From: Acidobacteriota bacterium
GTDB lineage: Bacteria > Acidobacteriota > Terriglobia > Terriglobales > Acidobacteriaceae
Direction of reading: 5' to 3'
DNA: 64,000 bases
NCBI GenBank assembly: GCA_013289795.1
Contig: JABCZH010000004.1
Location: 1-64,000, forward strand
The notes beneath the pieces are model-generated. The model made no database searches, was not told where the DNA came from, and saw nothing but the letters and a program-made list of their open reading frames with translations. Made by a program: the position numbers and the translations under genes. Below, in pieces: positions 1 to 64,000 of this stretch. Position 1 is the first letter of the stretch. Each line of letters begins with the position of its first letter.

Positions 1-708
1 GTTCACGCCGAAGTCCGCACCCGGATTGGAGCCATGCTGCAAGTTGCCAAGGTCCCGGAAACATTGAAAGTGCGGGAACACATCGACCTGTTCTCTTCTT
101 ATTATCCGCGGCCGCTGCCGCAGGCCGAGACACTCGCAATCGCAGGCTTGCAAGAAATCAAAGACCGCCCTTTCGGCGAGCTTTCCGGCGGACAAAAACA
201 GCGGGTGTTGTTCGCTCTGGCCCTGTGTGGCGATCCCGACATCTTGTTTCTCGACGAACCGACGGTCGGATTGGACGTCGAAGCCCGCAGACTCCTATGG
301 GAGCAGATTCGCAAACTAGTGGCGCGCGGCAAGACCATCCTGCTTACCACGCACTATCTGGAAGAAGCGGACGCGCTGGCCGATCGCGTGGCTGTGATCA
401 ATCGCGGTGAGATCATCGCGGAAGGAACCCCGTCGGAGATTAAGGCCAAGACGTGCGGACGCCGTATCCGTTGGGTGAGCAGTCTCAACATCGAGACTGT
501 GCGCTCGTTCCCCGGAGTGGCTGAGGTACGCAGAGACCGCGACGCCTACGAGATCCGCGTGGCGGAAGCCGAGCCCGTACTGCGCGAACTGTTGTTGCGC
601 GACTCCACTGTGCACGACATTGAGGTGGCCAGTGCCGGCCTGGAAGAAGCTTTTCTCGCACTCACACAAAATGGCAATGGCATTTCACAGATTTCAGGGA
701 GGCAATGA
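1..708 (+). CDS. ABC transporter ATP-binding protein, 5'-truncated by window
   Basis: The reading frame is open from base 1, so the N-terminal part with the Walker A loop lies outside the window. Visible are the ABC signature LSGGQKQR (about 181-204), Walker B ILFLDEPT (241-264) and the H-loop TTH near 350. The C-terminal extension after about base 470 resembles NatA/drug-exporter ATPases of the ABC-2 class. It overlaps the permease by ATGA, so the two are translationally coupled and should form an exporter energised by ATP hydrolysis at the inner membrane. Substrate unknown. Confidence 0.95.
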   Translation, partial: VHAEVRTRIGAMLQVAKVPETLKVREHIDLFSSYYPRPLPQAETLAIAGLQEIKDRPFGELSGGQKQRVLFALALCGDPDILFLDEPTVGLDVEARRLLWEQIRKLVARGKTILLTTHYLEEADALADRVAVINRGEIIAEGTPSEIKAKTCGRRIRWVSSLNIETVRSFPGVAEVRRDRDAYEIRVAEAEPVLRELLLRDSTVHDIEVASAGLEEAFLALTQNGNGISQISGRQ

Positions 709-1535
709 CAATGGCAACCGCTGCGACCACTATCGACAGCATCACGCCGGCTCTAGCTCGGCCTTTTGGCCGGACTTTGACCATCTACGCCAAAGAAGCC
801 AAATTCGAATTCCTTACGCGCCTGCGCTTGCGAGCTTTCTCGCTTTCGACGATCGGCTTTCCGGTAATGTTCTACATTTTGTTCGGCCTGGTGCTGAATA
901 GCAAAGAAGCGGCCGTGAACGGCACCCACTTTGCCACCTACCTGATTGCAACCTTCGGCACTTTTGGGGTGATGGGAGCTTCGTTATTTGGCACTGCTGC
1001 GGGATTGGCGACCGAGCGCGGCCTGGGATGGCTGCAAGTGAAGCGCGCCAGCCCCATGCCGCCATTCGCCTACTTTGCTGCCAAAGTAGTCATGAGCATG
1101 ATCTTCAGCGCCGCCGTTGTGCTATCGCTATTTGCATTGGGAGTTACTTTCGGCGGAGTTCATCTCACCGCAATGCAAACCATGAAACTGCTGGGCATTC
1201 TGGTCCTGGGCTCGCTTCCCTTCTGCGCCATGGGATTGGCCATAGGATACTTCGCCGGCCCCACCTCGGCGGCGTCGATCATCCAGCTGTTTTATCTTCC
1301 GCTGTCGGTCTGTTCGGGACTCTGGGTTCCACTGATGCTTCTCCCCAAGGTCCTGCAAGAATTGGCTCATTTTCTACCTCCATATCATCTGGCACAACTA
1401 GCACTGGGAGTGGTGGGCGGGGGGCAGCCGGAATCGAGTTGGACGCATTGGGTAATCCTGATCGGATTCACGCTTATCAGCCTGGGCGTGGCCCGGGTTG
1501 GTTTCCAGCGGGACGAAGGCAAAACCTACGGCTAG
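705..1535 (+). CDS. ABC-2 type transporter permease
   Basis: The 276-aa protein has an amphipathic N-terminus followed by about six hydrophobic segments typical of ABC-2 membrane proteins (for example VMFYILFGLVL, the AAVVLSLFALGV segment and a C-terminal WVILIGFTLISLGVA). ATG 705 overlaps the stop of the ATPase gene; ATG 711 is an alternative start. It is the membrane partner of the upstream ATPase. The two-component pair downstream suggests induction by an envelope or drug signal, as in NatAB, LiaRS or DesKR-like loci (inference). Confidence 0.93.
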   Translation: MTMATAATTIDSITPALARPFGRTLTIYAKEAKFEFLTRLRLRAFSLSTIGFPVMFYILFGLVLNSKEAAVNGTHFATYLIATFGTFGVMGASLFGTAAGLATERGLGWLQVKRASPMPPFAYFAAKVVMSMIFSAAVVLSLFALGVTFGGVHLTAMQTMKLLGILVLGSLPFCAMGLAIGYFAGPTSAASIIQLFYLPLSVCSGLWVPLMLLPKVLQELAHFLPPYHLAQLALGVVGGGQPESSWTHWVILIGFTLISLGVARVGFQRDEGKTYG

Positions 1536-1560
1536 AAAATTGTGAAACGGGAAGCCTTTC

Positions 1561-1746
1561 ATGCAAACAAGAACTTGCAACTCGGCTATTTGGATCCTGG
1601 TCGGGCTAGCCATTCTTCTGCTCATGTTTCAGGGCAGGATTGGCTTGCTGGCGGTGGTGCTGCCGATCTCGCTGATGTTGGCATGCGCCCTGATGTGGTC
1701 GGGGAACCACCACAGCAAGCTGACGCGCGACCCGGAAAAGCGGTAG
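1561..1746 (+). CDS. Small two-TM membrane protein
   Basis: A 61-aa protein with two hydrophobic helices (roughly residues 9-23 and 28-45) and a charged C-terminus ending DPEKR. It sits 25 bases after the permease and 13 bases before the sensor kinase on the same strand, so it is probably co-transcribed. It could be an accessory subunit or sensor partner. I do not recognise a family. Confidence 0.6.
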   Translation: MQTRTCNSAIWILVGLAILLLMFQGRIGLLAVVLPISLMLACALMWSGNHHSKLTRDPEKR

Positions 1747-1759
1747 CCTAGAGCTGAAA

Positions 1760-2851
1760 ATGAAAGTCATAACCAAGCCGGAGCATGGTTGGGCCTTTTA
1801 CATGCCGCTGGCATACTTCGGCTTTTTCTACCTTAATCCCATTTTTGAGCACGCAAGCCGCAAGCAGTGGCTGCTTACCGCGCTGGGCACCGTCATTTTT
1901 CTGGCGCTCTACCTCGGCGTGCTGTGGATGGAAAGCAAGCCATGGCAATTGGCCGGTCTCGCCGCGCTGATTGTCGTTGGAACTCTCTACGCTCCCTATA
2001 ACAGCGGTGCATCCTGCTTCTTCATCTTTGCCGCCGCCGTGCTTCCTTACATTGTGGAAACGGAAGCGAGTGTCCTCGGGTTGATCGCGGTGATTGTTGC
2101 GGTTGCCGGCTTGGAGACCTGGCTGCTGCACTTGTCGGGCTGGTTTGCGTTTTATGCTGCCGGCCTGTCCGTCGTTGTTGGCGGCACCAACATTTATTTT
2201 GCTCAGCGTACCCGTATGTACTACCGGCTGAAAAAAGCCAACGAAGAAATCGAGCATCTGGCCAAAGTCGCGGAGCGGGAACGGATCGCCCGTGATTTAC
2301 ACGACGTGTTGGGTCACACCCTTTCCGTGATCATCTTGAAATCTGAGTTGGCCGGAAAGCTTATCGACCGTGATCCGCAACGAGCCAAGCTGGAGATGGC
2401 GGACGTGGAAAAAACCTCCCGCGAGGCGCTGGCCGAAGTGCGAACCACCATTCGCGGCTATCGCGCCTATAGTCTGGAAGCAGAGCTCAAACAAGCCCAG
2501 GCAACTCTCGAGACCGCGGGAGTGAAGGTGAAGTCTGAGTCCGCCGAGGTTGCACTCACGCCGGTACAGGAAAGTGTGGTTGCATTGGTGGTGCGAGAAG
2601 CGGTCACCAATGTTGTGCGCCACTCCGGAGCCCGCAATTGCCTCCTGCGCCTTACCCCGGTCAACGGAAGCTGCCGCTTTGAAATTAAAGACGACGGCCG
2701 CGGCGGCGGCACGGTTGAAGGCAACGGTTTGCGCGGCATGCGCGAACGCATTGAGGCCCTGGGCGGCACTGTGCAGCGAGAGACCAAATCAGGGACACGG
2801 CTCACCATCGAGTTCCCAATCACTCTCGCGGCAAGGAACGAGAACTGTTGA
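1760..2851 (+). CDS. DesK/NarX-type sensor histidine kinase
   Basis: The 363-aa protein has about six N-terminal membrane segments, a short coiled linker (YYRLKKANEEIEHLAK), a HisKA_3 dimerisation domain with ERERIARDLHDVLGHT (phospho-acceptor His about residue 181) and a HATPase domain with N-box REAVTNVVRHS, DDGRGG and GLRGMRERIEALGG. This is the DesK/LiaS architecture with an integral-membrane sensor and no large extracellular domain, suggesting it senses membrane state or the neighbouring ABC exporter. Its end overlaps the response-regulator start. Confidence 0.93.
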   Translation: MKVITKPEHGWAFYMPLAYFGFFYLNPIFEHASRKQWLLTALGTVIFLALYLGVLWMESKPWQLAGLAALIVVGTLYAPYNSGASCFFIFAAAVLPYIVETEASVLGLIAVIVAVAGLETWLLHLSGWFAFYAAGLSVVVGGTNIYFAQRTRMYYRLKKANEEIEHLAKVAERERIARDLHDVLGHTLSVIILKSELAGKLIDRDPQRAKLEMADVEKTSREALAEVRTTIRGYRAYSLEAELKQAQATLETAGVKVKSESAEVALTPVQESVVALVVREAVTNVVRHSGARNCLLRLTPVNGSCRFEIKDDGRGGGTVEGNGLRGMRERIEALGGTVQRETKSGTRLTIEFPITLAARNENC

Positions 2852-3480
2852 GCATCGCCTCCAAAAGCGTGCGCAAGACCATTCGCGTGGTCATCGCGGA
2901 AGATCAGGGCATGGTTCTGGGAGCACTTGCTGCATTGCTCGAGATTGAAGGCGACATCGGCGTGGTAGCGCGATCACGCAACGGTAAAGAAGCTCTGCGC
3001 GCTGTACTGGAACACAAGCCCGACGTCTTCATCACCGACATTGAAATGCCGGAGATGACTGGCCTCGACGTGGCTGCGGAACTGAAACGGCGGAAGACCG
3101 GCACTCGGGTCATCATCCTCACCACTTTTGCCCGTGCCGGCTATCTGCGCCGTGCCCTTGAGGCCGGAGCTTCCGGATATTTGTTGAAAGACATGCGCGC
3201 GGAAGAGCTGGCTGAAGCCGTGCGCCGCGTGCAGCAGGGTTTACGTGTCATCGATCCCGAACTTGCCACCGAGGCCTGGGCGGAGCCTGATCCTCTCACC
3301 GACCGCGAGCGGCAGGTGTTGCGCCTGGCCGGCGACGGCAAGGGTAGCGGCGACATCGCCACCGATCTCAACCTCTCCGAAGGAACAGTGCGCAATTATC
3401 TTTCCGAGGCCATCAGCAAACTGGGCGCTGGCAATCGCGTAGAAGCCGCACGCATCGCCCGAACCAAAGGCTGGCTGTAG
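2848..3480 (+). CDS. NarL/LuxR-family response regulator (DesR-like)
   Basis: A 210-aa protein with receiver domain (acidic DQ pair near residue 19, phospho-acceptor D64 in FITDIEMP, Thr/Lys switch residues in ILTTF and LLKDM) and a C-terminal LuxR HTH (LTDRERQVLRLAGDG...LNLSEGTVRNYLSEA). The TTG start overlaps the kinase stop as TTGA, which argues for translational coupling. It is the cognate regulator of the kinase and likely controls the ABC operon (inference). Confidence 0.93.
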   Translation: MSIASKSVRKTIRVVIAEDQGMVLGALAALLEIEGDIGVVARSRNGKEALRAVLEHKPDVFITDIEMPEMTGLDVAAELKRRKTGTRVIILTTFARAGYLRRALEAGASGYLLKDMRAEELAEAVRRVQQGLRVIDPELATEAWAEPDPLTDRERQVLRLAGDGKGSGDIATDLNLSEGTVRNYLSEAISKLGAGNRVEAARIARTKGWL

Positions 3481-3617
3481 ATTCTCCTGGTTCGACTCAT
3501 TCCCAAACCGCCCTTTACACGAGGTGTACAATCACGGCCATAGTCAGTCAAGTGTCTATGACTGCTGTTCAGTTGCGTTAATGTTGGTCGCAGCGTGTGA
3601 TTCGGGAGGGGGCACCG

Positions 3618-4598
3618 ATGATCTCTCGCCGCTTGGCTGTGCTCCTCACCTTATTCCTTGTAATCACCGTACTCGCTGAGGCTAAGACCGGACGATTGCA
3701 TGTAAGGCTCATTTTCAGCGATGGTCATCCCTGTAATCTTCATGCCCGCGTCGTACTTTTGAGCGGCCCGAGTTCCATTCCCATCGCGGATGCTTATACC
3801 GCTGACGACGGCACCGCAGACTTCGACGATCTGGCCACGGGAACCTATCACCTCCAAGTGTCTGGGGAAGGCATTGAAGAGACCGACAGCGGCCGGATTG
3901 AAGTAAATGCCGGGGACGGCGCGCAATCGTTGTTTGTAACAGTGAAACGCATTCGAGAGACGAGTGCGCCCGCGGAAAATCAGAGGTCTCCCACTGTGTC
4001 AGCGACTGACCTCAATATTCCCGACGGGGCGAAAAAGGACTTCGAGAAGGCCCGGGCTCTGATGGCAAAGCAAGATTGGAGCAAGGCCAAAGATGAGCTG
4101 CTGAAAGCCGTGGCGACGTATCCGCAATACTCCGCTGCCTACAACAACCTTGGGGTGGTTTTTGCCCGGCTCGGCGAACGCGGCCGGGAGCGCGAGTCCC
4201 TGCAAACCGCGATTCGCCTGGACGAACACTTTGCTGCCGCGCTGGTAAACCTCGCCACCATGGCTGTGGTCGATCACAACCTGCCCGAAGCCGAACCTTT
4301 GCTGAACCAGGCAGCCGCGGCCGATCCTAACAATGTTCAGACCCTGGTGCTGCTGGCCAAAGTGCAGTTTGCGCAGCGGCATTGGGAGGCCGCGCTCGCC
4401 ACATGCCATAAGGTGCACTTCGTGCATCTGGGCGAAGAGCCTTTCGTGCACTACATCGCTGCCAAAGCCCTAGAACAGGAAAGCCGCGCCGCCGATGCTG
4501 CCACCGAATTACACACCTTTCTTGACGAGGAACCCACCGGCCCCCGGGCAGATGCCGTGCGTAAAGAGATGGCGGCAATGGAAGCCCGGAACCGCTAA
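3618..4598 (+). CDS. Secreted TPR protein with N-terminal carboxypeptidase-regulatory-like domain
   Basis: I place the start at ATG 3618 (326 aa), after GGAGGG at 3605-3610, because it opens a clean signal peptide (MISRRLAVLLTLFLVITVLA). A longer GTG start at 3597 is possible. Residues about 25-105 look like a beta-sandwich 'surface/regulatory' domain; the C-terminal half contains TPR units (YSAAYNNLGVVFARLG, AAALVNLATMAVVDHN). Such proteins usually act as periplasmic or outer-membrane scaffolds. No specific partner is visible. Confidence 0.85.
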   Translation: MISRRLAVLLTLFLVITVLAEAKTGRLHVRLIFSDGHPCNLHARVVLLSGPSSIPIADAYTADDGTADFDDLATGTYHLQVSGEGIEETDSGRIEVNAGDGAQSLFVTVKRIRETSAPAENQRSPTVSATDLNIPDGAKKDFEKARALMAKQDWSKAKDELLKAVATYPQYSAAYNNLGVVFARLGERGRERESLQTAIRLDEHFAAALVNLATMAVVDHNLPEAEPLLNQAAAADPNNVQTLVLLAKVQFAQRHWEAALATCHKVHFVHLGEEPFVHYIAAKALEQESRAADAATELHTFLDEEPTGPRADAVRKEMAAMEARNR

Positions 4599-4630
4599 GC
4601 AAGCTCACAGAGCGGTGGTTGGCGACCTGA

Positions 4631-5035
4631 ATGAAATTGTTTCACGTTGCTGCAACAGAGGTGGGGAGCATGGCGGCTTTTTTGCGATTAAGAAAACTCC
4701 GGCCTCCATCGACCAGGAAACGTGCGGAAGGGCCAGTGATGAGAATCGCGGTCATGGCTGTGGCGGTGGGGTTGTTGTTATATGCGCTTTTCCCCTTCTT
4801 AGCTGGCGGATGGATTGTGTCGCAGTGGGCGGCAGTGTCAACAGCCCTGCTTAGCCTTGGATTCGTCATGTTTCTAGGCGCGGCGGCCACAGTGGGTTCT
4901 GCGCTCTGGTTGCTCGTCCGTCTAGGACGTCCGCGACAGCCCTTATGGATGGGGGGAATCGGGTCTCTGTTGTCCGGAGCTGCATTGTGTTCGGCTGCAC
5001 TCACTCACGTCTATCCTTGCCCCGGCCCGGATTGA
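4631..5035 (+). CDS. Hypothetical membrane protein
   Basis: A 134-aa protein with a basic N-terminal segment and three hydrophobic helices (IAVMAVAVGLLLYALFPF, ALLSLGFVMFLGAAATV, IGSLLSGAALCSAALTHV). The start is uncertain: ATG 4631 or the later ATG 4739. Family not recognised. Confidence 0.55.
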   Translation: MKLFHVAATEVGSMAAFLRLRKLRPPSTRKRAEGPVMRIAVMAVAVGLLLYALFPFLAGGWIVSQWAAVSTALLSLGFVMFLGAAATVGSALWLLVRLGRPRQPLWMGGIGSLLSGAALCSAALTHVYPCPGPD

Positions 5036-5201
5036 ATTCATAGAAAAGTGGTCTCCGGTGGAGTCCAAATAGCACTAGGGCCGATCGCGATGCTGGCAGC
5101 CTGGCTGAGAATTGGCCGATCGGCGGGAGCGCCGCCTAATGCACTCAAGGACTCTGAGACAAAATAGAGAGTATAGAATTCTTCTTTTGGGGACGAACAC
5201 C

Positions 5202-6425
5202 ATGCCTCTTCTCAACCCTGACTTGTCTCGATGCCTGCGAACGTTGGTCTGTTGGCTCATAGCAACAGTGGTTTTGGGATTTCCCACGTTCGCTCAGGAC
5301 TCTTCTTACGTTGTCTCCACCTCTGCGGCCTGGGTCGATACCAATCTTGATCTTCAATCTGGCGACTTGGTGCAGATTTCTGCCACGGGCAGTGCCGGTG
5401 GCTGTGATCCAAATGGGGTGAGCGGCGCCGCGACCAATGTGAACCTGCCGCTGCCATCCGCTCCTGCCGGCGCACTGATCGCACGGCTTCATGATCCCGG
5501 TGCAACACCTTTGCTGATCGGCAGCAGCCATGATCTGAATATCACGGAAGCGTCACACTTGTTCTTGAGCGCAAATGTGGCGGGCGATCCGCCATGCCAA
5601 GGGAAGTTCGTGGTGAAGGTTCATCGGGTGGCGGGTGGAGCGGAAGCAGATTCGAGCAGCGCGAGTTCGACTGCGGGGAGTGCGGGCTCCGAGAACCGCG
5701 GTGAGCAACTGAAATCGCAACTCTCGGCTGCAGCCGACATCTTCATGCAGGGGCAGTTTGGATTAGACAAGCCTGCGGCCAGCTCAGGGACGGCCGCGGT
5801 GACTTTGAAACTCTCCACCGCACCCTTGGATGCGTCTCTCCGCAAGAGCATTGATGGATTGCCGCGCCGGGTGAATGATCAATTCAAGAATCTAGGCGAC
5901 ATGGTGAACTTCGTGATCGTCGGATCAGAGAAAGACGTGCAGGCCGCGCTGGACGCTGCGAATTGGCACGTGGCCGACACCAACAACAAGAAAGCGGTTT
6001 TCGAAGCCGCAATGGACACCTTCGAAGAAAAAGACTATTTGCAGATGCCGATGAGCACACTGTATCTTTTCGGCCGGCCGCAGGATTTCGGTTACGAAAT
6101 GGCGGAGCCCATTGCCATGGTCGCCAGCCGCCATCACTTTCGCATCTGGAAAGCGCCCGTCACCTGGCAGGGACATGAAGTGTGGGCTGGAGCAGGCACG
6201 CACGACATCGGCTTTGCCAAGGACAAACGTAACGGCAACGTGACCCACAAGATTGATCCCGTGGTCGATGGTGAGCGGGACAATATCGGCAGCAGCCTGC
6301 AAAAGGCTGACAAAGTAAAGAGTCTGACTTATTATCTTCCACCCAACCCGGTTCAGACCGCCAAGAATGCCACCGGTGACGGCTACAGTTCCGATGGGCG
6401 CTTATTGGTCATTCTGCTTCAATGA
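5202..6425 (+). CDS. Secreted protein: LecA-like N-terminal domain plus LssY_C domain
   Basis: The start at ATG 5202 opens a signal peptide (CLRTLVCWLIATVVLGFPTFAQ). Residues about 30-140 resemble the PA-IL/LecA galactose-binding beta-sandwich (QSGDLVQISATGS, APAGALIARLHDPG, FLSANVAGDPPCQGKFVVKV). The C-terminal half (about residues 215-405) matches the LssY C-terminal domain: VNFVIVGSEKDVQAALDAA.W, STLYLFGRPQDFGYE, RHHFRIWKAPV, WAGAGTHDIGF and HKIDPVVDGERD. LssY_C is usually fused to membrane phosphatases or stands alone; its biochemical activity is not established. Periplasmic or surface location is inferred. Confidence 0.8.
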   Translation: MPLLNPDLSRCLRTLVCWLIATVVLGFPTFAQDSSYVVSTSAAWVDTNLDLQSGDLVQISATGSAGGCDPNGVSGAATNVNLPLPSAPAGALIARLHDPGATPLLIGSSHDLNITEASHLFLSANVAGDPPCQGKFVVKVHRVAGGAEADSSSASSTAGSAGSENRGEQLKSQLSAAADIFMQGQFGLDKPAASSGTAAVTLKLSTAPLDASLRKSIDGLPRRVNDQFKNLGDMVNFVIVGSEKDVQAALDAANWHVADTNNKKAVFEAAMDTFEEKDYLQMPMSTLYLFGRPQDFGYEMAEPIAMVASRHHFRIWKAPVTWQGHEVWAGAGTHDIGFAKDKRNGNVTHKIDPVVDGERDNIGSSLQKADKVKSLTYYLPPNPVQTAKNATGDGYSSDGRLLVILLQ

Positions 6426-6498
6426 AGCCTCGCTAACCACGCCCACTTTGCGGAGGTCACGCCACAGTTGCAAGTACTGAGCCGCGACTTCCCCCCTA

Positions 6499-6514
6499 TG
6501 TGACGTTGATCACC
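6499..6514. promoter_or_regulatory. Crp-type operator TGTGA-N6-TCACC
   Basis: TGTGA CGTTGA TCACC matches the TGTGA-N6-TCACA Crp consensus at 9 of 10 defined positions. It lies 69 bases upstream of the 6583 gene and belongs to a set of three such sites in the 6.5-9.7 kb region, which also encodes a Crp/Fnr regulator. Confidence 0.6.
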
Positions 6515-6521
6515 CACTACG

Positions 6522-6535
6522 GTGATCTAAATCAT
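6522..6535. promoter_or_regulatory. Fnr-like site GTGAT-CTAA-ATCAT
   Basis: The sequence has the TGAT-N4-ATCA core of Fnr/Anr/Dnr boxes (TTGAT-N4-ATCAA), with both outer bases differing. It is 8 bases after the Crp-type site, in front of the same gene. It may be a second binding site for the same or another Crp/Fnr protein. Confidence 0.4.
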
Positions 6536-6582
6536 GGTGTACCGGGCGCCTCTCTGCGAATCTGGATATCGCGAGGTGTCTT

Positions 6583-7002
6583 ATGCCGCAACCTGAAAGT
6601 GACCTTTTGGAACTGTTCAAGTTTGAGCTGAAATTCGTAGAAGATGGCGGTTACGGGCGGTCTCCGAGGACACCCTGGCGTCCTCCCTACATCTTTGAAG
6701 ACTCACCCAGTTGCCCGAACCTGGGCGATCCCGCTCGGCCGCATCCGTGCAGCGAGTGTCTGTTGGCGAAGTTCGTTCCTGGTGAACTTTTAAGTGAGAA
6801 CTCGCCGTGCCGGTTCATCCCTCTCAATGAAAAGGGACAAACCATTGACTATTTCTATCGCTACGGCACGCAGCTCGAGTTGGAAGAAGCTCTGGCGGGC
6901 TGGTTGCGCACCCAGATCGCTCGTATCGAACAGCAGCTGGCAATCGGGGTAAGGCTGTTGCCAGAGCATTGTGTGGAGCACTCGAAGCCTGTCAAAAGCT
7001 AA
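6583..7002 (+). CDS. Conserved hypothetical protein with Cys motif
   Basis: A 139-aa acidic soluble protein preceded by AGGTG. It contains a cysteine-rich stretch (SCPNLGDPARPHPCSECLLAKF, then SPCRF) that could bind a metal, followed by a helical region (LELEEALAGWLRTQIARIEQQ). Two Crp/Fnr-type sites precede it, so it probably belongs to the regulon of the nearby regulator. Family function unknown to me. Confidence 0.75.
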   Translation: MPQPESDLLELFKFELKFVEDGGYGRSPRTPWRPPYIFEDSPSCPNLGDPARPHPCSECLLAKFVPGELLSENSPCRFIPLNEKGQTIDYFYRYGTQLELEEALAGWLRTQIARIEQQLAIGVRLLPEHCVEHSKPVKS

Positions 7003-7127
7003 GAAACCGGGTGGCGGTGAAGATGGCCTTCAAGACATCTCGCTACTCTCGCATGCCCGAAGGACTGGATGCGCGACAAGCGACCTTTCAAGTACGCTCA
7101 GTGCCACTTGACCGCATCTTTTGGAGC

Positions 7128-8166
7128 CTATTCGCCGTTCAAGACCCTCCACGCCTCTCCACCGGTCATCACAACGTGTTGCAGGCCTTTCACCGCTCGG
7201 GTGTATTGAGCACGCTCGAAGGTTTCCGGATCAGAGCAACGGATCTGGCTCAGGCTGCCTTGCATCTCGTGCACAGATTCATACTCGTGCTCCTCCATCC
7301 ATTCCTGAACCCCGCCTTCTATCAAACGCAGATGGCTGATGCCATTCCGCAACAATGTCGAGCACAGCATAGTGACGTCGGCGCCGACCAGGAGCAGCTT
7401 GATTACATCTTCGGGACCATGCACTCCACTGGTTGCAGCCAACTCGGCCCGGATACGGCCATAGAGAATACCAATCCACGTCAGCGGCAGCCGTAACTCA
7501 TGGGGGCTGCTGAGAAGCAGGTTGGGCACAATTTTCAATTCGTCCAGGTCGATGTCAGGCTGGCGGAAGCGGTTGAACACAACACCAGGCCGTCTGCGCC
7601 GGTGTCATCCAGCCGCTTTGTCATGTAGGCGAAGCTACTGAAGAATGGACTGAGCTTCACGGCTACCGGGATCCGAACCGAAATCTTTACTTCCCGGACG
7701 ATGTCAATAAAGGTGTTCTCTATCTCAGAACTGGTGACGTCCATCGCGGTCGGAACAAAATACATATTGCACTCGATGGCGTCGGCTCCGGCTTGCTCAA
7801 TCTGCTTGGCATACTTGGCCCAGCCGCCCAAGGTTGCACCGTTGAGGCTGGCGATAATGGGGATGTCCACAGCGTCTTTGGCTTTGCGAAGTGATTCAGT
7901 TAGTCCTCGGGCCGGGTGCGAAATTCAATGGCCTTGGGAAAGTAGGCGGGCGATTCGGCAACGCTTTGAGAGCCGGCCTTGCGATGGTGTTCAAGCTCAG
8001 AACTCTCCTGATGCAGTTGCTCTTCAAACAGCGAGTGGAGCACAACCGCCGAAGCGCCGGCCTCCTCGAGGCGACGAATGGCGCTGATTTCGTGCGAGAT
8101 CGGAGACGCGGACGCCACTAGCGGCGTGCGCAGACTCATGCCGAGGTATTTAGTGCTCAAGTCCAT
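7128..8166 (-). pseudogene. Dihydroorotate-dehydrogenase-like flavoprotein, disrupted
   Basis: Three consecutive reading frames together make one dihydroorotate-dehydrogenase-like protein of about 340 aa. The parts are MDLSTKYLGMSLRTPLVAS to about 7903, VDIPIIASLNGATLGGWAKY to about 7583, and FNRFRQPDIDLDELKIVPNL to 7128. Breaks seen: an in-frame TAA at 7902-7900 where Tyr would fit (ED-stop-LNH), a missing base near 7889, and two extra bases (TG repeat) near 7578-7583. The start has a strong GAGGAGG. With three lesions, decay is more likely than a single sequencing error. Full-length relatives are FMN proteins often found beside pyruvate:ferredoxin oxidoreductase; their reaction is uncertain. 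Confidence 0.85.
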
Positions 8167-8245
8167 GATGTTTCCTCCTCATAAGAGAACGCACCCAAGT
8201 ATCCTCGGATCGGATGGAACTGTCGGCAATCTGGCTCACTCAACG

Positions 8246-8263
8246 GTGTGATTCGAATCACAC
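8246..8263. promoter_or_regulatory. Perfect 18-bp palindrome, Crp-type operator
   Basis: GTGTGATTC-GAATCACAC is a perfect palindrome containing the exact TGTGA-N6-TCACA consensus of Crp-family sites. It lies about 80 bases upstream of the dihydroorotate-dehydrogenase-like gene start (minus strand). The Crp/Fnr gene 0.6 kb away is the obvious candidate binder. Confidence 0.75.
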
Positions 8264-8297
8264 ATGAAGAGTACGAAACAGAAGGCATCACAGCTCC

Positions 8298-8334
8298 TAG
8301 AAAATAAAAGCCGGAGCAGCCGTGCTGCTCCGGC
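8298..8334 (-). terminator. Rho-independent terminator of the ABM gene
   Basis: An 11-bp perfect stem (GCCGGAGCAGC / GCTGCTCCGGC) with a CGT loop at 8310-8334 is followed, reading on the minus strand, by TTTTATTTTC. It starts 21 bases after the end of the ABM gene, which is transcribed in that direction. Confidence 0.88.
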
Positions 8335-8355
8335 CGGGTCCTTTTGGCCTATGCT

Positions 8356-8679
8356 TCAGGCCGTCAGGGCCGCCACGAAGTGCTCACAAAGCGTGGTTTC
8401 CAGGTTGTAGTACTTGAAGCAGACTGGGGTCGTCAGGTACGGCTTGAGAATTCCTTCGACCTTGGGATACACCTCGCGCTCATAGCGCTCGGCATCCCGT
8501 TTCTCAGCCCACAGACTGATGGTGATCATCTTTTCCGTCTTGGTTTCCGGGAAGAAGGGCAGGATCTCCAGAAATCCCGTCTGCTTCCTCAGGATCGGCA
8601 GTACCTCGTTGTGCAGGACCTTCACAAACTGTTCTTTCTGTTCCAGCTTCGGAATAAATTCAACAATGCGGGCAAACAT
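8356..8679 (-). CDS. Antibiotic biosynthesis monooxygenase (ABM) domain protein
   Basis: A 107-aa protein (MFARIVEFIPKLEQKEQFVK...) with the dimeric alpha/beta ABM fold pattern: LPILRKQTGFLEILPFF and ITISLWAEKRDAERYER. Start ATG 8679 is preceded by AAGGAGA; a longer frame to 8721 lacks support. ABM proteins range from quinone-forming monooxygenases to haem-degrading enzymes; which applies is not visible. It ends at a strong terminator. Confidence 0.88.
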   Translation of the reverse strand: MFARIVEFIPKLEQKEQFVKVLHNEVLPILRKQTGFLEILPFFPETKTEKMITISLWAEKRDAERYEREVYPKVEGILKPYLTTPVCFKYYNLETTLCEHFVAALTA

Positions 8680-8878
8680 GATAGTTCTCCTTTCCTTTTT
8701 GAGGATTGGTGCGACCCGCAAGCTGACCCACCCTGGGAGCGGATTGTTTACGAGTCAACATCATGTAACGATTTGAGAATAGGCGATAAGAAATCAGAAG
8801 TCAGTGACTCGAGGCACGTTAGGCTGTGATTCCCAACACAATTTGCCCAGAGGCAGGGGGACGACGGGGGATAACCGC

Positions 8879-9595
8879 TCAGGAGTTGAGCATTTTCTCC
8901 AAGGCAGGCTTATTGCAAATCGTCAGGGTGGATCCTTTCAACTGCAACAACTTCTTCTTCTTGAAATCGGAGAACAGGCGGCTGACCGTCTCGCGGGTGG
9001 TGCCAATCATTTCTGCGATTTCTTCGTGCGTCAGGGTCAATTTCACCGGAGCCGGCAGGTCCGGCTTACCCGCGATGGCCGTCCAGGAGAGCAGCAGCTT
9101 GGCAAACTTCTCAGACGGTGAACGGGTTAGTCCGAGGGTGCGTATCTCTTCGTGAGCTGCGTAGTAGTTGCGGCTGAGCTGCTCTGCAACCCGCAGTGCC
9201 ACCTCGCCATGCTGCCGCAGAAATTGCAGCAGGGCATCGCGGGCGATGAAATTCGCCTGGCTGGGCACCATCATTTCAGCCGTGACTTCATACGGACGGT
9301 TGGAGATGGTTGCATTCAGCCCGAGAACGTCCCCAGCCTCCGAAATCTTCGTGATGATGGTCTTGCCATCGCTGGCAGAAGTGAAAAGTTTGACCTTTCC
9401 TGTACATAGTACAAATACCCCGCGCGGCTGTTGGCCCTCGATAAAAAGCATGGCGGCTTTCGGGTAGATCGCGGTCGACTTTATTTCATTCAGTGCTTGG
9501 ACTGCCGGTAGAGACAGGTTGCAGAACAGATGCTCCTCGCGCACCGGACAACTAATGCAGTTATCGATGATATTCAGGCCGTAGGGGGCACGCAT
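8879..9595 (-). CDS. Crp/Fnr-family transcriptional regulator
   Basis: ATG 9595 with GGAAGG six bases upstream gives 238 aa; a GTG start at 9646 would lie inside a Crp-type site. The N-terminus carries C13-X2-C16-X8-C25 (CISCPVREEHLFC), reminiscent of Fnr-type Fe-S or redox cysteines. A cyclic-nucleotide-binding-like beta-roll follows (FIEGQQPRGVFVLCTGKVKLF), then a long dimer helix and an HTH with LTHEEIAEMIGTTRETVSRLF. The recognition helix has both the Crp-type RE and the Fnr-type SR. TGTGA-N6-TCACM sites nearby suggest it binds Crp-like DNA and regulates itself. Ligand unknown. Confidence 0.92.
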   Translation of the reverse strand: MRAPYGLNIIDNCISCPVREEHLFCNLSLPAVQALNEIKSTAIYPKAAMLFIEGQQPRGVFVLCTGKVKLFTSASDGKTIITKISEAGDVLGLNATISNRPYEVTAEMMVPSQANFIARDALLQFLRQHGEVALRVAEQLSRNYYAAHEEIRTLGLTRSPSEKFAKLLLSWTAIAGKPDLPAPVKLTLTHEEIAEMIGTTRETVSRLFSDFKKKKLLQLKGSTLTICNKPALEKMLNS

Positions 9596-9631
9596 CTGGA
9601 GCCTTCCAATGGCGAATTGTAGCACTTGATG

Positions 9632-9647
9632 TGTGACCAGTGTCACC
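9632..9647. promoter_or_regulatory. Crp-type operator in front of the Crp/Fnr gene
   Basis: TGTGA CCAGTG TCACC, 9 of 10 matches to TGTGA-N6-TCACA, lies 37 bases upstream of the preferred regulator start (ATG 9595). This is the position expected for autoregulation. Confidence 0.55.
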
Positions 9648-9779
9648 AGGAACCGTGACTCTCGCCGGGGATTCTAGGAGCCGGCCGTGACACAATCGTC
9701 GAAGTGAGAGGCACATCCTTAAAGCCATATCAGGGACTGCTGCAACGGAGCGGCGAGCTTGCGATTTATAATCTAGCCC

Positions 9780-10700
9780 GTGAAAACAACCATCGCTGCA
9801 ATTGCTTCGGCATTCTTGGTCATTCTCAGTTCTACTGGGCTATTTGCCCAAGCGCCTGCCCAGCCGCAACAACCTGAATTCGTCAAGCAAGGCCAGCAGT
9901 TGCGCGATGGCAAGCCGGAACAGGCGTTGACGCTTTATCGCCAGACTCTCCAGACTTCGCCTGATTCTCTTCCCGCGAACCTGGCGGCGGGGAGTGTGCT
10001 CGACCTCATGGGGAAAGCCGAGGAGGCCCGCAAATACTTCATCAAGGCGATTGAGGTCGCGGACGCGCCCGAGGCCAAGGTCTCGGCCCGCAGAGCCATG
10101 GCGATGTCCTACGCCTTCGAGGGGAACTGCAAGAAGACGGTTGAATACGAACAGCAGGTTTTTGATTTCCACGACAGCGCGAAGAATTTCTTCCAGCAGG
10201 GAGAGACTGCGGACGAAATGGCTCGCGTGTGCCTCGATTCCGGCGATTTAGACGCCGCCTACAAGTGGTACCAGACTGGCCACGACACTGGATTGAAAGA
10301 GCCCGACATCAAGCCGGCCCGGCAGGACCTGTGGAACTTCCGCTGGGAACATGCTCAAGCTCGCATCGCTTCCCGGCGCGGCGACCAGGCTGAAGCGCAA
10401 AAGCATGTTGCTGCAGCAAAAGCTATCCTCGACAAGGGCGCCATCCCTGAGCAGGCGCAGTTCTTCCCTCCCCTGAAAGGCTACGTCGCGTTCTATGCTG
10501 GAGATTACAAGGAGGCGCTGGCTGACCTGGAACAGGGAAACCCGAACGATGCATTCATCCAGTGCATGATTGGCCAGACCTACGAACAACTCGGGGAGAA
10601 GGACAAAGCATTGGAGTACTACCGCAAAGCCTCGACAACAATTTCACACAACCCCGCTGCGGCATACGCGGTTCCCTTCGCAAAGAAGAAGCTGCTGTAA
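9780..10700 (+). CDS. Secreted TPR-repeat protein
   Basis: A 306-aa protein from GTG 9780 with signal peptide (MKTTIAAIASAFLVILSSTG...LFAQ) and TPR-like helical repeats (GKPEQALTLYRQTLQTSPDS, NLAAGSVLDLMGKAEEARKYF, IGQTYEQLGEKDKALEYYRKA). It is likely periplasmic. It is the last chromosomal gene before the island and ends about 30 bases before the first tRNA-Lys-like repeat. Confidence 0.88.
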   Translation: MKTTIAAIASAFLVILSSTGLFAQAPAQPQQPEFVKQGQQLRDGKPEQALTLYRQTLQTSPDSLPANLAAGSVLDLMGKAEEARKYFIKAIEVADAPEAKVSARRAMAMSYAFEGNCKKTVEYEQQVFDFHDSAKNFFQQGETADEMARVCLDSGDLDAAYKWYQTGHDTGLKEPDIKPARQDLWNFRWEHAQARIASRRGDQAEAQKHVAAAKAILDKGAIPEQAQFFPPLKGYVAFYAGDYKEALADLEQGNPNDAFIQCMIGQTYEQLGEKDKALEYYRKASTTISHNPAAAYAVPFAKKKLL

Positions 10701-10730
10701 AGGTTGAGGGCCAGGGAGGGACCGCAAAAC

Positions 10731-10754
10731 TGGTGAGCGCGGCAGGACTCGAAC
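10731..10754. repeat. Partial tRNA-Lys 3'-end copy (old attachment scar)
   Basis: These 24 bases are identical to the first 24 bases of the 46-bp attachment repeat at 10857, then diverge. The preceding GGGAGGGACC is also shared with the sequence in front of the real att copy, so about 126 bp look tandemly duplicated. Confidence 0.75.
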
Positions 10755-10765
10755 TTGAGCCGGTT

Positions 10766-10794
10766 AGCGGGCGTGAGCGTAGCGGAAGCCCGCT
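10766..10794. repeat. REP-like hairpin
   Basis: AGCGGGC and GCCCGCT form a perfect 7-bp stem around a 15-base loop (GTGAGCGTAGCGGAA). It resembles the small intergenic palindromes common in high-GC genomes. It lies between the two tRNA-like repeats. Confidence 0.5.
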
Positions 10795-10856
10795 GGCGAA
10801 ATCCCGAACCCTGAACACCGAACGCAGCGAGGTGGAACGGGGAGGGACCTCAATAT

Positions 10857-10902
10857 TGGTGAGCGCGGCAGGACTCGAACCTGCGACCCATGCCTTAAAA
10901 GG
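10857..10902. repeat. attL: 46-bp direct repeat of the tRNA-Lys 3' end
   Basis: It is identical over 46 bases to 31230-31275, which is the 3' part of the intact tRNA-Lys gene including the CCA. Beyond 10902 the tRNA 5' half is missing. This is the displaced end copy left by site-specific insertion into the tRNA gene. Confidence 0.93.
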
Positions 10903-11055
10903 AGTTGCCGCGCCAGAAATCAACGAGTTGCGACTGGAAGCTACACCAGGTTACGATTCGTTACCATGTGCCACAGAAGCCCCGTCCAACAAGGCTTTCC
11001 GGAGGTGCGGTCGCCAGCCTCGGGCATTCGGTAGCACTCGGTAGGGTTTGGTGGT

Positions 11056-11074
11056 GGGCACAAAATTGGGCACA
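11056..11074. promoter_or_regulatory. Candidate integrase arm-type sites, left
   Basis: GGGCACA occurs twice with a 12-base period (11056 and 11068, separated by AAATT). A matching pair at 31142-31160 lies at the other end of the island. Paired short direct repeats near both att sites are the usual form of tyrosine-recombinase arm sites. Confidence 0.5.
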
Positions 11075-11184
11075 GTGACTCTCCATCTGAAGCCGTCCAT
11101 CACTCGCCAAGATAGGGCCCTCGCCTCTAATGTCTCCTTTCGGTTCTGGCCCGCCGGGCGGAGGGGCCCCCGATCAAGGGGGTA

Positions 11185-11426
11185 CCCGGGGGGCGAAACG
11201 TACCCCTTCGCAACGGCTGGGTCTTCGCAAAAAACTTTTTCAATTTTTCGTTTTGCCGTAGCGCTCCAGATTTGTAGCGGAGAATGTGGCATTCCTTGAG
11301 ACCTGGGAACGCGTTCCCAAAGCCCACACTAGATTTAAACTGGAAATGCCCCGACCAGTCTAGGCTCGTCAGATTGTGGTTTCAATGCGGGAGGAGGATA
11401 GGAGTTATTGCGATCTGAAAGTGCAC
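11185..11426. repeat. Direct repeat R1, copy A
   Basis: About 240 bases that recur diverged at 13201-13418. Shared landmarks are CCCGGGGGGCGAAA, ACCCCTTCGCAACGGCTGG, CTTCGCAAAAAACTTT, GCTCCAGATTTGTAGCGGAG, GGCTCGTCAGATTGTGG and GATCTGAAAGTGCAC. It lies downstream of the immunity candidate on the minus strand. Confidence 0.85.
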
Positions 11427-11578
11427 CCGGCCTGCCTCGTGGACCATGTGGAAACGTGGGGAACCGCTAGGCAGGTTGAACGTCGAACTCGCGAGTCTGG
11501 CCAACAGAAAAAACCGGTGACGCAGGTCGAGCTTTACCCTGCTCTCCGGGCAGCCGGGCCGGATGTTGAGACCCCGAG

Positions 11579-11660
11579 GCATTTCGGCTATGGTTAAACC
11601 GCGCGAGAAAAGAGGGTTTGGTCACATGGTCCCGTGGCCGTAGGAGCACAAGGCTTAGAT
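11579..11660. repeat. Direct repeat R2, copy A (uninterrupted)
   Basis: GCATTTCGGCTATGG...GGGTTTGGTCACA...GGAGCA..AAGGCTTAGA recurs at 16622-16701. This copy is continuous through GCATTTCGGCTATGG and so shows the empty target site of the element at 13466-16621. Confidence 0.8.
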
Positions 11661-11722
11661 GCTAAAACGCTAGCGGCTGAGATCAGGAACGGTACCTGGG
11701 CCACCTGCCCTCCGGGCCTGCC

Positions 11723-12187
11723 CTACCGGTCCCTTAGATGATCGCTGATCTCCTTCCTTATCAGGTAGCCGCCAAGGAAGCACACAACACCGAACCACGC
11801 GGCGCAGGCGACTCCAATGACCAGGATCGCTCCTCCGGGTTCTGGCATCGCACGTGCCGCCAGCAAGCTGCACGCGATCCAGAATGCCACCCACAGAAAC
11901 GTACGAAGTCTCTTGACGCGAACCGTGACCTTCGTAAGTCCACTGTCGACTTGTTCGCATTGCACTTCGACGCCGCTGACAAAAGTGAAGGGGTTTAGAC
12001 CAACCCAGTTACGGTGACTGTATAGCTTCGGCTGAATCCCTACCACTGCAATCGGGGTTCTTACCGATTCAACAGAGAGATTGGCAGCCCTGTACTTGAC
12101 ACCCTCTTTTGATAGAAGGCCTTCGATCCGCTCCGAAGCTGCTTGAGCGGGCAACTGACAAACGAATTCGTAGGTCTTATGCATCAT
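11723..12187 (-). CDS. Putative Rhs immunity protein, two TM segments
   Basis: ATG 12187 overlaps the stop of the Rhs fragment as TAATG, giving 154 aa (MMHKTYEFVCQLPAQ...). The N-terminal half is soluble with alternating strands; the C-terminal half has two hydrophobic segments (FLWVAFWIACSLLAARAM and the AILVIGVACAAWFGVVCFLG region) and a basic tail. Position directly after an Rhs tip with overlapping codons is what is expected of an immunity gene; a membrane immunity protein would suit a membrane-acting toxin. No family recognised. Confidence 0.65.
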   Translation of the reverse strand: MMHKTYEFVCQLPAQAASERIEGLLSKEGVKYRAANLSVESVRTPIAVVGIQPKLYSHRNWVGLNPFTFVSGVEVQCEQVDSGLTKVTVRVKRLRTFLWVAFWIACSLLAARAMPEPGGAILVIGVACAAWFGVVCFLGGYLIRKEISDHLRDR

Positions 12188-13230
12188 TAGCCTGGCCCTG
12201 ACCTGCATGTGTAATTGGTTACCTCACGGGCCGCTCCCGGAGACCCGATTCCAAGACCAAACGAAGCACCCGACCATCCGCCTTTTCCTGGAGTCCAGAA
12301 TATCGAGCCAGAGAACAGACCTGCGGAGACGCTAATCGAGTTGAAGGGGCCTGTCCAGCTACCGCTTCCCCAGGCCCAGACCGATTGAACGGAGGCGCCC
12401 ACGTCCAATCCGGCACCTGTTCCGCTGTAAGTATAGTTATACGTGGTTGCGCCGAATGACTGTCGGTTCGCGCCCCAAACTCCGCCTCCCCCAGAAGTGA
12501 ACGGATTCACCGTTGCGACATTTCCAGAGGCCCCCATAGAAAGATGGTTTCCACTGGGTACCGCACAGGGCGTTTTCTGCGGAGTTTGCGGATCGCCGTT
12601 GTTTGGGCCACCTGGCGGGGAGCCTGGCCCTCCGCTCGGCGCGGACCAATAGAACATGTCAGCGTTGCCGTAAACTAACCAAGCCTGACCTGAAAGGAGG
12701 GCTAGCATCCTCCCGAGCTCGGAATTGAGGAAGGGCAGAATGTCTGGATTTGATGTGGCAATAGCAGTTGATGTGATTGACAGGGTGTATAGGCTTAACT
12801 CATTCCAGGTCACACCGATGTTGCCGCTGGTTGGATCATTGGTGGAGCACTGCCGATTCGCAGGACTGTTGCAGAGTGCCATGAATAAGCCGGACGGATC
12901 AACGAAGGTCGTGGGGTTGTTCCCCACGTAGGCATAGCGGTTCCAGGTCTGCGGATTCCAGGGATTCACCGCCGCAACCCCTGCCGGGTCGGGCGTCAGC
13001 CAGCGTCCCTGCGTCTTGGCGTATTCCCTGGCTCCGAAGTGGTCGGCGTTGTTCTCCGAGTCCCAGAAGCCGTCCGCGAACCCGGTGAAATCTACGAATG
13101 GACTCGCGGTTTCGCTGAAACCGTCCCCAAACGCCAGGTTGGTTTCGGTTCGTTGCACACTCCCAGTATAGTCGGTAGTCACACGGGGCGTCCCCGAATG
13201 CCCGGGGGGCGAAATAGTACCCCTTCGCAA
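12187..13230 (-). CDS. Rhs C-terminal fragment with variable tip
   Basis: The frame holds the end of an Rhs core (HFGAREYAKTQGRWLTPDP, WNRYAYVGNNPTTFVDPSGL, about residues 64-115) and then a 230-aa Gly/Ser/Asn-rich tip with no motif I recognise. Full Rhs proteins exceed 1000 aa; here the large N-terminal barrel and any secretion signal are missing, and the frame starts inside repeat R1 at a TTG. It is best seen as an orphan Rhs-CT cassette that can be recombined onto a full-length Rhs gene elsewhere. The immunity candidate is coupled downstream. Confidence 0.75.
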   Translation of the reverse strand: MRRGTISPPGHSGTPRVTTDYTGSVQRTETNLAFGDGFSETASPFVDFTGFADGFWDSENNADHFGAREYAKTQGRWLTPDPAGVAAVNPWNPQTWNRYAYVGNNPTTFVDPSGLFMALCNSPANRQCSTNDPTSGNIGVTWNELSLYTLSITSTAIATSNPDILPFLNSELGRMLALLSGQAWLVYGNADMFYWSAPSGGPGSPPGGPNNGDPQTPQKTPCAVPSGNHLSMGASGNVATVNPFTSGGGGVWGANRQSFGATTYNYTYSGTGAGLDVGASVQSVWAWGSGSWTGPFNSISVSAGLFSGSIFWTPGKGGWSGASFGLGIGSPGAAREVTNYTCRSGPG

Positions 13231-13418
13231 CGGCTGGACCTTCGCAAAAAACTTTCTGGATTTTTCGAGTTTGGTTTGCGCTCCAGATTTGTAGCGGAGA
13301 TGTCGAGATTAATTAGGGCCGGGCTTGAGACTCAGAACTGGCCTCAGCAGTCTCGGCTCGTCAGATTGTGGTCTCAATGCACGGAGAGGGATAGAATTAG
13401 TACGATCTGAAAGTGCAC
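13201..13418. repeat. Direct repeat R1, copy B
   Basis: Second copy of the 11185-11426 repeat. On the minus strand it runs straight into the Rhs fragment, so it marks the upstream boundary of the cassette. Confidence 0.85.
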
Positions 13419-13465
13419 TCCCTGGTCAAACGGAGCAGAAGTTCCCGAAGATCCTGAAGCATTTC

Positions 13466-13492
13466 GGTAGTGTCCTAACACTGCGTTGATTT
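13466..13492. repeat. Left terminal inverted repeat
   Basis: 27 bases starting GGTAGTGTCCTAACACTGCG. It differs from the inverted right end only at two adjacent positions (AC versus TT in the middle). Confidence 0.9.
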
Positions 13493-13526
13493 GGTGGCGG
13501 CCTCGGAAAGAAGGGCCGCCAGTTCG

Positions 13527-14555
13527 TCACGGCTTATTCTCCTTAACCTCAACTACCAAAGGTAGCCGTTCTTGGACTGCCGGAAGCGGTTTCCCAAAAG
13601 CCTTGGCGAAGTGCCGCGCTAGTTCTTCCTTCGTATCAGATATTCGCATCAGGGTGATGACGGTCATTATCTGGCGATCTAGATGTTCATTTCCGGTATC
13701 TGCCGTTAAGTATTGGAAATGTTTACGCTTCCGGTAGCCATGATCAGTGACGGGGTTGAGTCTCCGCAACTCTTCAAGTACGCCAGCAGGTAGCTCCCCA
13801 TAAACATATTTATTGATTAACTGACCAACAAAAGGGGTACGCTTCGCATTGCCGGGTCTATAGGGCCAATCGTGAATCCGGTAAATCTGGCGGAAAAATT
13901 CCTCAGGAAAAGTTCGCGTCCAAGGCCGATACTCTTCCAAGACGTATGCCTCTAAAATCCGTGCAAGTTCATCCTTTGCCCGCTGTTCCTGATAGCCAGT
14001 CGCCTCGTCCACCAGGGCAATGATTCCAACGCGAGCAAGCCCTTTCATTAGGATGTAACAGGCCGCTGCAATATGCTCTTGGCCTTTTAGGAGCTTGTCT
14101 TCATCGCGGGCATTGACGTAAACCTCGCAGACCATCGGGAGCAACATCGCGTCATATCCGAACGCTCTTCCGCCCTTTACGGTGCGAAAGACTATCGGAG
14201 TCGTCGACTGCATTAACTCTTCTGAAATAAAGGGTTTAAGGTTCTCAGCAACCAAAAAAGGCGGCAGTCCGTCGACTAGCTTCAAACTGCCAGTTCCGGC
14301 CTTGGCTTTCGCGGCTCTACCAATCGCCGTAAGGAAGGTTTCCTGAGTCAATACACGTTTTCCATTCCGAAGCACAGCACAAGCGATGTTTCGACCACCA
14401 ATTACCAATTCGCCGGAATGTGTTGCTTGCGGTAGATTGTGTCCCCATCTGGCGTCGGCCCCGCTCTGCGCAATAGCACTGCGTTCCTCCTTCGACAGCT
14501 TTTCCGCTCTGGCTTTACCACCCAAGGATTGATCTGAAGGGTCTTTGTCGCTCAC
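13527..14555 (-). CDS. P63C domain-containing protein
   Basis: 342 aa from GTG 14555, with GGAGGT five bases upstream. The N-terminus (SLGGKARAEKLSKEERSAI...GADARWG) is the usual lead of this family. The C-terminal part has the P63C pattern: FFRQIYRIHDWPYRPGN, GQLINKYVYGELPAGVLEEL, KRKHFQYLTADTGNEHLDRQ, VITLMRISDTKEEL. P63C proteins occur in phages and mobile elements and have no established activity. Here it is the passenger of the inserted element and is read away from the other cargo operon. Palindromic half-sites upstream suggest repression. Confidence 0.88.
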   Translation of the reverse strand: MSDKDPSDQSLGGKARAEKLSKEERSAIAQSGADARWGHNLPQATHSGELVIGGRNIACAVLRNGKRVLTQETFLTAIGRAAKAKAGTGSLKLVDGLPPFLVAENLKPFISEELMQSTTPIVFRTVKGGRAFGYDAMLLPMVCEVYVNARDEDKLLKGQEHIAAACYILMKGLARVGIIALVDEATGYQEQRAKDELARILEAYVLEEYRPWTRTFPEEFFRQIYRIHDWPYRPGNAKRTPFVGQLINKYVYGELPAGVLEELRRLNPVTDHGYRKRKHFQYLTADTGNEHLDRQIMTVITLMRISDTKEELARHFAKAFGKPLPAVQERLPLVVEVKENKP

Positions 14556-14588
14556 GGTTAACCTCCGATGCTTACACTAACACATATA

Positions 14589-14662
14589 GCAAGCATCGAC
14601 ACACAATTATTTTCAAACAGTCCGAGATTGTCTTTGACATGCTTGCATAGCAAGCATAGAGT
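14589..14662. promoter_or_regulatory. Operator and promoter between P63C and the transposase remnant
   Basis: ATGCTTGC-ATA-GCAAGCAT is a perfect palindrome at 14639-14657. It lies in the 17-base spacer of a good plus-strand promoter, TTGACA (14634-14639) and TAGAGT (14657-14662). A further half-site GCAAGCAT occurs at 14589-14596, nearer the P63C start. A dimeric repressor covering this site would block the rightward promoter. Confidence 0.6.
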
Positions 14663-14793
14663 AGGGTGGCATTAAAAAGCCCCATCTCGGCGCAAACCGA
14701 AATAGGGCCAGAATCCATCACAGCCGTGAGCTGGGATAGACCCCTCAAAGTCATTATCCGGCAAGTCGGCTGTGAACTCAAGGAGATTTCACA

Positions 14794-15241
14794 GTGACCT
14801 GCCACAACTGCCAAATAGCCTGCAATCGCTTCGGGAAGCACAGGAACGGCTTACAACGCTTCCGCTGCTCTCAATGCCGCAAGACGTTCACGGAAGACCA
14901 CGCGCAGCCCTTAAACGACATGCGCCTGCCGATGGACAAGGCAGTTTCTATTCTGAAATTGCTAGTCGAAGGAATGTCCATCCGCTCCATTGAACGCATC
15001 ACCGAAGTTCACCGTGACACGATCATGCGGGCGCGTAAATCTCCGCATCTGCATCCTGATGGTAAGGTTTTGCCTTTCGACGAACGCTTTCAGCAAGAAG
15101 CTATCGCACCTGAAAGCCGCGATCAGCCTGCATTTTGCGTGGTACAATTTCGTTCGGGTTCACGCCTCGCTTCGAGTCACGCCTGCCATGCAATCTGGCA
15201 TCGCAGATCACGTCTGGAGCATCAAAGAACTAGTGGCCTAA
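14794..15241 (+). pseudogene. IS1-like transposase remnant, internally deleted and rearranged
   Basis: The N-terminus keeps a zinc ribbon (CHNCQ...RFRCSQCRKTF) and an HTH (GMSIRSIERITEVHRDTI). The C-terminus continues in another frame as NAFSKKLSHLKAAISLHFAW...VTPAMQSGIADHVWSIKELV. The DDE catalytic core of about 100 or more residues is gone. Between the parts, about 15029-15083 is inverted: its minus strand encodes VERQNLTIRMQMRRFTR, which normally precedes NAFSKK on the same strand. It cannot make an active transposase. Confidence 0.88.
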
Positions 15242-15409
15242 AGCGTATGAAAGACGAAAGTGAAACATTATGCAGCAACCCCCTTCGTTTCATTGACTTC
15301 TGGGTATACCCCGTTGTAAGGTAACTACGTCAGTGGGTACTGTCGTAAGCGCACGCCGAGTTTTGTCCTTGCGGGGATATATGCCTATCCGCAAACATTG
15401 AGCACCTAA

Positions 15410-15781
15410 ATGCCTGAGAACCAAAATCCGTCCACGGTAGAAATCGACTACCTCAAGAGTAACTTTTTTCGCGTTATTCGTGTGAATGGAGCTTTTGGCG
15501 GGTTCAGTCCTGACGGTCAATTGTTCATGGCGATCTTCAGTGAACGCCCGCCATTTCCCGATGCCACCGTCTACTCTGTTGAGGCCAACGGTCAAATTGG
15601 CCCAGAAATCATTGAGAAAAGGCAAACCACTAGTAAGGGCAAAATTGTTCGGGAGTTAGAAGCGGGGTTGTCGATGGATGTTCGTACTGCGCGCGCGATA
15701 GTTCAATGGCTGAATGAGCGAATCGATATCGCTGAAAAGATGGCGGCAGCTACGCACCCAAGAACGGAGGTTAAGCAATGA
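15410..15781 (+). CDS. Three-gene cassette, protein 1 (unknown)
   Basis: A 123-aa soluble protein (YLKSNFFRVIRVNGAFGGFSPDG..., then GKIVRELEAGLSMDVRTARAIVQWLNERI). The pattern 'SN-FRV..-GA-GG-SP-G' and a helical end recall a conserved family of unknown role seen in mobile regions; the resemblance is from memory. Its stop overlaps the next start as ATGA. First gene of an operon carried inside the inserted element. Confidence 0.7.
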   Translation: MPENQNPSTVEIDYLKSNFFRVIRVNGAFGGFSPDGQLFMAIFSERPPFPDATVYSVEANGQIGPEIIEKRQTTSKGKIVRELEAGLSMDVRTARAIVQWLNERIDIAEKMAAATHPRTEVKQ

Positions 15782-16203
15782 GTTCTTTTGGACAGTGTTT
15801 CATGACAAGTCATCCCACGGCTACCATCGTTAGGCAGCAACCTGTAGTCAACGTGGGCGCCCTCAATACGATTGTGGACGCGGTTTGCAATGTTGGCATT
15901 GAAGCCCCTGAGGAGAAGATGCCCACTCCCAGCGTGTTTTTGCAAGCCGCAGATTTACTACACGCCTTTCCGATCAACAAGGCGGAGATTTCTCCCTTCT
16001 ACGGAGAGGTTAACATCACATGGAAAAATGGCTCCGACAGGGTCAAGGCTACCTTTGGCCCGGAACCAGGGATGTTTTTTGTATACAAGGAATGTTTCGA
16101 GAACGGGCGTGTTACCTTCAGCGATTTAGATGAACACGCCAATGAGGCTTCCCTGCGTCAATCACTCTACTGGTTGAATACCCACCACCCGAATGTGCGA
16201 TGA
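15778..16203 (+). CDS. Three-gene cassette, protein 2 (unknown)
   Basis: A 141-aa protein coupled to the first gene by ATGA. Middle part: APEEKMPTPSVFLQAADLLHAF, then a beta-rich segment INKAEISPFYGEVNITWKNG and RVKATFGPEPGMFFVYKE, suggesting a small alpha/beta domain (ending LYWLNTHHP). No catalytic motif is recognised. Its end overlaps the next gene by 11 bases. Confidence 0.7.
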   Translation: MSSFGQCFMTSHPTATIVRQQPVVNVGALNTIVDAVCNVGIEAPEEKMPTPSVFLQAADLLHAFPINKAEISPFYGEVNITWKNGSDRVKATFGPEPGMFFVYKECFENGRVTFSDLDEHANEASLRQSLYWLNTHHPNVR

Positions 16204-16609
16204 AACATCGGATGGTATCGGCGACATAGTGCTCGATAACCGTGTCCTGTTTAGAGCCTGCACGCGGTCAAACTTCTACAATTCTGCAAATCAAGTCCAG
16301 CCAGAAGCTTTCTACAAAGATGGGAAAAATCAGACGGATGGCCTATCTTTGGCCTTGACCCAAGAAGCAGCGATAGGGACAAAGAAGACCTACGGAGTAA
16401 TCAGTATCACAGCAGGTGAAGTACATGCGGTTCGTGTCGATATGAAAGCAAGGCTCGATTTGCAAACCGCAGATCATGTGCTCATTCGTAATATGCCCTG
16501 TATGGATAGGGAGGCTCACGAAAGACAAGAAGCTGAAAAAGTAGCAGCGGAACTTGCTTTTAAGGCCCGCGTCATATCGACCGCCAGAACCAAGAAATCA
16601 ACGCAGTAA
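16193..16609 (+). CDS. Three-gene cassette, protein 3 (unknown)
   Basis: A 138-aa protein overlapping the second gene by 11 bases. Visible pattern: VLFRACTRSNFYN...VQPEAFYKDGKNQTDGLSL, KTYGVISITAGEVHAVRV, then TADHVLIRNMP and a charged coiled tail. This resembles a widespread small family that accompanies genes like the two before it, function unknown. The stop lies 12 bases inside the right inverted-repeat area (TAA 16607-16609), so the operon ends within the element end. Confidence 0.7.
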   Translation: MCDETSDGIGDIVLDNRVLFRACTRSNFYNSANQVQPEAFYKDGKNQTDGLSLALTQEAAIGTKKTYGVISITAGEVHAVRVDMKARLDLQTADHVLIRNMPCMDREAHERQEAEKVAAELAFKARVISTARTKKSTQ

Positions 16610-16621
16610 TAGGACACTACC
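16595..16621. repeat. Right terminal inverted repeat
   Basis: It ends ...AATAGGACACTACC and is the reverse complement of the left end at 25 of 27 bases. AGCATTTC follows at 16622-16629. Confidence 0.9.
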
Positions 16622-16701
16622 AGCATTTCGGCTATGGTCGCAGCGCGCTAGAAAAACAGGGTTTGGTCACAAGGCCCCTGTCCGTCGGAGCAAGGCTTAG
16701 A
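16622..16701. repeat. Direct repeat R2, copy B
   Basis: Second copy of the 11579-11660 repeat. The inserted element separates its first bases (13458-13465) from the rest. Together with R1 copy B it originally formed one boundary repeat of the Rhs cassette. Confidence 0.75.
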
Positions 16702-16778
16702 GTGCACAACGGCAGCGCCGATTTCCGGGTATCGTGTCAGGGCTGCACTCGAAGCGCAACTCCGCGATTCGGGGAAAG

Positions 16779-17576
16779 TCACGCGCCCTTTGCCAGGTCC
16801 ATGTAAAGCTTCGCATTTGCCTTATCGCCGAGATAGTGACAGGTTTGCGACAATCCCTCATATACCTGCTTGCGTGGGACAGCAGGGTTCTGGCTCGGAA
16901 AATCTCGCAAGATCATTTCAAGCTGCTGCCTCGCTTGCGCTAACGCCCCACCCTTGTAGTGAAGTATTGCCAGGCGATACAGGGCTTGTTCCGCAACGTC
17001 GTTCTTGAGACCAAAACCAACAACTCGAATGAACTCCTGCTTTGCGGCCTGCGTGTCGTTTGCATCCTCATGGCACACGCCCAGCGCAAAGTGTACCTGC
17101 TGCTCATCCGCCACATTGTCAAAAGAAAAAGAAATGGCTTCCTTCAGGATCGGCAATGCCTCTGTGAACCGAGAAAGGCCGAATAGCACGAGGGCTCGCC
17201 GCCGTTGGATATCCTCGTACAAGTACCGGAACCGATCGTCTTTAAAGGCCTCGCTATGTCGGTCGAGCATCGCAGCGAAAGCGGATAGACCCTCTCCATA
17301 CCTACCCTCCTGCATCAAGAGAGTGGGTTCGCAGAATTCGGCATTCAAGAGGACTTCTAGGTCCGATATGTGCAGTTGCTTCAGTTGGCCAAGCGTCTGC
17401 CTCGCCTCTTTCAGGCGACCGAGTTTGCAGTAGGACACGTGCATGCCCCCCAGCAAACTCGCTTTCTCATTGTCGTCAGTGGCTTCCGCTAGCAGGATCT
17501 GAGACTCCCGAATCGCGTCTTCGCTCCGTCCAGAATTCTCCAATTGCATAAGGTGTTCAAAACGTGCTGAATCCAT
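16779..17576 (-). CDS. TPR-repeat cytoplasmic protein
   Basis: 265 aa of TPR-like helical pairs (EDAIRESQILLAEATDDNEKA, KLGRLKEARQTLGQLKQLH, GLSRFTEALPILKEAISFSF, GDKANAKLYMDLAK) without a signal peptide. It lies just upstream (minus strand) of boundary repeat R2/R1 and so occupies the position that the immunity candidate occupies relative to the other repeat copy. An immunity role for a lost Rhs tip is possible but not shown; a generic scaffold role is equally likely. Confidence 0.8.
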   Translation of the reverse strand: MDSARFEHLMQLENSGRSEDAIRESQILLAEATDDNEKASLLGGMHVSYCKLGRLKEARQTLGQLKQLHISDLEVLLNAEFCEPTLLMQEGRYGEGLSAFAAMLDRHSEAFKDDRFRYLYEDIQRRRALVLFGLSRFTEALPILKEAISFSFDNVADEQQVHFALGVCHEDANDTQAAKQEFIRVVGFGLKNDVAEQALYRLAILHYKGGALAQARQQLEMILRDFPSQNPAVPRKQVYEGLSQTCHYLGDKANAKLYMDLAKGA

Positions 17577-17711
17577 AGGGCCAAGCTTACAAAGTAAACT
17601 ACCATCTCTCAGTGCCGTAACTCGGCCCTCCCCCGCCTCCCCAGATGCCCGCGCCGTCGGCGTTCTGCGCGCCGTGCGACATGGCTAGGCAGAGCGGCGT
17701 AGTTGTGTTTG

Positions 17712-18170
17712 TTAGATTGACGGCGGCTGAGCAGATTTATTTGAGCGATCGGGCCAGCCCGTCTGACCATTCATGCAAGTGCCGGGCGCGCCGGAAGGTG
17801 CCGACGGCGTGCCATCGAACGCGTAGACGCTGCCATTCATTGTCACCACGTAGACGACAACATGATGGTTCGTATTGTCCGCCTGCATCGTGACGTTCGT
17901 CACGACCAGCGGCTGCCCGAACACCTGACCGTCTAAATTGTAGTAACAGTATTGCCCAAAAGTGCTCTTGGTAATGTTGTTGGTGATCGTACCCTCTTGC
18001 AGGTTTTGCCCAGTGCGATACACACAGCCGGCGCAGATGGCCGGTATATCTTGGTGCGCGGTGGTCACATTGACGGTGTAGGTTTGACTTTCTAGTCGTT
18101 GAGGTGCGCCCACTAACAGAAAAGCGGTGGCGTAGAGGCCTAATAATGTTACAACGCGGTAGTTCCTCAT
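17712..18170 (-). CDS. Truncated secreted PQQ/beta-propeller-type protein
   Basis: ATG 18170 has a strong AAGGAGAAGG upstream and opens a signal peptide (NYRVVTLLGLYATAFLLVGA). The rest (YRTGQNLQEGTITNNITKST, GQPLVVTNVTMQADNTNHHV, VVYVVTMNGSVYAFDGT) matches the first blade of a large secreted PQQ-like protein. The usual several hundred further residues are missing, so it is probably a 3'-truncated remnant of 152 aa. Confidence 0.65.
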   Translation of the reverse strand: MRNYRVVTLLGLYATAFLLVGAPQRLESQTYTVNVTTAHQDIPAICAGCVYRTGQNLQEGTITNNITKSTFGQYCYYNLDGQVFGQPLVVTNVTMQADNTNHHVVVYVVTMNGSVYAFDGTPSAPSGAPGTCMNGQTGWPDRSNKSAQPPSI

Positions 18171-18234
18171 ACCTTCTCCTTTTTCGCTCATCCTTCTTGT
18201 CACCACTGATCACATCGAGTCATCATTTTTGTTT

Positions 18235-19251
18235 TCAAAACTTGAGTACAGCGTTAGCATTGGTCTGGGCGATCCAAACGTATGCCCCGTCAAAGGCGAC
18301 TCCGGTGGTTTGGACCTGTTGGTACCACACTGGGAAGCCGTCGCTGGCACGCAGAACACGTATGTAGAGGTCGCCGGACAGCCACATATAGGTGCCATCA
18401 AACGCGATCCCATAAGGCCCATCGGGCACCTGGAAGATGCCGATCACCTTGCCGTCGCTGGCGCGGAGCTTAGTCACTGTCCCGTCGGGACGGCTGACCA
18501 CCCACATATTAGCTCCGTCAAAGGCAATGCCCAGGGGCCCGTTGCCCACGGTGAATGTACCCACAACGGTTCCGTCGGAAGCGCGCAGCTTGGTCACGGT
18601 GTTGGTGCCTCCGTTCGTTACCCACACATTGTTTCCGTCGAACGCCGTGGCGATGGGGTTATCGCCTACCGTGAACGAGCCCATACTCTTTCCGTCGAGG
18701 GCTCGCAGCTTAGTTACGCTACCGAGGCCAGAACTTGGGCTGTTCGGGACCCAAATGTTCTGCCCGTCAAAGGTCATCCATCCGGGGAAGGTGCCAGCTG
18801 CAAAAGTGCCCATGTTCTTGCCATCGCTCGCACGTAATTTTGTGACCGTATTGTCGGCCTCGTTGGACGCCCAGATGTTGGCTCCATCGAAGGTCACCCC
18901 GAACGGCTGCCCACCGACCTTGAATGTGCCCAAAGTCTGGCCCGTGTTAGCCTGCACCTTGGTAACCGTGTTATCGGCAAAATTCGCGGTCCAGATGTTA
19001 GCTCCATCAAAACACAGACCATAGGGCTGACTGCCCACAGTCACCGAAGTCGTAGTGTCGGCCAGATACCAATGCAGCAACGCAATCTTCAGCGGGTTCA
19101 GCCGTGCTCCCGCATCCAGGATGGGAGGATGCATCTGCAACCCAGCGTGTGCCGGTTGATTGATCGGCTTCTGCGCCTGGATCGGTCGCAAGTTCGCCAT
19201 TGCCAGAACCACTACAATCAATGACACGCCAGTCAGGATTCGAGTCTTCAT
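18235..19251 (-). CDS. Secreted YncE/NHL-like beta-propeller protein
   Basis: 338 aa with signal peptide (MKTRILTGVSLIVVVLAMAN) and about seven repeats of roughly 42 residues with the pattern G..P.G..FDGANIWV.N...NTVTKLRASDG...GTF.VG. The repeats are very similar to each other, suggesting recent internal duplication. Such propellers are usually extracellular binding scaffolds; ligand unknown. Confidence 0.88.
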   Translation of the reverse strand: MKTRILTGVSLIVVVLAMANLRPIQAQKPINQPAHAGLQMHPPILDAGARLNPLKIALLHWYLADTTTSVTVGSQPYGLCFDGANIWTANFADNTVTKVQANTGQTLGTFKVGGQPFGVTFDGANIWASNEADNTVTKLRASDGKNMGTFAAGTFPGWMTFDGQNIWVPNSPSSGLGSVTKLRALDGKSMGSFTVGDNPIATAFDGNNVWVTNGGTNTVTKLRASDGTVVGTFTVGNGPLGIAFDGANMWVVSRPDGTVTKLRASDGKVIGIFQVPDGPYGIAFDGTYMWLSGDLYIRVLRASDGFPVWYQQVQTTGVAFDGAYVWIAQTNANAVLKF

Positions 19252-19488
19252 GTGTATCTACTCCCTAGGGGCGGCCCATAAAATAAGGGGCTAAGGTAAA
19301 AACGTTGTTTATGAGTGGAGCAGTTTTGGAAGATCGACCAGCACTGCGGGACTGCGGCGAACGCTAACCGATCAGGCGGTGGCATTATCACGCCAGCCCA
19401 TCCGGTTGTCAAGCGGTAAATGCAAGGCACCGCCGTTGGTGCAAATGAACGACTTACTACGCACAAAGGTAAGTGGGGAGAAGCTAGT

Positions 19489-19689
19489 TTACGGCTGAGG
19501 TGCTGCGCGATCATGCGCCTTCACGGTCGTACCGCTCTTTTTCTTGTAGGATCGCACATGGACAGTCTTAGGCCGACTGTTTTTCTTGTGACTGTGGCTA
19601 GTCCGAGGAGAAGCTAAAGCGGTTGGTCCGATGGGCGCAACGAGCAAGGTCGCAAACACGAACGCGGCCAGCACTCTCTTCAATTTCAT
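19489..19689 (-). CDS. Small secreted basic protein
   Basis: 66 aa: signal peptide (MKLKRVLAAFVFATLLVAP...ALA) followed by a very basic, Ser/His/Lys-rich mature part with VHVRSYKKKSGTTVKAHDRA. This 'VHV.GY..K.GT.V..H.R..P' motif recurs in small exported proteins of many bacteria; function unknown. Confidence 0.7.
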   Translation of the reverse strand: MKLKRVLAAFVFATLLVAPIGPTALASPRTSHSHKKNSRPKTVHVRSYKKKSGTTVKAHDRAAPQP

Positions 19690-19791
19690 AAGCTCAACTT
19701 TCTCGATAGCGGAAGTGGGTTTCTAGTGGCTCCAGCCCATTCTTTGGAGCGCCATGTTCTCCGTTAAGGCGTCCTGCAGAATTTTTCTCCC

Positions 19792-19935
19792 TCAACTCCA
19801 ACGCTCCAGTCGCACCCTCCAGTCGTGAGATTGCGTAACCTTAACGGGCCGGTTCGCATTCAAGGCGATCTCAAGATCGTGGTCGCTGATTAGGGTAGTT
19901 GCCATCACTTTTGTGTTGCATGTGGGGCAGATCAA
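19792..19935 (-). CDS. Small Cys-motif protein, type B copy 2 (possibly 5'-degenerate)
   Basis: From TTG 19935 it gives 47 aa: ICPTCNTKVMATTL, DLEIALNANRPVKVTQ and a C-terminal RLERWS. These align with the type B protein at 20324-20542 (CPTCNKKVTATTL, DLTSALTSDAPIKVIH, ELVRWS). The expected MASFEI start is not present, so this copy may be decayed or start elsewhere. Confidence 0.45.
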   Translation of the reverse strand: MICPTCNTKVMATTLISDHDLEIALNANRPVKVTQSHDWRVRLERWS

Positions 19936-20017
19936 GCCTGGGCTTCCGTTAAGCGTACGGCAACTCGATCCCGATGGATACACAGGGGCAAACGGGATCG
20001 CTTCAGAGTGACGGAAA

Positions 20018-20257
20018 TCAGCGGGCGTCCTTCTTCCGGCCAGCGGCTTGACTGGCATCCTCGTTGCAATTGTGCTGAGCAAACCATGTTTCCAAATACT
20101 TCCTACCCATCTCTGGGTGAAGTTGCAATGTGAGTGGAACTTTTTGTTTTGTGCCACACCTGGAGCACTTGCCGAGCGTGAGGCGGACATCCTCAGATTT
20201 GGTCTCCAAGGCTCGTTCTGCCATGCCGTACAGCCTCCCAATGCCTGTGGCTTTCAA
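20018..20257 (-). CDS. Small Cys-motif protein, type A copy 2
   Basis: 79 aa with CSRCGTKQKVPL and a distal FAQHNC, a spacing consistent with a C-X2-C...H-X-C zinc knuckle. It aligns loosely with the 20635-20841 protein (CEACHLKFLVP...YADHKC). It stands between the two type B genes on the same strand. Confidence 0.55.
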   Translation of the reverse strand: MKATGIGRLYGMAERALETKSEDVRLTLGKCSRCGTKQKVPLTLQLHPEMGRKYLETWFAQHNCNEDASQAAGRKKDAR

Positions 20258-20323
20258 ACTGCACGATTAACGGCATGATCCCTCACGAGATATTAAGGCT
20301 ACCTTAAGAGAATTGTTCTTCCG

Positions 20324-20542
20324 TCAACTCCAGCGGACCAGTTCCTTCGCCACAACGTTCGCCAAGTTCTTTCTCTCCTCAATCCCAATAGTCCAAATAT
20401 GATCGCCTTGGTCTTCGGTGAGATGTATAACCTTGATCGGCGCATCGCTAGTCAATGCGGATGTTAGGTCGCTTCCGCCAAGCAACGTGGTTGCTGTAAC
20501 CTTCTTGTTGCACGTAGGGCAGTGAATCTCGAAACTGGCCAT
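20324..20542 (-). CDS. Small Cys-motif protein, type B copy 1
   Basis: 72 aa: MASFEIHCPTCNKKVTATTL with a C-X2-C pair, DLTSALTSDAPIKVIHLTED and a C-terminal helix ending VAKELVRWS. It is paralogous to the fragment at 19792-19935. Only two cysteines are seen, so metal binding would need dimerisation or other ligands. Confidence 0.6.
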   Translation of the reverse strand: MASFEIHCPTCNKKVTATTLLGGSDLTSALTSDAPIKVIHLTEDQGDHIWTIGIEERKNLANVVAKELVRWS

Positions 20543-20634
20543 GAGCTGAGTTTACCTCAACGGGCTGCGATGCATCTGCTCGATGCCCGTTGGTTTCCAA
20601 GAATACAACTGGGCACGCCCACCAGAAAACCTAG

Positions 20635-20841
20635 TCATTGTCCGCCCTTCGGGACAACTTGGCTAAACACGAGTGGTCGGCATTTGTGATCGGCGTACTT
20701 CTGTCGCAAGTGCTCCTCCGCCCCCTCTGGGTCGTTGACTAGCTGCATCGGAACAAGGAACTTGAGATGGCACGCTTCGCAGGATGCCAAACTTGGTGTT
20801 TTCTGCACGTATTTCAGAATCGAGAACCTGCGCTCAGCCAT
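20635..20841 (-). CDS. Small Cys-motif protein, type A copy 1
   Basis: 68 aa: SLASCEACHLKFLVPMQL, AEEHLRQKYADHKCRPL. Two C-X2-C cysteines plus a distal H-X-C fit a small zinc-binding fold. It is the first of an A-B-A-B series of small same-strand genes. Confidence 0.6.
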   Translation of the reverse strand: MAERRFSILKYVQKTPSLASCEACHLKFLVPMQLVNDPEGAEEHLRQKYADHKCRPLVFSQVVPKGGQ

Positions 20842-21067
20842 AGGTGGAAGTCTGACACGATTCAGAGGTTTATCCTAGAGGCGGACTGCCCTGTCGGCGG
20901 GGATTTACTTCTGCTATGGCCTGTAGTACGATGCAACCCGCGCTGGGCGGCCCTTCCCCAGGATTTTGGGACCGAACCCTTCCCAAGAATGGGTGTGTGG
21001 GGTTGCCAGACGTGGTAGGCCCCGGCTTCCTAGCGCACCCTCTTTTATCGCGGAAAGGACTGCGCAC

Positions 21068-21277
21068 GTGACCCGAGAGGAAGAACGCATACGGGAGCTG
21101 GTTGAATTGATTGCCCTCGCAAACGGCACCAACGAAGTGCTTGCGCTTGCCGGAGAGCTGAAGATTCTGGTGGACGCCAGGAACAGAAGACTCAAAGGCA
21201 ATCCACCTGATCCAACGGAAAGCCCTGTTAGCAGAGCCGGAAATGCGTCCAGTAGTTTTCGTCGGCAGCCTAGGTGA
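21068..21277 (+). CDS. Small helical hypothetical protein
   Basis: GTG 21068 follows GGAAAGG by a short spacer and gives 69 aa: a charged amphipathic helix (TREEERIRELVELIALANGT), then VLALAGELKILVDARNRRL and a polar tail. The longer frame from 20966 looks non-coding at its start. No family recognised. Confidence 0.5.
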   Translation: MTREEERIRELVELIALANGTNEVLALAGELKILVDARNRRLKGNPPDPTESPVSRAGNASSSFRRQPR

Positions 21278-21317
21278 ACTCCCATGAAATCGAAAGTCCA
21301 AGAATCTGCTGCGACAA

Positions 21318-21509
21318 CTAACTGAACCACTTCATCAAAAAGGCCAACGCGAAAACACCCGTATCCTTAACAAAGCATCCAACATAATAAAGCGAGACTG
21401 GCCAGGTCTTTTTGTGAAGAGCGAACAACACCGCTAGCAGGGCGTAGGCTACGATCAAGATTAGTTGAGCATTTTTGGCGAACGCGGGATTCGCAATCAG
21501 TTGTCGCAT
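21318..21509 (-). CDS. Small two-TM membrane protein
   Basis: 63 aa with two hydrophobic segments (LILIVAYALLAVLFALH and FVKDTGVFALAFLMKWF). GGGAGGGG directly precedes the ATG. Function unknown. Confidence 0.55.
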   Translation of the reverse strand: MRQLIANPAFAKNAQLILIVAYALLAVLFALHKKTWPVSLYYVGCFVKDTGVFALAFLMKWFS

Positions 21510-21761
21510 TTCCCCTCCCGTGGGGCAAAACGGATTATGATGCTTATTTCCTTCGACACGTTTCCAGTTGGGCAGTTCCGACAGGTATAGCGGTAGGTTG
21601 GCTCGCCGGGCCCGACCCTGAACGATGTGACCGCGCTAAAATAATGGGCAGGACGGCGAACTGTGCTAGGCTGGAGGGAGTCGCTTACACATCCCTCCTT
21701 CGGACCCCCATCTTGGGCGCTGGTCTCTTGTGCAATCTGATAATTCACAGGAGATGCATCC

Positions 21762-22061
21762 ATGCCCGTTCCCGAATCAGTCCACAAATCAATCGTTGAT
21801 TCCTTCAACCGGATAAGCACTCCGGGCGCTATATCGGCAAAGCAACTCTACGGAACTCGAATCCTTAATCAGCGCGAACTGCAAGTCATCGCCCTGGTTG
21901 CCCAAGGACTCAAGAACAGTGAGGTCGCAGAAGCCATCGGCACGACGGAGTATGTCGTCAAAAACCAACTCCGCGCAATCTACGACAAGCTGGGACTATG
22001 GAACCGGGTCGAACTAGCATTGTGGTACGAAGCCAGGCGGCGCGAGGGGCAGGCTGCCTGA
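21762..22061 (+). CDS. LuxR/GerE-type HTH protein
   Basis: 99 aa from an ATG preceded by AGGAG. The C-terminal 65 residues are a LuxR HTH (LNQRELQVIALVAQGLKNSE, VAEAIGTTEYVVKNQLRAIY, DKLGLWNRVEL). There is no receiver or ligand domain, so it is a stand-alone DNA binder, probably an island regulator. Confidence 0.85.
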   Translation: MPVPESVHKSIVDSFNRISTPGAISAKQLYGTRILNQRELQVIALVAQGLKNSEVAEAIGTTEYVVKNQLRAIYDKLGLWNRVELALWYEARRREGQAA

Positions 22062-22592
22062 AAAGTGAAGCCTTTCTGAATGCACTATCCAGCTCTGCGA
22101 GCCAGGAAGTTTTGAAAGTTCCAAACCCATTTTTGGTGCCAGTTGTGCTGTCAGTTGGTTTTCGACCCTGATGAACGACATCGAGAACGGGCCGGAGAGC
22201 CGATCCCGTTAGAGCTGCCCGGCCCGTCCGGCTCGGCACCAAATTCGCCCGCCGTCCGCTGATCTGCTGGTGTCCTATCTCTTTCTACAGAGCCGGACGC
22301 AAAATGAGGCTCCCAGCGGCAGGCCAGGCACGCTGCGACACCGCCATGGGCACCCTCCCGGTACCATCTACATAACTCTAGAGATACGTCGCAATCGACC
22401 AACGTCGAACGCAGAATGAACAACCTACCAAGGCCCGTAGAAATCAACATTTAGAGGGCGCGTCGCTGATCCAGTCGTGCTCGTTCTTCCCCAATTGACA
22501 ATGACTTAGCGAGAGCAGAACTGCCCAGCGGGCCAAATCATATAGAAGATTTAGGAACGAATTTGGCTTGTCAGCCATGAGACGATGGTGAT
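22062..22592. other. Gene-free stretch in the island
   Basis: I see no plausible gene on either strand in these 530 bases; the short frames present have no homology-like features or ribosome-binding sites. No strong hairpin or repeat was recognised. Confidence 0.5.
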
Positions 22593-23162
22593 ATGGCGCA
22601 CCATCGGAATAGACGGCTGACGGTCGAACAGTGCCGGATCGTCGATGTGGGCTGCCTAAAGCAGGACCTGAGGCGCGTAGATTACGAGACTAGCTTCAGA
22701 AGCGTGATCGAGTGGCGGGACTCGTCCGGCCGAACCGAGGCAGTCCTCGGCTATGAGGTGGGACGGACCACGAGCGAGGGATTGATCGTCCTGACCGACC
22801 CTGAACGAACCTCTCCATTTCCGGCTTCGGTCCGGCTTCGAGGCGAGTATGTAATCCCAATCGCAACGACGCAAGCCCACATCGGAGTCCGCCACTGGTT
22901 CCGGTGCCCGGTGGAGCACGATGGGAAACCCTGCGGCAGGCGTGTAAAAAAGCTCTATCTGCCCCCTGGTGAGCAGTTTTTTGGATGTCGATTGTGCCAC
23001 GCCCTGACATACCGATCCACTCAGCAGCACGACAAACGCAAAGCCGCGTTGGCGCGAGATCCCGATGCGCTGGGCGCGGCGCTCGGCAGTGAGGATCTTC
23101 GCCGCGTCTCTCTCGCCATTGAGGCGTTGCCCCTAGCTCTGCGACAGGCTCACAGTAGCTGA
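22593..23162 (+). CDS. Conserved hypothetical with zinc-ribbon motif
   Basis: 189 aa. The N-terminal half contains SVIEWRDSSGRTEAVLGYEV and a beta-rich stretch; the C-terminal half has a four-Cys cluster: RCPVEHDGKPCGRRVKKLYL, then FFGCRLCHALTYRSTQQHDK. This 'CGRRV.KLYLP....FGCR.CH.LTY.S.Q..DKR' pattern is common in small proteins of mobile regions. Nucleic-acid binding is plausible, not shown. Confidence 0.75.
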   Translation: MAHHRNRRLTVEQCRIVDVGCLKQDLRRVDYETSFRSVIEWRDSSGRTEAVLGYEVGRTTSEGLIVLTDPERTSPFPASVRLRGEYVIPIATTQAHIGVRHWFRCPVEHDGKPCGRRVKKLYLPPGEQFFGCRLCHALTYRSTQQHDKRKAALARDPDALGAALGSEDLRRVSLAIEALPLALRQAHSS

Positions 23163-23245
23163 CTGGCGACGCACGGGAGCACCCTTGTGCGGTCCATTCA
23201 TCGGCTCACAACCTGGGATGCTGCAGGGTGCACCATTGGCCATCG

Positions 23246-23794
23246 TTAGGGTCCCAGTAGCTCTTCGACATCAACTACGAAACCTCTGTCTGTCGAAAGC
23301 GAAAGTCGCGCTGTCAGGCGCTCGCCGCAGTGGAGATCGACATACCTTATCTCTTGACCAGGTGCGAGGCTTTCCTTCGCCGCCAATTTGCAGCTAGTGA
23401 AACCACGTTGCTCAAGGTCTTTTGCCGCGCCATAAAAGGCGGTCGCTACATCTGACGCAGTCTTCGTCTCCACCCAATTCTTTGTGGCCATATAGAGACG
23501 GCCTTCTCTGAAGGTGATCTGGCCAGACCCAGGAACGCACTGCGAATCGTCGAAGGGCTCGCAGACTACCCACGTTTCGAATGCGGGTGACGGTTCGAGC
23601 TTCCAAGCATTCACCTTCTTTTCCCGAAATTTCTTGAAAACGAAGTCCTGATTCATTCCCAGCCTGAGTTCGATGCCGTTGATCTCCAATACTTCGTCGT
23701 GCAGCTTCGTGGTCTGCGCGTAGTTCGGGTTTGCAAGTGCCAAGACTAGAAGGATCGTGTTTGCGGAGCATGTGACCATGGCTCGTCTCAGCAT
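23246..23794 (-). CDS. Secreted hypothetical protein
   Basis: I prefer ATG 23794 (182 aa; MLRRAMVTCSANTILLVLAL...YAQT signal peptide) to the longer frame at 23860. The mature part is a small alpha/beta domain with DEVLEINGIELRLGMNQDFV and four cysteines (VVCEP, DDSQCVPG, TSCKL, LHCGE) likely in disulfides. Periplasmic role unknown. Confidence 0.65.
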   Translation of the reverse strand: MLRRAMVTCSANTILLVLALANPNYAQTTKLHDEVLEINGIELRLGMNQDFVFKKFREKKVNAWKLEPSPAFETWVVCEPFDDSQCVPGSGQITFREGRLYMATKNWVETKTASDVATAFYGAAKDLEQRGFTSCKLAAKESLAPGQEIRYVDLHCGERLTARLSLSTDRGFVVDVEELLGP

Positions 23795-23916
23795 GAGGCC
23801 CTCATTCTGCAGCGATTTGCTCTGGTAGATACTGAACCGGAGATCACTGATAGTCAACAAGAATGTGACTCATCGGATGTCGACGCATCGGCTGCACGGA
23901 TCGAAGATGGCGTGCA

Positions 23917-24132
23917 ATGCCGCTCGACATCCGAGTCCGTTTTGGCCGCGCCATCCGGCGAATTCGTGAAGAGCAAGGGATCACTCAGGAAGAAGCTGCG
24001 GAGCGATGCTCACTTCATCGGACCTATTACAGCGGCATTGAGCGGGGAATCAGGAACGTGTCGCTGGTGAACGTCGAGAAAATCGCCAAAGGACTGAAAA
24101 CGATCCTGCCCAAGATATTTGAACGAGTGTAA
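23917..24132 (+). CDS. XRE-family helix-turn-helix regulator
   Basis: 71 aa Cro/CI-type HTH: FGRAIRRIREEQGITQEEAA, ERCSLHRTYYSGIERGIRNV, LVNVEKIAKGLK. It is a single-domain DNA binder immediately upstream of the 3.2-kb KAP fusion gene and likely regulates it (inference from position). Confidence 0.88.
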   Translation: MPLDIRVRFGRAIRRIREEQGITQEEAAERCSLHRTYYSGIERGIRNVSLVNVEKIAKGLKTILPKIFERV

Positions 24133-24229
24133 GGGCCGGGGCCTGGCCCAGGGCTTCGAGGTGACTGTTCCTCAGTTGCTTTCCCGCGTTTGACAATTGC
24201 GTCTTCTTTACACACAGGCCCCTATCCTC

Positions 24230-24244
24230 TCTACCCGCTCCACC
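24230..24244. repeat. 9-bp-periodic TCTACC/TCCACC pair
   Basis: TCTACC (24230) and TCCACC (24239) are spaced by 9 bases. The same TCTACC/GGTAGA unit with the same period occurs on the far side of the KAP gene at 27644-27746. Confidence 0.4.
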
Positions 24245-24364
24245 CTGGGGACGGGCTAACGGCGCTCTATGCACTCCGTCGTACAATCTGACTCTGTTGC
24301 TCGTCTACAATCGCCTTTGGACTAGAAAATATGATAGGAATCGCAGCCTGTTTCGGAGGATTCC

Positions 24365-27300
24365 ATGTCAGCAGCTACTGAGCCACAACCGGTACCCAAG
24401 GGCGATCCGCGCTTGGCAGTGCCCGCCGTGCTGATCACCCTCCATGGTGAAATTATCGGCAAGGCAACCGTTTTGTCGTCGGAGATCGCGGTGACGACCG
24501 CTGAAGTGGCCAAGTTAGCTCAATCCAAGTCCGGGGAGATCCCGCGTCCTGGCCCCGGTTCCGTGGCCACATTGATGCTCACTTTCCCGCAGTTTGCGGG
24601 CTCTCCTGGACTGCGCCCCGTTCCTGTCTCCCTTCATGCGATTGATGGGGAGCTCGGGTTCGGCGTATTGAGACTTTCGGGGGCGCTTCCGCTTCAGGTC
24701 CCGCAGGGTTTGCTTGGAACCGGCGAGATTCCAGCAGAAGGGGCCGAATGCGACGTTCTCTACTCCGACATCGAGCGAAAAGTTTTCTCTCAGCTCTCCG
24801 GTCGAGTCAGTGACCTACCAACCCAAGGGTTTGCCGTTCAGCTGGAATGGGATGCAACACCAAAAGGGAGTTGGCCCCTTCCGCTAGCTGGCGCTCCAGT
24901 CTTCGCTGCGTATCGGCTAGTCGGGATTGTTGCCAAGGGACCGTTGCGCCTGGTAGACGACCCCCGGTCTGGGCCATACATCGTTGAGGTACTGAGCGTG
25001 GCCTCGATGTCAAAAAGCGCAGTGACGCCAGTAATCCGCGATTTGTTGCCGTGGGTAGAAAGTGAACTGAACACGCCGAGGCCATTTCCCTTGAGTGCTC
25101 GGGATAAGAAATTTTCGCACGCCTCCGGAAGGAGTGCGCAACCGAGGGAGGAGGAAGATACGGAGTCCAAGCCAGCGGCTCCGAGCGATACGGAGTTATT
25201 TGCGCGGATGAGTCCGTCGAGCCGGAGCGCGCTGGAGCGTGCGGACGGGATGCGCCGCTCTGCGGGCCAGGATACGGTACACATGGAACACCTCATCGCT
25301 GGCCTTTTCGACAAGACGGACGGCCCCACTCAGCGGCTACTAGGTCTCGCTGGGATCGACCGCCCAAGACTGGCGCAGATTATCCAGGACACAGTCGGGA
25401 GTGTCATCCCGCAAAGCTACAGAGGACCAGAACTAACCAGGTTGCCGCGCATGTCAAAACATGTACGCGACGCTTTGACCATGGCAGCTGCGAAAGCGGA
25501 AACGACAGGGTCGATCCGAAGCAGACACCTGCTGTACGGTGTGCTCTCCGTAGGAGAGTGCAGGATGGTGAAAGCGCTGACCAACCTCGGCGTGACCCGG
25601 GACGGCATCATTCTTGACGAAGAACAAGCTGCGGAGCCTGTGTCGCGCCTCAAAAATATTACGAACCCTGCGCAAGAGGCCGGGGCAAATCCGACGCCAA
25701 AGTTAGACTCCGATCTTTGGAGTGAGGAGGACCGGCTGGGGTATGAGGCGTATGCGCGAACGATTGCGAGTCTGATCACGCACAGGGAGACCAGGCCGCC
25801 GCTGACCATTGGGATTAAAGCGCCTTGGGGTGCGGGGAAGACCACGTTAATGAAGCGTGTGCAGCATTTGCTGGACGGGTACGCAAGGTTGAGCGAGGAG
25901 AGCCAGATTGGAATCCTGCACGAGTGGCAGCCTTCGCAGCTGACATTGCGAGAACTGCTGCGGGAGCTAAAAGGTAGCTCCAAGCCTACGAAGCTGGAAA
26001 CGAAGCGGAGCACGGAGGGAGAAGCGTATGGCCTGTCGCCGCGCACCACGGTTTGGTTCAACGCGTGGAAGTATCAGACGAGCGAACAGATATGGGCGGG
26101 CATGGCACATTGCATCATTAGTCAGATCACGGCACGGATGGGAGTGAAGGAACGTGAGTTGTTCTGGTTGCGGTTGCACGCGCGACGGGTGAACGCCGAT
26201 GAAGTACGGCGAAAAATGTACGAGATGATCGCGCGGCAATTACTCCCACTGGCGCTAGTTGTGGGTGTCGCGGTTGCGATCGTGATCTGGGTCGCGGCAG
26301 CGATTCAACTTCTCCTGCCCTACCACTCCGTGATTCGGGGAGTTTCTATTCTGGCGGGTCTGATCGTGTTGGTTTGGAAAGGCTGGAACAAGCTGGGAGA
26401 CAAGGCTGCCGGAACGGTGCGCGATTTAGTCCGGGAGCCCGCGTACGAAGGAAAGATGGGTTATCTGCATTTAGTCGAATCGGACATGCGGGAGGTGCTG
26501 CAACTGGCGACTGCGGCTTCGGTGACGAAGGATAATCCGAAAGGGGATCCCCTGGTGATTTTTGTGGACGATCTGGATCGCTGTGTTCCTAGTAAGGTTG
26601 CGGAAGTGGTGGAGGCAATCAATCTTTTTCTGTGTGGGGATTATCCCAATTGCATTTTTGTTCTAGGGATGGAGCCTGGGATGGTAGCGGCGGCGCTGGA
26701 AGTCGCCAATAGAGATGTGATTCAGAAGGCGGAGGAGATGGGACTGGCGGACCGGACGGCGCCGGTGGGTTGGCGGTTCATGGAGAAGATTGTGCAGCTA
26801 CCGATCATGATCCCTCCTCCGTCTGCGGCGGGACGGCGGATGTATTTGGGGTCGCTCACCGGTCTGGCAGGCGAGAGTCCCGACGAGACGTTTGTTATGG
26901 CGGGCTCTGTGCCGATGCTTCTGGGGCCGCTGCCCATTTCCCGACCAGCGCAGCACGGGGCTGACGAAGAGGCGAAGGTTCAAACCTACATCGGGAAGAT
27001 CGGGCCAGCCAAGAGTTCAAGTGAGGCAGCGGCAAGAAGCCTGAACCTAGTTGCGCAAGCTCCGGTCGAAGAACGCTGGGCGGCGCGGGAGGCCGGCAAC
27101 AGGGTTTACGAACAAACGTTGAGTGAGCGTGATCCCGTGATGGCGCAGTTTCTGGAAGACGTGGCGCTGTGGGTGGACGGGAATCCGCGGCAGATCAAGA
27201 GGTATTTGAACGTGTTCCGCTTTTACAGCACATTGCGGCATAGCTTGCGGTTGGAGGGTGTGATCCCCAGCAAAGATTTGCCCTCGGATGAAGTCCTGGC

Positions 27301-27589
27301 GAAGTTTGTGGCACTGAGCATCCGGTGGCCGCACGCGGTCGATTGCCTGCGCGTGAAGAAAGACCTGAAAATGGACGGCGCGGACGGGCGGAAAGTGTCG
27401 TTGCTAGAGTTGCTGGAGACAGAAAGCAAGAAAATTGCCGGTGATGATGTGGCTGCGGACGCCGCATGGGAGAAGTTAGTCGGCAAGAATGGTCTAGGGA
27501 TGGGCGCGTGGGCGGAACAAAGGGCGTTCCGGCAGTTCTTGTCGCGTGGGGAATCTCTGTACAAGAAGGGGGGGCATGGGCTGTGGTGA
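24365..27589 (+). CDS. Pseudoprotease-Clp_N-KAP NTPase fusion, candidate defence protein
   Basis: 1074 aa; ATG preceded by GGAGG. Residues 1-220 follow the trypsin-like pattern, but the catalytic triad appears lost: VTTAEVA where the His would be, ELGFGVLRL for the Asp, LPLAGAPVF for the Ser. About 275-430 resembles Clp_N repeats (ALERADGMRR...VHMEHLIAGLF, RSRHLLYGVLS). About 460 onwards is a KAP P-loop NTPase: Walker A APWGAGKTTL (about 487), inserted two-TM hairpin (about 622-678), Walker B VIFVDDLDRC (about 735), then FVLGMEPGMVAAAL. KAP NTPases include phage-exclusion PifA; Clp_N and dead proteases occur as sensor modules in bacterial conflict NTPases. Membrane-anchored defence is an inference. 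Confidence 0.85.
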   Translation: MSAATEPQPVPKGDPRLAVPAVLITLHGEIIGKATVLSSEIAVTTAEVAKLAQSKSGEIPRPGPGSVATLMLTFPQFAGSPGLRPVPVSLHAIDGELGFGVLRLSGALPLQVPQGLLGTGEIPAEGAECDVLYSDIERKVFSQLSGRVSDLPTQGFAVQLEWDATPKGSWPLPLAGAPVFAAYRLVGIVAKGPLRLVDDPRSGPYIVEVLSVASMSKSAVTPVIRDLLPWVESELNTPRPFPLSARDKKFSHASGRSAQPREEEDTESKPAAPSDTELFARMSPSSRSALERADGMRRSAGQDTVHMEHLIAGLFDKTDGPTQRLLGLAGIDRPRLAQIIQDTVGSVIPQSYRGPELTRLPRMSKHVRDALTMAAAKAETTGSIRSRHLLYGVLSVGECRMVKALTNLGVTRDGIILDEEQAAEPVSRLKNITNPAQEAGANPTPKLDSDLWSEEDRLGYEAYARTIASLITHRETRPPLTIGIKAPWGAGKTTLMKRVQHLLDGYARLSEESQIGILHEWQPSQLTLRELLRELKGSSKPTKLETKRSTEGEAYGLSPRTTVWFNAWKYQTSEQIWAGMAHCIISQITARMGVKERELFWLRLHARRVNADEVRRKMYEMIARQLLPLALVVGVAVAIVIWVAAAIQLLLPYHSVIRGVSILAGLIVLVWKGWNKLGDKAAGTVRDLVREPAYEGKMGYLHLVESDMREVLQLATAASVTKDNPKGDPLVIFVDDLDRCVPSKVAEVVEAINLFLCGDYPNCIFVLGMEPGMVAAALEVANRDVIQKAEEMGLADRTAPVGWRFMEKIVQLPIMIPPPSAAGRRMYLGSLTGLAGESPDETFVMAGSVPMLLGPLPISRPAQHGADEEAKVQTYIGKIGPAKSSSEAAARSLNLVAQAPVEERWAAREAGNRVYEQTLSERDPVMAQFLEDVALWVDGNPRQIKRYLNVFRFYSTLRHSLRLEGVIPSKDLPSDEVLAKFVALSIRWPHAVDCLRVKKDLKMDGADGRKVSLLELLETESKKIAGDDVAADAAWEKLVGKNGLGMGAWAEQRAFRQFLSRGESLYKKGGHGLW

Positions 27590-27643
27590 AGGGGATTTTC
27601 CATTTGCCAGCCGCGAACCCACATCTTTGGTCCGCGCGGTTTC

Positions 27644-27746
27644 GGTAGACCGGGTAGAGCAGGTAGACACTCTCTCTTATGTGTATGGGAATCTCTGGCT
27701 CGAAGACTCCCTACCTATAAAGAAAGAAGTCTACCCTCTCTACCCC
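27644..27746. repeat. Iteron-like GGTAGA repeats, three direct plus two inverted
   Basis: Three tandem 9-mers at 27644-27670 (GGTAGACCG, GGTAGAGCA, GGTAGACAC) are followed about 60 bases later by two inverted copies (TCTACC at 27732 and 27741, again 9 apart). The outer arms form an imperfect 17-bp inverted repeat. It lies in the intergenic space between the KAP gene and the convergent P-loop gene. Confidence 0.7.
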
Positions 27747-27806
27747 TGACGGCTGAGGGCTATGCGTTCGGCCCGCGCGTGGTCCACAAACTTTCCGCAC
27801 TATGCG

Positions 27807-28946
27807 CTACGCCAGGCGAATAGGGTCCATCTTGACGCCTGAACGGTTGGCACCCTCGGAACCCAACAACTCTTTTCGCAACTTCTCAATAGCCTCGTCC
27901 GTATACTCGCATTCATCACAAGCCTTGATCAGCGTCGCAGGTGTCGGAACGACCACCGTTACTCCGTGAGAAGTTTTGGTCTCGAATCCGAGATCTCTTA
28001 CCATGGGGCCAATCTGACGAGGCAGCAAAGGGAAGCGGTGGTTGTCCCAGATGGACTTAGTCAAGGTGCTGAACTTTATGTTTTGCCAGTCCGCACCAAA
28101 ATCGTCGTGATAAAGGACGTCAAGGATTGCGCCTAGAACTAAGCCGTCCGGTTCAGATGACTGCGCCTCTTTCAATTCGGCGGTCTCCGTGAGAAGTCTG
28201 GGGAGCAGTTGTGCCGGAAAGTCTTGATCCCCGCACAGCCCTGCAGTACTGAGGAGCACTTTGTACGTGGCGAAGATTCGTCCGGCCACACCCTCCGGCT
28301 GTTCGATTCGCGGTGGTTCAAAAATCGCATTGTGGACCAACTCTCTGCCTTCGACATTCCAGGAATCGTTGGCATTGTAGTCTTGGTACTTTCGGCTATG
28401 GTCGGCTTTGTACCGAACGAACACGGTTCGGCCGTCCAGAGCAGCATCGTTGAAGGGAATCCGCCGATGAAGAACGGTAGCACCGAAAAACTTCTTGCTG
28501 TCGGTTCCCCAGTTTTCTCCTAGCTTCACCTTGTGGGCCGCTTCTGCGGATCTCCTTTGATAACGATCTGACAGCATCCTCTCAAATGTAGCCTCCGAGT
28601 CTTTCCAGGCCTGGTCTGCTTCTTCGAGAATAGCGGTTCCGGAGCCGCATTCGGCAAACTTGTCCCTGATGGTAGGTGCGGTCATGCTACGGAGGCTGAA
28701 TGCGGCAGGCCGGTAAGCGAAATTGCCGATGATCTCCAGAGTCGTACTCTTGCCACACGCTGTCTTGCCTATCAAAGCAAGTAGCGGAAATGTGTCGACA
28801 TGAGGAAGGCTATGAGTCGCCAGCGTCCAGTAGGTGACCAATTTCTGGTCACGCTCTTTCAGTCCAGTCGAGCGTAACAGTGCCGTCTGCATCAGAGCCG
28901 CTGCCCGAGCGAATTTCTCTTCCATGTCTGACACTGTGTCGCTCAC
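27807..28946 (-). CDS. Island P-loop ATPase (replication/primase-helicase-like)
   Basis: 379 aa from GTG 28946. Walker A LIGKTACGKST (about residue 58) and a Walker-B-like TAILEEADQAW (about 104) sit in a compact ATPase core; then VLHRRIPFNDAALDGRTVFV and a C-terminal helical region with KLRKELLGSEG. Such proteins are frequent near integrase and excisionase genes in genomic islands and probably act in element replication or maintenance. The excisionase-like gene ends 34 bases upstream, so the two are likely one operon. Confidence 0.7.
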   Translation of the reverse strand: MSDTVSDMEEKFARAAALMQTALLRSTGLKERDQKLVTYWTLATHSLPHVDTFPLLALIGKTACGKSTTLEIIGNFAYRPAAFSLRSMTAPTIRDKFAECGSGTAILEEADQAWKDSEATFERMLSDRYQRRSAEAAHKVKLGENWGTDSKKFFGATVLHRRIPFNDAALDGRTVFVRYKADHSRKYQDYNANDSWNVEGRELVHNAIFEPPRIEQPEGVAGRIFATYKVLLSTAGLCGDQDFPAQLLPRLLTETAELKEAQSSEPDGLVLGAILDVLYHDDFGADWQNIKFSTLTKSIWDNHRFPLLPRQIGPMVRDLGFETKTSHGVTVVVPTPATLIKACDECEYTDEAIEKLRKELLGSEGANRSGVKMDPIRLA

Positions 28947-28980
28947 CCCCAGAACCGCTCAGGCAAGTGCGTTCGTGAGC

Positions 28981-29178
28981 CTACTTGCTTTGCCTAGCAG
29001 CTAGATGCGTCCCGATGGAGACTATTCGTTTGACTTCACTGGCGGGAATTCGTACAAGGCGACCTACATGCACGAAAGTGATTTTGGACTCGCTGACCCA
29101 GCGACGGACGCAAGAAGGTTTGACGCGCAGTGCCGCTGCAAATTCTGGGATCGTCAGTAAACCGTAAGTTTCGCTCAT
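28981..29178 (-). CDS. Excisionase-family HTH protein
   Basis: 65 aa from ATG 29178, preceded by GGAG. MerR/excisionase-type winged HTH: YGLLTIPEFAAALRVKPSCV, RRWVSESKITFVHVGRLVRI, PASEVKRI. It is likely the recombination directionality factor for the integrase 1 kb away, and may also regulate. A longer frame starts at 29208. Confidence 0.85.
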   Translation of the reverse strand: MSETYGLLTIPEFAAALRVKPSCVRRWVSESKITFVHVGRLVRIPASEVKRIVSIGTHLAARQSK

Positions 29179-29304
29179 GGCGTAGCTTTCTCCTTTGGAG
29201 TCGGCCACGTGGTCCGTGGTCCGTTGAAATAGATCACACCAGATGAAAGGACACCTGTCACTATGGAGAAAACTGGAGAGGGATTTATTCCACGGAGGAA
29301 ATTG

Positions 29305-29874
29305 TCACGAGGTTTTGTCCGGGGTAGTGGACTGTTCTTTCTTGCGAGAGGCCAATAGCTTTCGTATTGCTTCGGCTGTCGTGCAACCTTCCCCGTGCTT
29401 TCTGTTCAGCGTCGACGCGACTTGGGCATAGGACTTGCCCCCGGACTTCAACTGCTGGGCTTCCTCCGCTAGTGCGTCCTTCCTTGGCCTTCCTGCCGTT
29501 GCGCGTGGTGGCCCCAAAACTCGTTGCGCGTACAGCCTCTTTGCCCTCCGGTATTCACGCCATTTCTTGGGAATACGCGGCAGGATGCTTTCGTATTTTT
29601 CGACTAGTCCCGGGTATGGTCGAAGATTTATAGGCGAGGGGTTTTTCCAAAGGATCCTCTCAACCCATAGTGGGTAGTCGGCTAGCAGCTCTCGGAGTTC
29701 TTCCTCTGCACTCTTGAAAGTCACACCCTTCATCTCGCTTGACATCTGGGACTTAACGAAAACCACTAGCGGACGGGATGCGCCCGTCGTTCGCTGGGTC
29801 CAACTTTCCGACTCTCTAGCACAGTCTATCGCACCCCGTAACACGTGGTACACTGTGCAAATTGTGTTTGTCAT
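29305..29874 (-). CDS. Hypothetical island protein with C-terminal HTH-like region
   Basis: 189 aa. A central SAEEELRELLADYPLWVERI and basic WREYRRAKRLYAQRVLG precede GRPRKDALAEEAQQLKSGGK, SYAQVASTLNRKHG, TTAEAIRKLLASRKK, which reads like a recombinase-type HTH. The start is uncertain (29874, or ATG 29745). It is divergent from the integrase operon across the operator at 29878-29887 and could bind it (inference). Confidence 0.6.
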   Translation of the reverse strand: MTNTICTVYHVLRGAIDCARESESWTQRTTGASRPLVVFVKSQMSSEMKGVTFKSAEEELRELLADYPLWVERILWKNPSPINLRPYPGLVEKYESILPRIPKKWREYRRAKRLYAQRVLGPPRATAGRPRKDALAEEAQQLKSGGKSYAQVASTLNRKHGEGCTTAEAIRKLLASRKKEQSTTPDKTS

Positions 29875-29896
29875 AACCTAACGTTAGCTATATAAT
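29868..29896 (+). promoter_or_regulatory. Integrase-operon promoter with operator palindrome
   Basis: TTGTCA (29868-29873), a 17-base spacer and TATAAT (29891-29896) form a near-consensus sigma-70 promoter. The spacer contains CTAACGTTAG, a perfect 10-bp palindrome at 29878-29887. Transcription would start near 29903, only a few bases before the ATG at 29907. Confidence 0.75.
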
Positions 29897-29906
29897 GGCT
29901 CCGTGT

Positions 29907-30077
29907 ATGAACAAGGTGAGCAACGCGGCAAGCCTAATGGGCCGTAAGAGCGCGAAGGTACGACAAGAGAAGTGGGGACGGAAGGAATTCGTGCGCCGGA
30001 TGCAGGAGTGGGGAAGGCTGGGCGGCAGGCCAAGAAACGGCAAAGCGAAGGACAGAAACAAACGAGGTGAGCGATGA
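29907..30077 (+). CDS. Small basic protein coupled to integrase
   Basis: The start is placed at ATG 29907 (56 aa) because the earlier ATG 29895 overlaps the -10 box. The sequence is highly basic: RKSAKVRQEKWGRKEFVRRM, QEWGRLGGRPRNG. Similar short basic proteins directly precede tyrosine integrases in related islands. Its stop overlaps the integrase ATG (ATGA). DNA binding is likely. The transcript would be almost leaderless. Confidence 0.75.
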   Translation: MNKVSNAASLMGRKSAKVRQEKWGRKEFVRRMQEWGRLGGRPRNGKAKDRNKRGER

Positions 30078-31294
30078 TCTATAAACGGGGATGTAACAAG
30101 AAAGGTCCAAACGAGACTTGCAGCAAGTGCGGTGAGCGTGGCTCCTGCGGTGTCTACTGGTACAAATTCATGTGGAACGGCAAGCTCGTGCGGGAATCCA
30201 GCAAACAGGGCAACGATAAGGTTGCGCGACAGATGGAGGCCGCGCACAAAACGTCTCTTGCGAAGGGCGAGGTCGGCATTCGTGAGAAGAAACCCATTCC
30301 CACCTTGGCCGAGTTCCTTAAACATCGCATCGAACCTTGGGCCAAGCAGCGCACTTCGTGGATTTGGTATCGAGCCGGTATCCGCGCCCTAGTTCGATAC
30401 AGGCCGTTGGCCAACATGCCGCTAAATGAGATTCAGGGTGAGCAGGCGGGGGACTTTGCAGCCCATCGGCTGTCCGAAGGTCTTCAGGCGGGCTCGATAA
30501 ACAGCTCGCTGCGCGTATTACGGAGGGTCCTCCATCTGGCAGTCGAGTGGGGAGTATTGGAATCCGCCCCGAAAATGGGACTCTTGTCCGGGGAACGTCG
30601 GCGGGAGCGCGTTGTAACGGTCGAGGAAGAGGCTCGTTACCTTGCTGTTGCATCGCCGCTTCTCGCGTCGGTGGCTGCGGTCCTGGCTGACTCAGGTCTA
30701 CGCCCTGACGAGTGTCACAGATTGCGGTGGGAGGACATTACCTGGGTAAACGGGCGCAACGGAACTCTCCTTGTGACTCATGGGAAGACTGCGGCAGCGA
30801 GACGGGTCCTGCCTATGAGTTCGAGAGTCAGATCAATCTTGGAGCAACGATGGGCTGAAACGGGGAGACCCTCTGAAGGGTGGATTTGGCCTGCACCGAC
30901 TAAGACCGGGCACATCGACCATTCGAGTCTCAAGAAGCAGCACACCAAGACACTGAGACTGTCCGGTGTTCGCCCATTCGTGCTCTACAGCCTGCGCCAC
31001 ACCTTCCTAACACGGCTCGGTGAGTCCGGATGCGATGCTTGGACATTGGCCCGCGTTGCTGGACACAGTTCAGTTGCAATCTCCAGCCGCTATGTTCATC
31101 CATCAGAAGATCTAGTCCTAGCTGCCATGTCTCGACTGGGTAGGCACAATTCTGGGCACACCGAGAATCACGACGAGACGCCGAGTGGATTAAGAACGGC
31201 GGCAATGCCAGAACAATCAGAAGGATACATGGTGAGCGCGGCAGGACTCGAACCTGCGACCCATGCCTTAAAAGGGCATTGCTCTACCAACTGA
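30074..31294 (+). CDS. Tyrosine-recombinase integrase of the island
   Basis: 406 aa. The N-terminus carries a Cys cluster (GCNKKGPNETCSKCGERGSC), then an arm/core-binding region, and a catalytic domain with Arg in LADSGLRPDECHRLRW, Lys in HGKTAAARR, LYSLRHTFLTRL (H-X2-R box as RHTF), GHSSVAISSRY and the nucleophile Tyr in SRYVHPS. The last about 20 residues (VSAAGLEPATHALKGHCSTN) are the antisense reading of the tRNA-Lys gene, so the stop lies beyond the attachment site. It catalyses integration into and, with the excisionase, excision from tRNA-Lys. Confidence 0.95.
   Translation: MIYKRGCNKKGPNETCSKCGERGSCGVYWYKFMWNGKLVRESSKQGNDKVARQMEAAHKTSLAKGEVGIREKKPIPTLAEFLKHRIEPWAKQRTSWIWYRAGIRALVRYRPLANMPLNEIQGEQAGDFAAHRLSEGLQAGSINSSLRVLRRVLHLAVEWGVLESAPKMGLLSGERRRERVVTVEEEARYLAVASPLLASVAAVLADSGLRPDECHRLRWEDITWVNGRNGTLLVTHGKTAAARRVLPMSSRVRSILEQRWAETGRPSEGWIWPAPTKTGHIDHSSLKKQHTKTLRLSGVRPFVLYSLRHTFLTRLGESGCDAWTLARVAGHSSVAISSRYVHPSEDLVLAAMSRLGRHNSGHTENHDETPSGLRTAAMPEQSEGYMVSAAGLEPATHALKGHCSTN
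31142..31160. promoter_or_regulatory. Candidate integrase arm-type sites, right
   Basis: AGGCACA (31142) and GGGCACA (31154) have the same 12-base period as the pair at 11056-11074. They lie inside the integrase gene, about 70 bases from attR. Confidence 0.5.
31230..31275. repeat. attR: 46-bp repeat inside tRNA-Lys
   Basis: Identical to 10857-10902. It covers the tRNA 3' end from CCA through the anticodon arm. The crossover must lie within these 46 bases. Confidence 0.93.
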
Positions 31295-31305
31295 GCTACG
31301 CGCCC
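31230..31305 (-). tRNA. tRNA-Lys(TTT)
   Basis: 76 bases with encoded CCA (31230-31232). The acceptor stem GGGCGCG pairs with CGCGCTC with one G-U. The D-arm TAGCTCAGTTGGTAGAGC, anticodon arm ATGCC-CTTTTAA-GGCAT (anticodon TTT) and T-arm GGTTCGAGTCC are all present. It is the integration target of the island and was rebuilt intact by the insertion. Confidence 0.97.
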
Positions 31306-31490
31306 ACACCCTTAACAATTTACACCAACTGGTGATGCTCTTGTTCTTGATCGGTGAAAATCCGCACGAATCCGTGACCGCTCCTCTCTTCGCCCACTCC
31401 GCACCAAACTATACAACTTCGTCCTGAATCCCCCGATTGAAGCGCTACCCAGCTAATGCCAAAATGGGGCTACGAATTCAGAGGTGTTCC

Positions 31491-32348
31491 ATGTCCCGCA
31501 TCAAAGCCAATCTCCTGCTTCCGACTCTCCTGCTGATGTGCTGGAGCCCAGTGTCAAGCGGCGCACAAGACAACCTGGTTACCGTGGACGTTCCCAACGC
31601 CAAAGAAACCGACTGCACTGCCATCAATAAGAGCGGGGTGGTGGCGGGATATTATGTCGACTCCAAGGGAGTGAACCACGGCTTTGCCCTGATTCAGAAG
31701 TCTTTCAAGTTCTTCGACGTGCCCCGCGCCCAGGCGACCTTCGTGTACGGGATCAACGATTTGAACCAGGCCGTGGGCTGGTACACGGATAGCGGATTCA
31801 TCACTCATGGCTTCCTGTACAACGCAGGCAAGGTGACGACGCTCGACCCTCCCGGCGCGACGCTTACCAATGCGTGGAGCATCAATAACTCAGGAACCAT
31901 TGTGGGCACCTTTGTTGACGGCGGCGGAGTGCACCATGGCTTCACCTACTCGCAGGGCGCTTACACTACCTACAATGCTCCGAACGCAATTCTCACGGCC
32001 ATCACGGGGATCAACACCGCCGGACAGATCGTTGGATTCTACGACGACTCCAGCGGCAACCAGCACGGCTTTGCTCTGATGAATGGAAAATTCTCCTCGT
32101 TCGAATACCCCGGCGCCACGGACACTCTGGCCACGCGGGTCAACGACAGCGTAAAAATTGTGGGCTACGACGGCGCCGATGGACTGGGTCCGTTCAGTGG
32201 CTACATCGAGAGTGGCGGCGTCTTCACCACCGTCAATTTTCCTGCCTCGTTAGACACCCGCGTGCTCGGTCTCAACAAAGCCGGAACCGTGGTCGGGCGC
32301 TACACCGACCTGAACAGCGTGGTGCACGGATACATGGGCACGCCGTAA
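31491..32348 (+). CDS. Secreted HAF-repeat protein
   Basis: ATG 31491 after AGAGGTG gives 285 aa with a signal peptide (ANLLLPTLLLMCWSPVSSGA). The mature part is made of about six repeats such as AINKSGVVAGYYVDSKGVNH, GINDLNQAVGWYTDSGFITH, SINNSGTIVGTFVDGGGVHH with the 'IN..G.IVG.Y.D..G..HGF' pattern of extracellular HAF/propeller-like repeats. Likely surface or periplasmic; function unknown. Confidence 0.85.
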   Translation: MSRIKANLLLPTLLLMCWSPVSSGAQDNLVTVDVPNAKETDCTAINKSGVVAGYYVDSKGVNHGFALIQKSFKFFDVPRAQATFVYGINDLNQAVGWYTDSGFITHGFLYNAGKVTTLDPPGATLTNAWSINNSGTIVGTFVDGGGVHHGFTYSQGAYTTYNAPNAILTAITGINTAGQIVGFYDDSSGNQHGFALMNGKFSSFEYPGATDTLATRVNDSVKIVGYDGADGLGPFSGYIESGGVFTTVNFPASLDTRVLGLNKAGTVVGRYTDLNSVVHGYMGTP

Positions 32349-32598
32349 CTTACGCCCGTGCCTCCCTCAAAGCCGGGCGCCACTCGCCCAGATTGCCGCC
32401 GCTTTACGCGTGACAGTCGTGCTCAGCAGCAAGGAAAGCTAGGTGTTGCTGAAAGTCGTCGAGAAAGTAATGCTCGCGCACAGCTGCCTGAGGAGAGCGG
32501 CATTGGACCCGGAAATCGGTCATTCTGACCCATTTTTTCCGCAACCCTCGGCGACCGGGATATAATCCCTGCCGCAGCAACCCGCGAAAAAGGTTTTG

Positions 32599-33501
32599 AT
32601 GCTTTCATCATCCGTCAATTACTGGATGTCTTCTGTCGGGCTCATCTATTTTCTTGCCGGAATTTTTGTACTTCGCAAAGAGATCAGCGCGGCTCTCGGC
32701 TGGGAAAAGCTCATCACCTTGGGCCCCGTCTTGATGGCCGTTCCAGTCGCTATGTTCGGCACCGACCACCTCTGCAGCCCGGGGCCTATCAAGGATATAG
32801 TCCCGTCCTGGGTGCCGGCGCACTTGTTCGTGACGTATTTTGTCGGATGCGCGCTGCTCGCCGCGGCTACCAGTCTTACAGTGAGGAAGTACGTACGCTT
32901 GTCGTTCACTCTGTTCGGAGTGATGTTCTTTCTATTCGTCTGCATGATGCATATACCGAATGCGCTGGCGGATCCCAAAGATCGCTTCGCGTGGGAAATC
33001 GTGCTAAGAGATATCACTTATTCCGGAGCTGGATTCGCCCTCGCCGGAGTGTATAGCCGCGCCTCGTCTCCGCAACAATCGAAATGGATGATTTTGTTTG
33101 GGCGCGTCGTCATCGCGATGGCTGCGATCTTTTTTGCCGTGGAACACTTTCTTCATCCAGAGTTTTCGCCCGGCGTCTCTTCGCCAGCAGTGACGCCATC
33201 CTGGGTTCCTTTCCCCAGCGTATGGGGATACCTCGCGGGTACGATCCTACTGACCGCTGGAATCGGCCTAGCCCTGAACAAAAAACCCCGGATAGCCGCA
33301 ACCTCGATTGGCGCGTTAATGGTCGTGATCGCTCTTTCCCTGGAGCTAATCACGCTGATCCTAGCCCTCGCCCGCGGCGGGTCAACGCTGGAAATCAATG
33401 TAGCGTTAGATACCGTCTTTGACACAATGCTCTACGGCGGAGCAGCACTCGTCCTGGCCTCGGCATTGCCGCGCGATCCTGATCTCGTGGAGAAAACCTA
33501 G
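32599..33501 (+). CDS. Polytopic membrane protein, eight or so TM segments
   Basis: 300 aa from ATG 32599 (a TTG three bases earlier is also in frame). Hydrophobic segments: VGLIYFLAGIFVL, LGPVLMAVPVAMFG, VTYFVGCALLAAATSL, FTLFGVMFFLFVCMMH, YSGAGFALAGVYS, FGRVVIAMAAIFFAVEHFLH, YLAGTILLTAGIGLAL, SIGALMVVIALSLELITLIL. The HFLHPEF motif and layout recall DoxX-like proteins; activity unknown. Confidence 0.75.
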   Translation: MLSSSVNYWMSSVGLIYFLAGIFVLRKEISAALGWEKLITLGPVLMAVPVAMFGTDHLCSPGPIKDIVPSWVPAHLFVTYFVGCALLAAATSLTVRKYVRLSFTLFGVMFFLFVCMMHIPNALADPKDRFAWEIVLRDITYSGAGFALAGVYSRASSPQQSKWMILFGRVVIAMAAIFFAVEHFLHPEFSPGVSSPAVTPSWVPFPSVWGYLAGTILLTAGIGLALNKKPRIAATSIGALMVVIALSLELITLILALARGGSTLEINVALDTVFDTMLYGGAALVLASALPRDPDLVEKT

Positions 33502-33596
33502 CGTCCACGTTTCCAGGATCGCAACCAACCCTTTTACAGCGGGCTCGATGTTTGCGCCAACGCGATTGAGTGGGACCTTCGGCAGTGTTATGAATT

Positions 33597-33672
33597 TGGT
33601 GGAGCTAGTCGGGCTCGAACCGACGACCTCATCGTTGCGAACGATGCGCTCTCCCAGCTGAGCTATAGCCCC
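33597..33672 (-). tRNA. tRNA-Ala(CGC)
   Basis: 76 bases with encoded CCA. Acceptor GGGGCTA pairs with TAGCTCC (one G-U); anticodon arm CATCG-TTCGCAA-CGATG gives anticodon CGC; T-arm GGTTCGAGCCC. Minus strand, 0.13 kb before glpX. Confidence 0.95.
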
Positions 33673-33804
33673 ACGCCGACTAGGGAACATTGTGGCGTCA
33701 GATGATTTTACCAGCCTGGAGTGCCGCAAGCCAGACGCGCTGCCGCTTCCCCTCCCACCCCACTTCGCGTTATATTCACAAGCCGGTTCATTTCGGAGGC
33801 ATTC

Positions 33805-34839
33805 ATGGTTACTCAACCTAAGATCGAAGGCAAAGTGCGGTGTTTTGGCGAGAACATTGAGAGCGATCTGGCATCCAGATTCCTGCGTGTTGTCGAGGTC
33901 GCTGCCATTGCTTCGGCACACACCATGGGTCAGGGCGAGCGCAAATTGTCGGACCAAGTCGCCACCGAGGCCATGCGCAAAACCATGGACTCGATTCCCA
34001 TGCGCGGCACCATCGTGATCGGCGAAGGCGAACGCGACGAAGCCCCTATGCTCTATATCGGCGAGAAAGTGGGCGCAGCGTTTCCCGACGGCAGCGAAGT
34101 GCCAGAAGTCGACATCGCCGTGGACCCGCTCGAAGGCACCAACCTCTGCGCCACCGGTGCGCCGGGGGCAATCACTGTGCTGGCCGCGTCGGAACATGGT
34201 GGCCTGCTCAACGCGCCCGACTGCTACATGGACAAGATCGTGGTCGGGCCTTCCTGCAAGAACGCCGTCGAACTCGACGCTCCCGTGGCCGACAATCTGA
34301 AGAACATTGCCAAGCGGCTGGGCCGTGACGTGGAAGACCTGGTGGTGATCGTGCTCGAACGTCCGCGCCACGAAAAGCTGATTGCGGATATTCGCGCCGC
34401 CGGCGCACGCATCAAGCTGATCGGCGACGGCGACCTTTCCGCCGGCATCGCCGCAGCCGTCATCGGCACTGGCGTGCACGCGGTGATGGGCTCGGGTGGG
34501 GCGCCGGAAGGTGTGATCACAGCCGCCGCTATCCGTTGCCTCAACGGCTACATGCAAGGACGACTCATGATCAACACGCCCGAACTCGAGGAGCGCATCG
34601 CGCGTATGGGGATCAAAGACAAGAAACGCATCTACGAAGCCGAAGACCTGGCCCCGGGCCAGCAACTCATCTTTGCCGCCACTGGCGTAACCGACGGCGC
34701 TCTCATGCGCGGCGTACGCTTCTTCGGCGAAGGCACACGAACGTCGTCCGTGATCATGACCCTGCGGACGGGCAAGGTGCGCTTCATCGACAGCATCCAC
34801 CTTGAGAAAGGGCCGGATGTGAAGGTGAGGTTCGCGTAA
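33805..34839 (+). CDS. glpX: Fructose-1,6-bisphosphatase class II
   Basis: ATG 33805 after GGAGG gives 344 aa, the usual GlpX length. Motifs: [60 protein letters not shown] (metal-binding DP-EGT), [20 protein letters not shown]. It removes the 1-phosphate of fructose-1,6-bisphosphate with divalent metal, the committed step of gluconeogenesis, in the cytoplasm. It stands alone. Confidence 0.96.
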
Positions 34840-34983
34840 GAAACAGTCGTTGGGCGCCGGTCGTGGGTCGTTGGTAGCACCGCAGTCTCGGCAGCGGTCC
34901 GGCGATAGCTCTTGCCAACTGGCATTGTTGACACCAGCCGGTCCGAGGCGAGAGGAATTGCTTGACGGGAATCTCTGATTCAT

Positions 34984-35000
34984 CTAGATTAAAAATCTAG
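34984..35000. promoter_or_regulatory. Palindromic operator of the Phd/VapC-type operon
   Basis: CTAGATT-AAA-AATCTAG is a 7-bp perfect inverted repeat 12 bases upstream of the antitoxin ATG. This is the usual place for autoregulatory toxin-antitoxin binding. Confidence 0.6.
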
Positions 35001-35011
35001 GTGATACAGAT

Positions 35012-35248
35012 ATGCGAACCTTGGGACTATTCGAGGCTAAACAGAAACTCTCTGAAATCGTCGAGCGGGCTTCGGCCGGCGAACAGATCGGAATCACCCG
35101 TCGCGGCAAGCTCGCTTGTATTGTCGTTCCCGCTCGCCCCAAAACCAGTCTGCGGGAAGTCTTCGAAGACATCGAGCAGATACGGAAGCGCGCCAAACTG
35201 CCCAAAGGGGTCAAGGTTAAGGACTTGATTGAGGAAGGCCGGTTTTGA
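35012..35248 (+). CDS. Phd/YefM-family antitoxin
   Basis: 78 aa: MRTLGLFEAKQKLSEIVERA with SAGEQIGITRRGKLACIVVP is the Phd/YefM N-terminal DNA-binding fold; the C-terminus (EDIEQIRKRAKLPKGVKVKD) would be the toxin-wrapping tail. Its stop overlaps the toxin ATG (ATGA). It should bind the CTAGATT palindrome and neutralise the PIN toxin. Confidence 0.93.
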   Translation: MRTLGLFEAKQKLSEIVERASAGEQIGITRRGKLACIVVPARPKTSLREVFEDIEQIRKRAKLPKGVKVKDLIEEGRF

Positions 35249-35664
35249 AGCGCTTTGTCCTCGATGCTTCGGTCGCACTCAGTTGGTTCGTGGATCGTCC
35301 TGTTTCGCCTTACGCCATTGGTGTGAAGCAGGCGGTGTTGGATGGTGCGCAGGCGGTTGTACCTGCTCTTTGGCACGCAGAAATGGCAAATGGCCTCATA
35401 GTCGCCGAGCGCCGGCGAATTCTGACCGCCTCTGATGTGAACGGCTGCCTGACAGATCTTGAAATGTTGCAGGCGCATGCCATCGAAACCAGCTCAAGAC
35501 TCGCCACAGCACGTCAGGCCCTGACGATTGCGCGGTCGTTTCAGCTCTCCGCGTATGATGCGCTTTATCTCTATAGTGCACGAGTCGAGGAACTGTCGCT
35601 TGCTACTCTTGACTTGGCCCTTCGCGCCGCGGCGCCGCGTTCAGGTGTCGAGCTCTTCGGTTAG
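35245..35664 (+). CDS. VapC-like PIN-domain toxin
   Basis: 139 aa PIN fold. Acidic metal ligands are visible: D7 in RFVLDASVALSWF, Glu in LWHAEMANGL, Asp in SAYDALYLYSARVEEL. PIN toxins are Mg-dependent RNases, often acting on tRNA. It is coupled to the Phd-type antitoxin upstream. Confidence 0.93.
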   Translation: MKRFVLDASVALSWFVDRPVSPYAIGVKQAVLDGAQAVVPALWHAEMANGLIVAERRRILTASDVNGCLTDLEMLQAHAIETSSRLATARQALTIARSFQLSAYDALYLYSARVEELSLATLDLALRAAAPRSGVELFG

Positions 35665-35782
35665 TCCCAATCCGGCGAAAATCCCTCTGCCCGTTGTCGA
35701 ATTCTGCACCGTCCATCCGTCTATTTCTCGAACAGGGAGAATGAGCATTTTAACTAAGACTTCCCTGCTCAGGAGGAACTCC

Positions 35783-36298
35783 ATGAAACTACGTGTGTTA
35801 GCAATTGCGATCGGGCTGTTCATGCTGTCACCTTCGCTAGCGGCTTCGGCGGCAACCCGGAGCGACTCTGCCGCCTTCGCTCAACTCAAATCCCTCTCCG
35901 GCAGTTGGGAGGCAACGACCACCAAAGGCAAGGCCCACTTACGCTACGAAGTGGTATCGGGAGGCTCGGCTGTGGTTGAACATTTCGACAGCGACGATCT
36001 GGGCCCCGGCAATGCCATGGTCACCGTATATTATCTTGACGGCGACCGCCTCCAACTCACCCATTACTGTATGGCGCACAACCAGCCTCACATGCAAGCC
36101 GAGTCATTTGACAACGCGAGTGGCGAGCTGCGCTTTGCTTTTGTGAATGCTACTGGGCTCAGCGGCCCGGAGGCCGGCCACATGCACAACGCCACTTTCC
36201 GTTTCATTGACGCCGACCACTTCTCCACCGACTGGCAATTCTACGAAGGTGGCAAACCCAAGTTCAACGAAGCCGTCCAATACTATCGAGTGCGATAG
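35783..36298 (+). CDS. Secreted small lipocalin-like hypothetical protein
   Basis: ATG 35783 after AGGAGG gives 171 aa with a signal peptide (LAIAIGLFMLSPSLAASA). The mature part has beta-strand spacing: FAQLKSLSGSWEATTTKGKA, MVTVYYLDGDRLQLTHYCMA, GELRFAFVNATGL, ATFRFIDADHFSTDWQFYEG. This resembles DUF1579-type beta-barrel proteins. It lies 9 bases upstream of the DGPF protein and may be part of the ECF42 operon. Confidence 0.75.
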   Translation: MKLRVLAIAIGLFMLSPSLAASAATRSDSAAFAQLKSLSGSWEATTTKGKAHLRYEVVSGGSAVVEHFDSDDLGPGNAMVTVYYLDGDRLQLTHYCMAHNQPHMQAESFDNASGELRFAFVNATGLSGPEAGHMHNATFRFIDADHFSTDWQFYEGGKPKFNEAVQYYRVR

Positions 36299-36307
36299 GA
36301 GACCTTT

Positions 36308-36670
36308 ATGCCAAGCTTCATGCTTTTGCTCTATAACGATCCCGCGAACTGGCAGAACATGAGTCCGGAAGACGCGCAAAAAGCCCTCCAGAAATTCATG
36401 GACTGGGGAAGCAAGCTGCACAGCTCCGGCGCTCATCTCGCCAGCCACAAACTGGCCGACGACGCCGGTAAAGTCATGCGCGGACACGGTAAGGTCCGGG
36501 TCACCGACGGGCCTTATAGCGAGACCAAGGAAGTTCTCGGCGGCTATTACCTGATCAAGGCCGCAAACTACAATGAAGCCGCCGAGCGCGCCCGCGACTG
36601 CCCGGCGCTGGAGTACGGTGGCACTATCGAAGTGCGCCAGGTCGATCCCATGATGGACGACGCGGCCTAA
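36308..36670 (+). CDS. YCII-related DGPF-domain protein
   Basis: 120 aa ferredoxin-like fold: MPSFMLLLYNDPANWQNMSP, RVTDGPYSETKEVLGGYYLI (the DGPF motif as DGPYSETKE), ALEYGGTIEVRQVDPM. DGPF proteins are the conserved genomic partners of ECF42 sigma factors, as here (sigma gene 24 bases downstream). Their biochemical role is not known. Confidence 0.92.
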   Translation: MPSFMLLLYNDPANWQNMSPEDAQKALQKFMDWGSKLHSSGAHLASHKLADDAGKVMRGHGKVRVTDGPYSETKEVLGGYYLIKAANYNEAAERARDCPALEYGGTIEVRQVDPMMDDAA

Positions 36671-36693
36671 GGAACAACGAACGGCGAACCGCT

Positions 36694-37962
36694 GTGAACA
36701 ACGAAGTCATTGTGGCTCCCGACCTGCTTATTGACCATCTGTTCCGCAATCGTGCGGGGCAGATGGTCGCCTACTTGACCCGGCTGCTGGGCCCCGAACA
36801 TCTCGATCTGGCAGAAGAAGTGGTGCAGGAAGCGTTGCTCAAGGCGCTGCAAAACTGGCCCTACTCCGGAATCCCCCAAAACCCTGCGGGGTGGCTTTTT
36901 CGTGTAGCCCGCAACGCCGCGCTGGACGCCATTCGTCACCGCACCCTGGCGGGAGAAAAGAACGTGCAGTTCGCAGCCGAGCGGATTCGTGACGCCGAGG
37001 CGGCTGCGGGAGATGACAGGGAAATCGAAGACCGGCTCCGCGATGACGAACTGAGTATGGTGTTGATGTGCTGTCATCCTGCCCTGCCGCGTGATGCCCG
37101 CGTCGCATTGAGCCTGAAAACCGTCGGCGGATTCAGCACCCGCGAAATCGCACGGGCTTTCCTGTCCGATGAACCTACGATTGCCCAAAGGCTGGTCCGC
37201 GCCAAGCGGCAGATTCGCGAGAGCCAAGTCTCGTTCGAACTGCCCACTGGAGACGACCTTGCCTTGCGTCTCGAGTCTGCGCTCGAAGTTATCTATCTGA
37301 TGTTCAACGAGGGTTATGCCGCGCAATCGGGCCAAGACTTGGTGCGGCAGGATCTTTGCGGAGAAGCTCTACGACTTGGCCGCTTGCTGGCCACATCTTC
37401 GGTGGGAACGCCACAAGCACATGCCCTGGTTGCATTGATGGCCTTTCAGGCCGCGCGCCTGTCGGCCCGCATCGATTCCGGCGGAGAACTGGTGCTGCTG
37501 GAAGATCAGGACCGCAGTCTGTGGGACCAGAAATTGGTTGGGCTGGGCTTTCGTCATTTCAGCGAATGCGCAGAAGGCACGCAAATGTCTGCCTACCACG
37601 TACAGGCGGCCATCGCGGCCACCTATGCTGGCGTTCAGCAGGCGAATGGGATCGACTGGCCGGTCATTCTGAGTTTGTACAACGAATTGATGGAAATCAG
37701 CCCGTCGCCCGTGGTTGCGTTGAATCGGGCGGTCGCAGTCTCGAGAGTTCAGGGTGCAGAAGCCGCACTCGCCGCTCTCCGGCCGCTCATTGAAGACCGT
37801 TCTCTGCGCAACTACTACTTGCTGCCCGCGGTGCAAGGCCGCCTGCTTCGCGATCTCGGCGACCGCGAAGCCGCCGCCGACTGCTTTCGCCAGGCGCTGG
37901 AGCGGCCGTGCTCCGAGCCGGAGAAGAGATTCCTGCAGCGCAAGCTGAGAGATTGCATGTAG
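36694..37962 (+). CDS. ECF42-type RNA polymerase sigma factor
   Basis: 422 aa from GTG 36694. Sigma region 2 (MVAYLTRLLGPEHLDLAEEV, VQEALLKALQNWP, NPAGWLFRVARNAALDAIRH), region 4 (ALSLKTVGGFSTREIARAFL, AQRLVRAKRQIRE) and a 230-aa C-terminal extension with TPR-like helices (LYNELMEISPSPVVALNRAV, GDREAAADCFRQAL). Sigma plus long extension plus DGPF neighbour is the ECF42 arrangement; these have no classical anti-sigma factor and the extension controls activity. Confidence 0.93.
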   Translation: MNNEVIVAPDLLIDHLFRNRAGQMVAYLTRLLGPEHLDLAEEVVQEALLKALQNWPYSGIPQNPAGWLFRVARNAALDAIRHRTLAGEKNVQFAAERIRDAEAAAGDDREIEDRLRDDELSMVLMCCHPALPRDARVALSLKTVGGFSTREIARAFLSDEPTIAQRLVRAKRQIRESQVSFELPTGDDLALRLESALEVIYLMFNEGYAAQSGQDLVRQDLCGEALRLGRLLATSSVGTPQAHALVALMAFQAARLSARIDSGGELVLLEDQDRSLWDQKLVGLGFRHFSECAEGTQMSAYHVQAAIAATYAGVQQANGIDWPVILSLYNELMEISPSPVVALNRAVAVSRVQGAEAALAALRPLIEDRSLRNYYLLPAVQGRLLRDLGDREAAADCFRQALERPCSEPEKRFLQRKLRDCM

Positions 37963-37991
37963 GCGCCGGCGTCCTCTCCTGTGCTGGCGTG

Positions 37992-39218
37992 CTACTTGAA
38001 TTCCTTCATCACCTCGGCCGGGACTCTCGGCGTCGCGGGAAAATCTACTGACGCACCCGGCAACAGCGCCACGGTTTTTTCCGAGCGCTTGGTTCCATCG
38101 TGTACTGCAATGGTATGCGGCTTGCCAGGTTCATAGCTTTCCCACAACGAAACCCCGGCGTAGGCGCCGTCTTTGCGCAGGACGTAATAGGTCATGTCCA
38201 CGAAGCGCAGCTTGTTCATGTCGTTGTTGTAATTGCGGACGATGCGCTTCAGCGTATCCATGCCGGCCTCTTGCGGTGACATGCCTCTACGCATGTTCTC
38301 GACAATGGTGTGCGCGCCCGCAACCTTAATGTTCTCTTCCCCGCTGCCGGTCGCGCCCGCCGAACCGACATCCTGATCGGTGTAGCAGCCCGCGCCGATG
38401 ACGGGTGAATCGCCTACGCGTCCGGGCAGTTTGTAGGCCAGGCCGCTGGTGGTGGTGCATCCAGACACTTCGCCTTTGGTGTTCAGGGCCGAACAGTGAA
38501 TCGTGCCAGTCGGCGGAAACAAGACTTTGTGAACAGCCTCCTGTCGCAACTCAGGTGCGATTCCAAAATCAGCAGCATGCTCTTCCAATCTACGGAAGCG
38601 CTCCTGCCACAACTCAGATTGCGGCTTCGCGTCAGGCGCCTGCCAATGCGGATCGGCCAGGCCCGGGCCCCACCAGTCCTGCGTCGAGTGATACTCCTTC
38701 CACAGCAGCCAAATCTTGCGAGAATGGTCAGTCAGCAGATTCTCACGCGGAAACCCCACGGCCACGGCGAATCGCTCCGCCCCCTCGCCCACCAGCATCA
38801 CGTGGCCGGTATGATTCATCACCGCTTTCGAAACCAGCGAAACATTCTTAATATTCCGCACCCCGCCAACCGATCCCGCACGCCGCGTCGGTCCGTGCAT
38901 GCAACAGGCGTCAAGCTCGACCACGCCCTCTTCATTGGGCAAACCTCCGAGACCAACGCTGGTGTCATTAGGATCGTCTTCGGGGCCCTTAACCACTCTG
39001 AGCGCCGCGTCGAGCGTGTCTCCTCCAGAGGCGAGGAAAGCGTAGGCATCGTCGAGATAAGCGAGGCCATTGTGGGCGGAAATCATGATGGGAAGTTTAC
39101 CGGAGGAGCCAGCCTCATTCGTTTTCGACACCCGCCCGTAGCCCTTAGGGTCGAGCAATCCCAGTGACAGTGAACCCACAACAGCTGTGCCCAAGAAGTC
39201 GCGACGTGAGACGGTCAT
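37992..39218 (-). CDS. N4-(beta-N-acetylglucosaminyl)-L-asparaginase, Tat-exported
   Basis: 408 aa Ntn-hydrolase of the glycosylasparaginase/isoaspartyl-peptidase family: GDTLDAALRVVKGPEDDPND, SVGLGGLPNEEGVVELDACC, MHGPTRRAGSVGGVRNI. The expected self-cleavage site lies before the Thr of TGTIHCSALNTKGEVSGC; GDSPVIGAGCYTDQDVG follows. The N-terminus is a twin-arginine signal (SRRDFLGTAVVGSLSLGLL), so export is expected. It hydrolyses the GlcNAc-Asn link of glycopeptides or related isoaspartyl bonds. Confidence 0.9.
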   Translation of the reverse strand: MTVSRRDFLGTAVVGSLSLGLLDPKGYGRVSKTNEAGSSGKLPIMISAHNGLAYLDDAYAFLASGGDTLDAALRVVKGPEDDPNDTSVGLGGLPNEEGVVELDACCMHGPTRRAGSVGGVRNIKNVSLVSKAVMNHTGHVMLVGEGAERFAVAVGFPRENLLTDHSRKIWLLWKEYHSTQDWWGPGLADPHWQAPDAKPQSELWQERFRRLEEHAADFGIAPELRQEAVHKVLFPPTGTIHCSALNTKGEVSGCTTTSGLAYKLPGRVGDSPVIGAGCYTDQDVGSAGATGSGEENIKVAGAHTIVENMRRGMSPQEAGMDTLKRIVRNYNNDMNKLRFVDMTYYVLRKDGAYAGVSLWESYEPGKPHTIAVHDGTKRSEKTVALLPGASVDFPATPRVPAEVMKEFK

Positions 39219-39358
39219 CTTGCCTCCGAAGAAATGCCTTGTGAAGCGTGCGCCAGAATATCACGCCGGAGTACTTGGCACGACTCGTTCGGAAGCTGTC
39301 GTTGGTGGAACAACAAATCTGAAGAACGGTCGGCGTTGTCAGGTTTCGGTTCTCGATT

Positions 39359-40561
39359 TCAGGAGGCCACCGACAAGGCATGTCCATTGCTCTGATCGGA
39401 GCGGAAGCGTAAGAGCGCCGCGATGTTCCCGGCAGAGTCGAACGCGGGATCATCTTTGACGTAGAACAACTCGATGTCGCGGCGAATGGCGATGGGGATA
39501 ATGGCATCCATGGCATCTTCGAGTTCGCGGGTTCCGCGTCCGCAAGCCGCACAATAGTGCACCATGTGGGCATCGAGATGGCCGCATCCGGTGCATTCCA
39601 CCGCCGCGTGCGAAAAACCCTCTCCGACGAGCAGCGTCTGCACTTCGCCAAGCTCGAGCGATCGCAGGACCCGCCGCAATCCCGTCACCCCGCGGCCATT
39701 GCTCCTGGCCTGATCGAGAACCTCGCCAACCAGCTCATGCCGCCGCCGGTCGATTGAGTCGCGCCACAGCCGGCCAGCTTGTTCTTTGATCTGGTCATTG
39801 GTGATCCGGCTGACATCGGTTGAAAAGCGCCCCAGCAACCGCTCCATCACGTACGGATGCAAGTGCGATTCAAAGTTGTGCCAGTTGGTATCGTGGCAGC
39901 CAATAATCAGCTTTTCGCAGATTCCCTTCTCCAGCGCTTCGCGCAGATGCTCGGCGACGGCCTTGAAGTGATGCAGGGCGTCATCCTGTATGCGGCGCTG
40001 CGCATGCCCGCCCTGGTACTTGACGTGACCATTGCGCAGGGGCTGATCAACCGCCGGCGTGTGGAACAATCCCGTTCGCTCTCGCAGTTCATCCAGCCGC
40101 AGATCGAAAAATCGGGCTTTTTCTCGGTCCACCAAGGCGACCCATAGCCAGGGCTGAGCTCCCAGAACCTGGGCCAGCGGCTTCATGTGAAACCGGCGGT
40201 TCACAAACAACTGGGTTCCCGGCAGTTGCGCGGGCAGATCGAACTCCCGCCAGAAGTGCCGGCTGGCACAAGCAAAAACCGCCTTGGCGCGGGCCTGGTT
40301 ACCATGCAGGTTTTCAGCCAGGATCAGAATACGGTCAAGATCCGCCTTCACTCCGCCATTTTTCCCCTGTTTCTCCACGTCGTGGAGCGCATTGCGGACA
40401 AGATCCTTGACCAGAATGGCCTCTTCGCGGTGGGACTTGTCGAGCGGCGTACGCGGCTCGAAATAGAAGCTGATGGCACAGTTTTCGTGCCCGTCGCTAT
40501 GGAAGTGCGCCAGCTCACGGATATCTTCGCGCGTAATCATCAGCTTCTCCTGTTTGCTCAA
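39359..40561 (-). CDS. Bacterial eRF1-like (baeRF) family protein
   Basis: 400 aa in the domain order of archaeo-eukaryotic release factor 1: an N-terminal alpha/beta domain (CAISFYFEPRTPLDKSHREE, VFACASRHFWREFDLP), a central RNase-H-like domain (FFDLRLDELRERTG, EKGICEKLIIGCHDTNWHNF), and a C-terminal L7Ae-like domain with a zinc pair (CTGCGHL...YCAACGRG). BaeRF proteins are thought to act on stalled or hibernating ribosomes. It lies 10 bases after the hibernation-factor fusion gene on the same strand, so the pair is probably one operon. Confidence 0.82.
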   Translation of the reverse strand: MSKQEKLMITREDIRELAHFHSDGHENCAISFYFEPRTPLDKSHREEAILVKDLVRNALHDVEKQGKNGGVKADLDRILILAENLHGNQARAKAVFACASRHFWREFDLPAQLPGTQLFVNRRFHMKPLAQVLGAQPWLWVALVDREKARFFDLRLDELRERTGLFHTPAVDQPLRNGHVKYQGGHAQRRIQDDALHHFKAVAEHLREALEKGICEKLIIGCHDTNWHNFESHLHPYVMERLLGRFSTDVSRITNDQIKEQAGRLWRDSIDRRRHELVGEVLDQARSNGRGVTGLRRVLRSLELGEVQTLLVGEGFSHAAVECTGCGHLDAHMVHYCAACGRGTRELEDAMDAIIPIAIRRDIELFYVKDDPAFDSAGNIAALLRFRSDQSNGHALSVAS

Positions 40562-40571
40562 ATGCGCGTGC

Positions 40572-41621
40572 TCAGGTGCCAGTAGCCCGCAACGTTCTGC
40601 TGTTCGATTTGTCCCAGCGGCCCGCCAGCCGTGCCGAGTGACGTAGATGTTCGCGGGCAGTCGCTATGGAAGTGCGTACGTCATCGGCTTTGCGGTCGGT
40701 GATGGCGGCGATTTCTTCCACCGAGAAACCCTCCACGGCATGCAAGATGAACGACTCGCGATCCGGCCGCTGAGCGCCATCGAGCGCAAGCTGCACCAGA
40801 GCGACCATTTCATCCGAAGAGGCGATGTCCTCCGGTGTGGCGATACGCCGGTCGGCAATGACGTCTTCTCCGGTCAACGTTTCGTCAGGCTGATGGAACT
40901 GCAACTCGGCTTCGTCGCTGGCACGTATGTTAGGCTTGCGCGCCGAATCTTCAAGATGGATGGAATCCACACTCTCGGGGTTACAGCGGCAGAGGTCCTC
41001 GATGGCAAGCAGCGCCAGCCGGTACAACCAGGGCTCCAGGGCCAGGCGTTCCGGCTTGTCGGCCCCGTCGCCTAGCGCCCGCGCAATGGCCTCGTCGATG
41101 ACTTCTTCTTTGCTGACCTCGCCCGACGAGGTTCCCTCGCTGCTCTCCCGGAAATACAATTCACGTTCCACAAAGCGCTCCAGCCGGACCAGATTCGCAT
41201 TGACGAAGGAACGAATGTCATCCCCGGAAACGGTGGGCACATGAACCACGGCGATTGTATCTTCAAATCGAATCTCGGAATCCGACCGGTAACCGGCGAC
41301 CCGGCGCCGCGACCATTTGTGTGAGTTTCTCAGCAGGTCCTTGTGCTTGCTGATCTGGTGCAGCAAGTCATCCGCCGCGGCTTTCAATGCACTGGCAGCC
41401 GAGTGCGCCGATTTCTGAACTGCCATCTGTCCCGAGGGCAACCGCAGGTTCAACGAAACTGTGGTTCCCTCCCGCGGAGAACTCTGCTCAATAGCTCCCT
41501 TGAGATGCACCAACTCCGGCCGGAAAACCTGCAGCCGCTTGCGCAGTTTGTCGACCAGGTGGTTGATTTCTTTTTCGACGTCAGGAGTTCGATGATCCCT
41601 GTAACTGAAGTGAACATTCAT
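40572..41621 (-). CDS. Ribosome hibernation factor domain fused to ECF-sigma-like domain
   Basis: 349 aa. Residues about 1-105 match the HPF/RaiA fold (MNVHFSYRDHRTPDVEKEIN, RLQVFRPELVHLKGAIEQ, VSLNLRLPSGQMAVQKSAHS, AADDLLHQISKHKD). From about 130, regions like sigma-70 domains follow: FVNANLVRLERFVERELYF (region-2-like), PWLYRLALLAIEDLCR, and a region-4-like PDRESFILHAVEGFSVEEIA, AITDRKADDVRTSIATAREH. The long acidic linker lies between. Free HPF is about 100-190 aa. The fusion could link translational stress to transcription, or the sigma part may only be a protein-binding module. Confidence 0.82.
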   Translation of the reverse strand: MNVHFSYRDHRTPDVEKEINHLVDKLRKRLQVFRPELVHLKGAIEQSSPREGTTVSLNLRLPSGQMAVQKSAHSAASALKAAADDLLHQISKHKDLLRNSHKWSRRRVAGYRSDSEIRFEDTIAVVHVPTVSGDDIRSFVNANLVRLERFVERELYFRESSEGTSSGEVSKEEVIDEAIARALGDGADKPERLALEPWLYRLALLAIEDLCRCNPESVDSIHLEDSARKPNIRASDEAELQFHQPDETLTGEDVIADRRIATPEDIASSDEMVALVQLALDGAQRPDRESFILHAVEGFSVEEIAAITDRKADDVRTSIATAREHLRHSARLAGRWDKSNSRTLRATGT

Positions 41622-41797
41622 GCCAGGCCTCGGAACACGGGAGCAGATCCCGCGAAGGTTTCCGGTTCCTTACAAGCCGATTCTACACCCGCGGGGAACG
41701 AGGCAATGAGGAGAATTAAGGAAGGTGTTGGGCCTTAGAACTTGCAGCACCAGGAACGGGAACCCTTCCACTTCCACCGATGCCCGGATGAGGTTCC

Positions 41798-42940
41798 CTA
41801 CACTGCCACCGTGACCGACGTCTCCGTCCGCGTCACCGGACGATACAACGTGTCGCGCTCCACCGGTTCCCGCCCGGCTTCGTGGATCAACCGTATCAGT
41901 TCTTCGCGGCGCATGCCTTGGGGAGTGGTGGCGCCGGCGTCGTGGTAGATCTTCTCTTCGATGACGGTTCCATCGATATCATCCGCGCCAAAGCGCAGCG
42001 CGATCTGCGCGATCTTCGCCGTCATCATCTGCCAGTAGGCTTTGATGTGCGGAAAGTTGTCCAGCACCAGGCGGCTGACCGCGATTTGCTTGATGTCCGT
42101 CATACCGGTGGTTTTCGGCAGGTGCTGCAACGGCGTGTTGTCGGGATGGAAAGCCAGCGGGATGAAGGTTTGAAATCCGCCGGTCTGATCTTGTAGCGCA
42201 CGTAATCTCAAAAGATGATCTGCGCGATCTTCATCATTCTCGACGTGTCCATACAACATGGTCGCGTTCGACTTGAGCCCCATCTCGTGCGCCAGCTTTG
42301 CGGTTTCCAGCCACTGGTCGCCATCAATCTTGTGATCGCAAATGATGTGCCGCACCCGGTCGGCAAAAATCTCGGCGCCACCGCCGGGGAGCGAGTCCAC
42401 TCCAGCGTTCTTCAATTGCGCGAGCGTCTCCCCGATTGACAGCTTGGCGCGCCTGGCCAAGTAAGCCACCTCCACCATGGTGAAAGCCTTCAGATGGACC
42501 TCCGGAAAGCGCTGCTTCAGACCGGAGATCAAATCCAGGAAATACTGGAACGGAAGATCAGGATGCAGCCCGCCGACAATGTGAAACTCCGTGACCGCCT
42601 CGCTATATCCCGAGGCCGCGGTCTCAAATGCCTCTTCCAGGGCCATGGTGTATGCGCCCGGAGCGTCTTTCTTTTTCCCGAAGGCACAAAGCCGGCAAGC
42701 GGCTACGCAAACATTGGTGGGATTCAGATGGCGGTTGACGTTGAAGTACGTCCTGTCACCGTGCATGCGCTCACGGACGGAATTTGCCAGCCACCCGACG
42801 GCAAGAATGTCGCCGGTGCGATAAAGGGCGAGTGCATCGTCATCGCTTAGACGCTCGCGAGCGAGAACCTTCTCGTGCATCGGTCGGAGGCGCGCGTCGT
42901 CGGTTTGAAAGGGATGGCGCTTCGACATCCTCTCGATCAT
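41798..42940 (-). CDS. mqnE: Aminofutalosine synthase
   Basis: 380 aa radical-SAM enzyme with C78-X3-C82-X2-C85 (NPTNVCVAACRLCAFGKK), GAYTM, TEFHIVGGLHPDLPFQYFLD, LKAFTMVEVAYLARR, GVDSLPGGGAEIF. AAGGAG precedes the ATG. The GKKKDAPGAY context separates MqnE from MqnC. It joins an enolpyruvyl product of chorismate to adenosine's SAM-derived radical to give aminofutalosine, the first committed intermediates of futalosine menaquinone synthesis. The prenyltransferase mqnP lies 43 bases upstream. Confidence 0.92.
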   Translation of the reverse strand: MIERMSKRHPFQTDDARLRPMHEKVLARERLSDDDALALYRTGDILAVGWLANSVRERMHGDRTYFNVNRHLNPTNVCVAACRLCAFGKKKDAPGAYTMALEEAFETAASGYSEAVTEFHIVGGLHPDLPFQYFLDLISGLKQRFPEVHLKAFTMVEVAYLARRAKLSIGETLAQLKNAGVDSLPGGGAEIFADRVRHIICDHKIDGDQWLETAKLAHEMGLKSNATMLYGHVENDEDRADHLLRLRALQDQTGGFQTFIPLAFHPDNTPLQHLPKTTGMTDIKQIAVSRLVLDNFPHIKAYWQMMTAKIAQIALRFGADDIDGTVIEEKIYHDAGATTPQGMRREELIRLIHEAGREPVERDTLYRPVTRTETSVTVAV

Positions 42941-42983
42941 ACCGCACCACTCCTTTGAAAGTCACAGATTGGCAAAGAAGCCG

Positions 42984-43847
42984 TCAACGCCGCCACAGCA
43001 AATCCCCGGCCACAAATAAGAAGAACATCACTGAGATCACTCCGTTCATGGTGAAGAAAGCAGCGTTGAGTTTGGAGAGATCGTCCGCAGCGACCAGGGA
43101 GTGCTCGTATAGAAGAAGTAGAGCAACGGTGGTAACGCCGGCGATCGCCAACCTGCCCAGCCCGAACACCGCGATCACGCTAACCAGCAGCAAAAGCATA
43201 GCCAGATGAAAACCCCGCGCAATCCAAAGTGACGTCCCGATACCGAAATGGCGAGGGATGGAGTGCAGCCCGCTGCGCCGATCGAAATCGTAATCCTGGC
43301 AGGCGTACAGCACATCGAAGCCTGCGCCCCAGAATGTAACCGCAGCGGTCAGCAGCAGAATGCGTGGATCGAGCGATCCCCGCACCGCAATCCAGGCCGC
43401 CGACGGAGCAATGCCCATGGCGAATCCCAGAACCAGGTGCGACCAGCGTGTGAAACGTTTGGTGTAGGAATAGAGCAGAACCACACCCAGCGCCACCGGC
43501 GAGAGCAGCAACGAAAGACGGTTGAGCTGGGAGGCGGCCAGGACAAAGACTGCGCAGGAAACAATGACGAACGCCGCCACAAATCCATGCGTGAGAGTAC
43601 CAGCGGGCAATGCTCGTGTTTGCGTGCGTGGGTTGGCGGCGTCAATCGAGGCATCAGCAAAGCGATTGAAGGCCATCGCCGCCGACCGCGCTGATACCAT
43701 GGCGACAATAATCCACACCAACGCGTGCGCATTGGGGATGCCATTGGCCGCCAGCATTGCTCCGCACAACGCGAACGGCAGCACGAAAATGGAGTGCTCC
43801 CACTTGATCATCTCCAGCGTGACACGCAGGTTGTGAATAATCGCCAC
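42984..43847 (-). CDS. mqnP: UbiA-family prenyltransferase of futalosine menaquinone pathway
   Basis: About 287 aa from GTG 43847; the frame extends to TTG 43931, which overlaps pcm, and ATG 43811 is another option. Aspartate-rich motifs: [15 protein letters not shown] and [18 protein letters not shown], with about eight TM segments. It attaches a polyprenyl chain to the naphthoate intermediate at the membrane. Being next to mqnE supports the MqnP assignment over ubiquinone UbiA. Confidence 0.88.
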
Positions 43848-43899
43848 GCTGAAATTGTAAAGCAGACCCGCGTTTCCAAGTCTTCTGGAACGCCACGCG

Positions 43900-44568
43900 C
43901 TACCATCCTTCGCCGTATCCCTGTTCGCCAATCAGCGGCACAAAGCGGCATCCTTCCAGGTTGGTAACCACCGTGCGGCCCTCCGGCTTGCGCACCAACT
44001 GCAACTCCTGCGCATCCGCCGGCCCCACGGGAATGACCATTCTTCCACCTTCCCGCAATTGCTCAAGTAAAGGTTGAGGAACTCTGGGCGCAGCCGCTGA
44101 AACCACAATGGCATCGAAAGGTGCGTGTTCGGATAGACCACGGCTGCCATCGCCCACGATCAGGCTCGCATTGCTACACCCTAGGCGCTGCAGGATCGCC
44201 TCCGCCTTAAGGGCGAGTGACTCGATCCGTTCCACCGAATAGACCTGCCGAGCCAATTCCGCCAGCAGCGCGGTTTGATAACCGGAGCCGGTCCCAATCT
44301 CAAGCACCGTCTCCGAAGCGTCGAGCGCCAAAGCCTCTAACATGAACGCCACAATGTAGGGTTGCGAAATCGTCTGCCCGTCCCCGATGGGAAGCGGATG
44401 ATCTTCATAGGCGCTGTCTCGATATTCATCAGCGACGAACAAATGACGCGGAACCCTCCCCATGGCGGCCAAGACACGCTCATCCCGAATGCCGCGGGCG
44501 CGCAGTTGAGCGGCCACCATCTTCTGCCGCTGTGCCACAAAGCGGTCGGATTGAACGCCGATTGTCAT
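43900..44568 (-). CDS. pcm: Protein-L-isoaspartate O-methyltransferase
   Basis: 222 aa from ATG 44568; a TTG at 44655 would add a hydrophobic stretch (LGWLLILMIIGGVRY) and export the protein, so the start matters. SAM-binding motif [18 protein letters not shown]; family motifs [53 protein letters not shown]. It methylates L-isoaspartyl residues in damaged proteins to start their repair. Confidence 0.92.
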
Positions 44569-44708
44569 GTTTGAAGAAGAACATGTGTATCTTACGCCGC
44601 CGATAATCATCAAAATGAGCAGCCAGCCGAGCGGAGACACTCGTCGGCCCGGCAACTCTTCTAGTACTATGCGGGAACGAAACCTATTGAAACCAAGGAT
44701 GAACCTCA

Positions 44709-47111
44709 GTGAGTGACGAACGATACGCCCCCGGTTGGCCCGGCATCGAGGCGCGCTGGACCTCCAGCGCGAAGAGCGGAGTAGGCACGTCCTTAACCCG
44801 CAACAGCAAAGTATGGTTCACCACCAGCCACGGTATTCTGAATGAAGTTTACTATCCACGCGTGGACCAGGCGTGCACCCGCGACCTGGGACTGGTCGTC
44901 ACCGACGGCAGCCGTTTCTTCTCTGAGGAAAAGCGTCATTGTCAGTGCACGATTGCCGCGATGACTCCCGGAGTTCCTATCTATCACCTCACCAACACGG
45001 AATTGCAGGGCCGCTACAAGATCGAAAAAGAAGTCTTCACCGATCCCTACCGCAATGTAGTCTTGCAGAGGATTCGGTTCATTCCGCAACAAGGCAAGCT
45101 CGAGGACTACCGGCTCTACGCTCTGCTCTCTCCCCATCTCGCTAATCATGGAGGCGGCAACACCGGCTGGGTCGGAGATTACAAGGGCGTTCCTATGCTG
45201 TTCGCAACCCGCGAGGACACCGCGCTCGCCTTTGGCTGCTCGACACCCTGGCGGAAAATGTCGGTGGGTTTTGTCGGCTACTCGGACGGATGGCAGGACC
45301 TTTCCCAAAATTATCGACTGACCTGGGAGTACACCCGCGCGGAGAATGGCAATCTCGCGCTGACCGGTGAGATCGATCTGGCCGCTTGCAATGGAGAATT
45401 CGTGCTGGCGCTGGGTTTTGGCGGAATGGCGACGGAGGCCGGACAACAAGTGCGATCAGGCTTGCTGGAGCCTTTGGACGCGCTGCGCGACCGCTACGTG
45501 ATGCACTGGAAGAGCTGGCAGAACACACTGCTGCCGTTGGACCAACCTCAGCGCGAACATGATCTGTATCGCGGCAGTGCGGCCGCACTGCGCACCCACG
45601 AGTCCAAGGATTTTCTGGGAGGTGTCATCGCCAGCCTCTCCATTCCATGGGGCTTTAACAAGGGCGATGAAGATCTCGGAGGTTACCATCTGGTGTGGCC
45701 GCGCGACCTGGTTGAAACTGCTTTCGGATTTCTGGCGGCAGGAGCCAAGACCGATGCCATTCGGGTCTTGCAGTATCTGGAGTCCACCCAGGAAGCCGAC
45801 GGGCACTGGGCGCAGAATCTGTGGCTCGACGGCCGTCCCTATTGGATGGGCGTGCAGATGGATGAAGCTGCCTTTCCCATCCTCTTGGTCGACACCCTGC
45901 GACGGGAGATGCACGTGCCCGCGGGCGAGCTGAGGCGCTGGTGGATGATGGTTTATCGCGCAGCAGCGTTCATCCTACGCAATGGCCCGGTTACTCAGCA
46001 GGATCGATGGGAGGAAGATGGAGGCTATTCTCCATTCACGCTCGCAGTGGAAATTTCGGGGCTGCTCGCCGCTGCCGATTTCGCCGACGCGGTGGAAGAA
46101 AAAAAGATTGCAGGCTACCTGCGCGACGCCGCCGACGCCTGGAATGACAATATCGAACGCTGGACTTACGTCACCGGAACCGATCTGGCGCGCCAGGTCG
46201 GGGTTGAGGGCTACTACGTACGTATCGCGCCGCTGGACTCAGACGGAGCAGCTTCACCCCTGCAGGGTTTTGTGCCTATCAAGAACCGGCCCCCGGGGCA
46301 AACCGACGCCCCGGCATCGCAGATCGTAAGTCCGGATGCTTTGGCGCTGGTTCGCTTTGGCCTTCGCGCCCCGGACGATCCCCGCATCTTGAATACCATC
46401 AAGGTGATCGACGCCCTCTTGCAAGTGAAGCTGCCTCAAGGACCATGTTGGTATCGCTACAACGGCGACGGCTATGGCGAGCATGAAGATGGTTCTCCGT
46501 TTGACGGCACGGGCGTCGGCCGCCCCTGGCCTCTTCTGGCCGGAGAGCGCGCCCACTACGAACTGGCCGCCGGCAATCGCGAGGCCGCGGAAGAACTCCT
46601 AGCCGTGATGGAAGGCTCAGTCGCTGACGGCCACCTGCTGCCCGAGCAGGTTTGGGACGCTCCCGATCTGCCGGATGCGGAATTGTTCACTGGCAAAGGC
46701 ACGGGTTCCGCTTGTCCGCTGGTGTGGGCGCACTCCGAGTACATCAAGCTGCGGCGCTCGCTGCGCGACGGCAGAATCTTTGATCAGCCGCCTCAGCCGG
46801 TCCACCGCTACCAGGTGCAGAAAAGAAAATCGCCATACTGGGGATGGCGCTTCAACAATAAGTGCAAAACGATGAGTCCAGGGAAAAACCTGCGGCTCGT
46901 CTTGCCCGCACCCGCAACCGTGCATTGGAGCTTTGATGGCTGGAAGACTGCGCACGATATCGACAGCGAGGACACCGGATTGGGCGCCTGTGTCGCTGAC
47001 TTGCCCTCCAATCAATTGTCTGTGGGCCGAGAGATTGTCTTCACCTTCTATTGGCTACAGGAGCAACGCTGGGAGGGAACAGATTTCTCGGTCCTCGTAG
47101 AAGATCGATGA
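44709..47111 (+). CDS. GH15 glucoamylase-like glucan 1,4-alpha-glucosidase
   Basis: 800 aa from GTG 44709. The N-terminal 270 residues form the beta-supersandwich typical of bacterial GH15 enzymes (VWFTTSHGILNEVYYPRVDQ, RFIPQQGKLEDYRLYALLSP). The catalytic (alpha/alpha)6 barrel follows: DLGGYHLVWPRDLVETAFGF, NLWLDGRPYWMGVQMDEAAF, QDRWEEDGGYSPFTLAVEIS (general acid Glu region), ELFTGKGTGSACPLVWAHSE. A starch-binding-like C-terminal domain ends the protein. No signal peptide, so it probably trims intracellular alpha-glucans. Confidence 0.92.
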   Translation: MSDERYAPGWPGIEARWTSSAKSGVGTSLTRNSKVWFTTSHGILNEVYYPRVDQACTRDLGLVVTDGSRFFSEEKRHCQCTIAAMTPGVPIYHLTNTELQGRYKIEKEVFTDPYRNVVLQRIRFIPQQGKLEDYRLYALLSPHLANHGGGNTGWVGDYKGVPMLFATREDTALAFGCSTPWRKMSVGFVGYSDGWQDLSQNYRLTWEYTRAENGNLALTGEIDLAACNGEFVLALGFGGMATEAGQQVRSGLLEPLDALRDRYVMHWKSWQNTLLPLDQPQREHDLYRGSAAALRTHESKDFLGGVIASLSIPWGFNKGDEDLGGYHLVWPRDLVETAFGFLAAGAKTDAIRVLQYLESTQEADGHWAQNLWLDGRPYWMGVQMDEAAFPILLVDTLRREMHVPAGELRRWWMMVYRAAAFILRNGPVTQQDRWEEDGGYSPFTLAVEISGLLAAADFADAVEEKKIAGYLRDAADAWNDNIERWTYVTGTDLARQVGVEGYYVRIAPLDSDGAASPLQGFVPIKNRPPGQTDAPASQIVSPDALALVRFGLRAPDDPRILNTIKVIDALLQVKLPQGPCWYRYNGDGYGEHEDGSPFDGTGVGRPWPLLAGERAHYELAAGNREAAEELLAVMEGSVADGHLLPEQVWDAPDLPDAELFTGKGTGSACPLVWAHSEYIKLRRSLRDGRIFDQPPQPVHRYQVQKRKSPYWGWRFNNKCKTMSPGKNLRLVLPAPATVHWSFDGWKTAHDIDSEDTGLGACVADLPSNQLSVGREIVFTFYWLQEQRWEGTDFSVLVEDR

Positions 47112-47131
47112 ACTGGCGTACCGTCAGCCGA

Positions 47132-48799
47132 CTATCCCGTATAAACCAACTCCACCACCGTACAGTCGTCGCTCAATGGTGTTCCACAACAGAAGTCCGA
47201 GATGGCCGCGAAAATGTCTTCCAATCCGCCAATCTGGGCGGCCACTTCGAGCCGCGAATCCTCGAAAAAGTCTCCTTTGGCGTTTTCCGCCTCGGTGACG
47301 CCATCGGTCACCAGCACCAGGCGATCACCCGTCTTCAATTGGTAGTGGGCGCTTTCGTACTTGGCGTCGGGCAACAAACCCACGGGAAGATTGGCGTCGG
47401 AAGGGCGCTCGACCTTTCCCGCGGAAACCACCAAAGGTGGAATGTGGCCACAGTTCACATACTCAAGCTGACCAGCATCGCTAACTCGGGCAATGAGGAC
47501 CGTCGCGTACTTCTCGCCGATGTGTTTCGCTGTAAAAAAGCGGTTGACTGCGGTTACGATGTCGGTCAACGGCATGCCCGCCGTGAGTTGCGAATAGATC
47601 ATGCCTTGCAGAGTGGACGCCAGCAAGGCAGCCGAGACTCCCTTTCCGCTGACGTCGGCCAGCACCACCGTCAAGCCGGCATCGGTATTCACCGCGTCGA
47701 AGAAGTCGCCGCCGATCTCTTTGCAGGAAAGATTTCTTCCGCTCAGGCGTGCGAACGGAACTTCGGGGATGGTCACTGCCATCAGCCGCTGCTGAATTGA
47801 AGCGGCAATCGACAGCTCCTGCTGATACCGCCGCGACGATTCTTCCGCCTGCACCAATCGCGCATTCTCGATCAGCGAAGCCGCCTCGGTTGCGATGGCA
47901 TGCAAAATGTCGTTGCTGACGCCGGAGATGTCCCGTGAAGCGAACCGCGAATCGACGTACAGCGCGCCCATGGCTTCGGCGGCAATCGCAGGCGCGGGAG
48001 AATCGGTGTCGCGGGTAGTCTGTACCTGCGGCTTGCGCAGCGGAACACAAATCACCGTGCGCAGATCATACGCCACAATGCTCTTGCGCCCGGTCAGGTC
48101 GAGAGACCGGCTGGTGTCGGTAAGCACGAACTCCGAGTTCGACTTCAGTGCATCTTCCAAAATGGAGTGAGAAATAGTCGTGTCTTCCAGCAGCGGTTCG
48201 CTCTTTGAGTTGCGTCCCGCGGCCAACCGTAACTCGCCTTGCTCGTTCTTCATGAACACATAAGCGCGCTCGGCGCGCGTGAGCTTGAGGGTCACGTCGA
48301 GCAGCGTCATCAGAATCTCATCGAGCACTCCGACCGTGTTCAGCTTGCGGGCAGCCTCCAGAAACAGAATCAATTTCTCCAGGTCGGTTGTTTCATCCGA
48401 GATGTGCATCCCGGAAATCTGGCTGAGGAATTCGCGGGCGGAGTTGGTGGTCCCATGGAGGGGGTTGAAAATGACGTAGGCGACCTCGCGAACTCCAAAT
48501 TCCAGACGGTCATTGCGCTCCAGGTTCTTTTGCTGGATGCGCTCGCCGTTGACGAAGGTTCCGTGTTTGCTACCCTGGTCAACTACGCTGAATTGGCCGT
48601 TCTCGGAAACAATGAGTGCGTGGTCGCGGGATACGCGTGGGTCAGCGATCACCAGATCCTTGTCCACTTTGCGCCCCACGCTGAAGGGACTGTGGTCCAG
48701 ATTGATGATGCGTTGCTCGTTCCCCTGCACGAACACGAGTGTGGGAAATACTCCCGAACTCGATTCCGGAGGAGGATTGACGATGGTCTGAAAGCTCAT
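47132..48799 (-). CDS. FHA-GAF-PP2C (SpoIIE/RsbU-type) serine phosphatase
   Basis: 555 aa. FHA domain about 15-110 (FSVGRKVDKDLVIADPRVSR, DHALIV, GSKHGTFVNGERIQ), a GAF domain about 145-315 (ILMTLLDVTLKLTRAERAYV, VICVPLRK, GALYVDSR), a helical linker and a PP2C phosphatase about 340-553 (GGDFFDAVNTDAGLTVVLAD, VSGKGVSAALLAS, VLVTDGVTEAENAKGDFF, DDCTVVELVY). It should dephosphorylate a STAS anti-sigma antagonist such as the product of the gene 133 bases upstream, in a partner-switching pathway. Confidence 0.93.
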   Translation of the reverse strand: MSFQTIVNPPPESSSGVFPTLVFVQGNEQRIINLDHSPFSVGRKVDKDLVIADPRVSRDHALIVSENGQFSVVDQGSKHGTFVNGERIQQKNLERNDRLEFGVREVAYVIFNPLHGTTNSAREFLSQISGMHISDETTDLEKLILFLEAARKLNTVGVLDEILMTLLDVTLKLTRAERAYVFMKNEQGELRLAAGRNSKSEPLLEDTTISHSILEDALKSNSEFVLTDTSRSLDLTGRKSIVAYDLRTVICVPLRKPQVQTTRDTDSPAPAIAAEAMGALYVDSRFASRDISGVSNDILHAIATEAASLIENARLVQAEESSRRYQQELSIAASIQQRLMAVTIPEVPFARLSGRNLSCKEIGGDFFDAVNTDAGLTVVLADVSGKGVSAALLASTLQGMIYSQLTAGMPLTDIVTAVNRFFTAKHIGEKYATVLIARVSDAGQLEYVNCGHIPPLVVSAGKVERPSDANLPVGLLPDAKYESAHYQLKTGDRLVLVTDGVTEAENAKGDFFEDSRLEVAAQIGGLEDIFAAISDFCCGTPLSDDCTVVELVYTG

Positions 48800-48932
48800 G
48801 TGCGTCCGGGCACTCCTCGACCCGCGAGGAGCCCTATGAGAATAATGCCAGCATCGAAGCGCGGTGGGAAGGGGAGAGTGCGATTTTGTTCAATTCCCGC
48901 CCGCTGGAAGACCTGAAAGGCAGCCCTGGGCC

Positions 48933-49286
48933 TCACTTGCGGCTGCGATCAAAGGACGCCAGAGCCTCTTGCTCCGTATCATAGACCTCGAACACGGTCA
49001 CCAGCTTGGTAATCTGCAGCACATCCCGCAGCCGCTGGCCTACACCTGTCAACTTGATGTCTGCCCCGCCCGCGCGCGCCGAGGAGTACACGCCCACCAG
49101 CGTTCCCAAGCCGCTGCTGTCGATATAGTCGACCCCGGCAAGATTTAGCACCACCTGGCGCGATGAGGCCAGCACCTTCTTGAGCGTCTCCCGCAACCCT
49201 GCGGCTTCTTCCCCCAGCACAATGCGGCCATGGCAGGTAACTACGCTGATCCCATTCACTTGCCGGGTTTCAACTTTGAGGCTCAT
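48933..49286 (-). CDS. STAS-domain anti-sigma factor antagonist
   Basis: 117 aa SpoIIAA/RsbV-like: GISVVTCHGRIVLGEEAAGL, VVLNLAGVDYIDSSGLGTLV with the regulatory Ser at 57 or 58, then DIKLTGVGQRLRDVLQITKL. In its dephosphorylated form it would bind an anti-sigma kinase. The kinase is not in the window; the phosphatase is the next gene downstream. Confidence 0.93.
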   Translation of the reverse strand: MSLKVETRQVNGISVVTCHGRIVLGEEAAGLRETLKKVLASSRQVVLNLAGVDYIDSSGLGTLVGVYSSARAGGADIKLTGVGQRLRDVLQITKLVTVFEVYDTEQEALASFDRSRK

Positions 49287-49378
49287 GCAATCCTCCGAAC
49301 AACATGCACAACGATTGGTTCGAGAAGCCTAACGCGGGTGACCGGGGAATGCAAGGCGGGCACAATCCCCGGCGTCGC

Positions 49379-50653
49379 CTACGGGGATTCGGCCACGTTG
49401 GCAAAGCCGCACACCAACAACGCCAGTACGGCGACCGGAATGGCCACACTCGTGTAAAGCGGCAAAGCCCATCCTCTTTGGATGGCTTCCACAGGCAAGA
49501 GGGTGGACGCCACGAACAGCCCCGACGCCGCCAGCCACGGCCAGAGCAGCGTCAATCCGCATATTGTGGCCGCCACGCGCCGGACCAATCCCCTGCTCCA
49601 CAACTCTCCCCCCAGTTGCAATACCAGCAAGATTCCGGGCAGCAAAAGCACATGGTTGTAAGGGGAGGCTTTCGGAATGATCACAACAGTCGCCGCCAGA
49701 ATCAGGACCGTGACCCGGTTATGGATCAACGATCCCGCCGTCTCGCGGCGGCACCGCCAGGCAACCAACGCCAGCGCGACCACAATCAGAATGGCCAGCC
49801 AATTTCCCCATCGCGGCGTGATCAGAATGTTGAGCACCGAATCCGCGCCCTGGTTGTATCGGCGGTAGGCCATGACCGCCTCGCCAAAGCGGCCCATCCA
49901 TCCCGGCAACAAGTATTCCGCCCCGCCCACCAGCACGGCCATGGTCCCGGCGAATCCCCACCAAAAGCCGCGCCGGCGCGTCCAGTCGCTGAGCGCCCAA
50001 AGCAAGAACCAGGCTGCGACCGGCAACGCCAGTTGGGGCTTGACGGTCGCCAGCGCCAGCAGAACTCCCGCGGAAAAAAGATGGCCTTCGATCAGCAACA
50101 TGGCGCTGGTCGCAATTAAGCCGGCAACCAGCAGGCTCAACTGCTGCAGCTTGATTCCCTGTAACACTGGGAAGCTGCCAAGCGTGAGCACAATCAATGC
50201 CGCCATCGTCTCCAGTGAGACTTTCCAGCGAAACGTGCGCAACCACAGCAACACCGAGGCCGCGGTCAACATCACCAGAAGCCACCGAAATCCCGTCTGA
50301 ACAACTCCAAACGGCAGTGTAATTGTTGGAGCGAGCAAAAACACCACGTACGCAGGATAAGCAAAGCCCTGCTCATCTTTCGGATCGTGCGGCAGCGTCG
50401 GATCCAACGGCCGCCCATAGTATCCGGCCTGAATCTCCCGCGTGACTTCCGCGCTGTAGGGATCGCGGCCATGCAACAGCAACTCCCGCGCCCCCAGCCA
50501 GCGCGGATAAAGATCAGAAAGATTTCCGCGTGGGATGCCGTAAGGCGCGGATTCTCTCTGCTGATACGGGATCAGTACATGCTGCACATAGAACCACATG
50601 CTCCCGGCCAGCAGCAGGGCTATGGCTAACCCAAATGTGGAATTTCTCCGCAA
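49379..50653 (-). CDS. GT87-family polytopic glycosyltransferase (DUF2029)
   Basis: 424 aa with about ten TM segments. Motifs of the family: NLSDLYPRWLGARELLLHGR, DPYSAEVTREIQAGYYGRPL, FAYPAYVVFLLAPTI, TLGSFPVLQGIKLQQLSLLV, ALATVKPQLALPVAAWF, AYRRYNQGADSVLNILITPR. GT87 enzymes use polyprenyl-phosphate sugars at the outer face of the membrane. It is divergent from, and a close paralogue of, the protein at 51865-53151. Confidence 0.85.
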   Translation of the reverse strand: MRRNSTFGLAIALLLAGSMWFYVQHVLIPYQQRESAPYGIPRGNLSDLYPRWLGARELLLHGRDPYSAEVTREIQAGYYGRPLDPTLPHDPKDEQGFAYPAYVVFLLAPTITLPFGVVQTGFRWLLVMLTAASVLLWLRTFRWKVSLETMAALIVLTLGSFPVLQGIKLQQLSLLVAGLIATSAMLLIEGHLFSAGVLLALATVKPQLALPVAAWFLLWALSDWTRRRGFWWGFAGTMAVLVGGAEYLLPGWMGRFGEAVMAYRRYNQGADSVLNILITPRWGNWLAILIVVALALVAWRCRRETAGSLIHNRVTVLILAATVVIIPKASPYNHVLLLPGILLVLQLGGELWSRGLVRRVAATICGLTLLWPWLAASGLFVASTLLPVEAIQRGWALPLYTSVAIPVAVLALLVCGFANVAESP

Positions 50654-50713
50654 CGGTCTGGCGAAGCTGAAATCGTCTCATGTTACAACTTATGCAGGTA
50701 CATCTCTCGTGCA

Positions 50714-51868
50714 ATGACTATTCTCTCGCGCGACCAACGGCCAGGGGATCTCCACTACTGGGTTAGCACCCTGTTGGCACTCGCGCTGGTGCCACTCTTA
50801 CGAGAGCTAAACCTTCCGGTCCGTTTCGATTGGTTACGCCTCGGTTCTGCCTTCTGGCTGGTTCTTGCGGCGCAATCCCTCTTCGTCGCCACTCTCTTAT
50901 ATTTGATCGGGGCTGCCCCGGCAACGTTTGGCCCGCTTCTGCTGCGGATTCGCCGGGACAAGGTACGCATTGCGCTTGCATTGGTGTTCTTCCTCATCCT
51001 CCTTTGGGAGTTCACCCGGCTCAAAGCCCTGGTCTTGACGGTCGATGCCATCGCCCTGCTGGAGTTTCGCGAGCGATTGAAGCCTGCCGCTCGCCGGGTA
51101 GCCGCACTCTCAGTTCTGGTCCCTGCAATCTACCTCTTTGCCGGGTTCCTGCTGATCTTCGCCTACAACGACATCATCGTATCGCTGCGTTTCTACGGCG
51201 CGACGGACGCGGCATTCAACGCCATGGACAAGTGGCTGCTTCACGGAATGTCGGTGTCCGATCTGTGCCATTGGGCAGTACGAAGATTTCCTGTTTCCTT
51301 CTTCCAATTCCTTGAGTTCATCTACTTCGGAATGTTTCCCCATATTGGTGCGGCTCTGATCCTCATGGCCGTCTATTCAGGGAAGAAACGCGCGCTTCAG
51401 TTCGTGGGAGCCATTCTGACGGCGTATTATGTAGCGCTGATGCTGTTTTTTCTGTGGCCCAGCCAGGGACCATATTATTTGTGTGCCACGCATTTTTCGG
51501 AGTTCCCCAATAGTTTGAAGGCATTTGCCGCGCAGAGTACGTCTATCGCAAACTCGCAGGCGCTCTGGAACCATATACGGATCCGTCAAATTTCTACTGA
51601 CTACTACATAGCCTTTCCCTGCATGCACATCGCTCAACCACTGGTCGTCATGTGGTTTCTAAGACCATGGCGGCGGATGCTGGCTGCCCTGGCCATCTAC
51701 GATTTGTTGCTGATTGGGGCGATCTTGCTTCTGGAATGGCACTATTTGGTCGACATTTTTGGAGGAGTGCTGGTAGCCGGTGTTGCGATCGCTGTGGTCG
51801 ACGGCCGCGAGCTGTTGCAGGCTGCCGGGATCATGAAGAGGTCCGAAGTTATGACCTCGTCGTCATGA
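50714..51868 (+). CDS. PAP2-superfamily membrane phosphatase/transferase
   Basis: 384 aa with about ten TM segments. C-terminal PAP2 motifs: FLWPSQGPYYLC, YIAFPCMHIAQPLVVMWFLR (the PSMH-like box as PCMH), LEWHYLVDIFGGVLVAGVAI (H...D). The layout is like inositol-phosphoceramide-synthase or lipid-phosphatase relatives. It overlaps the following GT87 gene (ATGA), suggesting a lipid-linked sugar pathway (inference). Confidence 0.85.
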   Translation: MTILSRDQRPGDLHYWVSTLLALALVPLLRELNLPVRFDWLRLGSAFWLVLAAQSLFVATLLYLIGAAPATFGPLLLRIRRDKVRIALALVFFLILLWEFTRLKALVLTVDAIALLEFRERLKPAARRVAALSVLVPAIYLFAGFLLIFAYNDIIVSLRFYGATDAAFNAMDKWLLHGMSVSDLCHWAVRRFPVSFFQFLEFIYFGMFPHIGAALILMAVYSGKKRALQFVGAILTAYYVALMLFFLWPSQGPYYLCATHFSEFPNSLKAFAAQSTSIANSQALWNHIRIRQISTDYYIAFPCMHIAQPLVVMWFLRPWRRMLAALAIYDLLLIGAILLLEWHYLVDIFGGVLVAGVAIAVVDGRELLQAAGIMKRSEVMTSSS

Positions 51869-53151
51869 CCGCCGTGGGCCAAACTCGTCGACGTATGCTG
51901 CTGTTGGCCTTATCCATCCTCTCGGCGTGCAGCATGTGGCACTTCGTCACGCATGTATGGGGCGCTGGGCAGTCAGCTGAGTTTTCGGACCTCTACGCGC
52001 GATGGTGGGGAGCCCACGAACTGTTGTTGCATCGCCGTGACCCTTACAGTCCCGCAGTGACTCGTGAAATCCAAATCGTCATCTACGGTGCACCAGTTGC
52101 TACGTCGAACCCCGGCGACGCAGCGGAACTGGCAGGAGGATTTGCATATCCCATCTATGTTGCCTTCTTGATGTGGCCGACGGTGTATCTGTCCTTTCCG
52201 GTCGCGCAAGCCATATTTCTGGGCTTGTTCGTGGCGCTAACGCTCGTGAGCCTCCGGCTTTGGCTTTACGCGCTTCGGTGGCGACTCCCGGCAACTGAGT
52301 TTGGCATACTTGCTGTTTTCACCTTGGGCAGTTTTCCTGTATTGCAAGGACTCAAGCTGCAAAACCTGAGTCTGCTAGTGGCGTTCCTGGCAGCCGCGGC
52401 CATGGCCTCACTCGCGGCAGACTACTTTGTCGTGGCCGGTCTGTTGCTCGCCGGCGCCACCATCAAACCTCAGTTTGTGATCTTGTTGATTCCCTGGCTG
52501 GCTTTGTGGATCATGGGCGACTGGCAGCGGCGCCGGCGGCTGGCATTGAGTTTCTTAGCTGCGATGTCAGGTCTTATCTTGGGAAGCGAGATGCTTGCGC
52601 CTGGTTGGATCACCCGATTCCTGACTGTCGTTCGAGCCTATCGGCATTACACCTTCGGGCATTCTCTGCTCGACGTGTGGTTCACTCCGCGCATCGGCGC
52701 CGTGGTAGCTGCTATGCTGCTGTTGGCGGTGCTGGCCTTGGGTTGGCGATGCCGCTCGTGCCCGGCACAATCCTCACGCTTCTTCCTCGCTTCCAGTTTG
52801 ATGTTGGCCACAACCCTGGTAGTCATCCCTACACTGGAACCTCATTCCCACCTTTTGCTACTCCCCGGCATTCTTTTTCTGCTCCGGTATGGTGGTGCTA
52901 TCTGGCGTGCGAGCAAGCTCGCGCGACTCCTGCTTACCGCCGCCTGGATTCTTGTGGGTTGGGCTTGGGTGGCCGCCTTCGGCATGACGCTGGCCGCAAT
53001 CTGGCTTCCTGCGGGAACCCTGCTGAAGTTCTGGGAGTTGCCTCTGTACACCAGCCCGCTTGTACCGTTTGGCATTCTGGTTGTCTTGGGCTTCTTGCTC
53101 GGAAATGAGGCTGGGATCTTTCGTACTGGCAGTATGATCTTCGAAGCTTGA
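51865..53151 (+). CDS. GT87-family polytopic glycosyltransferase, paralogue
   Basis: ATG 51865 overlaps the PAP2 stop (ATGA) and gives 428 aa. The family motifs repeat: FSDLYARWWGAHELLLHRRD, PYSPAVTREIQIVIYGAPV, TLGSFPVLQGLKLQNLSLLV, AGATIKPQFVILLIPWLALW. It is strikingly similar to the divergent 49379 protein, so a local duplication with intervening PAP2 gene is likely. Confidence 0.85.
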   Translation: MTAVGQTRRRMLLLALSILSACSMWHFVTHVWGAGQSAEFSDLYARWWGAHELLLHRRDPYSPAVTREIQIVIYGAPVATSNPGDAAELAGGFAYPIYVAFLMWPTVYLSFPVAQAIFLGLFVALTLVSLRLWLYALRWRLPATEFGILAVFTLGSFPVLQGLKLQNLSLLVAFLAAAAMASLAADYFVVAGLLLAGATIKPQFVILLIPWLALWIMGDWQRRRRLALSFLAAMSGLILGSEMLAPGWITRFLTVVRAYRHYTFGHSLLDVWFTPRIGAVVAAMLLLAVLALGWRCRSCPAQSSRFFLASSLMLATTLVVIPTLEPHSHLLLLPGILFLLRYGGAIWRASKLARLLLTAAWILVGWAWVAAFGMTLAAIWLPAGTLLKFWELPLYTSPLVPFGILVVLGFLLGNEAGIFRTGSMIFEA

Positions 53152-54620
53152 AACAGTCCCTTCAAACGCGTCGCGTATTTGTAGCCATCCTTGCCCTGGG
53201 ATTGTTCATCATGGCCGCGCGCAGCGTGACCGATCCCGACGTGTGGTGGCACCTGCGCACCGGGCAGTTGACCATTCAGAATCATCGCGTCTTCCACAAC
53301 GATCCATATTCGTTCACTCGTTTTGACCAGCCTTGGATGGACCACGAATGGTTGTCACAGGTTTTCATTTTCGCTTTGTATCGCGTCGCCGGATGGGGCG
53401 GACTGATCGCCGGCTTTGCCGCCATCATCGCCGCCGCATTTCTGCTGATCTTTCAGCGGTCTGCTGGCCGGCCTTACGTCGCTGGAGCGGTTACGGTTTG
53501 GGGTGCGGTGGCGTCCATCCCTTGTTGGGGCGTGCGTCCGCAAATGCTCACGCTTCTGCTGGCCAGTATTTTCCTCCTGCTTCTGGAACGTTCTTACGAA
53601 CGCCCGAAATGGTTGTGGTGGATGCCCTTGCTCACGCTGCTGTGGGTAAACCTTCACGCCGGATTCGCCGTCGGCATCGCATTCCTGATCCTGTTTCTTG
53701 TTGGCGACGGGCTCGACTTCGCATTTGGCTATAAAGACACGCAACTCTCCCCAGCGCGGTTTCGCCGCCTGGCAGTGGTCACCGTCCTGTGCGTCGTGGT
53801 CGTCCCACTGAGCCCCTACGGGACGCAAATGTATCGCTACCCCTTCGAGACCCTGCACTCGCACGCCATGCTGGCCTACATCGGAGAGTGGCTGTCGCCG
53901 GACTTCCATCAGGCGCGCTACTTGCCCGCACTTTTTCTGATGCTCGCGACCCTCGTACTTCCCGCGCTCTCGGCGCGACGCTTGCGTCCGCGAGAACTGT
54001 TGCTCCTTGGGGTGACGACCTATGCCGCGCTGCGCTCGGTCCGTCACATCCCGATCTATGTGTTGATAGCGGTGCCGCTGGTGAGCAGCATGATCGAGGC
54101 CTGCCTGCGGGCCAAGGGCAAGACCGTATTGCTCGACTCTTCGCGACAACCGCTCACCCTGCTCAAGGTGATTGCTAATGCAATTCTTCTCGCTGGCTTT
54201 CTAGCGTTCACCATGGCGCGGTTGCACTACGTGGTCGCTCACCAACCTGAGACCGAAGCCAAGGAGTTCCCCCTCGGCGCCGCAGCTTTCCTGATGACTT
54301 CCCGGCCCTCCGGTCCGCTGCTGAACCACTACAACTGGGGCGGATATTTCATTTGGAAGTTGTTCCCGGTGTACAAGGTTTACATTGACGGTCGCGCCGA
54401 CCTTTACGGTGACACCTTCATGGATGAGTTCGCCGCCAGCTACTATCTGAAGGGAAAATCCTGGCAAGACCCACTAAATCAATGGGGGATCCAGACCCTA
54501 GTGCTCCCCCCGGATGCGCCTCTGACGTTGGCTCTACGAGCCATGCCTGGCTGGAAAACAACTTTCTCCGATCGCCAGTCGGTGGTGTTGACCCGCGCAG
54601 GTTCTGGCGTCAGCCAATGA
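53148..54620 (+). CDS. Polytopic GT-C-like membrane protein
   Basis: 490 aa from TTG 53148, overlapping the previous stop as TTGA. Early loop motif DPDVWWHLRTGQLTIQNHRV, FHNDPYSFTRFDQPWMDHEW is typical of a large family of membrane glycosyltransferase-like proteins; about ten TMs, then a soluble C-terminal domain (LLNHYNWGGYFIWKLFPVYK, VYIDGRADLYGDTFMDEF). Together with the two upstream genes it forms a coupled three-gene operon. Confidence 0.82.
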   Translation: MKQSLQTRRVFVAILALGLFIMAARSVTDPDVWWHLRTGQLTIQNHRVFHNDPYSFTRFDQPWMDHEWLSQVFIFALYRVAGWGGLIAGFAAIIAAAFLLIFQRSAGRPYVAGAVTVWGAVASIPCWGVRPQMLTLLLASIFLLLLERSYERPKWLWWMPLLTLLWVNLHAGFAVGIAFLILFLVGDGLDFAFGYKDTQLSPARFRRLAVVTVLCVVVVPLSPYGTQMYRYPFETLHSHAMLAYIGEWLSPDFHQARYLPALFLMLATLVLPALSARRLRPRELLLLGVTTYAALRSVRHIPIYVLIAVPLVSSMIEACLRAKGKTVLLDSSRQPLTLLKVIANAILLAGFLAFTMARLHYVVAHQPETEAKEFPLGAAAFLMTSRPSGPLLNHYNWGGYFIWKLFPVYKVYIDGRADLYGDTFMDEFAASYYLKGKSWQDPLNQWGIQTLVLPPDAPLTLALRAMPGWKTTFSDRQSVVLTRAGSGVSQ

Positions 54621-54897
54621 CAACCACGTCCTCGAGCGCTGGCAACCAAACCCCCGCGACCAAACTTTAGTTACGCCCCAAGTTACCTTTCTGAGCCAGT
54701 CTGCAATAAATTGTCGCTCCAACCTCCATCCCTTCGCGGTATCATGGGGCGGGGACACGAGGCATCATTCGTTCCCCTTCGCAAGCTATTGATTTGGAAC
54801 ATGGAACCACGCTGGCGTACGAGCGGGGCGTGGGCAGTGTATGGTCTTATAAGGGTGAAGTTCACCCGTTTGAGACGCATCTTAAGGAGGGCCGGAA

Positions 54898-55065
54898 ATG
54901 ACAAAGATTCTCCGTCGCCTATGGCAAGACGATGAAGCGCAGGACATCGCAGAATACGCTGTGATGCTGGCTGTGATTTTGGTCATCGTCGTGGGCACGA
55001 TCCGATTGATCGGATCAAATGCCAATAACGTGTTCTCGCAAGTGGCCAGTTCAATCAATCAGTAG
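54898..55065 (+). CDS. flp: Flp/Fap-type pilin subunit
   Basis: 55 aa: a short basic lead (MTKILRRLWQDDEAQDIAEY), then one hydrophobic helix (AVMLAVILVIVVGTIRLIG) and a short tail with NNVFSQVASSINQ. AAGGAGG precedes the ATG. This is the Flp pilin plan, but the usual Gly before the XXXXEY prepilin site is Ala here (A-QDIA-EY). It is the major subunit of the Tad pilus encoded downstream. The prepilin peptidase CpaA/TadV is not in the window. Confidence 0.9.
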   Translation: MTKILRRLWQDDEAQDIAEYAVMLAVILVIVVGTIRLIGSNANNVFSQVASSINQ

Positions 55066-55179
55066 GGCGACTGCTTCGGCACCCGCTGGCTGCACGGTCG
55101 TCTTGGCGCGTTGCATACCGTTGTCCATTGGGGCTTGGTTATTGGTGTCATGTATGAGTTGGGTTCCTGAGGAGCAGTA

Positions 55180-56013
55180 ATGAATCGCAACCGGTTGTTG
55201 ATGATTGGCTTCATCGCTCTCGCCATTGCCGGCCTGGTAAGCATTGCTGTGTACAAAAACCTGCAATCCAACCGGAGTGGCAACCAAGCGCCGGGTGAGG
55301 AGATACTGGTCGCAGCCGACGACCTCCAGGTGGGAACGAAGATCGAGGAAAAGGACATCAAGTTCGTCCGCTTCCCTTCCTCCGATCTGCCCACCGGTGT
55401 CTTCCACATAAAGAACAAGGTGATTGGCCGCGGCGTCGTAGCCCCCATCTCCCGGGGTGAGTTCATTCTTACCAACAAACTGGCGGGAGAAAATGCTGGA
55501 TCAGGGTTGCCGTCTCTGATCCCGCCCGGCATGCGCGCAGTATCGGTACGCGTGAATGACACTACCTCAGTGTCAGGCTTCGTCCTGCCCGGAACACGGG
55601 TCGACGTACTACTGACCGGGAGTCCGCAGGGCTCGGCTGAGCCCCAAACCACGACAGTGTTGGAGAATGTTGCCGTCATCGCCACTGGTCAGAGGCTGGA
55701 ACGCAACTCCGCGGGAGATCCTCAAACTACTCCGGTGATCACTTTGCTGGTGTCGCCAGATGACGCCCAGAAACTGACGCTGGCCAGCAATCAGGGTCAC
55801 ATTCAGTTAGCGCTTCGCAACCCCATGGACACACGGCAGGAAGAACTGGCTGCCGCCAGGTCGTCGTCGCTGTACAAGCTTGCACCGCCCGTGGCTGTGG
55901 CACCGGTTCAGTCCCGGCCCAGGCATGCCGCCCCCTTACCACCGCCTCCACAGCCCACTGTCTTTACAGTAGAGGTTTACAAAGGGGACAAAAAGGAAGA
56001 GGACAAGTTCTGA
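55180..56013 (+). CDS. cpaB: Flp pilus assembly protein CpaB/RcpC
   Basis: 277 aa: N-terminal TM (LLMIGFIALAIAGLVSIAVY), SAF domain (ILVAADDLQVGTKIEEKDIK, FVRFPSSDLPTG, GRGVVAPISRGEFILTNKLA), and VRVNDTTSVSGFVLPGTRVD, VDVLLT. The C-terminus is Pro-rich. Periplasmic component between the secretin and the inner-membrane platform; possibly peptidoglycan-binding. Confidence 0.93.
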   Translation: MNRNRLLMIGFIALAIAGLVSIAVYKNLQSNRSGNQAPGEEILVAADDLQVGTKIEEKDIKFVRFPSSDLPTGVFHIKNKVIGRGVVAPISRGEFILTNKLAGENAGSGLPSLIPPGMRAVSVRVNDTTSVSGFVLPGTRVDVLLTGSPQGSAEPQTTTVLENVAVIATGQRLERNSAGDPQTTPVITLLVSPDDAQKLTLASNQGHIQLALRNPMDTRQEELAAARSSSLYKLAPPVAVAPVQSRPRHAAPLPPPPQPTVFTVEVYKGDKKEEDKF

Positions 56014-56041
56014 ACACAGCTTCGGTTCGAGGGTAGAAAAC

Positions 56042-57526
56042 ATGGCGATTCACTCCCGCAAGTGGGAGAACCGAAAGACGCAACCTGGCAGACGGCTGGT
56101 AATTGCAGCGAGTATTCTGGGCTTGTCGAGCCTCGCCCCGGCGCGGCCACAGGCGGCTTCCCCTGCGACGCCGGCCGGCGCCGCTCAGGAGCAGCCGGCA
56201 GCCAGGGGTCCCGAGGCCAGTACTCAGGTTCCAGCGCAGGAATCTCAAGGCTCAGCTCCGCTGCGAGTGCTGGTCGGGAAATCAATCCTGATCAACACTA
56301 CCGAGCGTATCAAGAGAGTTTCCGTGACCGATGCGGCCGTTGCCGATCCCATTGTGGTCGCGCCCACGCAGATTCTGGTGCATGGCCGCTCCGCCGGCGA
56401 GGTGTCGTTGCTCATCTGGGATGAATTGGACCGTTCCCGCAGCTTCGATCTGCGCGTGGATGTGGACGTGAGCGCCGCCGCCGAGGAAGAGAAAGCCGTG
56501 TTCCCAGATGAACAAATTTCCGTCACCCCGTCCCGCTCCGCGATTGTCCTCTCCGGCCATGTGTCTACGGAAGACGTCTCCAAGCGGGCCGGAATGATTG
56601 CGGAAGCCTATTCCAAGAACGTGGTCAATGTGCTCACCTTCGGTCCGGTGGGGGCGCAGGAAGTTCTTCTGGAGGTAAAGTTCGCGGAAGTGGATCGTAA
56701 TGCCGCGTTGCAGCTGGGCGCTGAGTACATTACACCCGGCACTGGCCATACCACCGGAACATTGACGACCGGTCAATTTGGCGGGGTGTCGGTCTCCACC
56801 AGTTCGGCAAGTACGACCACCACCGGCGGCACCACCACCACTTCCACCAATTCCACGGCTCCCACAATCAACCTTACGAATGCTCTGAACCTTTTCCTTT
56901 TTCGCAGCGACATTAATTTTGGTGTGGTCGTGGAGGCCTTGCAGGCGAAAAACCTGCTGCAGATCCTTGCTGAACCCAACCTGATCGCGGTCAATGGAAA
57001 GGAAGCAAGTTTTCTGGCGGGTGGCCAGTTTCCTTTTCCCATCGTCCAGCCGGGCCAGGGGTTTGCCGCGGTCACCATTGCTTTCAAGGACTTCGGTGTG
57101 AAGCTGCAGTTCACTCCTGTGATTATGCCGAACGGCAACATTCACCTTAAGGTGGCACCGGAAGTCAGCACTCTGGATTTCACCAACGCTTTGACCATTT
57201 CCGGCTTTACGGTTCCCGCGTTGAGCACGCGCCGCGCCGAGACCGAGTTTGAATTGCAGGACGGACAGAGTTTCGTGATTGCCGGCCTGCTCGACAACCG
57301 CGTGACCGACCTTTACAACAAGATTCCCGGCCTCGGCGACATCCCGATTCTGGGAAATCTGTTTCGCAGTCGCAATCTATTGAAGAGCAAGACCGAATTA
57401 ATGGTGCTATGCACCGTGCACCGGATTTCGCCAAGCACCCAAAGTCCCTCCGGCCCCAAATATCCGGAGCCGTTCCTGAACAAAGAAAAGTTTGACCCCA
57501 AGAAGCCTGCCGGCGGCAGCAAGTGA
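56042..57526 (+). CDS. cpaC: Tad secretin CpaC/RcpA
   Basis: 494 aa with signal region (RRLVIAASILGLSSLAPARP), pilus N-terminal/BON-like domain (VLVGKSILINTTERIKRVSV, DPIVVAPTQILVHGRSAGEV), and the secretin domain (LIAVNGKEASFLAGGQFPFP, FGVKLQFTPVIMPNGNIHLK, VPALSTRRAETEFELQDGQS, IPILGNLFRS). A Thr/Ser-rich low-complexity loop (about 255-275) interrupts the secretin. It forms the outer-membrane pore for the pilus. Confidence 0.95.
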   Translation: MAIHSRKWENRKTQPGRRLVIAASILGLSSLAPARPQAASPATPAGAAQEQPAARGPEASTQVPAQESQGSAPLRVLVGKSILINTTERIKRVSVTDAAVADPIVVAPTQILVHGRSAGEVSLLIWDELDRSRSFDLRVDVDVSAAAEEEKAVFPDEQISVTPSRSAIVLSGHVSTEDVSKRAGMIAEAYSKNVVNVLTFGPVGAQEVLLEVKFAEVDRNAALQLGAEYITPGTGHTTGTLTTGQFGGVSVSTSSASTTTTGGTTTTSTNSTAPTINLTNALNLFLFRSDINFGVVVEALQAKNLLQILAEPNLIAVNGKEASFLAGGQFPFPIVQPGQGFAAVTIAFKDFGVKLQFTPVIMPNGNIHLKVAPEVSTLDFTNALTISGFTVPALSTRRAETEFELQDGQSFVIAGLLDNRVTDLYNKIPGLGDIPILGNLFRSRNLLKSKTELMVLCTVHRISPSTQSPSGPKYPEPFLNKEKFDPKKPAGGSK

Positions 57527-57593
57527 AGATGTTTGCGCAATGGGAATTAGTTCGATTTCGCGAATGAAGTGTCCGTAGGAGAAGTCGCGCAGC

Positions 57594-58766
57594 ATGCCCG
57601 AACTTTCAGTGGTGATCGTCGCGTCAGACAGCGAACAACGGGCCGTCCTGCAAGTACTGGTGGACAGCACCAGCGTCGCTCGCTCCGTGCATACCTGCGC
57701 CAGCTTTCCGGTTGCGGCCACCGATCCCGTGACCCGCCGTATTCAAACCGCAAACGCCGACGTGATTCTGGTTGACATCCCCGCCGACAATGCCAGCCCC
57801 GCCCTGCATGCCATCGAACTGCTTCAGCGGGAAATGCCGGATTCGGCCTTGTTCGCGGTGGGGAGCCTGTCCCAGCCGCAGGTCATCGTGAATGCCATGC
57901 GCTGCGGGGCGCGGGAGTTCGTGGAAAAACCCACCACTACCACGGATCTGCTGGAAGCATTCGTGCGCCTGACCACCGCCCAGCGAAAAAGCCGCCGTGA
58001 GGAATCGCGCGGCCGGATGTTCACCGTGGTTAATGCGAAAGGGGGCAGCGGCGGGACCACGGTCGCGGTGAACCTCGCTCTGGCAGTGCAGGCCGCGCAC
58101 GGCAGTACCGCCCTGGTCGACATCGCCCCCCTCGGACACTGCGCCCTGCACCTGAATTTGAAACCCTTGTTCAGCGTGGGAGACGCCATCCGCAATCTGC
58201 ATCGCCTGGACAGTTCCCTACTGGAAAGTTTCATGACCCGCCACGGTGGAGGATTGCAATTGCTGGCTGGCCCCAACACTCCGGTGCCAGCCGAACCCTC
58301 GACGGCGGAGTTCGCCAAGTTGTTTGACCTGCTGATCGGCCACTTCCGATACGTAGTTGTGGATGCTTCTTCGCGCATCGATGCGACTACCCGGCTGGTT
58401 TCCAATTTGGCAAACGTCGTTCTCATGGTGGCGCACACCGATGTCGCTTCTTTGTGGAGTGCGGCCCGGGTGCAACAATACTTGAGCGAGAGCGGCAGCC
58501 GCGAGAAGGTCCAGTTGATTCTCAACCGTTTTCGCAAGATTCCGGGTTTCAGCGAGAGTGACGCGGAAGCTGCCGCCGGGGTGAAACTGCTATGGAAGAT
58601 CCCCAACCAGTACTTCGCGGTGTCCACGGCGATCGATCGTGGAGTTCCGCTTTCACAGCAGAACAATACCGAGATCGCCCGGTCATTCGCTGGTTTGGCA
58701 GCGCGCTTGACGGAAAATGATTTGGATGTGAAACGCAAGGCTTGGTCGCTGTTCAAAACAGTTTAG
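57594..58766 (+). CDS. cpaE: Tad pilus assembly protein CpaE/TadZ
   Basis: 390 aa: degenerate receiver-like domain (about 1-125; VIVASDSEQRAVLQVLVDST, ALFAVGSLSQPQVIVNAMRC) followed by a MinD/ParA-type ATPase with deviant P-loop NAKGGSGGTTVAVNLALAV. The second P-loop Lys (GKTT) is Gly here; CpaE/TadZ proteins often vary at this point. VLMVAHTDVASLWSAARVQQ and VQLILNRFRKIPGFSESD follow. It positions the Tad machine at the cell pole in model bacteria. Confidence 0.93.
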   Translation: MPELSVVIVASDSEQRAVLQVLVDSTSVARSVHTCASFPVAATDPVTRRIQTANADVILVDIPADNASPALHAIELLQREMPDSALFAVGSLSQPQVIVNAMRCGAREFVEKPTTTTDLLEAFVRLTTAQRKSRREESRGRMFTVVNAKGGSGGTTVAVNLALAVQAAHGSTALVDIAPLGHCALHLNLKPLFSVGDAIRNLHRLDSSLLESFMTRHGGGLQLLAGPNTPVPAEPSTAEFAKLFDLLIGHFRYVVVDASSRIDATTRLVSNLANVVLMVAHTDVASLWSAARVQQYLSESGSREKVQLILNRFRKIPGFSESDAEAAAGVKLLWKIPNQYFAVSTAIDRGVPLSQQNNTEIARSFAGLAARLTENDLDVKRKAWSLFKTV

Positions 58767-58805
58767 GTTCAAAACAGTTGTAATTAGGACTCTTCAAGAA
58801 TTCCC

Positions 58806-60101
58806 ATGGCGAATCTGCAGACCTTCGAGAGAAGCGAGTATCAGCAGGTCAAAGCTGATCTTCACCGCAAGATCCTCGACCGCCTGGATCTGGAAAAACT
58901 GGGACGCGCTCCCAGCGACACCGCCCGCGACGAAGTTCTTCTGCTGATCCGCAACACCGTCAACAGCGAAGCCGTTCCCCTGAGCTTTGCCGAGCGTGAG
59001 CGTTTATCGCGTGAGATTCTGGACGAGATTTTCGGTCTGGGTCCGCTGGAACCGCTGCTCAAAGATCCTACGGTTTCCGATATCCTAGTGAACCGCTACG
59101 ACCGGGTCTATGTCGAACGCGCGGGCAAGATCGAGCCTACGGGGTTGAGTTTCAAGGACGATGCCCACTTGATGCAGATCATCGACCGCATTGTGTCGCG
59201 AGTCGGACGGCGCGTCGATGAGTCTTCTCCCATGGTGGATGCGCGTCTGGCAGACGGCTCCCGCGTAAACGCCATCATTCCGCCCCTCGCCATCGATGGG
59301 CCATGCCTTTCCATCCGGCGCTTCGGTCACGATCCATTGACTTCTCGCAACATGATCGAGAACAAGACGCTCACCGAATCCATGTTGGAGTTGCTCTCCG
59401 CCATGGTCAAGGGCCGGCTCAATATATTGGTCTCGGGCGGAACCGGCGCGGGAAAGACCACGCTGCTCAACGTGCTTTCCGGGTTCATTCCAAATTCCGA
59501 GCGCATCGTAACCATTGAAGACGCAGCTGAACTACAGATGAAGCAGGAACACGTGGTACGTCTGGAAACCCGCCCCCCCAATATTGAAGGTAAAGGCGCA
59601 GTTCGCCAGAGACAGTTGGTCATCAACAGCTTGCGTATGCGGCCTGACCGCATCGTGGTGGGCGAGGTCCGCGGCGAGGAGGCCTTCGATATGTTGCAGG
59701 CCATGAACACTGGCCACGAGGGATCGCTCACTACCGTGCACGCCAATTCACCGCGCGATGCCCTGGCCCGCTTGGAGAGCATGTTCTCCATGGCCAATCT
59801 CAATCTGCCCGAGCGCGCCATGCGGCACCAGATCGCCTCCGCCATCCACGCCGTCGTGCAGATTGCACGCATGGCGGACGGCACCCGCAAGGTGATTACG
59901 GTATCCGAAGTCACCGGCATGGAAGGTGACATCATCGCCATGCAGGAAGTGTTTGTATTTGAGCGCGTAGGTATCGATAAAGAGGGAAGAGTCAAAGGAG
60001 TGTTCCGGGGGACTGGAATCCATCCCAAATTCGCCGACCGGCTGGCCACTGCCGGTTGCCGCCTGCGCCGCGACTTGTTTGAATCGCGGATGGAGGTTTG
60101 A
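58806..60101 (+). CDS. cpaF: Tad secretion ATPase CpaF/TadA
   Basis: 431 aa VirB11-type ATPase: [40 protein letters not shown], Walker [17 protein letters not shown], Asp box [20 protein letters not shown], Walker [21 protein letters not shown], His box [16 protein letters not shown]. The hexamer powers pilus extension and probably retraction at the inner membrane. Confidence 0.96.
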
Positions 60102-60108
60102 ACCACCC

Positions 60109-61092
60109 ATGCTGACCATCATCGCCCTCGTGGTGTTCGCTCTGGTTGCCCTGCTGGTGTTCGCCGTCGGTTCTTTCCTCGACCAGCGTAGCGCCCAGGC
60201 TCGAATGCTGCGCGACCGCCTGGCCTCGGTGCAGAAAGCCGAGCAACAGACCAGCGAAGAACTTGCCCTGCTGCGCGATGAAATGATGAGTAAGATCCCG
60301 GCGCTGGACAGTTTGCTCCGTCGCTCCGAGCGCATGGCGAATTTCCAGGTCTTTCTCGAGCAGGCCGATTTGAAAGTTCGCGCCGGAAACATTCTTATCC
60401 TCTGCGTAGTCAGTGCGGCGGTGCTCGGCGTAGTCGGATACCTGGTCGCGGGTTCCCTGCCACCCAATCAATCTCTTTTGTTCGTGATGGTCGGAGTCGT
60501 AGTGGGTGCTGTTTTACCCTATTCTTACGCGTCCTACCGTCGCACTAAGCGCTTTCAGAGATTCGAAGAGTTGTTTCCCAACGCCATCGATACCCTGGCC
60601 CGGGCGGTGCGTGCCGGCCACGCGTTTACTACTGCCCTGGAACTGATTGCCAATGAGATTTCCGAGCCCATTGCCTCGGAATTCCGCAAGCTGTTTGAAG
60701 AACAGAAGTTCGGCCTGCCGGTGCGCGACGCATTGATGAACCTGGCCGCGCGCATGCCCCTGGTCGACGTAAAGTTTTTCGTTACCGCCGTCATGCTGCA
60801 ACGCGAAACCGGCGGCAACCTCGCCGAGATTCTGGATAATCTTTCCTATGTGATCCGGGAACGGTTCAAGATCATGCGGCAGGTGCGGGTGTACACCGCG
60901 CAGGGGCGCCTCACTATGATGCTCCTGATGGGCCTACCCCCCATCATTGTGGTGGTAATGCTCACCACCAATCCGATGTTCATTCGCCCCCTCTTTGCCG
61001 ATCCCATCGGACATACTCTGGTGGTCGGCGGGATCGTGCTGCAGACCATCGGTTATTTTGTGATCCGGAAGATCATTCAGATTCAGGTTTGA
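60109..61092 (+). CDS. tadB: Tad inner-membrane platform protein TadB
   Basis: 327 aa from ATG 60109, after the cpaF stop; the frame extends to 60079. T2SS-F domain: RRTKRFQRFEELFPNAIDTL, ARAVRAGHAFTTALELIAN, VDVKFFVTAVMLQRETGGNL, AEILDNLSYVIRERFKIMRQ. Flanking TM segments at both ends. Confidence 0.94.
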   Translation: MLTIIALVVFALVALLVFAVGSFLDQRSAQARMLRDRLASVQKAEQQTSEELALLRDEMMSKIPALDSLLRRSERMANFQVFLEQADLKVRAGNILILCVVSAAVLGVVGYLVAGSLPPNQSLLFVMVGVVVGAVLPYSYASYRRTKRFQRFEELFPNAIDTLARAVRAGHAFTTALELIANEISEPIASEFRKLFEEQKFGLPVRDALMNLAARMPLVDVKFFVTAVMLQRETGGNLAEILDNLSYVIRERFKIMRQVRVYTAQGRLTMMLLMGLPPIIVVVMLTTNPMFIRPLFADPIGHTLVVGGIVLQTIGYFVIRKIIQIQV

Positions 61093-61095
61093 GCT

Positions 61096-61998
61096 ATGGC
61101 TTTTGCCCTTACTATTCTCGTGTTCCTGTCCGTCGTGGCCGTGATCTTTTCGTTTGGGGCAGCGGCGTACGCGCCGTCTTCCGTCCTCGGCGCTCGCCTG
61201 CGCGCCCTGGGCTGGCAACGCGAGAAGCCGCAGGAAAAGCCAGCCATGCGGGAACGCATTGAGCAGGCGCTTGATCCGCTCAGCAAAGCCATCCCGCTTT
61301 CACCCGGAGAAGTCTCCCGCGCCCGCGCCTGGCTGATCCAGGCCGGTTATCGCGATGCCCGTCATCTGACTATCTACGTCGGCAGCCGCCTGGCCTGTGC
61401 TCTGTTTGGCTTCGCGCTGGTGGTTGTGAGCAGTGGTTTCAATTCTCCCGTGCTTCTGGTCAGCGTCACCGCGCTGGGATTCTTCCTGCCCCGGTTCGTG
61501 CTGAAGCGCCTGATCCGCAACCGCCAGCTGCGCATCAAGCTTGGCCTGCCCGACGCGCTCGATCTCACCGTCATTTGCGTGGAAGCTGGTCTGGCCCTCG
61601 ACCAGGCTCTAATGCGCGTGGGCCAGGACCTGCAGCATGCCCACCGCGAATTGAGTGACGAGTTTCACCTTGTAAACCTCGAGATGCGTGCTGGCAAGCC
61701 CCGGGCTGAAGCTCTGCGCAATCTCGTGGAACGCACCGGTGTGGACGATATTCGCTCCCTGGTCGGAACCCTGATTCAGACCGACCGCTTCGGTACCAGT
61801 GTGGCCCAAGCGCTGCGTGTGCACTCCGATTCCCTGCGCACCGAGCGGCGACAGAGGGCCGAAGAACAAGCCGCCAAAACCACCATCAAAATGGTGATCC
61901 CCCTTGTACTGTTTGTCCTCCCCTCGATTATCTTTGTGACGCTCGGCCCGGCTGTGATTCAGTTAATCCGCACGCTGATGCCCGAGTCTGCGCGGTAG
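61096..61998 (+). CDS. tadC: Tad inner-membrane platform protein TadC
   Basis: 300 aa, three bases after tadB. T2SS-F domain: RLIRNRQLRIKLGLPDALDL, TVICVEAGLALDQALMRVGQ, LVERTGVDDIRSLVGTLIQT, RTERRQRAEEQAAKTTIKMV. It pairs with TadB in the membrane platform. The pseudopilin genes tadE/F/G normally found downstream are not seen before the window end. Confidence 0.94.
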   Translation: MAFALTILVFLSVVAVIFSFGAAAYAPSSVLGARLRALGWQREKPQEKPAMRERIEQALDPLSKAIPLSPGEVSRARAWLIQAGYRDARHLTIYVGSRLACALFGFALVVVSSGFNSPVLLVSVTALGFFLPRFVLKRLIRNRQLRIKLGLPDALDLTVICVEAGLALDQALMRVGQDLQHAHRELSDEFHLVNLEMRAGKPRAEALRNLVERTGVDDIRSLVGTLIQTDRFGTSVAQALRVHSDSLRTERRQRAEEQAAKTTIKMVIPLVLFVLPSIIFVTLGPAVIQLIRTLMPESAR

Positions 61999-62035
61999 AA
62001 GGTCCCCCGACCAGGAATTGCGTTCAGGAGTTATG

Positions 62036-62434
62036 ATGTCTTTACCGGGTTCCACCGGCTATGCATTTAATCGGACGCGGCAGGCGTATCTGGCCACTCG
62101 TGTCACGCTCGCTGCAACCCATTGGTCGCGCTTCCGTGGCTTGATGTGCACTGCGGCAGCGGAGTTTAGTCCCGGGGATGGCTTGTGGATCGTGCCCTGC
62201 CGCGGAGTCCATAGCTTCGCCATGAAGTTTCCCATTGATGTGATCTACCTCGACGCCCGCAAGTGCGTGGTTCACATCGAGGAGAATCTGCGGCCCTGGC
62301 GCGTAGCCAAAGTAAGTCTGCGGGCAGCTTCAGTACTGGAATTACCCGCAGACACACTGCGTTCCAGTCGAACCGCAGTCGGAGATGAAATCGATATCGC
62401 GATGGGCCAGGCACGGGGAGCAAGCACAGCGTGA
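62036..62434 (+). CDS. DUF192 protein
   Basis: 132 aa; ATG 62036 is five bases after AGGAG (ATG 62033 is too close). DUF192 motifs: THWSRFRGLMCT, GDGLWIVPCRGVHSFAMKFP, IDVIYLDARKCVVHIEENLR, PWRVAKVSLRAASVLELPAD. No signal peptide. Role unknown; DUF192 genes often follow tad clusters. Its stop overlaps the next GTG start. Confidence 0.9.
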   Translation: MSLPGSTGYAFNRTRQAYLATRVTLAATHWSRFRGLMCTAAAEFSPGDGLWIVPCRGVHSFAMKFPIDVIYLDARKCVVHIEENLRPWRVAKVSLRAASVLELPADTLRSSRTAVGDEIDIAMGQARGASTA

Positions 62435-64000
62435 GCGTTGAACTCAAGAACGAGGAACTCAGGACCGACAAGGTCGAGAACGCGGACCTCAAGCTTCTGA
62501 TCGAATGGTCGTCGCCATGGCGGGAGTTCGTCACCGCACTCGGGCCGGCCTTGGGCAAGTCTCCCAAGCGCCTGGCCGGCGAGGCCCGGACCGATTCTTT
62601 CCCCTACCGCGGGATGCTGCTCTCCTGGATCGTCGAAGGACTCGTGCTGATTGCCGCAATCGTGCTGCCTGCGCGCCTCGCCAGTCTGCGCCCTTATCAG
62701 CCGCCGAGCATGCCTAAGTACGACATCATTTATTTCTCCGGAGCCGAACTGCCGCAGACCGAAGACCGCGGGGGCGCCCGCGCCGGCCGATCCGGACGCG
62801 CGGGAGGACACGAGGCTTACCACCCCACCCAGGTCATCCGCGTGGCCCGCGGCGATGTCGTGCGCGAAAAGATAGTGGACGCCCCCAAACTAAACTTGCC
62901 GCAATCAAGCTCGGCGGTCGCCAACCTGATGGCGTACAAGCCAATTCCTGGCCCTGCTCCCGCCGAGGGTTTGAAGCCATCCCTGCGAGCGCCAAGACTG
63001 GATGAAACTCCAGTCGCCCCGGCGCCGCAAGTCGATCAGGACAAAATGCGGAAGGCGCCGGCGATGAATGCAACTGTCGTGCCGCCGCCTCCGAGTGCTG
63101 CGCAGCGCGACATCACTTCGCTCCGCATTCCGGGTTCGCAAACCATCAGCGTGGTTCCGCCACCGGTTTCTGCTCCCGAACGGGTCACCAATCTCAATCC
63201 GCGGCTCACGCTGCCGGCGCCCAGCGTAATCGCGCCACCTCCAACCCAAATTGCGCGTGACCTCAAGTCCACCGGCCCAGGATTCGGTTCCGGCGAGCTA
63301 CAAAAGCAAGTCGTGCCTCCGCCAGTACAGGTCGCAGGTGCCACCTCCGACCGCCGATCAGCCGGAGGACTGGGCACATCCAACGTAGTACCGCCTCCGG
63401 TACAGGTCGCAGGCGGTTCGCTTCATGCTCAGGGAGCCTCCGGTCTGGATGGAAGCTCGGCGGTCGTTCCTCCGCCGCCCACGGTGTCTGGGGCAGCCTC
63501 CGCCGGGGGGATGGGCCACGGCAACCGTGGTACTGGGCTAGGCGGGCCGCTCGATGGCGGTTCGGTCACTGTACCGCCCAGCAACACCGGCGGCAACACT
63601 GCCGGCAATGGAATTGTCATCTCCAGCCAGCCGGGATCGAAGGTCGGCGTCCCCGGCGGCGCTGGGGCCGGCTCCCTCGCGCTCTCGCCCGCCGGCGGCA
63701 ACAAGCTGGGCGTCGGGGAAGGTCAAGGCGGGCAAGGCATCGCCCGCGGTGAAGGCTCAGGCAGCGGCTTTTCTGGAGAAGGCCCCGGTGGAACCAAATC
63801 CGGCGAAGGCCCGGGCACTGACGCTGCCGCGCGCGGCGGTATTTCCGCCTACCCTGGCTCCGGCGGAGCCGGTACGGGAACCGTCGGCAAGCCTCCACTG
63901 CCGGGCGTTTCCGTGCATGGCGGAAATAACATCATCACCCTGCCCAGCTTTGGCGCGGACGGCGGTTCCGGCGCCGCCCCCGGACGGACCTCCGTCATGA
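62431..64000 (+). CDS. Proline/glycine-rich TonB-like membrane-anchored protein, 3'-truncated by window
   Basis: From GTG 62431 (GTGA overlap with the DUF192 stop) the frame is open to the window end, at least 523 aa. Layout: cytoplasmic N-terminus, one TM (about 68-90; WIVEGLVLIAAIVLPA), then a long periplasmic Pro-rich part with repeated VVPPP(P/V)-QVAG units and a Gly/Ser-rich low-complexity tail. This is the plan of an energy-transducing TonB or a stalk protein; a TonB C-terminal domain would lie beyond the window. No homology is certain. Confidence 0.75.
   Translation, partial: MSVELKNEELRTDKVENADLKLLIEWSSPWREFVTALGPALGKSPKRLAGEARTDSFPYRGMLLSWIVEGLVLIAAIVLPARLASLRPYQPPSMPKYDIIYFSGAELPQTEDRGGARAGRSGRAGGHEAYHPTQVIRVARGDVVREKIVDAPKLNLPQSSSAVANLMAYKPIPGPAPAEGLKPSLRAPRLDETPVAPAPQVDQDKMRKAPAMNATVVPPPPSAAQRDITSLRIPGSQTISVVPPPVSAPERVTNLNPRLTLPAPSVIAPPPTQIARDLKSTGPGFGSGELQKQVVPPPVQVAGATSDRRSAGGLGTSNVVPPPVQVAGGSLHAQGASGLDGSSAVVPPPPTVSGAASAGGMGHGNRGTGLGGPLDGGSVTVPPSNTGGNTAGNGIVISSQPGSKVGVPGGAGAGSLALSPAGGNKLGVGEGQGGQGIARGEGSGSGFSGEGPGGTKSGEGPGTDAAARGGISAYPGSGGAGTGTVGKPPLPGVSVHGGNNIITLPSFGADGGSGAAPGRTSVM

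Follow-up and report, generated by a model that had tools for sequence, protein, structure and literature searches.

A trypsin-fold pseudoprotease fused to a ClpC-type N domain and a membrane KAP NTPase on an integrative island of an Acidobacteriota bacterium: a candidate conflict switch

Described KAP systems and the present locus

KAP NTPases include proven anti-phage proteins, and Tmn, QatA and PifA are KAP proteins known as components of phage defence. Tmn combines a KAP NTPase domain with a pair of transmembrane segments and blocks T2, P1, phiVi and phiX (PMC11846954). In predicted conflict systems KAP ATPases occur in place of STAND NTPases (PMC8195603), and the MoxR-vWA/EAD conflict systems use KAP ATPases as interchangeable parts alongside ClpN repeats and trypsin domains that are inactive (PMC7159879, PMC8195603). 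The same kinds of parts are found in the protein described here.

The window, that is, the whole stretch of 64,000 nucleotides that was analysed, comprises positions 1-64,000 of contig JABCZH010000004.1, to which the coordinates refer, and belongs to the genome of a soil Acidobacteriota bacterium (GCA_013289795.1). A preliminary description had proposed that one gene of this window encodes a catalytically dead trypsin-like domain joined to Clp_N repeats and a membrane-inserted KAP NTPase, and that the gene adjoins an XRE regulator and lies in an island; the regulator and the island are both present (Table 1). The reading frame is not due to chance, because it is 1074 aa long and has a full-length homologue of 54% identity (L006). 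The scan for promoters and terminators returned nothing above chance. No paper found in the literature searched describes the exact three-part architecture of pseudotrypsin, Clp_N and KAP NTPase, and an earlier mention is possible.

The protein resembles Tmn in that its KAP NTPase domain is predicted to contain a membrane hairpin and in being apparently encoded by a single gene, and it differs from Tmn, as described in that source, by the presence of the pseudotrypsin and Clp_N domains; the likeness, taken from this description, covers the KAP domain and the hairpin only (PMC11846954). The nearest named profiles to the KAP core are QatA and PifA. QatA of the QatABCD system (NCBIfam NF041923) is the best-scoring named family (E 1.1e-28), but the score of 100 bits is far under the equivalog cut-off of 600 and no QatB, QatC (QueC-like) or QatD (TatD-like) was present among the neighbouring genes examined. 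Therefore, we rejected membership in QatA. The PADLOC profile of PifA, the T7 exclusion protein, matches the KAP core with an E of 2.8e-17, but the matches are partial and the N-terminal modules lie outside them. Relatedness to Tmn, QatA and PifA rests on the generic KAP core. In the MoxR-vWA/EAD systems the parts are distributed across several genes with MoxR, vWA or EAD adaptors (PMC7159879, PMC8195603), whereas here they form one polypeptide, and no MoxR or vWA gene was detected among the flanking genes examined. The N-terminal domain shares the S1 fold with the trypsin-fold pseudoprotease MamO (5hma; Z 16.3) and, unlike MamO, is fused to Clp_N and a membrane NTPase.

Domain build of the protein

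The Pfam trypsin domain does not match the 1074-aa protein, and four-sequence profiles of the N-terminal domain gave nothing convincing against Pfam and PDB. The trypsin-like fold claimed in the preliminary description was recovered by structure prediction, as was the Clp_N fold. Residues 1-245 were modelled by AF2 with four homologues as input (pLDDT 77); Foldseek returned 848 PDB matches for the model at E <= 1e-3, with S1-family proteases throughout the matches listed (chymotrypsin, DegS, HtrA, Rv3671c and the S1C domain of RsgI9 among them), and VIA aligned about 190 of its residues with solved S1 proteases (Z 16-17). On the basis of this model, residues 5-235 adopt the double beta-barrel fold of chymotrypsin and trypsin.

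To set the register of the catalytic triad, we combined matching strand and helix positions with a profile alignment (hhalign) to four HtrA-like proteases that this genome encodes (E 0.017, but a reported probability of only 2.7%). E47 lies in a helix after strand 41-45, G98 ahead of strand 99-104 and A175 within LAGAPVF, all of which are the expected places, and the earlier reading of the replacements (HV to EV, D to E/G, GxSG to LAGA) was correct. Located by motif, the His/Asp/Ser positions are also replaced in three of three homologues (R/R/I in L006, E/G/P in L057 and G/N/G in L024). The domain has thus been kept while the triad was given up in all four sequences, which identifies it as a pseudoprotease and led us to reject an active protease. 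Elsewhere in the sampled genomes the N-terminal domain was not found beyond G254 and G662; a match in G307 (E 0.008) was rejected as a CRP-like regulator, judging by its sequence.

The Clp_N repeats that had been proposed proved to be a full ClpC-type N domain with two repeats: Pfam matched residues 296-342, phmmer against PDB matched the ClpC N domain across both repeats, and Foldseek with the full-length model retrieved ClpC1 N domains (values in Table 1). In Clp unfoldases the ClpC-type N domain is a module for binding of substrates and adaptors. The Glu of the first repeat (E308) is invariant in five of five aligned sequences, and the second repeat is without the Glu found in the ClpC-type proteins of the same genome. 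In B. subtilis ClpC both Glu positions bind phospho-arginine, and since the second one is gone, the phospho-arginine site is at most half kept. The same genome also encodes a stand-alone protein of 270 aa that has two Clp_N repeats but lacks an ATPase domain (L081:8231-9043, G000:C9) and looks nearer to the ClpC-type N domain than to that of the 1074-aa protein.

The third part is a KAP NTPase (Pfam KAP_NTPase, residues 460-955), in which the Walker motifs are intact, as the preliminary description had it, and transmembrane segments are predicted inside the P-loop domain. An 11-member alignment that spans several phyla has G489, G491, K492, D735, D736 and R739 as invariant positions, among others, and hydropathy places comparable hydrophobic segments between the Walker motifs of the homologues. 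The full-length model, from whose alignment one row of a plasmid record was left out, has a mean pLDDT of 67.8 and a pTM of 0.50, and its KAP part is of moderate confidence only.

Table 1. Features of the locus (positions in the window; residues are those of the 1074-aa protein)
Feature	Position	Strand	Basis
Second att copy, far end of island	10857-10902		46-bp perfect repeat
XRE-family HTH gene, 71 aa, 232 nt upstream of KAP gene	23917-24132	+	HTH_3 E 1.1e-15
Pseudotrypsin-ClpN-KAP NTPase gene	24365-27589	+	ORF, ATG start, 1074 aa; full-length homologues L006 (54%), L057
Predicted trypsin-fold pseudoprotease domain, residues 5-235	24377-25069	+	AF2 pTM 0.81; Foldseek/VIA to S1 proteases
E47 at catalytic His position (AVTTAEV)	24503-24505	+	Profile alignment to four HtrA-like proteases, same genome
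G98 at catalytic Asp position (ELGFGVLRL)	24656-24658	+	Profile alignment to four HtrA-like proteases, same genome
A175 at catalytic Ser position (LAGAPVF)	24887-24889	+	Profile alignment to four HtrA-like proteases, same genome
Double Clp_N (ClpC/ClpB-type N domain), residues 275-420	25187-25624	+	Pfam E 7.6e-7; ClpC N domain E 1.5e-5; Foldseek ClpC1 N domain TMt 0.78
KAP NTPase core and conserved C-terminal region, residues 447-1074	25703-27586	+	Pfam E 2.4e-29; conserved across subfamily
Walker A GAGKTT, residues 489-494	25829-25846	+	Motif intact
Predicted transmembrane hairpin, residues 620-676, between Walker A and B	26222-26392	+	Hydropathy peak 2.94; model helices 611-646, 654-676
Walker B FVDDLDRC, residues 733-740	26561-26584	+	Motif intact
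Island gene with Walker A-like motif, 379 aa	27807-28946	-	ORF; weak ATPase matches only
Excisionase-like HTH protein	28981-29208	-	phrog_66 excisionase E 1.2e-6
Tyrosine integrase, runs into tRNA gene	30074-31294	+	Phage_integrase E 7.1e-19; phrog_1 E 9.1e-48
att copy at tRNA 3' end	31230-31275		46-bp perfect repeat
tRNA-Lys (ttt), integration target	31230-31305	-	ARAGORN; Rfam

Mobile island, module swapping and a possible conflict switch

The island measures 20.4 kb and is bounded by a perfect repeat of the tRNA-Lys 3' end; Rfam reported tRNA only. The integrase, the excisionase and the perfect att repeat together mark the KAP gene as cargo of a mobile island. In the part of the island that was scanned, with four proteins compared against PADLOC, no recognised defence gene turned up beside the KAP gene.

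The KAP core is sporadic: of 300 genomes sampled from this family, two have it, the genome of the window included, and 17 relatives were found in named genome contigs. Their N-termini are diverse. By Pfam, L012 has TIR, L007 has PG_binding_1, L058 and L023 have Clp_N, and L057 has IF2_N and a weak Clp_N. The core of L007 is 43% identical to that of our protein and its N-terminus is different. Conversely, in L024 pseudotrypsin and ClpN (46% identity in Clp_N) are joined to a KAP core for which the alignment yields only fragments at 21-28%. Since L024 shares the N-terminal modules and L007 shares the core, modules move both ways. The extra IF2_N of L057 (L057:6851-10513; Pfam E 8.2e-7) is situated between pseudotrypsin and Clp_N, and inspection of the L011 translation revealed an IF2_N-like segment at its N-terminus; these two cases suggest that KAP proteins use IF2_N as an adaptor module. 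In actinomycete relatives (L013-L015 and L020-L022) the inspected translations show, ahead of the KAP core, a long array resembling WD40 or beta-propeller repeats. Such mixing and matching of modules is typical of bacterial conflict proteins. Neither a peptide-pattern scan of viral contigs nor a tblastn search of phage records detected a relative.

We propose, with a probability of about one half, that the 1074-aa protein is a single-gene, membrane-anchored conflict switch of the immune type, carried as cargo by the integrative island. The NTPase motifs are invariant and the triad is discarded, which points to an energy-dependent switch with binding-only N-termini. The sporadic core with swapped N-termini (TIR, PG_binding, beta-propeller, IF2_N and Clp_N) argues for such a switch, as do the mobile setting, the nearest profiles QatA and PifA, the KAP defence protein Tmn and the occurrence of KAP ATPases in place of STAND NTPases in predicted conflict systems. 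What argues against it is that no recognised defence gene was found among the island genes tested and that the searches of viral contigs and phage records found no relative. If the proposal is right, the dead trypsin-fold domain would be a retained module for binding of peptides or proteins, with the ClpC-type N domain as a further module for recognition or for adaptors, and the ligand of the N-terminal part could be a phage product, a host protein altered by infection or a co-recruited partner. Once the ligand is bound, the KAP ATPase would be free to assemble and to bind ATP or hydrolyse it. The hairpin in the inner membrane would in turn perturb the membrane or bring in a partner that kills, so that the infected cell would be stopped.

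A bolder reading would be a guard made of one protein, in which the dead trypsin-fold domain would imitate a host protease or bind its substrates, so that it becomes the docking site for a protease inhibitor of the phage or for a peptide that arises from infection, the ClpC-type N domain would provide a second check and the KAP NTPase would disrupt the membrane. We regard this version as doubtful; if true, it would be a pseudoprotease-based immune receptor built on a non-STAND NTPase. The conserved membrane NTPase core with its swapped recognition modules offers a natural set of domain swaps, by which sensor and effector could be located, and the conserved dead protease next to a Clp recognition domain is a testable case for pseudoenzymes as sensors of infection or damage in bacteria.

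Cellular roles and the par-locus homologues

One could argue that the protein is instead a sensor of proteostasis or envelope stress without a role against phages. The ClpC-type N domain and the pseudoprotease would then capture proteins that are damaged or tagged, at the membrane, and the KAP NTPase would remodel them or signal. The substrate- and adaptor-binding role of this N domain in Clp unfoldases and the invariant Glu308 speak in favor of this reading, and DegS, HtrA and the S1C domain of RsgI9 are among the proteins which the pseudoprotease fold resembles. However, a gene with such a scattered distribution in the family, borne by an island and linked in its relatives to unrelated N-termini including TIR, is unlike a housekeeping chaperone, and we consider a stress sensor unlikely.

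It could also be that the protein is an organiser of chromosome and membrane that is native to the parA-parB operon and ties segregation to the membrane, the island copy being a relocated relative. In the two closest homologues, L006 and L057 (KAP core 68% for the latter), parA and parB flank the gene and share its orientation, and the chromosomal order, with gene identities judged from sequence, is rsmG-parA-[gene]-parB (L006:8784-14761 and L057:5506-11456, both from Acidobacteriota). The divergence between L006 and L057 is 61% for the KAP gene, 66% for ParB and 59% for RsmG; this parallel is consistent with inheritance together with the par locus and does not amount to proof. Yet parA and parB are adjacent, with no KAP gene between them, in the genome of the window and in G084, 298 of the 300 family genomes are without the core, and the remoter homologues examined are located elsewhere. 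Therefore, the possibility raised beforehand that homologues occur only in housekeeping contexts does not hold for the homologues as a whole, which are also found at other places and with exchanged N-termini, but it does describe the two nearest relatives. Their placement weakens a pure defence reading and keeps a cellular role in play, even if the organiser itself seems improbable to us.

A maintenance or superinfection-exclusion gene that serves the island under XRE repression is very unlikely: the integrase, the excisionase and the neighbouring XRE regulator would suit it, but the par-locus homologues have no integrase nearby among the ORFs listed (judged from the starts of their sequences) and a multi-domain protein of 1074 aa is large for an addiction toxin.

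The island and its border hold three further elements. A third, partial copy of the tRNA-Lys 3' end (24 nt, 10731-10754) is situated just outside the far att site and is perhaps the scar of an earlier integration. Inside the island, a short C-terminal RHS/YD-repeat fragment (12187-13230; TEN_YD-shell E 3e-5, below cut-off) is apparently a remnant, and the protein encoded at 13527-14555 has a P63C domain (Pfam E 4.8e-32; phrog_2384 E 5e-114), a kind of protein frequent enough in phages to have a family of its own in phrog_2384.
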